A stretch of 34,278 nucleotides of DNA, from the NCBI GenBank assembly GCA_029553295.1, contig JAKPCK010000098.1:1-34278 (forward strand), read 5' to 3'. Position numbers and translations under genes: made by a program. Shown one piece after another: positions 1 to 34,278 of the stretch; within the stretch, counting starts at the first letter, position 1, and every line of letters begins with the position of its first letter. Source of the DNA: Deltaproteobacteria bacterium. GTDB taxonomy: Bacteria > Desulfobacterota > Syntrophorhabdia > Syntrophorhabdales > Syntrophorhabdaceae. The notes beneath the pieces were generated by a model. It was given only the letters and a program-made list of their open reading frames with translations. It was not told the origin of the DNA and did not search any database.

Positions 1-350
1 TTTTTGATGTCTCTTTCATCTTCTTTGTCAATCATTCCAAGAAGCTCATCTGCCGCCTCAACGATGTTGTCATAGCCCTGCTGTGCTGCTCTCTGCTTTG
101 CTGCTATGACTCCCCTGCGGTAAACTTTGCCATTTTTGCCAAAAGGAAATTTATATCTCTCTTTTGTCTCCTCATCCGCATCTGTGTCTATAGCTAAAAA
201 CCATTTTGCGTATTCACTCCATCCGCCGTCATTAAGTATTTTATTTCCATCATCAGCATCAAAGCTCCAGCTTGATGTCTTATCCACCTTGCCAGCCTTA
301 ATCAGGCCTTTTGCATGGCTTATGCCTTTTGGGTTAGTTTGAATGGCCAT
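1..350 (-). CDS. Phage prohead protease-like head protein, N-terminal part
   Basis: The gene runs off the left edge, leaving about 116 codons. The start ATG at 350 is preceded by a strong AGGAGG and overlaps the 3' end of the portal gene by 31 bp, as expected for a translationally coupled head operon. The visible protein has the region KGLIKAGKVDKTSSWSF, then an acidic stretch DTDADEETKERYKFPFGKNG, then a helical segment ending EAADELLGMIDKEDERD. This N-terminal region is known from phage proteins placed just after portals and often annotated as HK97-family prohead protease or a protease/capsid fusion. The catalytic part is outside the window, so the exact type cannot be settled. Confidence 0.6.
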   Translation of the reverse strand, partial: MAIQTNPKGISHAKGLIKAGKVDKTSSWSFDADDGNKILNDGGWSEYAKWFLAIDTDADEETKERYKFPFGKNGKVYRRGVIAAKQRAAQQGYDNIVEAADELLGMIDKEDERDIK

Positions 351-1816
351 TTTTTTCTCTCCTCCTGCATCTGAGCCTCTTCAGAAATAAGGCTCATATC
401 TTTATCAATATCCTCGATTTTAATGCCGTATCCCTCCATGAGTGCCCGTTCTCTCTTTATTTCCTCGAGGATATCCTCAAAATCAATACCTTGTTCAGCA
501 CAAATGCGGGTTCTTGTTGTAAGTCCATTTTTTAATTCCAAAATTTTTGCCTGAACATCTTTCAGCGGGTCTACCCAGTCCCATCGCCTCGGCTGCCATT
601 CTGGGGCTATAAATCTTTCTAATTCTTGAAAAGAAAAAGGCAGCCGCCCTGCAAGGACTGCCATTTCAAGCCATTCTGGATATATTCTTTCAAGAAAGTT
701 GTCTATAAACCAGCTTTGAATATCCATCCAGTATTCACGTTCATCTATTGCCCCTGCACGGAGCGAGGAATAATTCACACTTTCGAGGTCATTACAGAGG
801 GTGTTGTAGTTGCAACCTAAACCAGCAGATATGCCACGAAGCATGGCTTTTACAAAATCAGAAAATTCTGCTGATGGTTGGCCCGGGTCGAATGGCTTAA
901 AATCAACACCAGGGGGTAGCCTTTCGAGGGCGCCTGGCTCAACTTCTGTGATAAAGTTGCCATCTGCATCCCTTTCACCTTCGTATGAGGCTCCTTCTAT
1001 GTCCTCCGTAAAGAATCCCATTTTTGATGCGGCTACCCTTGCGGCCACTACCTCTGCCTCCTCATATGCACCAAGCATACGGAGTTTTATCATTGCAGAT
1101 GCAACCCACGGCACGCCTCTCGATTGTGTGGGTCTTTCCTTGATGAAAAGATGTAATATTTCTTCTGCGGGGATGCGAATATGTCGATTACCTGCATATG
1201 AACGCTCCCCTGGGTGTTTCTCAAAAAGATGGTAGGCAACTGGTTTCCCATATCTATTTTTCTCAACACCCATAATAATACGATTCCCGTTGGGCAAATC
1301 CTGATTCAGGTCTTCATCGAGAAAATCAGCCTCGAGGATTTGCAGGGCGTAACGATATGGATTATCATATCCCCTTATTTTGCAAATCAGCACTTCACCG
1401 TCACGGGCTATTGTGCGTAAAATTATCTTTAAAAAATCACGGAGAGATAATGTCTCACAGACAGAAACATACTGTCTTGCCCATCTTCGCCACTCATCCT
1501 CAATGATAGAATTTGATTTTATATCGAGGTCATTTGTGGTCTTGAAATAGACCTTACTCTGAAGAATTATTCCCTTTGCACCAACAGTATTTATCTCAAG
1601 TTTACGCAGAAAATTGCGCATATAATCATCATTTCGTTCAAGATCTCTTGAGCGTTCTCTTAATCTTTTTAAATTCCAGCGAAGATATTCGTCTGATGTG
1701 AGATTTGCCGTTACCCAGTCCCATGTGAGGTTGTTCACCTGGGCGCCCGTGTAATTGCGTTTTCTGGGCTTTTCTTGTTTTCTTCTGAATTTTATTTCAA
1801 ACCCGAAGAGGTTCAT
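320..1816 (-). CDS. Lambda-family phage portal protein
   Basis: The 498-residue product fits lambda-type (GpB, Phage_portal_2) portals, which form the dodecameric DNA-entry ring at one prohead vertex and are usually about 480-540 aa. Recognisable family features are the N-terminal RSRDLERNDDYMRNFLRKLE helix region, the central RMLGAYEEAEVVAARVAASK segment (about residues 246-265), and the C-terminal block around LESVNYSSLRAGAIDERE (about 345-362). The reading frame is intact. It overlaps the connector gene upstream by 4 bp and the protease-like gene downstream by 31 bp, which indicates one operon read leftward. A lysine- and arginine-rich first 20 residues is normal for the family. Confidence 0.9.
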   Translation of the reverse strand: MNLFGFEIKFRRKQEKPRKRNYTGAQVNNLTWDWVTANLTSDEYLRWNLKRLRERSRDLERNDDYMRNFLRKLEINTVGAKGIILQSKVYFKTTNDLDIKSNSIIEDEWRRWARQYVSVCETLSLRDFLKIILRTIARDGEVLICKIRGYDNPYRYALQILEADFLDEDLNQDLPNGNRIIMGVEKNRYGKPVAYHLFEKHPGERSYAGNRHIRIPAEEILHLFIKERPTQSRGVPWVASAMIKLRMLGAYEEAEVVAARVAASKMGFFTEDIEGASYEGERDADGNFITEVEPGALERLPPGVDFKPFDPGQPSAEFSDFVKAMLRGISAGLGCNYNTLCNDLESVNYSSLRAGAIDEREYWMDIQSWFIDNFLERIYPEWLEMAVLAGRLPFSFQELERFIAPEWQPRRWDWVDPLKDVQAKILELKNGLTTRTRICAEQGIDFEDILEEIKRERALMEGYGIKIEDIDKDMSLISEEAQMQEERKKWPFKLTQKA

Positions 1817-2367
1817 CTGCTAAACCTCGTATAAATTTTATTCAGAGGTTTTAATCCTTTCGCCACTCTTTCTGCTGATAATTCCTGCTCATAAAGGGAC
1901 TTATATTTACGCCACGCCTGATAAAGTTCACCTGCAGACATATGGCGTATTCTTTTATCGCCAATCTGATATTCGAGGTCTGTGCGGGTCGCCCTGCCCT
2001 CAATGGCTGCTTCGAGAGCATCAAGGACTTTTTTAACATGACTTCTGCCATCCACACCTGATGCAGGTGCGGGTAGGACTGTAACTGTCCCTGTCGAAAC
2101 TGTATAAACATCTTCATCATTGGAGAGCTGTGCAACATAGCTGTATTCGCCTGCGGTTAATTTTGAAGAATCACTTGCAGATATGGTGATGAGATATGAG
2201 TATTCAGTATATGCCTCGCCTTGGGCCGTAAAAGAGGAAGAGCTGTTGAAAAAAGTGTAGGTTAAGGTATATTCTGAAGTGGAAAAATCAGAAGAGACAT
2301 CCAGAATCCATTTGACAGTATCCCCCACCCTGAAGCTGGCAGGCTCGTATTGATATATCTCTGGCAT
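1813..2367 (-). CDS. gpW-like head-tail connector with beta-rich N-terminal domain
   Basis: The last 75 or so residues (about 108-184: DGRSHVKKVLDALEAAIEGR through LYQAWRKYKSLYEQELSAE) are alpha-helical and resemble the lambda gpW family, a small protein that binds the portal and stops the DNA channel. The first 100 residues are rich in Ser, Thr and Tyr, with alternating hydrophobics that suggest an Ig-like beta sandwich. An Ala/Pro linker (LPAPASG) joins the halves. Lambda gpW itself is only about 68 aa, so this is a two-domain version. The start ATG has no Shine-Dalgarno. A weak -10-like TATTAG lies 9 nt upstream, which may mean a leaderless message. No terminase gene precedes it. Confidence 0.65.
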   Translation of the reverse strand: MPEIYQYEPASFRVGDTVKWILDVSSDFSTSEYTLTYTFFNSSSSFTAQGEAYTEYSYLITISASDSSKLTAGEYSYVAQLSNDEDVYTVSTGTVTVLPAPASGVDGRSHVKKVLDALEAAIEGRATRTDLEYQIGDKRIRHMSAGELYQAWRKYKSLYEQELSAERVAKGLKPLNKIYTRFSR

Positions 2368-2485
2368 TTAAAAAAGCTAATAGCACAAAAGACGCAAGAT
2401 GTCTTTACATGATTTTCATCATTTTTACACAATTTTCACAGTTTTTTTGTAAGCCAAAAAAAAATAAAAAAAAATCAAAAAAAAC

Positions 2486-2523
2486 TTGACAACAATTATA
2501 TCATGTGATACATTTATATCATG
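2486..2523 (+). promoter_or_regulatory. Sigma70-type promoter and operator of the RHH cassette
   Basis: A consensus -35 TTGACA (2486-2491) is followed after exactly 17 bp by TACATT (2509-2514). An A-rich tract just upstream (about 2457-2484) looks like an UP element. An inverted repeat TATCA-TG-TGATA (2499-2510) lies across the spacer and -10. The 10-mer TTATATCATG occurs twice (2496-2505 and 2514-2523) with an 18-bp period, flanking the -10. Such paired boxes over the promoter of a ribbon-helix-helix gene are the expected shape of an autoregulatory operator. Confidence 0.75.
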
Positions 2524-2554
2524 AAGACAAAAGAAAAACAGAAAGGAGGTAATG

Positions 2555-2713
2555 ATGGATAAAGAGAAAACTAAAATCATAAGGATTCGAAATGTTCCAG
2601 AGTCAGTCCACCAGGCTGTCAAGATTCAGGCGGTTCAGAAAGGCATTAGCATGGAAGCGTTAGTCTTATCTTGGATTATAGAAATCTTAAAAAATAAAGG
2701 AGGGTTAAAATGA
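2555..2713 (+). CDS. Small ribbon-helix-helix DNA-binding protein
   Basis: A 52-residue frame begins with MDKEKTKIIRIRNVPESVH and continues QAVKIQAVQKGISMEALV, ending in a helix and Gly-Gly-Leu-Lys. The pattern of basic beta strand (IIRIRNVP), helix, turn with G-I-S, helix matches Arc/MetJ/FitA-type ribbon-helix-helix repressors and antitoxins. Of two adjacent ATGs, the one at 2555 is better spaced (5 nt) from AAGGAGG; the first is at 2552. The stop overlaps the next gene's start as ATGA. A strong promoter with symmetrical boxes lies directly upstream. It could be a phage regulator or an antitoxin; the sequence alone does not decide. Confidence 0.8.
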   Translation: MDKEKTKIIRIRNVPESVHQAVKIQAVQKGISMEALVLSWIIEILKNKGGLK

Positions 2714-2901
2714 AAAAGATGTTAAAATATGCTGATGAGAAAGGCAAGCTTTATTATTCTACATCTCAAAGCAGGTTCGCTCAGTTCACAAAGACACACG
2801 AAATAAAATCTGCTATTTTTCAGGGGGAAACGATATTGACAAGAAAGCAGGCTGAGGAATTGACGAGAATTGGGAACGGCGTTTATATGAAAATTCGATA
2901 A
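2710..2901 (+). CDS. Small protein of unknown function, coupled to the RHH gene
   Basis: This 63-residue basic protein (starting MKKMLKYADEKGKLYY and ending GNGVYMKIR) starts within the stop codon of the RHH gene (ATGA overlap) and has AAAGGAGGG upstream, so it is clearly translated in the same transcript. It is followed after 12 nt by a good terminator, so the cassette has two genes only. I do not recognise a family. There is no signal peptide, membrane segment or cysteine. Its position would suit a toxin partner of an RHH antitoxin or a small phage protein, but no toxin fold or catalytic residues are visible. Confidence 0.65.
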   Translation: MKKMLKYADEKGKLYYSTSQSRFAQFTKTHEIKSAIFQGETILTRKQAEELTRIGNGVYMKIR

Positions 2902-2912
2902 AATAAAGTCGG

Positions 2913-2939
2913 GGGGGGCTGAAAGCCCCTCTTTTTTTT
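2913..2939 (+). terminator. Rho-independent terminator of the RHH cassette
   Basis: The stem GGGGCT / AGCCCC (2915-2920 and 2924-2929) has a 3-nt GAA loop, is extended at the base by a G-T and a G-C pair, and is followed by eight T (2932-2939). Confidence 0.9.
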
Positions 2940-3051
2940 ATCCCCTTGTCGTCAGAAGACTCCCATTACGTAAAAGTAAACTGGTATCCTTGACAGGATT
3001 ACAGTGTAGCGGTGACTTGGACACACCTTAAGTAATCAAACTTCTCAAGAA

Positions 3052-3084
3052 TCTCCCGCTTCTAAGCGAAGCGAAAGCGGGAGA
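3052..3084. repeat. Perfect 10-bp stem hairpin, no T tract
   Basis: TCTCCCGCTT (3052-3061) pairs perfectly with AAGCGGGAGA (3075-3084) across a 13-nt loop that itself contains AAGCGAAGCG. There is no run of T on either side, so it is not an intrinsic terminator. It may be a small interspersed palindrome. Confidence 0.6.
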
Positions 3085-3204
3085 GGGTTCAAAATGATTA
3101 TTTGATTTTGACATAACGCAGAATCGAACAAATAGATTGACAAAGTGAACTTAAAAAATATATAAAAAAACATAATAAAAATTATTTTTAAGGGATTAAA
3201 ATAA

Positions 3205-3225
3205 TACGGTAACTTTTACGGTAAC
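3205..3225. repeat. Paired direct repeat TACGGTAAC (possible integrase arm sites)
   Basis: The 9-mer TACGGTAAC occurs at 3205-3213 and 3217-3225, 12 bp apart, about 55-70 bp inside the attachment core. Short direct repeats at this distance are typical of arm-type binding sites of tyrosine integrases. The integrase is not in the window, so the role is inferred. Confidence 0.45.
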
Positions 3226-3277
3226 AAAAAATATGGTGGGTGTAATTCAGGGAAATAAAAAGTATTTTTTTTAAATT

Positions 3278-3298
3278 AAAATCCCTGCCTCTCCGCCA
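3278..3298 (+). other. Phage attachment site: 3' end of tRNA-Ser
   Basis: The 21 bases end in CCTCTCC-G-CCA, which read as the 3' half of an acceptor stem (partner GGAGAGG), discriminator G and CCA. They are preceded by AAAT-CCCTG as the T-loop and T-stem end. GGAGAGG with discriminator G is the usual tRNA-Ser identity. No tRNA body precedes it: upstream is AT-rich phage DNA. It is therefore the duplicated 3' fragment left after integration into a tRNA-Ser gene. The motif CAGGGA at 3248-3253 is an inverted match to TCCCTG at 3282-3287 and may mark integrase core binding. Confidence 0.75.
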
Positions 3299-3386
3299 TA
3301 TATATCCAAATAGTTAACCTGTGTTAATATAGTTTAAATAAAAGCAGTAAAAATTCAATAAGCATTCCTTTACAAGAGGAGGGGAT

Positions 3387-4118
3387 ATGGACCCAAAGGA
3401 AAGTATAATCCTTGCCCTTGACGTGGAGCACTTTGAGGATGCCAGAAGGCTTGTTATGGAGTACAGGGATTATGTGGGTATGTTCAAGGTGGGCAAGCAG
3501 TTGTTTACCCATTGCGGTCCAAAGATTGTTGACTTTATCAATATGAAAGATTCAAAGGTCTTTTTAGACCTTAAATATCACGATATACCAAATACAGTAT
3601 CCAAGGCAGTGATTGAGGCGGCTAAGCTCGGGGTTGATATGCTAAATATCCATACTGCTGGCGGCCTTACAATGATGAGGGAATCCAGGTCAGCACTAAC
3701 CAGCATCACAAAAAAACTCCAGATACCAAGGCCTAAGATCATAGGCGTTACTGTCCTGACGAGTATCGATGATAATGAATTAAAGGTAATGGGTATTGAT
3801 ATTACTGTGAAGAAACTGACAAAAAATCTTGCCCTTCTTGCTAAAGAGGCAGGGCTTGACGGAGTTGTGGCAGGCGGGGAAGACATAGAGATGATAAGAG
3901 AGCTATGCGGTGATGATTTTGTTATTGTTACCCCTGGGGTAAGGATAGGAGAGAAAAAAGATGACCAGAAGAGGACCATCACCCCAAAGGAGGCAATAGA
4001 AAAGGGGGCAACATATATAGTCCTGGGGAGGACCCTCCTTGAGAATCAGGAACCATTCTTGCTCCTCCAGAGCATCTATAAGGATATATTAAATGCCTTA
4101 TCTGAAAAACAGAGATGA
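3387..4118 (+). CDS. pyrF: Orotidine 5'-phosphate decarboxylase
   Basis: The enzyme catalyses the last step of UMP synthesis, OMP to UMP plus CO2, in the cytoplasm. The 243-residue length is normal for the bacterial short form. Visible are the N-terminal substrate-binding LALDVE (about 9-14), the active-site DLKYHDIPNTV (the Asp-x-Lys-x-x-Asp signature, about 61-71), the GVVAGGED loop, and the phosphate-binding end VTPGVR and ATYIVLGRTLL. The start ATG follows AAGAGGAGGGG at good spacing. It is the first host gene beyond the prophage border and overlaps the next gene by 26 bp, so the two are cotranscribed. Confidence 0.95.
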   Translation: MDPKESIILALDVEHFEDARRLVMEYRDYVGMFKVGKQLFTHCGPKIVDFINMKDSKVFLDLKYHDIPNTVSKAVIEAAKLGVDMLNIHTAGGLTMMRESRSALTSITKKLQIPRPKIIGVTVLTSIDDNELKVMGIDITVKKLTKNLALLAKEAGLDGVVAGGEDIEMIRELCGDDFVIVTPGVRIGEKKDDQKRTITPKEAIEKGATYIVLGRTLLENQEPFLLLQSIYKDILNALSEKQR

Positions 4119-4824
4119 TATACTCGATGCATTAGAAAGTAATCCAAAAAGCGTAAGAAGATTATGGATTGAGGCAGGATTTGAAAACCAGTATGCCAGA
4201 TTTATAAAAAAGGCTAAAGAGCAGGGCGTTTCCTTCAGGATAATCCCAAAAGAGTCATTTTCAAAGAGGTTCAAGGATGCAAGGGCACATATCTGTCTGG
4301 AAAGAGACGAATTTTCCTATACAGACCCTGACAGCTTTCTTTTGAATATAAGGGATTATGGTGCATCATTATTTGTCTGTGCCTTTGACGGCATCTACGA
4401 CCCCCAGAATCTTGGAAATATTATAAGGTCGGCTGTATGTTTCAATGTCCATGGACTCATCCTTCCCAAGGACAGGTCCTGCGGTGTATCAGATACAGTC
4501 ATAGGCATCTCAAAGGGTGCAGTGGAACGTATAAATATAGTAAGGGTTACTAATCTTGCAAGATTTCTGGAGGACCTAAAAAAGGCAGGTATATATTGCC
4601 TGTGTCTTGATGAGAAGGGTGAGGGTATACTATCTGATATGGAATTAAGACAGCCTTTATGTCTTGTTTTTGGCAGCGAGGAGGGGACAAGGAGACTTAC
4701 AAGGCAGAGGTGTGATGGGGTTGTCAGGATACCCACATCAAAGGGATTTGCATCCCTTAATGTAGCCACCTCTTTTGCTGTGGCTTCCTATGAGGTTTTA
4801 AGACAGAGGGGCTTTGATATGTAG
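4093..4824 (+). CDS. SPOUT-family RNA 2'-O-ribose methyltransferase (RlmB/TrmH type)
   Basis: The 243-residue protein has an N-terminal substrate-binding domain (about 1-85, beginning LKNRDDILDALE) and a C-terminal trefoil-knot methyltransferase domain. SpoU motif 1 is DGIYDPQNLGNIIRSA (about 100-115), motif 2 LVFGSEEGTRRL, and motif 3 RIPTSKGFASLNVATSFAV. The Asn and Arg of motif 1 and the SLN of motif 3 are the SAM-knot and catalytic residues of the family. It most likely methylates 23S rRNA, as RlmB does, but a tRNA target cannot be excluded. The start overlaps pyrF by 26 bp, with AAGGA 8 nt upstream. Confidence 0.88.
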   Translation: MPYLKNRDDILDALESNPKSVRRLWIEAGFENQYARFIKKAKEQGVSFRIIPKESFSKRFKDARAHICLERDEFSYTDPDSFLLNIRDYGASLFVCAFDGIYDPQNLGNIIRSAVCFNVHGLILPKDRSCGVSDTVIGISKGAVERINIVRVTNLARFLEDLKKAGIYCLCLDEKGEGILSDMELRQPLCLVFGSEEGTRRLTRQRCDGVVRIPTSKGFASLNVATSFAVASYEVLRQRGFDM

Positions 4825-4837
4825 CCTCAATGATTCA

Positions 4838-4866
4838 TTGACATATTTATAGAATTTTTATAGATT
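4838..4866 (+). promoter_or_regulatory. Promoter of the YfcE-like gene, leaderless arrangement
   Basis: TTGACA (4838-4843), a 17-bp spacer and TAGATT (4861-4866). The ATG of the next gene is at 4874, only 7 nt beyond the -10, where the transcription start itself would fall. There is no Shine-Dalgarno. Confidence 0.75.
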
Positions 4867-4873
4867 ATCCCAT

Positions 4874-5338
4874 ATGTTAAAGATAGGTGTTCTGTCAGAT
4901 ACCCATCTACATAAAGTTACCACTGAGTTGAGAAACCTCATGGAGGTGGTTTTTAGAGATATAGACATACTCTTTCATGTTGGAGATATGGTAGACCTGG
5001 CTGTCTATGAGTATCTCTCCAACTGGAATATAAAGGCAGTAAGGGGCAATATGGATAGCCCATATGTTGTGTCAATGCTCCCTGAAAAGAGGATAGAGGA
5101 GATAAACAATAAAAGGATAGGATTAATACATGGATGGGGCTCCCCAAGGGGTATCGAAGATAGGGTCATGGCAGAGTTTAACGATGTGGACATAATAATA
5201 TTCGGTCATTCCCATGTGCCGTTGATATCTAAGAGGGACAATATAACCCTTTTTAACCCTGGCTCATTCAGGGACACGAATACGGCAGGGATCATAGAAA
5301 TGGGTGATGAGGTTTCATTTAGACACATAACATTATGA
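4874..5338 (+). CDS. YfcE/MJ0936-family metallophosphoesterase
   Basis: This 154-residue protein is a minimal calcineurin-like phosphoesterase. The metal and active-site motifs appear in order: SDTHLH (8-13), HVGDMVD (about 36-42), VRGNMD (about 55-60), LIHGWG (about 84-89) and FGHSHVP (about 110-116), followed by FNPGS. Family members hydrolyse phosphodiesters such as 2',3'- or bis-p-nitrophenyl substrates with Mn or Ni; the natural substrate is unknown. There is no signal peptide. The promoter places the start of transcription at or next to the ATG, so the mRNA is predicted to be leaderless. Confidence 0.92.
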   Translation: MLKIGVLSDTHLHKVTTELRNLMEVVFRDIDILFHVGDMVDLAVYEYLSNWNIKAVRGNMDSPYVVSMLPEKRIEEINNKRIGLIHGWGSPRGIEDRVMAEFNDVDIIIFGHSHVPLISKRDNITLFNPGSFRDTNTAGIIEMGDEVSFRHITL

Positions 5339-5391
5339 CAATAACTACACGTTTTTTATCCATTCCAAGTCCTCATTTGTGGATTCGATAG

Positions 5392-7536
5392 ATGGACACA
5401 ATATATCTCTCATTCCTCTGGCATATGCATCAACCCTTTTATAAAAACCTGTGGACAGGCGAATACATGCTGCCGTGGGTCCTCCTTCACAGCACAAAAG
5501 ACTATTTTGATATGCCCTATATGCTCAAGGAATACAGAGGGATAAGGCAGAACTTCAATATAGTGCCGTCACTTTTGATACAGATTCTTGATTATGAAAA
5601 ATCGCAGGTCAGGGATATCTACCTCGATGTATTTAAAAAGCCAGCGGAAGAGCTTACAGAAAATGATAAATCCTTTCTTCTGATGAATTTTTTTAATGCA
5701 AACTGGGAGAATATGGTTAAGCCCATCCCCAGATATTATGAGCTTTTAAGAAAGAGGGGTTTTTATTACTCCAGGGAAAACGTAGATAGTATAAGGCGAT
5801 ATTTTTCAGAACAGGATTACAGGGATATTCAGGTCTCGTTTTTTCTTGCCTGGATAGACCCTGTTTTTTTTGACATATACGAGCCCCTCCGTGAGCTTAG
5901 AAACAAAGGCGGTAGGTTTACAGAGGAGGACAAAGGGATAATCGAATCTGTCCAAAGGGATATACTAAAAGGTATTATACCGCTATATAAAGATTTATCC
6001 CAAAACGGCCAGATAGAGCTTTCAACATCACCGTTCTATCACCCCATCATCCCCCTTCTTATAGATAACAGGGTTGCAAAGGAGGCATTACCTGATATTG
6101 CTCTGCCTGAAAGGCCCTTTGCCTGTCCAGAGGATGCCTCACTACAGATAGAAAAGGCCTTGAGATACTTTGAGGGTGTATTCGGGTTTACCCCTTATGG
6201 GATGTGGCCCCCTGAAGGCTCTGTGAGCAACGATGCCCTGAAACTCTATATGAGGCATGGGATAAACTGGGTTGCCACAGATGAGGCCATATTATTTAAA
6301 AGCCTGAATATGGAGGGGAGAAAGGGTCAGGAAAATCTCCTCAGCCATCCAGAATATCTATACAGGCCGTACAGATTTGAAAGAGATGGCAATACAATAA
6401 ACATTATATTCAGAGACAGGGAACTCTCAGACCTTGTGTCATTCCACTATTCCAAGATGTCCCCAAAGGATGCGGCAAATGACCTTTTAAAGAGGATACT
6501 GAAAATAGGTGATAGCATTAGATACAAACTACCGACACCACTCATCAACATTACCATGGATGGAGAAAATGCCTGGGAGAACTACATAAATGATGGAAGG
6601 GATTTTTTCAGATATCTATACGAAGGTATTGAAAATGAGAAGAGGATAAGGTGCACTACCATTTCAGAATACCTGAAAAACACCGACAGCTTTGGTCACA
6701 TGACAAACTGTTTTGCCGGTTCATGGATAAACCACAATTTTTCTGTCTGGATAGGGGATGTGGAGGATAATACATCATGGTCCCTCTTGACAGAGACAAG
6801 GGATTTCCTCGTGTCAAAGGACCCTAAAAGGGAAAATACCAATGCCTGGGAGTCCATATATATTGCTGAGGGTAGCGACTGGAACTGGTGGTATGGTGAG
6901 GAACATGCCTCGGAGAACGATGAGATCTTTGACCTCCTCTTCAGGGAAAACCTGTCCAATGTATACAGATTTTTAGGGTTTGAGCCCCCTGATAAACTTA
7001 CTATACCTGTAATAATAGAGGACAGGGAGATAAGGCCTTCAAGGGAGCCTGTTAATTTCATCCATCCTATAATAGACGGCAAAATGACAAACTATTTCGA
7101 GTGGATAGGCTCTGGCTTTTTAGAGGGCAGGTCCCACGGCGTTGCTGTGCATGAGGCAGTATCACTTATGAAGGGTCTGTATTATGGCTTCAATGAAAAA
7201 TCTCTATATCTCCGTGTAGACATAGATAAAAAATACATAAATGGTGCAAAGGATTTTGCCTTTGAGATACATATAGAGACCGCCCAGGCCTTTGATATTC
7301 AATACAATGTCCATGACAACTCTGTTAATGCCAGTATACCTATAGATATATGTTTCGTGGATATCCTTGAGGCAGGGATACCTTTTGAGTCCCTTAAGAT
7401 AAAGCCCGATGATAATATTGAGATATGGGTATCGCTGAAGATAAAGGATATGAAGGTGGATAGGATACCCTCAAGGGGATACCTCTCCTTTCCTGCCCCG
7501 TCAAAGAATTTTGAGATGGAGATGTGGTATGTATAA
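5392..7536 (+). CDS. GH57 alpha-glucan hydrolase or transferase
   Basis: The 714-residue protein starts with the GH57 signature SFLWHMHQPFYKN (7-19). The catalytic pair is recognisable: nucleophile Glu276 in MWPPEGSVS and acid/base Asp390 in ITMDGENAWENY. Conserved blocks HPIIPLL (about 217-223) and the tryptophan-rich WNWWYGEEH also fit. The C-terminal 140 residues form a beta-rich domain (GLYYGFNEKSLYLRVDID), probably carbohydrate-binding, as in other long GH57 enzymes. There is no signal peptide, so it acts in the cytoplasm on glycogen-like glucans. GH57 covers alpha-amylase, amylopullulanase and glucanotransferase activities, and I cannot choose among them. glgC and galT lie 21 kb away. 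No Shine-Dalgarno is evident before the ATG. Confidence 0.9.
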   Translation: MDTIYLSFLWHMHQPFYKNLWTGEYMLPWVLLHSTKDYFDMPYMLKEYRGIRQNFNIVPSLLIQILDYEKSQVRDIYLDVFKKPAEELTENDKSFLLMNFFNANWENMVKPIPRYYELLRKRGFYYSRENVDSIRRYFSEQDYRDIQVSFFLAWIDPVFFDIYEPLRELRNKGGRFTEEDKGIIESVQRDILKGIIPLYKDLSQNGQIELSTSPFYHPIIPLLIDNRVAKEALPDIALPERPFACPEDASLQIEKALRYFEGVFGFTPYGMWPPEGSVSNDALKLYMRHGINWVATDEAILFKSLNMEGRKGQENLLSHPEYLYRPYRFERDGNTINIIFRDRELSDLVSFHYSKMSPKDAANDLLKRILKIGDSIRYKLPTPLINITMDGENAWENYINDGRDFFRYLYEGIENEKRIRCTTISEYLKNTDSFGHMTNCFAGSWINHNFSVWIGDVEDNTSWSLLTETRDFLVSKDPKRENTNAWESIYIAEGSDWNWWYGEEHASENDEIFDLLFRENLSNVYRFLGFEPPDKLTIPVIIEDREIRPSREPVNFIHPIIDGKMTNYFEWIGSGFLEGRSHGVAVHEAVSLMKGLYYGFNEKSLYLRVDIDKKYINGAKDFAFEIHIETAQAFDIQYNVHDNSVNASIPIDICFVDILEAGIPFESLKIKPDDNIEIWVSLKIKDMKVDRIPSRGYLSFPAPSKNFEMEMWYV

Positions 7537-7540
7537 CCCT

Positions 7541-7556
7541 GGGGCGCACCCCTTTT
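7541..7556 (+). terminator. Weak hairpin after the GH57 gene
   Basis: GGGG-CGCA-CCCC followed by four T, just after the GH57 stop codon. It is short, so only a possible terminator. Confidence 0.3.
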
Positions 7557-7620
7557 GATAACCAGAAATCGTAAATCAACAGCCGATTAAGACCTGTTAC
7601 ACCGTGGTTTTCTGTTTTCG

Positions 7621-7711
7621 CCTATCACCCATCGCCTATAGCCCATAGCCCATTGCCTATTGCCCATCGCCTATTGCCCATCGCCCATTGCCCATCGCCC
7701 ATTGCCCATCG
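7621..7711. repeat. Heptanucleotide tandem repeat, 13 units
   Basis: Thirteen uninterrupted 7-bp units follow one another between two convergent genes. The units are CCCATCG, CCCATTG, CCTATTG, CCTATAG, CCCATAG and similar, with strict 7-bp phase and variation mainly at positions 3, 6 and 7. The last unit ends 7 bp before the stop codon of the leftward receiver-like gene. No stop-free coding interpretation or RNA fold is evident. Confidence 0.95.
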
Positions 7712-7717
7712 CCTGTC

Positions 7718-8416
7718 TTATTTTGATTTCCTTATAGATGCCAGTAAGGTCTCCATCTCCTCCCTTACAACCTTTTCAGCCACATCAGATAGAATCTGTT
7801 TGGAATAGTTCTTCATATAGTTGCTTATGATAGGTGTCACCTTCTCTATGAGGCTGTCCTTTAAGGTCTCAAGGGACTGTTTTATAGCTTTTTTAAGCTG
7901 TTCTTCAAAATAAGCTGTCTCCTGGTCATCCTCGAAGGTAAAGGCTATCTTTGGTTCTTTTAGTATCTCCTGCATTATCATGCTTTCCTGTGGTTTCTGG
8001 GGCTCCCCTGAAACTGCCTTGCCAGTAAAAGGGGCTTCTTCAGGCTGAGGTCCTTTAGCAAGGTCCTCAAGCCCTGCAATCATCTCATGGACCTTGAAGA
8101 AGTTTATGGGTTTGTCTATGACCCCTGTTATGTTGGTATATCCCGACAAATCCGTCTTGTTGTTTATATCCTTCAGGAAAAAGAAATGGGAGTCTTTCAA
8201 CATCTCACGCTCTTGGAGGTCTTCATAGACCTCTACCCCGTCTTTTTTATCGAGTTCAACGTTTATGATGTAGATATCAGGTTTGTATTCCAGGGCTATC
8301 CTTTCGATACTTGCCCCATCTGATGTATAGAAGAAATCATATTCATCCACAGGAAATACAACCCTGAATGCGTCTCTTAAACCTTCATCCTTGTCAGCGA
8401 TAAGTATTTTTTTCAT
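7718..8416 (-). CDS. Degenerate receiver-domain protein with C-terminal amphipathic helices
   Basis: Residues 1-113 have the layout of a CheY-like receiver: KKILIADKDEG (acidic pair Asp8 and Asp10), a helix, then DIYIINVELDKKDG, and DKPINFF with the conserved Lys102-Pro. The phospho-acceptor Asp is replaced by Asn52, and the Thr/Ser of the fourth strand reads FFFLKD, so the domain is probably not phosphorylated in the usual way. A Pro/Glu-rich linker (about 118-150) leads to long helices (about 165-230). No DNA-binding domain is seen. It sits 20 bp after the ExeA-like ATPase gene with GAGGGG before the ATG, so the two form an operon and probably work together. Confidence 0.75.
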   Translation of the reverse strand: MKKILIADKDEGLRDAFRVVFPVDEYDFFYTSDGASIERIALEYKPDIYIINVELDKKDGVEVYEDLQEREMLKDSHFFFLKDINNKTDLSGYTNITGVIDKPINFFKVHEMIAGLEDLAKGPQPEEAPFTGKAVSGEPQKPQESMIMQEILKEPKIAFTFEDDQETAYFEEQLKKAIKQSLETLKDSLIEKVTPIISNYMKNYSKQILSDVAEKVVREEMETLLASIRKSK

Positions 8417-8436
8417 ATGTCACCCCTCTTTTTATT

Positions 8437-9405
8437 TTAGTGTGCAAATATCTTATTAAAAAACCTGTGAACAGGTATAATATTAAAAACTGAGAGGATT
8501 ATCAATATCAAGACAATGGTTGCAGCCACCAGATAAGGCATGTATCTGTATATTTTTTTTGTTTTTTTTGGGGTATCAACAAGGGTGGACATGCTCTCGT
8601 CATTAATGACTGCACGAACAGCGTCTCTATCCACTACCCTCTCTGATTTCGAATATAGATAAAGTAGACACCTGTCACAAATGATATTTATAACCCTGGG
8701 ATATCCCTTAGATGTCTCATAGATAAGCTCCAGTGCCCCATCTTCAAACTGGACAAAGCCCTTTGAGCCTGCCTTCAATAGCCTATGGGTTATATAATGG
8801 TTTACCTCATTGAGATTTAGGGCTTTAAGCCTGTATATGACAGAGATCCTCTGGGATAGGTATCTCAGATGGGGCTGTTTCAGTCTCTCGATAAGTTCCT
8901 GCTGACCGAAGAAGATGATGTGGAGAATCTTTTCCTTATCTGTCTCGAGGTTAGAGAGTATCCTTATAAACTCAAAGGTCTCGTCGGTTATAAGCTGTGC
9001 CTCGTCAATTACTATAATAGTCTCTTTACCTTTTTTGTGCTCTTCCAGAAGAAAACCCTCGAGCCTTGAAAACATGTCTTTTTTCGATGAGTTATTATCG
9101 TAATCAATACCCAATTCAGTAAGCACAGCCTGAAGAAACTCCTTATCACCCATTATAGGGTTTAGAATTAGGGCGGTATTGTATGTGTTTTTATCGAGAC
9201 TATCCAGAAAAAGACGGGATAGCACTGTCTTGCCTGTCCCTACATCGCCGTATATACAGGCAAAGCCTTCTTTCTGGAGTAGAAAAAACCTGAGATGCTC
9301 TGTTGCCTCTCTGTGGGTGTTTGATTCATAGTAAAAGTGGGAATCCGGCGTCAGACCAAAGGGCTTTTCTGATAGACCGAAATATTCAAGGTATGGTATC
9401 GCCAT
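8437..9405 (-). CDS. ExeA/GspA-like AAA ATPase with C-terminal membrane anchor
   Basis: This 322-residue protein opens with YLEYFGLSEKPFGLTPDSHFYY, characteristic of the ExeA group. Walker A is GDVGTGKT (53-60) and Walker B is TIIVIDEAQ (129-137). A sensor-like segment IIFFGQQEL and a lid domain follow. One transmembrane helix lies near residues 288-312 (LVAATIVLILIILSVF), so the ATPase domain is cytoplasmic and anchored. Relatives assemble secretin or pilus machinery or act in polysaccharide export. The neighbours, a pilin cluster with glycosyltransferase on the other strand and a receiver-like protein downstream, support a surface-structure role. The usual C-terminal peptidoglycan-binding domain of long ExeA proteins is missing. 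Confidence 0.88.
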   Translation of the reverse strand: MAIPYLEYFGLSEKPFGLTPDSHFYYESNTHREATEHLRFFLLQKEGFACIYGDVGTGKTVLSRLFLDSLDKNTYNTALILNPIMGDKEFLQAVLTELGIDYDNNSSKKDMFSRLEGFLLEEHKKGKETIIVIDEAQLITDETFEFIRILSNLETDKEKILHIIFFGQQELIERLKQPHLRYLSQRISVIYRLKALNLNEVNHYITHRLLKAGSKGFVQFEDGALELIYETSKGYPRVINIICDRCLLYLYSKSERVVDRDAVRAVINDESMSTLVDTPKKTKKIYRYMPYLVAATIVLILIILSVFNIIPVHRFFNKIFAH

Positions 9406-9417
9406 ATTTTTTTTTAG

Positions 9418-9445
9418 ATTATAGTATTGTGTGCAATTTATGCAA
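9418..9445 (-). promoter_or_regulatory. Promoter of the ExeA-like operon
   Basis: Read on the minus strand, TTGCAT (9445-9440), a 16-bp spacer and TATAAT (9423-9418). The ATG lies 12 nt further, with only A and T between and no Shine-Dalgarno, so the leader would be about 5 nt or less. Confidence 0.6.
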
Positions 9446-9453
9446 GATTTATT

Positions 9454-9482
9454 TTGCCAAAACTGAAATTTTCCTATAAAAT
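9454..9482 (+). promoter_or_regulatory. Promoter of the glycosyltransferase-pilin operon, leaderless arrangement
   Basis: TTGCCA (9454-9459), 17-bp spacer and TAAAAT (9477-9482). The ATG at 9489 is 6 nt beyond the -10, which coincides with the expected transcription start. No Shine-Dalgarno. Confidence 0.6.
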
Positions 9483-9488
9483 TTTTTA

Positions 9489-10193
9489 ATGCTTTTATCC
9501 ATTATAATACCTGCATTTAACGAGATAAAAACCATATCAGAGGTTATAGAGAGGGTTGCTGCCACCCCATACGAGAAGGAAATAATTATAGTTGATGATG
9601 GCTCAACTGACGGCACAAGGGATTATCTGGAAGAGATACGGCAAAAGGCTAAAGAAGACGGGAGAGGGCAATTAAAGATTATATTCCATGAGAAAAACAT
9701 GGGCAAGGGTGCTGCCATAAGAACCGGCATAAAACATGCCCAAGGGGATATAATAATCATACAGGATGCAGACCTTGAGTATGACCCCAGGGATTATCCA
9801 GTGTTACTGGAACCTATTCTGGAAGACAAGGCAGATGTGGTATACGGCTCCAGGTTTTTAGGCGGGCCACACAGGGTTTTATATTTCTGGCACTATGTGG
9901 GCAATTTGATGATAACCCTTCTGTCCAATATGTTTACAGATTTAAACCTGACTGATATGGAGACAGGGTATAAAGTATTTAGAAAAGAGGCGATAAAAGA
10001 TATAGAGATAAGATCCAATAGATTTGGTTTTGAGCCTGAGATTACGGCAAAGATTGCAAAAAAGGGTTTGAGGGTCTATGAGGTGCCTATTTCATACTAC
10101 GGCAGAAGCTATCAGGAGGGTAAGAAGATTACCTGGAAGGATGGGTTAAAGGCAATTTTCACCATATTGAAATATAATCTCTTTAGTAAGTAG
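9489..10193 (+). CDS. Family 2 glycosyltransferase, dolichyl-phosphate-mannose synthase-like
   Basis: The 234-residue protein has the GT-A core: LLSIIIPAFNE (2-12), IIIVDDGSTDGTRDYL (about 32-47), GKGAAIRTGIKHAQGD (about 75-90) and the metal-binding DADLEYDP (about 96-103). GSRFLGG and METGYKVFR complete the DPM1-like pattern. Such enzymes transfer a sugar from a nucleotide donor to a polyprenyl phosphate or similar acceptor. There is no long membrane segment. Its stop codon directly abuts the ATG of the first prepilin-like gene, so it leads that operon and may supply sugar for pilin or surface glycans. This role is inferred from position. Confidence 0.88.
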   Translation: MLLSIIIPAFNEIKTISEVIERVAATPYEKEIIIVDDGSTDGTRDYLEEIRQKAKEDGRGQLKIIFHEKNMGKGAAIRTGIKHAQGDIIIIQDADLEYDPRDYPVLLEPILEDKADVVYGSRFLGGPHRVLYFWHYVGNLMITLLSNMFTDLNLTDMETGYKVFRKEAIKDIEIRSNRFGFEPEITAKIAKKGLRVYEVPISYYGRSYQEGKKITWKDGLKAIFTILKYNLFSK

Positions 10194-10607
10194 ATGGATA
10201 CAAGGAAATCTATGTTCAGGCCCAAAGGATTTTCCCTGGTAGAACTTATAATTATAATTGTTGTGTTGGGCATAATTGCCGCAGCGGTTATATATAAAGT
10301 GGGCTCTATAAAATCAGACGCATCATCCAAAGCAGCAGTAGACCAGGTCATAGCCGATATACAGTATACCCAGATACTTGCCATGTCCCAGGAAGCACAG
10401 AAAAGCATATCTTTTACTGCTGGCTCCACTACATATACGGTTGCTGGTGAGACAAAAAAACTCCCCGGTGATGTAACAGCAGGAAATACCATAACATTTA
10501 CATTTAATTCCCTCGGAGAGCCCATTGCAGGTGCAGGCGCAACGGTAACAATCGGGGATAAACAGATAAAGGTCTGGGCAATAACAGGAAAGGCTGAGGC
10601 ACTATGA
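10194..10607 (+). CDS. Type IV prepilin-like protein (GspH/FimT/MshC type)
   Basis: A short basic leader (residues 1-12, MDTRKSMFRPKG) precedes the prepilin peptidase site G|FSLVE with the conserved Glu at mature position 5. A 20-residue hydrophobic helix IIIIVVLGIIAAAVIYKV follows. The remaining globular part (about 35-137) is small and Thr/Ala-rich. The length of 137 aa fits minor pilins of the GspH/FimT/MshC class, which start pilus or pseudopilus assembly at the inner membrane. The ATG abuts the glycosyltransferase stop and the 3' end overlaps the next gene by 4 bp. The class assignment within minor pilins rests mainly on gene order. Confidence 0.82.
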   Translation: MDTRKSMFRPKGFSLVELIIIIVVLGIIAAAVIYKVGSIKSDASSKAAVDQVIADIQYTQILAMSQEAQKSISFTAGSTTYTVAGETKKLPGDVTAGNTITFTFNSLGEPIAGAGATVTIGDKQIKVWAITGKAEAL

Positions 10608-11086
10608 AAGGCTTTCATATCCCCATACTACCCAAGGCCCTGTGCCCTTATAGATGGATTTCCAACAATAGACAAAAAAGAGGTTTTACCCTCATTGAGC
10701 TTATAATCTTTATTGTCATTGCCGGGCTTTTTGTCCCTTTAGCATATATAGCCTTTACAACAGCACTCAAAAGCGGCACTACCCCTGAATCCATCACAAG
10801 GGCGAGATTTCTTGCAGAACAGAAACTCGAGGAGATTACAAAGGATGATTTCGACACAATTGTTACAACCTATCCACCGCCCACAAGCACATCCTATGCC
10901 AGTATCCCAAACAATAGCGGTTATCAATGGAAGTGGACTGTGGGTTATATAACCTACAGCGGCACCCCCCCTGTCATCTCTGATTCAGCATCTCCAACCA
11001 ATTACCTTAAAATAATAGTCTATGTGAGAGAGCCCAGTGGATACGAATATGTTGTCCATACTATTATAACAAAAAGGCCGGGTTAG
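10604..11086 (+). CDS. Type IV prepilin-like protein (PilV/MshD type)
   Basis: The leader here is long for a prepilin: about 27 residues including IPILPKALCPYRWISNNRQ, before KRG|FTLIELIIFIVIAGLF. A later start is possible but no better ribosome site is seen. The G|FTLIE site and conserved Glu are intact. Downstream, ITRARFLAEQKLEEI is the pattern seen in PilV/MshD-like minor pilins. The C-terminus is beta-rich (PSGYEYVVHTIITKRPG). The product is 160 aa. It overlaps the preceding gene by 4 bp and is 6 bp from the next. Confidence 0.8.
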   Translation: MKGFHIPILPKALCPYRWISNNRQKRGFTLIELIIFIVIAGLFVPLAYIAFTTALKSGTTPESITRARFLAEQKLEEITKDDFDTIVTTYPPPTSTSYASIPNNSGYQWKWTVGYITYSGTPPVISDSASPTNYLKIIVYVREPSGYEYVVHTIITKRPG

Positions 11087-11092
11087 GAAGTT

Positions 11093-11650
11093 ATGGTGAA
11101 AGACAAGGGTTTTACATTGATAGAGATAATCATCACTATTGTTATACTGGGGATAATAGGGGTATTCTCCTTTTCATTCTTTGGCTATCTAACACGGACA
11201 TACTCAATGATGGGATCAAAAAGAACTGTCCATCAGGAGGCCCTCTATGCCATAGAGAGGATATCAAGGGAGTTAAGGGATGCTAAGGAAGTCAATGTAA
11301 ACAACAATGTATTGCAATTCGAAAGGGCAAATCCTACAGGACAGGACAGTAATAAATATGTAAAATTTTATCTTAATGGCACTGACCTCTATCGGGATTC
11401 GGCAAGTGACAGTGGCTTTACGACGAACACTACCCATAATATCATTGCAAGAAATGTCACTTCCTTTACCGTATCACCCAGTGGCACACCCCTTGCATCT
11501 AATACTGTAATAACCATCTCTATAGGTGTTACCAGTGGTGAGACAGAGTCATATTCCACAAAGATCTGTCCAAAAAATTATTCAGATACAGGGGTATGCA
11601 CTTTTACAGGAAGGAGTTTTGGAGGCTGTTATGAAGATAAGATTAACTGA
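11093..11650 (+). CDS. Type IV prepilin-like protein (PilW/MshO type)
   Basis: The short leader MVKDKG is cleaved before FTLIEIIITIVILGIIG, with Glu5 present. After the helix comes TYSMMGSKRTVHQEALYAIERISRELRDA, the conserved PilW/MshO segment. The rest is a beta-rich domain with two Cys near the C-terminus (KICPKNYSDTGVC and GGCYEDK). The product is 185 aa. It overlaps the next gene by 20 bp, with the next start and ribosome site inside its 3' end. Confidence 0.85.
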   Translation: MVKDKGFTLIEIIITIVILGIIGVFSFSFFGYLTRTYSMMGSKRTVHQEALYAIERISRELRDAKEVNVNNNVLQFERANPTGQDSNKYVKFYLNGTDLYRDSASDSGFTTNTTHNIIARNVTSFTVSPSGTPLASNTVITISIGVTSGETESYSTKICPKNYSDTGVCTFTGRSFGGCYEDKIN

Positions 11651-12491
11651 TAGGGGGGTATCCCTTGTTGTCTTAATTGTGATTATAACAGTCCTTGGTT
11701 TTTTAGGTGCAGGCATAGTCTCCTTTATGGGTGCCAAACACAGGGCCTATCCTGTTCATGTCCAATCCCATCAGGCACTCAGCCTTGCCAATGCAGGGAT
11801 TGAATTTGCTATTAGATATGCCTATGATAAATATCAGATAGGTCAGTCTGTTAAGGACTGTCTCGGCTCCCCTGTTACGGTAAATTTTGGTAATGGTAGC
11901 TTTACAGTCCAGTATATAGGCGGCTCTAATTATACATTAAAGTCAGTAGGTACTTGCGGCAGTGCCACAAGAGAGGTAAGGCTTAATAAATTCCCTGGTT
12001 ATAGTATGGGATCCGGCTTTGTATTGACCAGTACAATAGATCCAGCTTATATTCCCTCATACCATAGTTCAAATGTCTCAGTGCCATTAACCAACCTCTA
12101 TGACCAGCCCATATACATAAAACGTATGGAATTGACCATGAACCCTACCCAAGGAAGTGCCAACCGTGTCCAGACCCTATATTTGGGGGGAACCAAAATA
12201 TACGATTATAAAGATGATCCATCAAACCCCAACAAAGAAGGTCATGGAGCAAATGAGGGTATATGTATCCCCACATCTGGTGGCGCTGGTTGTCCTACTG
12301 GTTCTTTGACACCTGCTAAGATACCTTATGCCTTTAATCTCAACACTGCCATACCCCCAGGGGGTATTACAGAGATTCTAAATTTTAATTCTGCCTCTGT
12401 TAGGGGTTCATACTGGGTTAAATTTACTTATGATTTTAATACAAGCTATACAAATGAAAAGACAGCTACAATGACCTTCACAATAGATTAA
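11631..12491 (+). CDS. PilX/MshP-like pilus assembly protein
   Basis: I chose the ATG at 11631 because GGAGG lies 5 nt upstream and because it puts a short leader before the hydrophobic helix. The frame stays open further upstream but without an initiation signal. The protein starts MKIRLTDRGVSLVVLIVIITVLGFLGAG, a prepilin-like site in which the usual Glu5 is missing, as in PilX/MshP-class proteins. QALSLANAGIEFAIRYAYDKY follows, the typical PilX region. The large C-terminal domain (about 105-286) is beta-rich and has SGGAGCPTGS. With the three previous genes it reproduces the MSHA minor-pilin order C-D-O-P. No mshQ, secretin or ATPase follows. Confidence 0.78.
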   Translation: MKIRLTDRGVSLVVLIVIITVLGFLGAGIVSFMGAKHRAYPVHVQSHQALSLANAGIEFAIRYAYDKYQIGQSVKDCLGSPVTVNFGNGSFTVQYIGGSNYTLKSVGTCGSATREVRLNKFPGYSMGSGFVLTSTIDPAYIPSYHSSNVSVPLTNLYDQPIYIKRMELTMNPTQGSANRVQTLYLGGTKIYDYKDDPSNPNKEGHGANEGICIPTSGGAGCPTGSLTPAKIPYAFNLNTAIPPGGITEILNFNSASVRGSYWVKFTYDFNTSYTNEKTATMTFTID

Positions 12492-12528
12492 TTAAAGGTC
12501 TTCATATGAACTAAATAAATGAACATCC

Positions 12529-12557
12529 TTGTGTTTTTCAGATTAATTGTATATCAT
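12529..12557 (+). promoter_or_regulatory. Candidate promoter of the SDR gene
   Basis: TTGTGT (12529-12534), 17-bp spacer, TATCAT (12552-12557), 34 nt before the ATG at 12592. An AGGGGGG ribosome site follows. Confidence 0.45.
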
Positions 12558-12591
12558 TCAAAAGAAGAACTTAAAAAAATAGGGGGGTATA

Positions 12592-13506
12592 ATGAAGATT
12601 CTAATCACAGGTGGAACAGGTTTTGTGGGGAGGGAATTGACCTCCCGTCTTATCAGAGAAGGTCATGAAATAACAATCCTTACACGCTCCATAAAATCAC
12701 CACAGAAAACCCAGACAGGTTTATCGTATCTTGAGGGCGACCCCAATACAAAAGGGCCTTGGCAGGAAGCTGTAAAAGAACATGACGGTGTTATAAACCT
12801 TGCCGGTGCATCTATATTCAGTAAATGGTCAGAGGAATACAAAAAGGCCATAAGGGACAGCAGGATGTCTACCACGAGAAATATAGTAGAGGCCATCCCG
12901 GAATCAAAAGAAAAAAGATTTCATCTCTTTAGTGCATCTGCAGTGGGCTACTATGGCTTTCATGGAGACGAAGAATTGACAGAGGCATCTCCTCCTGGGA
13001 ATGATTTTCTGGCAGGGGTTGCCACAGATTGGGAGAATGAGGCTAAAAAGGCACAGGATAAAGGCGCCCGTGTGGTGATTACAAGGTTTGGTATAGTCCT
13101 TGGGGATAAGGGTGGTGCATTGAGCCAGATGGTGCCGTTGTTTAAAAGATTCATAGGTGGTCCAATAGGCAGTGGAAGGCAGTGGTTTTCATGGGTTCAC
13201 ATAAAAGACCTGGCAGAGGCCTTTGTATTTCTCATAAAGCATACGGATATTACAGGCCCTGTGAATGTCTGCTCGCCCAATCCTGTAAGGAACAAGGACC
13301 TTGCAAGGGCCATAGGCAGGGTTCTAAACCGTCCTTCTTTTATGCCAGCGCCGTCTTTTCTGGTAAAGCTCGTCCTCGGGGAATTCGGGTCAGTGATACT
13401 TAAGGGCCAGAAGGTCATACCAAAGCGGCTCCTTGAAAATGGTTTTTCATTCCAGTATCCTGATATATATACGGCATTACAGAATATCTTAAAGGGGATG
13501 AACTAA
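12592..13506 (+). CDS. TIGR01777/YfcH-family SDR epimerase-like protein
   Basis: The 304-residue protein belongs to the extended short-chain dehydrogenases. The nucleotide-binding GGTGFVGRELTSRL lies at 7-20, and the downstream DGVINLAGASIFSKWSEEYKKAI pattern is diagnostic of the YfcH/TIGR01777 group. SASAVGYYGFHGDE supplies the Ser-Tyr region. FGIVLGDKGGALSQMVPLFK and QWFSWVHIKDLAEA complete the family blocks. The substrate of the family is not established. The start has AGGGGGGTATA before the ATG. It lies alone between the pilin operon and cysK. Confidence 0.92.
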   Translation: MKILITGGTGFVGRELTSRLIREGHEITILTRSIKSPQKTQTGLSYLEGDPNTKGPWQEAVKEHDGVINLAGASIFSKWSEEYKKAIRDSRMSTTRNIVEAIPESKEKRFHLFSASAVGYYGFHGDEELTEASPPGNDFLAGVATDWENEAKKAQDKGARVVITRFGIVLGDKGGALSQMVPLFKRFIGGPIGSGRQWFSWVHIKDLAEAFVFLIKHTDITGPVNVCSPNPVRNKDLARAIGRVLNRPSFMPAPSFLVKLVLGEFGSVILKGQKVIPKRLLENGFSFQYPDIYTALQNILKGMN

Positions 13507-13599
13507 CCTCTCCATTTAGACCGAACACCCCTCTCACCAAAATAAGTTATAGTAATAGCCGCAGAGTTGTTGGTATAATTAACGAGTAGGAGGTAGATT

Positions 13600-14595
13600 A
13601 TGAAAAACATCTATGAGGATAACTCGTATTCTATAGGTAGAACACCTCTTGTTCGGCTTAACAGGGTTACTGATGGTGCGCACGCAACGGTGCTTGCAAA
13701 GATAGAGGGTAGAAACCCCGCATACTCTGTAAAATGCCGTATAGGTGCGGCCATGATATGGGATGCCGAGCGGACAGGCAGACTGAAACCAGGCATGGAA
13801 ATTATTGAGCCCACATCAGGCAATACAGGCATAGCCCTTGCCTATGTGGCTGCAGCAAGAAATTACAGACTAACACTTACCATGCCTGAGACCATGAGTA
13901 TTGAGAGGAGGAAACTCCTTAAGGTCTTTGGTGCCCATATCATACTCACAGAAGGTGCAAAGGGCATGAGAGGTGCCGTAGAGAAGGCAGAAGAGATAGC
14001 AAAGAGTGATCCATCCCGATATTTTATGCCCCAGCAGTTTGAAAACCCTGCCAACCCGGCCATTCACGAGGCAACAACTGCGGTAGAGATATTAAACGAT
14101 ACAGATGGAAAAATGGATATATTCGTAGCAGGTGTAGGGACAGGTGGAACCATCACAGGGGTGAGTAGATTCTTTAAAAGGATAAAGGGAAAGAATATTA
14201 TCTCTGTTGCTGTGGAGCCTGCCCATTCGCCTGTATTGACCCAGACTGTAAAAGGTGAGGAAATAAAACCAGGCCCACACAAAATACAGGGAATAGGAGC
14301 AGGTTTTGTACCTAAGGTACTCGATTTAAGCCTGATTGACAGGATTGAGCAGGTGACAAATGAAGAGGCTATGGAGATGGCAAGGAGGCTTGCAAGAGAG
14401 GAAGGAATTTTATCCGGCATATCATGTGGTGCAGCGGTTACGGCAGCAATAAGAATTGCAAAAGAACCTGAAAACAATGGAAAGACCATTGTTGTTATAC
14501 TCCCTGACTCAGGGGAGAGGTATCTATCCACCCCTTTGTTTGAAGGTATATTCACAGGTATTGAAAAGGCAGTGGCATCAGATGAGGTTTTATGA
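13600..14595 (+). CDS. cysK: Cysteine synthase (O-acetylserine sulfhydrylase)
   Basis: The PLP enzyme joins sulfide to O-acetylserine to give cysteine. The pyridoxal lysine is in [19 protein letters not shown] (Lys45), the Asn loop is [15 protein letters not shown] (about 68-82), the phosphate-binding loop is [15 protein letters not shown], and [12 protein letters not shown] and [11 protein letters not shown] close the active site. Length (331) is slightly over the usual 310-320. The start follows TAGGAGG, and TATAAT lies at 13574-13579. It heads a + strand group with larE and mnmA, facing hydE and cysE. CysE supplies its substrate. Confidence 0.95.
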
Positions 14596-14657
14596 CGGTC
14601 TAAATCATAGCGCTTAGTATCGTCCAGTACTGGTTAAGATAAGGGGATAAGTAGAGG

Positions 14658-15506
14658 TTGAGGCCATTGCATACAGATAATAAGATACTTCAAGACAAGC
14701 TGGAAAAACTAAAGGTATCAATTAAGGCCCTCGGACGGGTTATCGTTGCATACTCAGGAGGAGTAGACAGCACCCTCTTACTCAAGGTGTGTGCAGACAC
14801 CCTCGATGCACATAATGTAGTTGGTTTTATCGGCACATCACCGACCTATCCCGTTGAAGAGGTGAAAGAGGCAAAAAAGATTGCAGATTATATTGGTGTA
14901 AAATGCATAATCTCCCATACAAACGAAATGGAGGATAAGAGATTTATTGCCAACAACCCTAACCGCTGCTATTATTGCAAATCGCACCTTTTTGATTGTC
15001 TATGGGCAGTTGCAAAGGCAGAAGGATACCATCATGTCCTTGAAGGCTCAAACCTCGATGACCTGAAAGATTTCAGGCCTGGAAGAAGGGCCTGTGAAGA
15101 AAAGAATGTGAAAAGCCCACTTATTGAGGCAGGTCTCACAAAGGATGACATCAGGGAACTATCAAGGATACTTTCTCTACCCACCCACAGCAAGCCCTCC
15201 CTTGCATGCCTGGCGTCGAGAATACCTTATGGCACGCCCATCACAGCTCAACTCCTCAGAAGAATTGAGCTTTCAGAAAAGGCTGTGCAGGCCCTCGGTA
15301 TAAAACAGGTACGGGTGAGGTGCCACAACGATATGGCAAGGATCGAGGTAGATGAAAAAGATTTTATCCAAATCTTGCAGCACCGTAAAAAGGTTGTAGA
15401 TGCACTTAAGCAATACGGTTTTTTATATGTGACGATAGACCTCCAGGGTTACAGGACAGGGAGCATGAATGAGACCATGGGGTATAAAGGGTTACTTGAA
15501 GAATAG
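14658..15506 (+). CDS. larE: LarE-like ATP-dependent sulfur transferase, three-cysteine type
   Basis: LarE proteins adenylate the carboxylates of the nickel-pincer cofactor precursor and then sulfurate them for lactate racemase-type enzymes. The PP-loop is AYSGGVDSTLLLK (31-43). SHTNEM and the block around PSLACLASRIPYGTPI (181-196) are family-specific, with Cys184 at the place of the sulfur-donating cysteine. Cys104 and Cys107 in NRCYYCK provide the extra pair found in LarE homologues proposed to carry a [4Fe-4S] cluster, which would allow catalytic instead of sacrificial sulfur transfer. No larA, larB or larC is in the window, so the target is uncertain. The start codon is a TTG at 14658 or 14667; no ATG is suitable. 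Confidence 0.85.
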   Translation: MRPLHTDNKILQDKLEKLKVSIKALGRVIVAYSGGVDSTLLLKVCADTLDAHNVVGFIGTSPTYPVEEVKEAKKIADYIGVKCIISHTNEMEDKRFIANNPNRCYYCKSHLFDCLWAVAKAEGYHHVLEGSNLDDLKDFRPGRRACEEKNVKSPLIEAGLTKDDIRELSRILSLPTHSKPSLACLASRIPYGTPITAQLLRRIELSEKAVQALGIKQVRVRCHNDMARIEVDEKDFIQILQHRKKVVDALKQYGFLYVTIDLQGYRTGSMNETMGYKGLLEE

Positions 15507-15524
15507 AAATCCAATAAATATAAT
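15496..15524 (+). promoter_or_regulatory. Promoter of mnmA, leaderless arrangement
   Basis: TTGAAG (15496-15501), 17-bp spacer and consensus TATAAT (15519-15524). The ATG at 15534 is 9 nt beyond. There is no Shine-Dalgarno. The -35 lies inside the last codons of larE. Confidence 0.6.
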
Positions 15525-15533
15525 CTCATTATC

Positions 15534-16637
15534 ATGGAAACAGGCAATAAAATAGTAGCAATAGGCATGAGCGGAGGGGTTGATTCCACTGTGGCTGCCA
15601 TGCTCCTTAAGAGGCAGGGCTTTATTGTTGTGGGTTTGACCATGCAGATATGGGACAATTCTTTTCCGTGCACGGCCACAAAAAGCGGTTGCTATGGACC
15701 CAACGAGGTGAATAATATTGAAGATGCCAAAAGGGCCGCAGCCAGACTTGGCATTGACCATCATGTAATTGACCTCCGAAATGAATACCGTGATGTAGTG
15801 ATTGAATATTTTCGCCAGGAGTATGCAGGGGGCAGGACACCCAATCCTTGCATCATGTGTAACACAAGAATTAAGTTCAGTGCACTCCTGGAGAAGGCGC
15901 AAGCGAGCGGGATATCCTTTGACCTTTTTGCCACAGGCCATTATGCGAGAGTTTCTTTTGATACTCTTTCAGGAAGGTATCTTTTAAAGCGGGGTATAGA
16001 CACATCAAAAGACCAGTCTTACTTCCTCTACAGATTGACCCAGAGACAGCTTGCAAGTGTTTTGTTTCCCCTTGGTGGTCTCAAAAAAGAGGAGGTGCGC
16101 GCCATGGCAAAGGAGGCAGGATTTGAAGAATGTCTTATGAGACAGGAAAGTCAGGACTTCCTGGAATGGGATGACTACGGCATACTCCTCGATGGGGGTG
16201 GAAAACCTGGAAATATAGTAGATGAAGAGGGTAATGTTATAGGCAGGCACAAGGGCATTGGTCGTTATACTGTAGGTCAGCGAAGACTTTTGAACCTGGC
16301 AGGGATGAAAGAGCCTTACTATGTCCTGCGCATCGACACAAAAAGGAACGAGATTGTAGCCGGGCCTAAGCGCTCTCTTATCCATTGGACGCTCATCGCA
16401 GAAGACCTCCACTGGCTTATCCCATTCAATGAATTAAAATACAAAAAACTCTCTGCCCAGATAAGATACAGGAGTATCCCAACCCAGTGTGAAGTCGCCA
16501 TGATGGAGGATGAAACAGTGAAGGTCATTTTTGTGAACCCTCAGGAGGCTATTACGCCTGGCCAGTCTGTTGTATTTTACGAAGACGATATAGTGGTGGG
16601 AGGTGGTATTATAAAAGGTGTTGTCGAAAACAAATAG
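15534..16637 (+). CDS. mnmA: tRNA 2-thiouridylase MnmA, variant cysteine pattern
   Basis: MnmA adenylates and thiolates U34 of Lys, Glu and Gln tRNAs. The PP-loop is AIGMSGGVDSTVAAML (9-24). LFATGHYAR, KDQSYFLYRL, GIGRYTVGQRRLL and PGQSVVFYEDD are the other family blocks, and 367 aa is standard. The catalytic region differs from E. coli: NPCIMCN (Cys106, Cys109) has Cys where E. coli has Asp99, and the second catalytic cysteine (E. coli Cys199) is replaced, SQDFL with Leu210. Another Cys is at 200, ten residues earlier. A CxxC arrangement would suit an Fe-S or alternative persulfide mechanism; this is inference. It follows larE by 27 bp but has its own promoter-like sequence. Confidence 0.9.
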   Translation: METGNKIVAIGMSGGVDSTVAAMLLKRQGFIVVGLTMQIWDNSFPCTATKSGCYGPNEVNNIEDAKRAAARLGIDHHVIDLRNEYRDVVIEYFRQEYAGGRTPNPCIMCNTRIKFSALLEKAQASGISFDLFATGHYARVSFDTLSGRYLLKRGIDTSKDQSYFLYRLTQRQLASVLFPLGGLKKEEVRAMAKEAGFEECLMRQESQDFLEWDDYGILLDGGGKPGNIVDEEGNVIGRHKGIGRYTVGQRRLLNLAGMKEPYYVLRIDTKRNEIVAGPKRSLIHWTLIAEDLHWLIPFNELKYKKLSAQIRYRSIPTQCEVAMMEDETVKVIFVNPQEAITPGQSVVFYEDDIVVGGGIIKGVVENK

Positions 16638-16778
16638 TCGCTATAGCACCGACCAAAAAACTTCTCATTAGCCTATCTTTGGGTCTATCCAAAAGATATG
16701 AGGCCTTTCTGTGGGGCTGAATGTGCGTTTTTGTATTTTTTCAAGATACTGATATTTTCAGGCTCATGGTGTTTATTG
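16638..16778. other. Convergent intergenic region, nothing recognised
   Basis: This gap separates mnmA (+) from hydE (-). No clear terminator hairpin, repeat or small gene is seen. Confidence 0.5.
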
Positions 16779-17825
16779 TTATTTCTTACCCCTGTGCATC
16801 TTTACTGAGTGTCCAGGACCTAACCCAATCTTCCTTCCAATAGATTCTATCCTTGAAAGCACACAACTTGAGCACTCTTGGGCACTTTCATCAATACAGG
16901 GTTTACCGGGATAGAGGAGATAATCTTTTCTATACTCAACAGGTGTATTATTTGGCATGAATACGTTGGCGCCCCGCTTTAAGGCAAGATTTCTCCCCTC
17001 ACCGGGAAAGACGGCGTCAAAGGCCGTTGTGGCCGGGATGTGGGCATCAGGGTTGAATAGGCGAAGTACAGCGAGGGCCTTGAAGAACATCTCCTCTTCT
17101 CCTGCGTATGCATTTTTTTCATCTGCCAGTGGTGTATCGGGGTGGGGGATAAAAGGCCCAATGCCTATCATGTCAAGGTCGAGGTCACGACATAAGAGGA
17201 TGTTATCCGCTAATGTGCCGAGTGTCTCCCCGGGGAGTCCAATCATGAAGCCACTGCCTGTCTGAACACCCAATTCCTTTAGGGCATAGAGGCAATCCAG
17301 CCTTTCGTAAAGGGTGCAATCTGGGTGAAGTCTTGCGAACAGAACAGGGTCACTCGTTTCGAATCTGAGAAAGTATCGGTCCATGCCACATTCTTGCCAG
17401 TATCGATAAATCTCACGGGGTCTGTTTCCCACTGAAACCGTTACAGCAAGAGAGGTCTCAGCTTTGATCATCTTTATTATGTTGCCTATCTCCCTGTCGT
17501 TTATACCTGGGGTCTCTCCAGATTGGAGGACAACAGTTGTCTGCTGGCGTAAAGGCATCTCTCGGGCAACGGCAAGAATCTCATCCAGGGTCATGGTATA
17601 GCGGTTCACCAGGTGGTTAGATGCCCTTATACCGCAATAGAGACAATCATTGTTACATATATTGGAAAATTCTATAATCCCCCGTATGTATACCTCATCC
17701 CCCATGTGAACCTTTCTGATGTGGTCTGCCTGTTCATACAGTTCAGTGAGGTCATTGCCCTTAGACTTAAGAAGAGACACCACCTTATCCTTCAAGGCCT
17801 TTGATTCCCTGCCATTTTCTATCAT
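16779..17825 (-). CDS. hydE: [FeFe]-hydrogenase maturase HydE-like radical SAM protein
   Basis: The radical-SAM motif is IIEFSNICNNDCLYCGIRA, with Cys57, Cys61 and Cys64 in the 348-residue form. The C-terminus contains PCIDESAQECSSCVLSRI, a Cys-x7-Cys-x2-Cys pattern like the second cluster site of Thermotoga maritima HydE. EFSNICNNDCLYCG and GFMIGLPGETLGTLADNI are typical of HydE. HydE helps build the H-cluster diiron subsite with HydF and HydG. Neither is in the window and no hydrogenase is nearby, so a related methylornithine-synthase-like role cannot be excluded. I chose the ATG at 17825, with AGAGGG 7 nt upstream; another in-frame ATG is at 17843. It lies 147 bp after cysE. Confidence 0.82.
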   Translation of the reverse strand: MIENGRESKALKDKVVSLLKSKGNDLTELYEQADHIRKVHMGDEVYIRGIIEFSNICNNDCLYCGIRASNHLVNRYTMTLDEILAVAREMPLRQQTTVVLQSGETPGINDREIGNIIKMIKAETSLAVTVSVGNRPREIYRYWQECGMDRYFLRFETSDPVLFARLHPDCTLYERLDCLYALKELGVQTGSGFMIGLPGETLGTLADNILLCRDLDLDMIGIGPFIPHPDTPLADEKNAYAGEEEMFFKALAVLRLFNPDAHIPATTAFDAVFPGEGRNLALKRGANVFMPNNTPVEYRKDYLLYPGKPCIDESAQECSSCVLSRIESIGRKIGLGPGHSVKMHRGKK

Positions 17826-17989
17826 AACAAGCCCTCTTTTCATAAAAGTAATATAATACCTAAAACAGTAAAAAATAGATAGGTTTGTTTAAGTGCAGGC
17901 AAGGAGTAGTCATTGTGGGAAAAAAGGGATGGGTCAATAAATAATAGCTGCTCCATCATCTTCTATCAAGGCATAAAGATGACGATACC

Positions 17990-18958
17990 CTATTTAAAGG
18001 CATCTTTTATTTTTTTTACAATAAGCTCAGGTTTTTTTAGGAACACCTCGGTATCCGGTGGAATAGATTCTGTTAGCCATACGTTTCCACCTATGACAGA
18101 GCGGGCACCTATTACAGTATTGCCACCCAGTATAGTGGCATTTGCATAAATAATCACATCATCCTCTATGGTGGGGTGGCGTTTTTTCCTGCGAAGGGAT
18201 TCCACCTCTTCTTTGCTCAACGATAGGGCACCCAGGGTTACACCCTGATAAATCCTCACACGGTTGCCTATCTTGGTAGTCTCACCTATAACTACACCTG
18301 TGCCATGGTCGATAAAGAAACTCTCACCGATCTCAACACCCGGGTGTATGTCAATCCCTGTAAGGCTGTGGGCATATTCAGTCATTATCCTGGGGATTAA
18401 AGGCACTTCATGGATATGGAGCCAGTGGGCTATTCTGTAAACACTTATGGCATATAATCCGGGATAGCAAAATATAATGTCATCAAAATGACATGAGGCA
18501 GGATCTCCCTCATAGGCTGCTCTTACATCCTTTGATAACATCAGCTGAATCTCAGGGATTGCACCTATAAACTGTAGTGCTATCTCCTGCCCCTTTTCCT
18601 CACAATAGACACAGGGTCTATTAAACCTCAAACAATCATGGCGTATTGCAAGGGTTACCTGCTCTGAAAGGGTATCAAAAAGCTCAGTTACCTTCTGTCC
18701 AAAATAGTACTGGATTTTCACTTCATCAAGACGCTCGGATGTAAAATATCCAGGGTATATAATCTTGAGTGTCCTGCCTATAATGTCTACAATTGCCTCT
18801 TTTGAGGGTATGGATTCGGGCAGGATATGGTGAAAGCGACCGTCCCTGTTATAGAGACCTATAATTCTATCTATATATTTGGGCAGTTCTGCTCTTTTCT
18901 GGTTCTTCTCAAGAATCTCTTTTAAACACTCTTGCCTGTCATCTAAATTTTCTTTCAT
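17990..18958 (-). CDS. cysE: Serine O-acetyltransferase, long form
   Basis: The enzyme makes O-acetylserine from serine and acetyl-CoA, the substrate of CysK. A left-handed beta-helix of hexapeptide repeats occupies about residues 210-305 (HPGVEIGESFFIDHGTGVVIGETTKIG, then VRIYQGVTLGALS, and IYANATILGGNTVIG). His195 or so in EYAHSLTGIDIHPG belongs to the active-site region. The N-terminal domain (about 1-175) is longer than in E. coli-type CysE and holds Cys109, Cys116 and Cys119 (HDCLRFNRPCVYCEEKG), as in SrpH-like long forms; these could bind metal or be redox active. The gene starts 9 bp after nifS ends, so it belongs to the nifU-nifS operon. Confidence 0.92.
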   Translation of the reverse strand: MKENLDDRQECLKEILEKNQKRAELPKYIDRIIGLYNRDGRFHHILPESIPSKEAIVDIIGRTLKIIYPGYFTSERLDEVKIQYYFGQKVTELFDTLSEQVTLAIRHDCLRFNRPCVYCEEKGQEIALQFIGAIPEIQLMLSKDVRAAYEGDPASCHFDDIIFCYPGLYAISVYRIAHWLHIHEVPLIPRIMTEYAHSLTGIDIHPGVEIGESFFIDHGTGVVIGETTKIGNRVRIYQGVTLGALSLSKEEVESLRRKKRHPTIEDDVIIYANATILGGNTVIGARSVIGGNVWLTESIPPDTEVFLKKPELIVKKIKDAFK

Positions 18959-18967
18959 TTGAATACC

Positions 18968-20149
18968 CTAAACACTGCTACATGCCTCTTGTTCATGTCT
19001 CCAGTACGGTGACATCTGTCTTAGCCTTTCGATGATCTTTGGCATGACATCTATGACGAAATCTATCTCCTCTTCTGTATTGTAAATGCTGAGACTGAAA
19101 CGCACAGAGCCGTGAATCATTGTATAGGGCACACCCATAGCCCTGAGCACATGGGAGGGCTGGATGGAGCCCGATGTGCAGGCAGAGCCTGAAGATGCAC
19201 ATATACCGTACTGGTCTAAGAGCAAAAGTATACTCTCACCCTCCACAGATTCAAAGCTCATGTTGGTTGTATTGGGTAGCCTGTTTTGTCTGTGGCCGTT
19301 TACCTTACATCGGGGAATCTTTTTTAGCAGGGCGTTTTCAAGCCTATCCCTTAATGATTTTACATAATTATTTTCCCTCTCCAAATTGAGATAGGCAAGC
19401 TCACAGGCCTTTCCAAGCCCTATTATGCCAGGCACATTCTCTGTGCCTCCCCTTCTTCCTTTTTCCTGATGACCTCCTATTAAAAACGGTGAAAAGCTCG
19501 TCCCCTTTCTTATATAGAGTATGCCTATCCCCTTTTGTGCATGGAGTTTGTGTCCGGAGATGGAGAGCATATCTATCTCATTGTTTTTCATGTTTATGGG
19601 TATCTTGCCTGCTGCTTGGACCGCATCTGTATGAAACATAATACCCCTTTCTTTTGCAATGGATGCCATTTCCTCCACAGGGAAGATAACGCCTGTTTCG
19701 TTGTTTGCCCACATGATGCTCACCACTGCTGTATCAGGGGTAAGAAAGCGTCTATAGGCATCCATATCTATCATACCATCGCTGTCAACGGGTAGTTCGG
19801 TTACCCTGTAGCCCTTTGCAGCGAGCCTCTCGCATAGCACCTTTACTGCAGGATGCTCCACCCTGCTTGTGACTATATGGTTCTTGCCGGGATTTACTGA
19901 AAGGGCAGATAGTATTGCAGCATTGTCGCTTTCTGTCCCGCAGCTTGTAAATACAATCTCATCGGGCTCTGCTCCAAGGAGGGATGCCGCCTTCTCCCTT
20001 GCCTCGGCTATCTTTTTTGCCACCTGACCGCCAAAGGTATGGATACTGGAGGGATTTCCGTATAGATCGCGAAAATAGGGGAGCATCTCTTCTAATACTT
20101 CAGGTGCCACCATTGTTGTGGCATTGTTGTCGAGATAAATGGTCTTCAT
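18968..20149 (-). CDS. nifS: Cysteine desulfurase NifS/IscS
   Basis: This PLP enzyme releases sulfur from cysteine as a persulfide. The PLP lysine is Lys201 in SISGHKLHAQKGIG, and the persulfide-forming Cys324 sits in CASSGSACTSGSIQPSHVL. The block YLDNNATTMV begins the protein, and IMWANNETGVIFPV and RGGTENVPGIIGLGKA are conserved. The length of 393 and the RxGT/SGSACTSG spacing are of the NifS type (group I). Its start overlaps the nifU stop by 4 bp, which indicates translational coupling. With NifU it forms a complete donor-scaffold pair. Confidence 0.95.
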   Translation of the reverse strand: MKTIYLDNNATTMVAPEVLEEMLPYFRDLYGNPSSIHTFGGQVAKKIAEAREKAASLLGAEPDEIVFTSCGTESDNAAILSALSVNPGKNHIVTSRVEHPAVKVLCERLAAKGYRVTELPVDSDGMIDMDAYRRFLTPDTAVVSIMWANNETGVIFPVEEMASIAKERGIMFHTDAVQAAGKIPINMKNNEIDMLSISGHKLHAQKGIGILYIRKGTSFSPFLIGGHQEKGRRGGTENVPGIIGLGKACELAYLNLERENNYVKSLRDRLENALLKKIPRCKVNGHRQNRLPNTTNMSFESVEGESILLLLDQYGICASSGSACTSGSIQPSHVLRAMGVPYTMIHGSVRFSLSIYNTEEEIDFVIDVMPKIIERLRQMSPYWRHEQEACSSV

Positions 20150-20985
20150 TGTGTAACCTCCTCTACAACTAAATCAGGTAAAACAATTTCTCTTAACTTT
20201 GCCTCCACAAAACCCTTGAGTGTTGCCTGTGAGGCCATACAGGATGCACATGCACCCCTTGTGGCTACAAGGATTCTGTTTCCTATGACATCTATGAGTT
20301 CTATATCCCCACCATCGTGTTTTAAAGAAGGCCTGATCTCTCTTTCAATGGCCTCTTCTATCATCTTTATCTTCTGGATATTGGTAAGTTTTGGCCTCCC
20401 TGCAGAGGGCTTTTTAATCTGTGTCTCCTCTGAATAAATCCGGTCTATTATGGCTTTTATCCTGTCACTACATTTTCCGCATCCACCCCCTGCCTTTGTA
20501 TAATTTGTAACCTCCTCTACTGTTGTAAGATGGTTCTGCGTTACTGCCCGCTCTATCTCGGCCTCTGTTACCCCAAAACATTCGCAGATAATTTTCTTGT
20601 CCGCTGTCTCTTCCTTTTTGCCGAGATAGCTGTCTATGGCCTTTGTGAGGGCCTCCTGACCAAGGACAGAACAGTGCATCTTTTCAGGGGGTAGCCCGCC
20701 GAGATACTGGGCAATATCCTGATTTGTAATCTTTGCAGCCTCCTCGATGGTCTTGCCCTTTATCATCTCTGTTAAGGCAGATGCAGAGGCAATAGCACTT
20801 GCACAGCCAAAGGTCTTGAATTTGGCATCTATTATCCTTTTGTTTTCATCGAGCTTGAATGTAATCTTTAAGGCATCACCGCATGCAATAGAGCCCACCT
20901 CGGCAACACCATCAGGGTTTTCTATCTCTCCTACATTTTTGGGATTTAGAAAATGTTCCCTTACCTTGTCTGTATAGTCCCACAT
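20146..20985 (-). CDS. nifU: Fe-S scaffold NifU, full three-domain form
   Basis: Three domains are present. An IscU-like scaffold (1-122) has Cys35 (SIACGDAL), Cys61 (TFGCASAIA) and Cys105 (MHCSVLG). A central Bfd-like [2Fe-2S] domain (about 132-183) has Cys134, Cys136, Cys169 and Cys172 (ICECFGVT and GGGCGKCSD). A C-terminal Nfu domain (about 205-279) has the CxxC pair Cys246 and Cys249 (RGACASCMASQATLKG). All ligands are intact at 279 aa. NifU receives sulfur from NifS and transfers clusters to apoproteins. The full form is typical of anaerobes and does not imply nitrogen fixation; no nif structural genes are present. The promoter lies in the palindrome shared with the Rrf2 gene. Confidence 0.96.
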   Translation of the reverse strand: MWDYTDKVREHFLNPKNVGEIENPDGVAEVGSIACGDALKITFKLDENKRIIDAKFKTFGCASAIASASALTEMIKGKTIEEAAKITNQDIAQYLGGLPPEKMHCSVLGQEALTKAIDSYLGKKEETADKKIICECFGVTEAEIERAVTQNHLTTVEEVTNYTKAGGGCGKCSDRIKAIIDRIYSEETQIKKPSAGRPKLTNIQKIKMIEEAIEREIRPSLKHDGGDIELIDVIGNRILVATRGACASCMASQATLKGFVEAKLREIVLPDLVVEEVTQ

Positions 20986-21036
20986 ATATTGCTCCTTATT
21001 TAAAATTTATCTTTAAAAAACGAAAATCACAACCAA

Positions 21037-21081
21037 AATATAAAGATAACCTTGACAATTGTCAAGGTAAAATCATATTAT
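21037..21081. promoter_or_regulatory. Divergent nifU / rrf2 promoters with -35 boxes in one palindrome
   Basis: The perfect 20-bp palindrome ACCTTGACAATTGTCAAGGT lies at 21049-21068. Each half carries a consensus -35 TTGACA. On the minus strand, TTGACA (21065-21060), a 17-bp spacer and TATATT (21042-21037) point to nifU. On the plus strand, TTGACA (21052-21057), a 17-18 bp spacer and ATATTA/TATTAT (21075-21081) point to the Rrf2 gene. A dimer bound here would cover both promoters at once. Given the adjacent gene, Rrf2 protein is the natural candidate. Confidence 0.85.
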
Positions 21082-21106
21082 TTCTATCAAATTAATAGGA
21101 AATAAA

Positions 21107-21553
21107 ATGAAGATATCCACAAAAGGCAGATACGGTTTACGCTCCATGATTGACCTTGCCATAAACAGTTCTGGCAATACACCTGTATTTATATCTGATA
21201 TTGCAAAGAGACAGCATCTCTCTGAAAAATACCTTGAACATATCTTCGGTGCCCTCCATAAGGCAGGCCTTGTGAGGTCTATAAGGGGCAGAAAGGGCGG
21301 GTATCTCCTTCAGAAAAACCCTGAAGAGATTACACTGAGCGAAATAATTACGGCACTGGAGGGAAAAATAAGCCTTGTTGAGTGCGTCTTGGACCCTGAT
21401 ATATGTCCTTCTGCAAAAAAGTGTGTAACAAGAGACCTCTGGCAGGGTTTAAGCGACAAGATAAACGAATACTTAAGTAGCCATACCTTGAATGACCTAA
21501 TTCAGATGCAAAAATCCAGAGAGCAAAACGACACCCTCATGTATTACATATAA
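21107..21553 (+). CDS. Rrf2/IscR-family Fe-S-sensing regulator
   Basis: The 148-residue protein starts MKISTKGRYGLRSMIDLA, the usual Rrf2 N-terminus, with a winged helix-turn-helix (IAKRQHLSEKYLEHIFGALHKAGLVRSIRGRKGGY, quoted in part: KYLEHIF and RGRKGGYLL). Cys93, Cys100 and Cys106 (CVLDPDICPSAKKC) are placed like the [2Fe-2S] ligands of IscR (92, 98, 104). It is divergent from nifU-nifS-cysE and shares the palindrome upstream, which points to autoregulation and control of cluster assembly by cluster supply. A cysteine-metabolism sensor (CymR-like) is less likely because all three cysteines are present. The ribosome site is a weak AGGA. Confidence 0.93.
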   Translation: MKISTKGRYGLRSMIDLAINSSGNTPVFISDIAKRQHLSEKYLEHIFGALHKAGLVRSIRGRKGGYLLQKNPEEITLSEIITALEGKISLVECVLDPDICPSAKKCVTRDLWQGLSDKINEYLSSHTLNDLIQMQKSREQNDTLMYYI

Positions 21554-21577
21554 AAGATTTAGGTGTTTTTTTATTCT

Positions 21578-22090
21578 TTATCCCCCGTCCACCATACTAC
21601 CCTGTTTTATGAAGTACCAACCTGCTGGGTCGGATATATATTCTATAGAGTCCATAATCCGTAGGTAGTGACCCCTCTCTTCATATGAAAGGGTAAGATA
21701 GAAGCGTTTTTCAAAGTAATCATCTGTTTTAGCAGCGAGCTTTTCATAGTATTTTATGCTCTTATCCTCCATCTCCAGGGCCAGTTTTAATGCCTCTATA
21801 TCGTTTTTTGACTTCCTCGCCTTCTCCACAAGGGCGTCCTGGAATACCTTTTCCAGATTACCTGTGAAACCAGAACCTGTAACCCATTCCTTTATTGTTT
21901 CGTTGTTCTTCAATCTTTCATATATCTGGTTTATCATCTTTATGTGGTATTCCTCTTCCTTGACAAGGCCCTCGAATATCTTTTTAACAAGGACATTCTT
22001 TGCCTTCTCTGCAGATTTGAGATAAAAATCAATGCCATCCTTCTCTAATTTTATTGCCTTTTTTAATGCGCTTTCACCTTTTACTGCCAT
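21578..22090 (-). CDS. Ferritin-like / rubrerythrin-type diiron protein
   Basis: The 170-residue protein is all-helical, with two repeats of the ferritin-like pattern. In the first, EKDGIDFYLKSAEK and KEEEYHIKMI provide Glu and the ExxH pair. In the second, MEDKSIKYYEKLA and EERGHYLRIMDSI do the same. Such spacing binds a diiron centre in rubrerythrins, which reduce peroxide or sense iron and oxygen. The C-terminal rubredoxin domain of classical rubrerythrin is absent; the protein ends DPAGWYFIKQGSMVDGG. The start has AAGGAGGG. A heptanucleotide repeat lies in its promoter or leader region. It converges with the Rrf2 gene, 24 bp apart. Confidence 0.85.
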   Translation of the reverse strand: MAVKGESALKKAIKLEKDGIDFYLKSAEKAKNVLVKKIFEGLVKEEEYHIKMINQIYERLKNNETIKEWVTGSGFTGNLEKVFQDALVEKARKSKNDIEALKLALEMEDKSIKYYEKLAAKTDDYFEKRFYLTLSYEERGHYLRIMDSIEYISDPAGWYFIKQGSMVDGG

Positions 22091-22108
22091 AAAACCCTCC
22101 TTGATAAC

Positions 22109-22143
22109 AGACTGTAGACTATAGACTAAAGGCTATAGACTCT
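22109..22143. repeat. Second heptanucleotide tandem repeat, 5 units
   Basis: Five 7-bp units follow in phase: AGACTGT, AGACTAT, AGACTAA, AGGCTAT, AGACTCT. They lie 19-53 bp before the start of the ferritin-like gene. On that gene's strand the units contain TATAGT-like sequences that could act as -10 boxes. The sequence is unrelated to the repeat at 7621 but has the same period. Confidence 0.85.
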
Positions 22144-22186
22144 TGCAATATATTCTTCGATTTAAATCTCCATATCCCACTTTTAT

Positions 22187-23608
22187 TCATACCTTTTTTA
22201 TCGCTGCATTTGCCGCAATGAGTATGGGGTCCCATACAGTTGCAAAAGGCGGGGCATATCCAAGGTCAAGTCTTGCTACATCATAGACAGTCATCCTTGC
22301 AGACAGACATGCAGCAAGTGTGTCTATCCTGTGGGCTACACCCTCTTGGCCTACCATCTGGGCGCCGAGAAGCCTGCCACTGCCCTTTTCTGCTATGAGG
22401 GTCACTATTATGGGTTTGCCTGCTGGATAGGCACTGCTTCTTGACCTCCCCTTTATGGTTGTCACAGAATAGTCTAAACCTTCCCTTTTTGCCTCTGCCG
22501 GTGAGAGCCCTGTCCTCGATACCTCCAGGTCAAATATCTTTGTAATAGCTGTTCCTGCCACACCCTCAAACCTGTTGTTCTTCCCTGCAGCATTTTCCCC
22601 TGCAATCCGTCCCTGCTTGTTTGCTGTTGTACCAAGGGGTATATAGACCTTTTTGCCTGTAACTATGTGGGTTGCCTCTGCACAATCTCCTGCTGCAAAG
22701 ATGTCAGGCTTGTTTGTCCTCAGGTATTCATCCACCTTTATAGCACCGCTAACACCCAGTTCTATGCCTGACTGTCTTGCAAGTTCTGTATTTGGCCTTG
22801 CACCGATTGAAAGGAGGACCAGATCAGCCTCTATCTCACCTTTATCAGTTATGACCTTTGTCACTGAACCCCTTATACCTGCAAACCCCTCCACCGATGT
22901 CTCTTTCAGCAGTTTTACACCCTCTGCCTTTATCTTGTCCTCTACAATATCTGTGATGCTTGTATCCATATTACCCAGAACCCTGTCTGTCTTTTCTATG
23001 ACAGTTACATCAATACCCCTTTTTTTAAAGGATTCACACATCTCCATACCAATGTAGCCACCCCCTACGATCACTGCCTTCATCTGCCTTTTATTCTCGC
23101 CGAATCTGTTCACGTATAGGCATTCAGGAGAGCCAACACATACCTGGAATATCCCCCATTCATCTATGTATTTCTTTATCTCAATGCCGTCTATGAGCGT
23201 CCTTATGGTGAAGATGTTCTGGAGGTCTATACCTGGAAGTGGTGGTTTCACAGGCAGGCCTCCTGTAGCTATGACGAGCCTGTCATATCCGTATCTCTTC
23301 TCCTCATTTTTATTAAGGTCAAAAACAGTTACCTCTTTTCTATCTATATCTATGGCCCTTACCTCATGGCGTATGCAGACATCTATATTACGTTCATCCG
23401 TGGCTATCTTTGGTGTCAGGGTTATGAGGTCGTTAAAATCCTTTACATCATTGGATATGTAGTAAGGGAGGCTGCATGCACCGTATGATATGAAATAGTC
23501 CTTTTCAAAGACAATAGCCTCTCCCTCTGGTTTCAGTCGCTTGAAACTGCTTGCCGCACTCATACCAGCGGCAACACCTCCTATTACTATAAGTCTCTCC
23601 TTATCCAT
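22187..23608 (-). CDS. CoA-disulfide reductase / NADH oxidase-like flavoprotein
   Basis: A pyridine nucleotide-disulfide oxidoreductase of the single-cysteine class. The FAD motif is IVIGGVAAGMSAA (7-19), with active Cys45 in SYGACSLPYYI. The second dinucleotide motif is VIVGGGYIGMEM (about 179-190) and the FAD-closing motif is DIFAAGDCAEA. The C-terminal dimerisation domain is complete. Relatives reduce CoA disulfide, CoA persulfide or polysulfide, or oxidise NADH. An extra stretch of about 25 residues (about 152-176) just before the second nucleotide motif carries two further Cys. I start at 23608, with GGAGG upstream, not at the in-frame ATG at 23644, which would overlap the preceding gene. 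Confidence 0.88.
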   Translation of the reverse strand: MDKERLIVIGGVAAGMSAASSFKRLKPEGEAIVFEKDYFISYGACSLPYYISNDVKDFNDLITLTPKIATDERNIDVCIRHEVRAIDIDRKEVTVFDLNKNEEKRYGYDRLVIATGGLPVKPPLPGIDLQNIFTIRTLIDGIEIKKYIDEWGIFQVCVGSPECLYVNRFGENKRQMKAVIVGGGYIGMEMCESFKKRGIDVTVIEKTDRVLGNMDTSITDIVEDKIKAEGVKLLKETSVEGFAGIRGSVTKVITDKGEIEADLVLLSIGARPNTELARQSGIELGVSGAIKVDEYLRTNKPDIFAAGDCAEATHIVTGKKVYIPLGTTANKQGRIAGENAAGKNNRFEGVAGTAITKIFDLEVSRTGLSPAEAKREGLDYSVTTIKGRSRSSAYPAGKPIIVTLIAEKGSGRLLGAQMVGQEGVAHRIDTLAACLSARMTVYDVARLDLGYAPPFATVWDPILIAANAAIKKV

Positions 23609-23624
23609 CAAATCACTTCCTCCA

Positions 23625-23906
23625 TTAAAGATTTTTCTTTTCAAACCACCAGAACAGGAGTATCCCTCCTATTACAAATATGGGGATTATGAACCAATGG
23701 TTTACACCAAGGGCCTGTGGTATTGTAATCTTACCGAAATCCCCCCATGTCAATACGGTCTTTTTCATAAAAGGATAGAGCTCTGCGTATATAGCTGCAC
23801 CTACATGCATACCTACTATACCCCATATTGCATCCCATCTACCTTCTCCCAGTGCACCGGCGAGATATGGATTCCAGGCCTTTTTCCCATTGTCTTTTTC
23901 TGTCAT
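23625..23906 (-). CDS. Short YeeE/YedE-like membrane protein, probably internally shortened
   Basis: The 93-residue protein has two membrane segments (about 28-46, WGIVGMHVGAAIYAELYPF, and about 68-88, WFIIPIFVIGGILLFWWF). The stretch GRWDAIWGIVGMHVGAAIYAE and VLTWGDFGKITIPQALGVN resemble the C-terminal part of YeeE/YedE (DUF395) proteins, which move thiosulfate or related sulfur species. NPYLAGAL at the N-terminus resembles a motif from an earlier part of such proteins and here joins directly to GEGRWD, as if the middle with its conserved Cys helices were lost. It has AAAGGGGG before the ATG and lies 16 bp before the CoA-disulfide reductase-like gene, so the two are one operon. Confidence 0.55.
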   Translation of the reverse strand: MTEKDNGKKAWNPYLAGALGEGRWDAIWGIVGMHVGAAIYAELYPFMKKTVLTWGDFGKITIPQALGVNHWFIIPIFVIGGILLFWWFEKKNL

Positions 23907-24026
23907 ATTTACCCCCTTTCGTCTTTATTCAGTGGTTCAAAAACTGTTAAAGACCTAAAACCGTGTTGAGGTATACCATGCAAACCCTAAAATCCCTTTA
24001 GGCGAATATATGAATTATTTAAAATA

Positions 24027-24058
24027 TAAGACCTTAGCAGGGCTTTGAAAAGGCCTTA
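24027..24058. terminator. Possible terminator downstream of pgsA
   Basis: TAAGACCTT (24027-24035) and AAGGCCTTA (24050-24058) form a 9-bp stem. In minus-strand RNA all positions pair (one G-U) and a TATATTTT tract follows; on the plus strand there is one mismatch but a long T run. It could serve leftward transcripts from pgsA, or both directions. Confidence 0.4.
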
Positions 24059-24106
24059 TTTTTTTTTATTTTTTAATAGAGCAAGGCAAAACCTCCATTT
24101 TATATC

Positions 24107-24673
24107 CTATGGAACCGTATCTTTATGTTTAAACATGGCATAAACATAGCGATATGCAGAGTAGAGACTGAAGAATAGGGCGCCATAGATGATATAAATG
24201 CCAGGTTGATAGAGGTATCTGCTATATGGACTGAATAGTATGAACGCTATACCTATTATCTGCAAGAATGTCTTAAGTTTGCCGGCAAAGGAGGGGTATA
24301 TTATGATGCCCTCTATGGCATAGAATGACCTCAGGCCATTTATAATGAATTCCCTTGCCACGAGCAGTATGGTTACCCATAAAGGTACCATCCTGAAATA
24401 TGTAAGGGTTATAAGGACAGATGCCACAAGGAGCTTGTCTGCAATGGGGTCAAGATAGACCCCGAGCCTTGATGTAAGGCCCATCCTCCTTGCCATATAA
24501 CCGTCAAGGCCGTCTGTAATCCCGGCTATTATAAATAATAGACCTGAGGCAAAAACCAGTTTTTCATCCTGCGAGGCTATAAAGAATATAATTATGGGGA
24601 TAAACAGTATCCTCAGGATGCTCAGCCTGTTAGGCAGGGTCCATACAGATGCCTTCTCATCTTTAACTTTCAT
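24107..24673 (-). CDS. pgsA: CDP-diacylglycerol-glycerol-3-phosphate 3-phosphatidyltransferase
   Basis: This integral membrane enzyme makes phosphatidylglycerol phosphate. The CDP-alcohol phosphatidyltransferase signature D57-G-x2-A-R-x8-G-x3-D-x3-D79 is complete (DGLDGYMARR and GVYLDPIADK). LPNRLSILRILFIPIII at the N-terminus is also typical of PgsA. At 188 aa with about five hydrophobic helices it is of normal size. It overlaps the transglycosylase gene upstream by 11 bp. Confidence 0.93.
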   Translation of the reverse strand: MKVKDEKASVWTLPNRLSILRILFIPIIIFFIASQDEKLVFASGLLFIIAGITDGLDGYMARRMGLTSRLGVYLDPIADKLLVASVLITLTYFRMVPLWVTILLVAREFIINGLRSFYAIEGIIIYPSFAGKLKTFLQIIGIAFILFSPYSRYLYQPGIYIIYGALFFSLYSAYRYVYAMFKHKDTVP

Positions 24674-25289
24674 TTTGTTTTTTTAATCTGTTGTAATAGT
24701 GTTTGACCCTTTTTATGTATGTTTTTGTCTCCTCTATGGGTGGGACACTCATCTTATGCTCCATGACCTTCTGGGGGCCTGCATTGTATGCCGCAAGGAT
24801 TAATTCGAGGTCGCCTTTGAATATCTCGTCGAGCATCTTTATATATTTTATGCCGCCTTTTATATTCTCATCAGGGTCAAAGGGATTTTCCACCTTCATG
24901 AGCCTTGCCGTATCAGGCATCAACTGCATGAGACCCTGGGCCCCCTTGGGTGAGACTGCATAGGGATTAAAGTTCGATTCTGCCATCATTATGGCCTTTA
25001 TGAGGGAGGGGTCAACACCATGGGCCGATGAGTGCTGCAGTATCAGTTTATCGTAATTTTTGTTGTCCATATTTATATTTTTATACACTACAGACCTATT
25101 TGTTTCAGGGACTATAACATGGTATCGCTTGCCCACAGGGGCTATGTTGGTGAAGTGATATACACCCCTTGAGTCAATATAACCATATATCCCTGCCATG
25201 ACCTCCATGGGGAGAGAAAGGATAAACAGGATTATGGCTATCTTCAATAACATTGGGATTATTGTCTTAAACTTTTTAATGCTTGTCAA
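24663..25289 (-). CDS. Lytic transglycosylase with N-terminal DUF4124-like region
   Basis: A signal peptide or anchor (about 11-32, LLKIAIILFILSLPMEVMAG) exports the protein to the periplasm. Residues 33-58 (IYGYIDSRGVYHFTNIAPVG) match the short DUF4124-type segment common before such domains. The SLT domain (about 82-205) has the catalytic Glu104 in MMAESNFNPYAVSPKGAQGLMQL, then AAYNAGP and Y-rich ends. It cleaves murein glycan strands to 1,6-anhydro products. The final codons overlap pgsA by 11 bp, and the two share a leftward operon divergent from rsmI. Confidence 0.92.
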   Translation of the reverse strand: MTSIKKFKTIIPMLLKIAIILFILSLPMEVMAGIYGYIDSRGVYHFTNIAPVGKRYHVIVPETNRSVVYKNINMDNKNYDKLILQHSSAHGVDPSLIKAIMMAESNFNPYAVSPKGAQGLMQLMPDTARLMKVENPFDPDENIKGGIKYIKMLDEIFKGDLELILAAYNAGPQKVMEHKMSVPPIEETKTYIKRVKHYYNRLKKQNES

Positions 25290-25311
25290 GACTTTTGCGT
25301 TGTTATAGTAT
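25283..25311 (+). promoter_or_regulatory. Promoter of rsmI, leaderless arrangement
   Basis: TTGTCA (25283-25288), 17-bp spacer, TAGTAT (25306-25311). The ATG is at 25321, 9 nt beyond. No Shine-Dalgarno is present. Confidence 0.65.
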
Positions 25312-25320
25312 TAAACTGCT

Positions 25321-25998
25321 ATGAAAGGTAGACTATATGTTGTTGCAACACCCATAGGCAACCTCAAGGACATAACACTGAGGGCCATAGAGACCCTGCA
25401 GGGTGTAGACATTATTATTGCAGAGAACAGGACACATTCATTAAAACTCTTGAGCCACCTCGGTATCAAAAAACATATAATAACCATAAACAGCTACAAC
25501 GAAGAGAGAAAGTTAAAAGAGATTATAGGACATATGAAACAGGGTAAAGACTGTGCCCTCATGACCAGCGCAGGCACTCCATGTATATCAGACCCCGGGG
25601 CAAGGGTTGTAAGGGCGTGTCATGAATTCGGGATAGATGTAATGGCTGTGCCTGGTCCTTCAGCGCCCATAAGTGCCCTCTCTGTCTCCGGTCTTTTTGT
25701 AGACAGGTTCCTTTTCTATGGTTTTCTTCCGCAGAAAAAGGGTAAGAAGATAAAGATTATGACAGAGCTTTCTTTGCTACCCTATCCTGTTGTATTCTTT
25801 GAATCACCCAGGAGGCTCTTAGAGACCCTTATCTGTGTAAGAGAGGGTTTTGGAGAGAGGTTTGTGGTGGTGTTGAAAGAGATGACAAAGATCTACGAAG
25901 GGATAACAAGGGGAAATATTACAGAGGTCATAGAATATTTTGAATACCAGGATATAAAGGGTGAATATGTTATCATTGTAAATGGCAGGGAAAGATGA
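25321..25998 (+). CDS. rsmI: 16S rRNA (cytidine1402-2'-O)-methyltransferase
   Basis: The protein belongs to the tetrapyrrole-methylase-fold group, with LYVVATPIGNLKDITLRAIE (5-24) and ALMTSAGTPCISDPGARVV (about 79-97), and AVPGPSAPISALSVSGL (about 110-126) as the SAM pocket. It methylates the ribose of C1402 in the decoding centre. At 225 aa it lacks the C-terminal extension of E. coli RsmI (286 aa). The usual EDTRHT segment reads ENRTHS here, a small departure near the active site. Its last 26 bp overlap the 3' end of the convergent histidine-kinase gene. Confidence 0.93.
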   Translation: MKGRLYVVATPIGNLKDITLRAIETLQGVDIIIAENRTHSLKLLSHLGIKKHIITINSYNEERKLKEIIGHMKQGKDCALMTSAGTPCISDPGARVVRACHEFGIDVMAVPGPSAPISALSVSGLFVDRFLFYGFLPQKKGKKIKIMTELSLLPYPVVFFESPRRLLETLICVREGFGERFVVVLKEMTKIYEGITRGNITEVIEYFEYQDIKGEYVIIVNGRER

Positions 25999-27952
25999 GA
26001 TTAAATGTCGTGCCCTTGCCTTTTTCACTTTGAACCTCTATTGTGCCATTATGCTCTGTTATTATCTCATGGACTATATATAAGCCGAGGCCAATACCCT
26101 TACCCTGTTCCTTGGTTGTAAAGAATGGCTTGAATATGTCCTTTATCACATCTTTTTCCATGCCATCCCCTGTATCAATGATTTTACATGCTATATGGGT
26201 GCTGTCAGGGTTTAGGGTCTCTATGATTATCATACCCTCTTTTTCACCTATGGCATCTATGGAGTTCTTTATAAGGTTTATAAAGACCTGACATAGTCTG
26301 GCAGGATTACCCATAATAAGGCTCATCTTACTGTTTAGCCTCTTCTCAACAGTTATTCTTTTGTTCTTATACTGGTTGTATAAAATCCTCAGGGCATCGT
26401 CTATGGGGTTATGGATATCCATAAGTATCTTTGTCTCTTCCTTTTGCCTTGATGCATCCAGGAGACTCCTTACTATATCCCTTGCCCTCTTAAGTTCCCC
26501 AAGAGAGAAAACAAGGTCATCGTGGATCTCCTCATCCTCTTTTGTGTGGTCTATGTAATATTCTATAGTGCTCATGACGCTGGCTATGGGGTTATTGAGC
26601 TCATGGGCAACGCCTGCAGCAAGTCTACCAACAGCAGCAAGGCTTTCATTCTGTATAAGGGCCTTTGTCCTTTCATCCACAAGCCTCTCAAGGGAAAAAG
26701 AGAAGTCCTGTATCTTCTTGTATGCCTGGGCATTGTCAAGGGCAAGGGCAACATGGTTTGCAAGTATAGAGAGCATCTCAAGGTCTTCATTGGTATAGAG
26801 ACTCATATTACCTTTTTCGCCGAGGAGGATACAGGCAGGATAGGACTGGGAATGGACAGGCACAGATAACCTGTAGCCATTATGCCACATGGGGTCATCT
26901 TTACCGAGGATGGAGGTGGATTCGTTTTCATCTAATTTAGATACCAGCCTAAGTTCACACATCTCGAGCAGGAATGTCTCAGATAGCCTCCTCTCCACTG
27001 TCTTTTTTATCTCCTCAACATCGTAAAGCCTCATTATCTCAAAACTCAGATCCCTTATGGCCTGTCTGCTCCTTATAAATTCCTGCTCCATGAACTGTAT
27101 GATGAACTCCTGGATCCTTTCTTTTGTGAAATAGATGAGTAGAAAGGTCAGAATCATGGAGACCACATAGATGACCTCGTGTTTCATGGAATCAGAAAAC
27201 AGGCTTTTTAGCACCGTTGCCATAACAATAAAAAAACCTGATGACATAATGAGGAGTGTAAAAAACACAAGACCTTTGTTTAAGAATATCCGCCATTCCA
27301 TAATGTCATGTCTGTATATGGCATAGCCAAAAAGACACATGGGGATAAAGACAAAATTACCAATGGGATAGAGTTCATATCCCTTCATGATTATGACATC
27401 AAAGTGGTTTACAGAGGCGGCAAGGCCAAAGCTCAATAGAATGTATTTGACCCTTGTCTTTTTCTCTGCTGTGGTCTCTTCCCTTATGCCTTTTATAAAC
27501 AGATATATGGAGATGGCAGTGCTTATGGTGCTTAATACCCCAAATATAAGAAAAAGAGGGCCAGACTGGGCAAAATAGCCAAAGAAAAAATGCTTGGCAT
27601 GGGTGAGATATAGGCTGGATTGCGTAATGGGTATGAGGAGGATGGAGGTGAGGTAGAACAACTTTACAAGGGGCATCCATTGTCTGTAGCCTGTGGCAAG
27701 GACAGTAAAGTGGAGGTAAAGGGGGATTATAAAAACAAGAAAGATATGGTCTATCCTGCTGATTCTGATGGCAAGCCCTTTATCCTCAATGACGGTTAGT
27801 ATTGTCTTATCCAGGTTTAAGAGGCATCCCACAAGACATATGAGGGCAAAAAGGAGATTAACAGGGGCATTCCTTGACTTGAATATACCCATGAGAAACA
27901 ATATAAAGAGTATGATAGAACTGATAAGAGGCGGTAGGGTATATATCTCCAT
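25973..27952 (-). CDS. Membrane sensor histidine kinase (7TM-like, GAF-like, HisKA, HATPase)
   Basis: I start at the ATG at 27952, giving 659 aa that begin just before the first membrane helix. A longer frame from 28030 would run into the glgC promoter. About seven to nine hydrophobic helices (about 5-275) form a 7TM-type sensor. A poorly conserved GAF-like domain (about 300-410) is followed by a short coiled coil. The phosphorylated His450 is in LAAGVAHELNNPIASV, and the ATPase domain has NLIKNSIDAIGEKEG (N box), DTGDGMEKD (G1), FKPFFTTKEQGKGIGLGLYI (F and G2 boxes) and TTFNLIFP. No response regulator is adjacent, so it is an orphan kinase of the NtrB-like HisKA group. Signal unknown. Confidence 0.9.
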   Translation of the reverse strand: MEIYTLPPLISSIILFILFLMGIFKSRNAPVNLLFALICLVGCLLNLDKTILTVIEDKGLAIRISRIDHIFLVFIIPLYLHFTVLATGYRQWMPLVKLFYLTSILLIPITQSSLYLTHAKHFFFGYFAQSGPLFLIFGVLSTISTAISIYLFIKGIREETTAEKKTRVKYILLSFGLAASVNHFDVIIMKGYELYPIGNFVFIPMCLFGYAIYRHDIMEWRIFLNKGLVFFTLLIMSSGFFIVMATVLKSLFSDSMKHEVIYVVSMILTFLLIYFTKERIQEFIIQFMEQEFIRSRQAIRDLSFEIMRLYDVEEIKKTVERRLSETFLLEMCELRLVSKLDENESTSILGKDDPMWHNGYRLSVPVHSQSYPACILLGEKGNMSLYTNEDLEMLSILANHVALALDNAQAYKKIQDFSFSLERLVDERTKALIQNESLAAVGRLAAGVAHELNNPIASVMSTIEYYIDHTKEDEEIHDDLVFSLGELKRARDIVRSLLDASRQKEETKILMDIHNPIDDALRILYNQYKNKRITVEKRLNSKMSLIMGNPARLCQVFINLIKNSIDAIGEKEGMIIIETLNPDSTHIACKIIDTGDGMEKDVIKDIFKPFFTTKEQGKGIGLGLYIVHEIITEHNGTIEVQSEKGKGTTFNLIFPCHLQ

Positions 27953-28013
27953 CTCTATTATACGGAAATTACAATAAATTTGCTTATGGGTGCAAGAAAA
28001 AACTGATTTTTTG

Positions 28014-28041
28014 TTGATTATTCCTGACAATATGTTATTAA
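28014..28041 (+). promoter_or_regulatory. Promoter of glgC, leaderless arrangement
   Basis: TTGATT (28014-28019), 16-bp spacer, TATTAA (28036-28041). The ATG at 28049 is 7 nt beyond. No Shine-Dalgarno precedes it. Confidence 0.5.
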
Positions 28042-28048
28042 TTTAAAT

Positions 28049-29278
28049 ATGGTAAAGCCCAGGATACTCTATGATGCTGTCTCCTTCATCCTGGCCGGGG
28101 GCGTAGGTGTAAGGCTCCATCCCCTGACAAAGGACAGGGCAAAACCGGCAGTGCCCTTTGGAGGTAAATACAGGATAATAGACTTTACCCTTAGCAACTG
28201 TATAAACTCAGGGGTAAGAAAGATATTCGTCCTGCCCCAGTATAAATCCCACTCCCTTATAAGCCATACAAGGGATGCATGGAGCATCCTTAACCCGGAA
28301 CTCGGTGAGTTTATAACCCATCTCTCTCCACAGATGAGGGTGGGCGATGACTGGTATAAGGGCACAGCAGATGCGGTATATCAGAATCTCTATCACCTTG
28401 AACAGGTGGAAGGCGAGTATGTATTAATCCTATCCGGTGACCATATATACAAGATGGATTACAGCCATTTTATAAGGTATCATAAACAAAAAAAGGCAGA
28501 CCTCACCATATCTGCCATTGAGGTGGATATAGGTGAGGCACATCGCTTTGGCGTCATAGAGGTGGACAGTTCATCAAGGGTGTGCGGTTTTGAAGAAAAG
28601 CCTGAAAAACCCAAATCTATACCTCATAAACCAGATAAGGCATTTGTATCCATGGGCGTCTATGTATTCAACAGGGATGTGCTCTTTGAGATCCTGAAAA
28701 AGGATGCGGAGAAGGAGACCACCCACGACTTTGGAAAAGATATAATGCCCCTTATGTATAAAGATTACAGGGTATTTGTCTACAGGTTCGGCTCAGGAGG
28801 CAGTAAAGATGCGAGCTACTGGCGGGATGTGGGGACCATAGATGCATACTGGCATGCCAACATGGACCTGGCGTCTGTAAGCCCTGTCTTTAATCTGTAT
28901 GACAAAAAGTGGCCCATAAGGACATACGAAGGCCAGTATCCACCGGCAAAGACGGTCTTTGCCGATGAGGATAAGGGTAGGGCAGGGAAGGCTCTGGATT
29001 CTATTATATGCAGCGGGGTCATAATAAGCGGTGGGAGAGTGGAGCGGTCAGTGCTGTCTCCTGGCGTAAGGGTAAACAGCTATGCAGAGGTAACAGAGTC
29101 AATCCTTTTCAACAATGTCACCATAGGTATGAAGGCAAAGGTTAAAAGGGCAATAATCGATAAGGGTGTAAGGGTCCCTGATGGTATGAAGATAGGTTAT
29201 GACCTCAAGAAGGATGCCCAGCGCTTCTATGTATCTGAAGAGGGCATTGTTGTAATACCAAAGGGCGAGATACTATAA
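28049..29278 (+). CDS. glgC: Glucose-1-phosphate adenylyltransferase
   Basis: The enzyme makes ADP-glucose for glycogen synthesis. The nucleotide-binding FILAGGVGVRLHPLTKDRAKPAVPFGGKYR (quoted in parts: LAGGVGVRLHPLT and KPAVPFGGKYRIIDF) lies at about 13-42. SNCINSGVRKIFVLPQYKSHSL, LSGDHIYKMDYSHF (about 134-147), and GFEEKPEKP with the substrate lysine are family blocks. SYWRDVGTIDAYWHANMDL and the C-terminal left-handed helix (ERSVLSPGVRVNSYAEV) complete it. Length 409 is normal. It is followed after 38 bp by galT. No Shine-Dalgarno precedes the start. Confidence 0.95.
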   Translation: MVKPRILYDAVSFILAGGVGVRLHPLTKDRAKPAVPFGGKYRIIDFTLSNCINSGVRKIFVLPQYKSHSLISHTRDAWSILNPELGEFITHLSPQMRVGDDWYKGTADAVYQNLYHLEQVEGEYVLILSGDHIYKMDYSHFIRYHKQKKADLTISAIEVDIGEAHRFGVIEVDSSSRVCGFEEKPEKPKSIPHKPDKAFVSMGVYVFNRDVLFEILKKDAEKETTHDFGKDIMPLMYKDYRVFVYRFGSGGSKDASYWRDVGTIDAYWHANMDLASVSPVFNLYDKKWPIRTYEGQYPPAKTVFADEDKGRAGKALDSIICSGVIISGGRVERSVLSPGVRVNSYAEVTESILFNNVTIGMKAKVKRAIIDKGVRVPDGMKIGYDLKKDAQRFYVSEEGIVVIPKGEIL

Positions 29279-29316
29279 TCTTCTTTAAGATATCGATATA
29301 AAAAGGGAGTGGGTAG

Positions 29317-30312
29317 ATGCCAGAGATACGTCTTAATACCATAACAGGGGACTGGGTTATTATTGCCACAGAGAGGGCAAAGAGACCTGAAGATTTTAGT
29401 TGCCAAAAGGAAAAAAGAGAACTTCCATCTTACTCTGAGAGGTGCCCTTTTTGTCCTGGCAATGAGTCCATGACACCGGATGAGACATTCAGGATTGCAA
29501 AAAATGGGATGTGGTCTGTGAGGTCTGTCCCGAACAAGTTTTCTGCCCTGTCTCCTGTGGGAAACATAGAGAAATCAAAGGATGATTTTAAGTATGCCAT
29601 ATCCGGGGTAGGGCTCCATGAGGTCATAATAGAGACACCCCAGCACAACATGACAACAGCCTTGCTACCTGTGGAACAGGTATATGACATACTCCTTACC
29701 TATCAAAACAGGATGCTTGCCTTCTACAGCGACCCGAGGATAGAACATGTAATCATATTCAAAAACCACGGCGTAGGTGCCGGGACATCCCTTGAGCACC
29801 CTCATTCCCAGATAGTGGGTATACCTGTGTTTCCAGGTCAGGTAATGGGTAGGCTGGGAGAGGCAATAAGGAACTATTATTATGTAAACTTTGGTGAGTG
29901 CCTTTACTGCACATACCTGAAAGGCGAGTTAAGAGATGGCAGTCGCATAGTAGCAGAGAATGATTCGTTTGTTGCCTTTGTCCCCTATGCAGCCCTATCA
30001 CCATTTCATTTGTGGATATTCCCGAGAAAACACGATGCATGCTTTGCCAGTATCGATGAAAAACAGCTCCTCGACCTGTCATACATCCTCAAGGATATCT
30101 TGTTAAGGCTATACAAGGGCCTTGATAACCCTGATTTTAATTACATGATCAGGTCCCTGTCCCCAAGGGGTGCTGACTCCAAGTATTTTCACTGGTATAT
30201 AGCCATAGTCCCAAGGGTATCGCAGGCAGCAGGGTTTGAACTCGGGACAGGTATGTTTATAAACACAGCCCTCCCTGAAGAAAGCGCCAGGTTCCTCCGT
30301 GAGGCAATATAA
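29317..30312 (+). CDS. galT: Galactose-1-phosphate uridylyltransferase
   Basis: The enzyme exchanges UMP between UDP-glucose and galactose-1-phosphate; some homologues act on ADP-glucose instead. The catalytic HPHSQI motif (161-166, His163 nucleophile) is in GAGTSLEHPHSQIVG. Cys43 and Cys46 (CPFCPGNE) are zinc ligands, and a second block CLYCTYL and FHWYIAIVPR are conserved. The start follows GGGAGTGGG. Position directly after glgC suggests a common role in nucleotide-sugar or glucan metabolism. It is the last host-like gene before the restriction island. Confidence 0.93.
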   Translation: MPEIRLNTITGDWVIIATERAKRPEDFSCQKEKRELPSYSERCPFCPGNESMTPDETFRIAKNGMWSVRSVPNKFSALSPVGNIEKSKDDFKYAISGVGLHEVIIETPQHNMTTALLPVEQVYDILLTYQNRMLAFYSDPRIEHVIIFKNHGVGAGTSLEHPHSQIVGIPVFPGQVMGRLGEAIRNYYYVNFGECLYCTYLKGELRDGSRIVAENDSFVAFVPYAALSPFHLWIFPRKHDACFASIDEKQLLDLSYILKDILLRLYKGLDNPDFNYMIRSLSPRGADSKYFHWYIAIVPRVSQAAGFELGTGMFINTALPEESARFLREAI

Positions 30313-30427
30313 TATAATGGCAAATCTGCCATATATCCAAAAAACATACATGCATACCCAACCCTGACCATTCAATTCATTGTATGCAAAATAATACAGG
30401 GCTGTAATTAAGAATGGTAAAATTGTG

Positions 30428-30453
30428 TTGACAAGCCTGACCAGTTTAGTCAG
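30428..30453. promoter_or_regulatory. Orphan TTGACA and CTGAC-N7-GTCAG dyad at the island border
   Basis: TTGACA (30428-30433) is followed by the inverted repeat CTGAC (30437-30441) / GTCAG (30449-30453). The stop codon of hsdR lies only 10 bp beyond. Promoter-plus-operator arrangements of this shape occur before small regulator or antitoxin genes, but here no rightward gene follows, so it may be the leftover 5' end of a replaced gene. Confidence 0.35.
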
Positions 30454-30462
30454 ATGCTAATT

Positions 30463-33400
30463 TCATGCCGCCGCCCACTCTGCAGAGAGAAGGGCTGCCT
30501 GCTCCAGCACCGTCTCGGTGGCCTTTTCCTGCTTGTCCGGCGGGTAGCCGTACTTACGCAGGATGCGTTTTACCAGGCGTCGCAGGTTGGCGCGGACGTT
30601 TTCGCGCACTGTCCAATCAATGGAAGCATTCATTCGGACGGTCTGCACCAGTTCCTGAGCGATCCTCCTCAGTGTAGGCTCGCCGAGTACTTTCACCGCG
30701 CTATCGTTTGTCTCCAGTGCATCGTAGAAGGCAAGCTCTTCCTCGCTAAGTCCCAGTACCTCGCCCCGGCTGTCAGCCTCGCGCATGTCTTTTGCAAGCT
30801 GAATCAGTTCTTCAATGACCTGGGCTGCTTCTATTGCTCGATTTTGATAACGGCGGATTGCCTGCTCGAGCAATTCCGCAAAAGAGCGTGCCTGGACCAG
30901 ATTCTTCTTACGCCGCGTCCGAATTTCCCCTTGAAGCAGTTTCCGCAGGAGTTCCACGGCCAAGTTCTTTTGCGGCATCCCCCGCACTTCAGCCAGAAAC
31001 TCCTCGGAGAGGATGGAGATGTCAGGCTTCTTAAGTCCCGCTGCAGCGAATATATCTACAACACCTTCAGGTGCGATTGCACGGGAGACGATCTGCCTGA
31101 TTGCGTGCTCCAGTTCCTCCTCGGTTCGCTGCTCACCATGTGCCCGCTTTGCCAGAGCAGCGCGCATCGCCTGGAAGAAAGACACATCATCCCGGATGGC
31201 AAGGGCCTTCTCGTGGGGAACCGCAAGAGCAAAGGCTCGCGAGAGTTCGGACACTGATTTTAATAGCCTGTCTTTGCCATTATCCTGTGCAAGAATGTGT
31301 TCCTGGGCAGCAGGCATTAGTGCTATCCGCTGCTCAGGGCTGCCGGTTTTCCATATCGTCCAGTCAAAGCCGTAAAAGAGATTGCAACATACCTCGTACT
31401 TCTCAAGCATCACGGCTACAGCTTGCGCCTGGTCAATGGCTGTGGTGCCAGTGCCGCCGCTTTCCGTGTATGTCTTTAGTGCGGCTTTTAGTTCGTGAGC
31501 CAGACCCAGGTAGTCCACCACAAGTCCTCCGGGCTTGTCCCTAAACACCCTGTTCACCCGCGCAATGGCCTGCATGAGACCGTGTGCCCGCATTGGTTTG
31601 TCAATATACATGGTATGCAGGCTCGGGCAGTCAAAGCCAGTAAGCCACATATCCCGCACGATGACCATCTTAAAAGGATCATTTGGATTTCTAAAACGGT
31701 TGGCAAGGAACTCCCGACGGCGTTTGTCCCGGATGTGTGGCTGCCACTCTACAGGGTCCGAAGCAGAGCCGGTCATAACAATCTTTATCAGTCCCCGGTC
31801 GTCTGCTTCGTCGTGCCACTGTGGGCGTAGGGGCGGATGGCCATTAACCCCTACGCAAATAATGTTGTAAAGCTCCACACATATACGCCTGCTCATACAG
31901 ACCACCATGGCCTTGCCTTCTAAGGCCTCAAGGCGCTGTTCAAAGTGGTTCACTATGTCCTGGGCCACCAATCGGAGACGCTTCTCTGCACCGACAATGG
32001 CTTCCAGCTGCGCCCACTTGGTCTTGAGCTGCTCTTTACGTTCTATCTCTTCTCCCTCGGTGACCTCTTCAAACTCAGGGTCAATTCTTGGTTTTTCGTA
32101 CTCGTCCAGGTCCAGTTTGGCAAGACGGCTTTCATAGTAAATGGGCACCGTAGCACCATCCTCCACTGCCCGCTGGATGTCGTAGATGGAGATGTAATCG
32201 CCAAATACCGCGCGGGTGTTCCGGTCGGCAAGTTCAAGCGGTGTTCCGGTGAAGGCGATAAAAGAGGCATTCGGCAGGGCATCGCGCATGTGGCGGGCAT
32301 ATCCATCAATAAAGTCATACTGGCTACGGTGTGCTTCATCGGCAATAACCACAATGTTGTGGCGGTAGGATAACACTGTAGGGCCAGGCCTTGTGCCGGC
32401 CTCAAATGGGGAAACCACAAGGGTTGCCCCTATATCGGGAAGGAATTTCTGGATCGTAGTAAAGATGACCCCGCCAGACTGAGTAGCTAATTTCTCACGC
32501 AAATCAGCGCGGCTCTGTGCCTGAACTGGGATCTGGCGCAAAAGGTCCTGACAACGTGAGAACGTGCCAAAAAGCTGGTCGTCCAGGTCGTTGCGGTCGG
32601 TGAGCACAACTATAGTGGGATTTTCCATTGCCGGTTCCCGGATAATGCGTCCTGCATAAAACACCATCGTCAGACTTTTGCCCGAGCCCTGGGTATGCCA
32701 GATCACGCCAATGCGCCGGTCGCCCGGCTGCGCATCCTTGAATGTCCCTGAGCCATAGGGTGGTCGGGGTTCCGCAATCCCGCGCATAATTCGGCTGGCA
32801 CGCAGGGTTTCTTGTACAGCGACTTTGACCGCATGGAACTGATGGTAGCCTGCAATCTTTTTCTCCAGCCGACCGCTTCCATCATCTTCAAATACAATAA
32901 AGTCGGAGAGGAGAGCCAGAAACCGTGTTCTTTCGCAGATACCGTTTAAGAGCACCTGGAGTTGAGGGACACCCACATCCTCCACCTGTTCGCCGGAAAC
33001 TGTGCGCCACGGTTTAAACCATTCACGCCCGGCGGTAAGTGTCCCCAGCCGTGCCTCCAGGCCATCTGATATAATAAGTAATTCGTTTAATGCAAAAAGT
33101 GTTGGTAGTTCGGCTTTATAGGTCTGTAATTGCTGGAAGGCAGTCCAGATGGTTGCTTCTTCATCCGCTGGGTTTTTCAGTTCTATAATGGCAACTGGCA
33201 GACCATTCACAAACAGCACCATATCCGGACGCCTTGTATGTTGATTTTCGGTGACGGTGAATTGATTGACCGCCAGCCAATCGTTGTTTTCAGTATCATC
33301 AAAATCAACGACGCGGGCTTGAGCGCCTGCGATACTTCCATCCGTTCGGCGATATTCTACCGTGACGCCATCGGTGAGCATACGGTGAAAGGCACGGTTA

Positions 33401-33654
33401 CGTGCCTCCAGTGTCGCACCCGGCGGATTTATTATGCGACGGAAGGCATCCTCCAGGGCTTCGGGTGGCAGGTCGGGATTGAGCCGTGTCAGGGCATCGC
33501 GCAGGCGAGCGCCAAGAACCACCTCGCGGTAATCAGTCCGCTCGGCAAAAAGACCGTCAGGGGCGATCTCCGGGCCGTAGGCGACATGCCAGCCAAGGGA
33601 TTCGAGCCAGGTGAGGGCTGCGGATTCAAGATGGGATTCAGTCAATACCGCCAT
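30463..33654 (-). CDS. hsdR: Type I restriction endonuclease subunit R
   Basis: The 1063-residue motor-nuclease subunit has an N-terminal PD-(D/E)xK domain ([21 protein letters not shown], cited in parts: RPDMVLFV and AIIELKN, about 158-178). A superfamily 2 helicase follows with Walker [18 protein letters not shown] (about 322-338), [10 protein letters not shown] (about 447-456) and [19 protein letters not shown] and VMTGSASD belong to the second helicase lobe. The frame is complete. Between CVELYNII and RPQWH it carries about ten extra residues ([10 protein letters not shown]) coming from a palindromic insert at 31825-31856. The start overlaps the transposase gene by 13 bp. Base composition and codon use (GCG, CGC) differ from the host genes, in line with transfer. 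Confidence 0.95.
31825..31856. repeat. REP-like palindrome inside hsdR
   Basis: GCGTAGGGG (31825-31833) pairs perfectly with CCCCTACGC (31848-31856) and the 14-nt centre contains the self-complementary ATGGCCAT. The outer arms share GTAGGGGCGG with the elements inside the transposase gene. The insertion keeps the hsdR frame and is read as [10 protein letters not shown] at a place where type I R subunits I know continue without it. Confidence 0.8.
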
Positions 33655-34229
33655 ATGACCTCCGGTTCTGGTGCGGTGGCCTCTGGGTTTTCACGGTCCC
33701 ATGTCCAGCGGGCGGGATTATGGAATATGTATTGGCGGATCCGGTTCAATGAATCCTCGTTGCGGATGATGTGTTCATAATAATTGCGTTGCCAGACCGG
33801 CAGACCGGGCGTGCCACGCAATTCATTGATGTGGCGCGATGAAAACGTTTTGAATGCCCGAACAATTTCCGGCAAACCGTGTTTGGCCGTAGGGGCGGGT
33901 TTCAAACCCGTCGTTATCGTAGGGGCGGGTTTCAAACCCGCCCCTACAATGATGATAATTCCGTGAACATGATTTGGCATAACAACAAATGCATCCAATT
34001 CCACATACGGGTAATGATTTGGCAAATCATTCCAAACGCCGTGCACGATTCGCCCTGCATCGTTCAATCGCATTTCCCCAGCCACCACCTCGCCGAACAG
34101 GCACGCACGGTTATGCGTGCAAATGGTGACAAAATACGCCCCGACCTGCGAATAATCGTATCCCTTGATGCGGATGCTGCGGCGGTGGTGGCGGGTTTGA
34201 AACCTGTCCGTACAATTTTGATCAATCAT
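33642..34229 (-). CDS. REP-associated tyrosine transposase (RAYT, Y1/IS200-like)
   Basis: The 195-residue protein has the RAYT pattern: [25 protein letters not shown] (short: [10 protein letters not shown] at 32-41), the metal-binding HxH in [14 protein letters not shown] (His87, His89) and the nucleophile Tyr150 or Tyr151 in [13 protein letters not shown], then [12 protein letters not shown]. RAYTs cut and join single-stranded REP hairpins and are usually domesticated single-copy genes. Between the HxH motif and the tyrosine, residues 95-114 ([10 protein letters not shown] and TGLKPAPT) are encoded by REP palindromes inserted in frame. The ATG overlaps the upstream stop as ATGA, and the stop overlaps the hsdR start by 13 bp, so it is read as part of the hsd operon. 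Confidence 0.9.
33889..33947. repeat. Two REP palindromes in the RAYT gene
   Basis: The unit GTAGGGGCGGGTTT-C-AAACCCG occurs at 33889-33910 and again at 33919-33940, 30 bp apart. The second is complete: GTAGGGGCGGGTTT (33919-33932) and AAACCCGCCCCTAC (33934-33947) form a perfect 14-bp stem with one central base. The 30-bp spacing, a multiple of three, keeps the frame. On the coding strand each unit reads (G)LKPAPT. Confidence 0.93.
34184..34214. repeat. Degenerate REP-like copy at the RAYT start
   Basis: GGCGGGTTTGAAACCTGTCC with flanking GT and GTACAA resembles the REP unit with several changes. It encodes part of residues 6-14 of the transposase, directly after the start codon. Confidence 0.55.
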
Positions 34230-34278
34230 AACCCCCGCTCCTTCAAAAACCGTTCCGCATCCTTGACCCGCAACTCGC
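34226..34278 (-). CDS. C-terminal end of an upstream gene, probably hsdS
   Basis: Sixteen codons reading [16 protein letters not shown] and a TGA stop run in from the right edge. The TGA overlaps the RAYT start as ATGA, so the genes are translationally coupled. An ending of this kind fits type I specificity subunits, and hsdS is expected just upstream of hsdR or of an inserted gene, but 16 residues cannot prove it. Confidence 0.45.
   Translation of the reverse strand, partial: ELRVKDAERFLKERGL

Follow-up and report, generated by a model that had tools for sequence, protein, structure and literature searches.

Back-to-back −35 boxes probably account for a perfect palindrome between nifU and rrf2, with a predicted Rrf2 operator beside it

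The nifU-rrf2 locus and its regulator

The window, which is the whole stretch of 34,278 nucleotides analysed here, carries a full-length nifU and an rrf2 gene that diverge across a gap of 121 bp, and a perfect palindrome sits in this gap (Table 1). The closest relatives found are Syntrophorhabdus-type deltaproteobacteria. At an E value of 0.001 or better, 73 of the 99 genomes searched have a match to the Rrf2 protein. The top-scoring ones belong for the most part to the same family and order, and none was found in either of the other genomes of the genus (G001 and G002). Genome G001 has kept nifU (88% identity), but neither rrf2 nor the palindrome is present there; hydE lies directly upstream of nifU in that genome (L124). 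Elsewhere in the window, a run of pilin-like open reading frames occupies 10194-12491 on the plus strand, the first with the N-methylation motif PF07963 and the rest judged by eye, and at 30463-34229 on the minus strand a type I restriction HsdR-type gene adjoins an IS200-like (Y1) transposase open reading frame. The minus-strand gene at 320-1816 matches PF05136 with 326 bits, which makes its product a phage portal protein of the lambda family; standing at the contig end, it is a phage remnant or prophage edge.

Table 1. Features of the nifU-rrf2 region, in window coordinates
Feature	Position	Strand	Remarks
cysK, cysteine synthase	13600-14595	+	about 7 kb away
hydE, [FeFe]-hydrogenase maturase	16779-17843	-	last gene listed of the run behind nifU; directly opposite rrf2 at 6 of the 11 divergent loci
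cysE/epsC-type serine acetyltransferase	17990-18958	-	downstream in the nifU run
nifS, cysteine desulfurase	18968-20149	-	overlaps the end of nifU
nifU, full-length scaffold	20146-20985	-	NCBIfam NifU 361 bits; NifU_N, Fer2_BFD and NifU domains
nifU promoter −10 box TATATT	21042-21037	-	17-bp spacer
nifU promoter −35 box TTGACA	21065-21060	-	
Perfect palindrome, 20 bp	21049-21068	none	ACCTTGACAATTGTCAAGGT; inner 14 bp, 21052-21065, TTGACA-N2-TGTCAA
rrf2 promoter −35 box TTGACA	21052-21057	+	exact TTGACA in 17 of 19 rrf2 promoters
rrf2 promoter −10 region	21074-21081	+	TATTAT 21076-21081 (18-bp spacer) or CATATT 21074-21079 (16-bp spacer)
Predicted Rrf2 operator	21083-21099	none	TCTATCAAATTAATAGG (CTAY-N7-RTAG); follows the rrf2 −10; 7 nt before ATG
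rrf2, Rrf2-family regulator	21107-21553	+	Pfam Rrf2 138 bits; Cys93, Cys100, Cys106; C-terminal MYYI

The rrf2 product belongs to the Rrf2 superfamily (domain PF02082, 137.8 bits against a cut-off of 30; TIGR00738, 139.4 bits against 73.3). Its best NCBIfam equivalog by score is the CymR model NF047409, at 144.2 bits and below the cut-off of 195, and the IscR model TIGR02010 gives 138.2 bits, likewise below its cut-off of 207.55; all 21 aligned Rrf2 members match both models. The closest solved chain is 4CIC (profile 151 bits), which we take to be the IscR of Thermincola potens and which also ends in MYYI, followed by the CymR-type chains 3LWF, 2Y75 and 3T8R and then by IscR. The three conserved cysteines of cluster-binding Rrf2 proteins are present with the spacing CX6CX5C, and these residues and Ile148 are invariant in all 21 aligned orthologs; the three cysteines plus the final Ile recur in 24 of 24 order-level Rrf2 sequences. 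As judged from this pattern, the cysteines could hold an Fe-S cluster. A structure model (mean pLDDT 88) predicts a winged-helix fold in which residues 142-148 form a loose tail, so that the tail is flexible in spite of its conservation. According to the available text of two sources (PMC4961446, PMC12895370), CysE and CdiA-CT dock into CysK by means of a C-terminal Ile, and CymR is named as a CysK partner. The Ile tail of the window protein could dock into CysK as well, which we regard as a lead and not a result. The CysE/EpsC-type acetyltransferase of the window ends in LIVKKIKDAFK, without a C-terminal Ile for CysK docking, and the Rrf2 protein ends in MYYI.

The palindrome and the two promoters that meet in it

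A first-pass annotation of this DNA had placed the −35 boxes of both promoters in one perfect 20-bp palindrome, and the palindrome is exact at 21049-21068. The annotation had also read a TTGACA in each direction, each with a −10 box, and this reading stands: sigma-70-type −35/−10 pairs at 16-18 bp are present on both strands (Table 1), and the rrf2 promoters of relatives have spacers of 16-18 bp. Given these boxes, the nifU transcript would start near 21030 and that of rrf2 near 21088, and the two inferred starts would lie about 58 bp apart.

The palindrome is the sole perfect one in the window with arms of at least 9, and simulated sequence of the same dinucleotide make-up holds a mean of 0.25 palindromes with arms of at least 9 and 0.075 with arms of at least 10. 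It is thus unusual, but not extremely so, before its position in a divergent gap is counted. No further match was found in the window at up to three mismatches, nor any in 100 shuffles, and the exact form CCTTGAC-N4-GTCAAGG occurs a single time in the whole genome. When up to three mismatches were allowed, this form was found at 114 places per strand of the genome versus 48 for the reversed control, an excess that we suspect to be coding-sequence word bias. Among the six best places (0-2 mismatches), four were inspected, namely the window site and three sites with two mismatches, each of the latter overlapped by an open frame (104-372 codons). The palindrome also appeared as terminator-like on the minus strand in a scan; this listing was given no weight because the element is upstream of the inferred nifU start.

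The rrf2 promoters of 19 loci were compared, consisting of the window and 18 of the 23 other order-level loci; the remainder (L095, L096, L100, L102, and L106) were left out, as rrf2 lies directly behind cysK on the same strand there. With the window included, rrf2 is divergent at 11 loci and faces nifU in five and hydE in six, while the eight other loci have either an upstream gene in the same direction (five) or an unrelated divergent open frame (L090, L092, and L094). The shared layout of both −35 boxes, which the first-pass annotation had described for the window, is kept in relatives: the full TTGACA-N2-TGTCAA is present at 6 of the 11 rrf2 promoters facing nifU or hydE, window included, versus none of the eight others (Fisher p 0.017). 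At all six loci with the full core, a leftward −10 box matching at 5/6 or 6/6 positions lies exactly 17 bp away, whereas a box of that quality at 16-18 bp was found in just 1 of 13 loci without the core (p 0.0003). The extra symmetric pairs of the window at distances 1, 8, 9, and 10 from the centre are kept in 1, 1, 4, and 1 of the five relatives with the full core, and in relatives the symmetry does not extend beyond the two −35 hexamers. At 5 of the 11 divergent loci, the leftward −35 matches poorly, at 2-4 of 6 positions, and the shared layout is therefore not essential.

Consensus −35 boxes would stand back to back here, 2 bp apart, where two strong promoters meet. Two such boxes alone make a 14-bp palindrome, and back-to-back boxes are thus the simplest account of the element; the remaining four symmetric pairs in the window genome may be due to chance or drift. 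On the strength of these comparisons, we consider it probable that the palindrome represents the back-to-back −35s of two sigma-70-type promoters and that Rrf2 binds the nearby CTAY-N7-RTAG dyad instead.

The first-pass annotation had proposed that the palindrome is itself the Rrf2 operator, such that a single dimer bound over the two −35 boxes would close the promoters in both directions. Its perfect symmetry does exceed what two −35 boxes need, it has a single exact copy in the genome, and its inner 14 bp recur at five relatives. However, none of the eight rrf2 promoters outside the nifU- and hydE-facing group has the right half, relatives have lost most of the extra pairs, and the palindrome was not seen by eye in the cysK promoters inspected. 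Its half-site geometry is GAC-N4-GTC, without the 7-bp half-site separation of known Rrf2 operators: according to the available text, RisR of Myxococcus xanthus binds GAC-N7-GTC (PMC9973013), and in three solved Rrf2-DNA complexes (NsrR, IscR, and RsrR sites) the central 7 bp are without base-specific contacts (PMC9338935). Moreover, a better candidate dyad is available. As such, the palindrome is quite unlikely to be the Rrf2 operator, and the proposal did not hold up.

It is also conceivable that the palindrome serves as the operator of a different dimeric protein, such as a CRP/FNR-family regulator, that represses both promoters from a centre at about −29. Sites of the CRP/FNR family have the spacing TTGAN-N4-NTCAA, which is also that of the inner core TTGAC-N4-GTCAA, present at six loci. 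A genome scan gave no enrichment, with five exact TTGAY-N4-RTCAA sites in 2.25 Mb against 8.6 expected under even base use, and three of the other four sites lie under open frames of at least 70 codons. The element also comes and goes with the divergent promoter, and we hold such a role to be very unlikely.

A predicted operator at the rrf2 start

The dyad at 21083-21099 reads CTAT-N7-ATAG and has the 7-bp half-site separation. It scores 16/16 and is the only exact genome match to YCTAYYAANTTRRTAGR. Against this pattern, 16 of the 19 rrf2 promoters reach at least 13/16, a count that is descriptive and not independent because the pattern was drawn by eye from rrf2 promoters; those of L092, L093, and L105 score just 11-12/16. 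The dyad centre lies 38-43 bp after the start of the −35 box across the rrf2 promoters, and relatives carry CCCATAAAGTTAGTAGG, CCTACTAAATTAGTAGG, and TCTACTAAAATAGTAGG in the same place, including loci without a divergent nifU. The first-pass annotation had suggested that the palindrome might define a new class of Rrf2 operator, and this suggestion has to give way, as the conserved dyad is another one, with N7 spacing, and recurs before cysK.

The cysK promoters yield counts that are freer of pattern bias than the count of rrf2 promoters. Only cysK of the window type (at least 78% identity) was considered. Among family members in the first set of genomes, a cysK dyad of at least 13/16 was found in 7 of 13 genomes with Rrf2 versus 0 of 6 without it; in a second set of genomes that was fetched later, the counts were 3 of 4 and 0 of 5. 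Both sets together give 10 of 17 with Rrf2 versus 0 of 11 without (p 0.0015), a p value that is too small because of shared ancestry within the group of genomes that have Rrf2 and within the group that lack it. Genomes without a window-type cysK were left out of the first set (G003, G005, G007, G008, G014, G015, G016, G023, and G025) and of the second (G016, G029, and G037), as were the extra-family loci, namely G039 (12/16), G041 (13/16), G052 (10/16), and other cysK types of less than 72% identity. Two genomes have two copies each: for G018, with two window-type copies, one copy (C110) was left out of the count, and for G031, with 14/16 on the rrf2 contig and 9/16 on another contig, the better copy was counted. 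The cysK promoter of the window itself has no clear dyad (11/16, p 0.6). Since the dyad also precedes cysK in relatives, the Rrf2 protein is probably a cysteine/Fe-S regulator that stands between CymR and IscR.

The signal fades beyond the order: in a set of 17 homologues that come mostly from outside it, six reach 13/16 (combined p 0.015), weak evidence on which the dyad was not accepted as a phylum-wide operator. A perfect 17-bp form, CCTACTAAGTTAGTAGG, precedes rrf2 in G046, which belongs to another family of the phylum. In Clostridia, Rrf2 homologues ending in MFYI (L044, L045, and L046) share an element ATCCTATAGG...ATGGGTGAT in the last 30 nt before the start codon, and this element fits the same 17-bp frame, as CCTAT-N7-ATGGG.

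A large regulon in the window genome was considered and rejected. The pattern YCTAYYAANTTRRTAGR at up to two mismatches gives 21 genome matches, fewer than the 43 of the reversed control. Fifteen genome loci of dyad matches were read, of which one is the window site with the one exact match and 12 further loci lie under open frames of at least 120 codons; L136 does not, and L137, near a contig end, was left out. The sole clear dyad site found in the window genome is the one at rrf2. A scan of 27 regions upstream of nifU, 200 nt each, did not make nifU a regular member of the regulon: sites of at least 13/16 occur only beside rrf2 (G000, G022, and G035) and in G031. In G000, G022, and G035, the site is the rrf2 operator viewed from the opposite side; G031 also has its own.

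In G031 (L085, L066), this second operator-like dyad, CCTATTATTTTTATAGG, scores 14/16 and lies 42 nt before nifU; nifU still faces rrf2 in this genome, and of the palindrome the leftward −35 is decayed. The separate dyad hints that some control of nifU by the Rrf2 regulator is worth keeping. It also bears on whether both dyads matter, with Rrf2 binding tightly to 21083-21099 and weakly to the palindrome, or with two dimers cooperating. A distance of 32.5 bp, or roughly three turns of the helix, separates the two centres, and nifU of G031 has an operator-like dyad where the palindrome is decayed; against this stands the absence of the palindrome at other rrf2 and cysK promoters that bear the predicted operator. 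We give this combination only a slim chance. From its position and recurrence, the CTAY-N7-RTAG dyad at 21083-21099, and not the palindrome, is the most likely binding site of the Rrf2 protein. Searches covering open-licence papers turned up no description of this dyad operator in Syntrophorhabdus-type bacteria.

Control of the divergent genes and comparison with known systems

Under the preferred reading of back-to-back promoters with a separate Rrf2 operator, the polymerase sites of nifU and rrf2 overlap, so that only one would be filled at a time. An Rrf2 dimer on 21083-21099, over its own transcript start, would repress rrf2, as the position and conservation of the dyad suggest. The nifU-nifS-cysE genes may be tuned by competition between the promoters or through an Rrf2 dimer sitting at about −61, and would not be shut together with rrf2; a dimer on the dyad might leave nifU unaffected, relieve it, or even help it. 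If transcripts are assumed to start 7 nt after each −10, the distance from the dyad centre to the inferred nifU start downstream of it is 61 bp in the window, and it is 61-62 bp in all six full-core loci. With the predicted operator placed on the start of rrf2 but well upstream of that of nifU, competition or opposite control of nifU and rrf2 appears likelier than joint shut-off. The first-pass annotation had assumed that a single dimer shuts both promoters; this fits poorly with a predicted site for which rrf2 is the only promoter whose core it overlaps, the inferred nifU start being about 61 bp away with the site upstream of it.

It is possible, though rather unlikely, that one dimer at 21083-21099 both blocks rrf2 and aids the polymerase of nifU-nifS-cysE, giving opposite control combined with Fe-S and cysteine sensing. 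In such a two-way switch between regulator and assembly genes, the dimer would sit 61-62 bp upstream of the inferred nifU (or hydE) start in all six full-core loci. If true, one and the same Rrf2 protein, with its cluster cysteines and CysK-docking tail, would sense the state of Fe-S clusters as well as that of cysteine. This Rrf2 group, with cluster-type cysteines and a CymR-like Ile, raises the question of whether one protein joins cysteine supply to Fe-S assembly. The analysis provides a testable predicted operator, CCTAYNAANTTAGTAGG, and a target, cysK, for the Syntrophorhabdus-type Rrf2 group, and it corrects an easy error, as back-to-back consensus −35 boxes mimic a perfect operator.

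Among known systems, CymR of Bacillus and Staphylococcus, a cysteine repressor that works with CysK, resembles the window protein in the C-terminal Ile tail, which is also present in the 3LWF chain, and in the link to cysK, a predicted target here through its sites in relatives. The CymR-CysK complex is described in the available text of PMC2940859, PMC3828012, and PMC4961446. The window protein differs in having cysteines of the cluster type, three in number; for CymR of B. subtilis, the available text of PMC9338935 states that no cluster is bound. IscR shares the three cysteines and has genes that adjoin those of Fe-S assembly, but the window protein has Arg at the position of the IscR ligand His107 (ligand according to the available text of PMC8593673), and the IscR operator is unlike the predicted window operator. 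In what is available of PMC3828012, the IscR and CymR motifs are said to resemble each other.

RisR is a deltaproteobacterial Rrf2 repressor of Fe-S operons that, in the accessible part of PMC9973013, shares the N7 spacing and the −10/start position with the window dyad, binding at isc across the −10/start region; the RisR half-site is GAC, however, and that of the window dyad is CTAY. In Clostridium perfringens, the Rrf2-iscS-iscU-trmU genes (cpe1786-1783) place an Rrf2 protein that shares 50% identity with CymR next to genes for a desulfurase and a scaffold, and they respond to cysteine limitation according to the available text of PMC2940859. These adjacent genes are regulated together, whereas the window promoters are divergent.

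Bidirectional bacterial promoters, as described in the available portions of PMC12825309 and PMC10268837, likewise have a symmetric promoter element at which one polymerase excludes the other, and activation of one direction from −60.5 shuts off transcription in the opposite one (same sources). In E. coli bidirectional promoters, improving one −35 makes competition matter (PMC12825309, available text). Those promoters share a −10 and have starts 7-25 bp apart, whereas the window has abutting −35 boxes and inferred starts about 58 bp apart.
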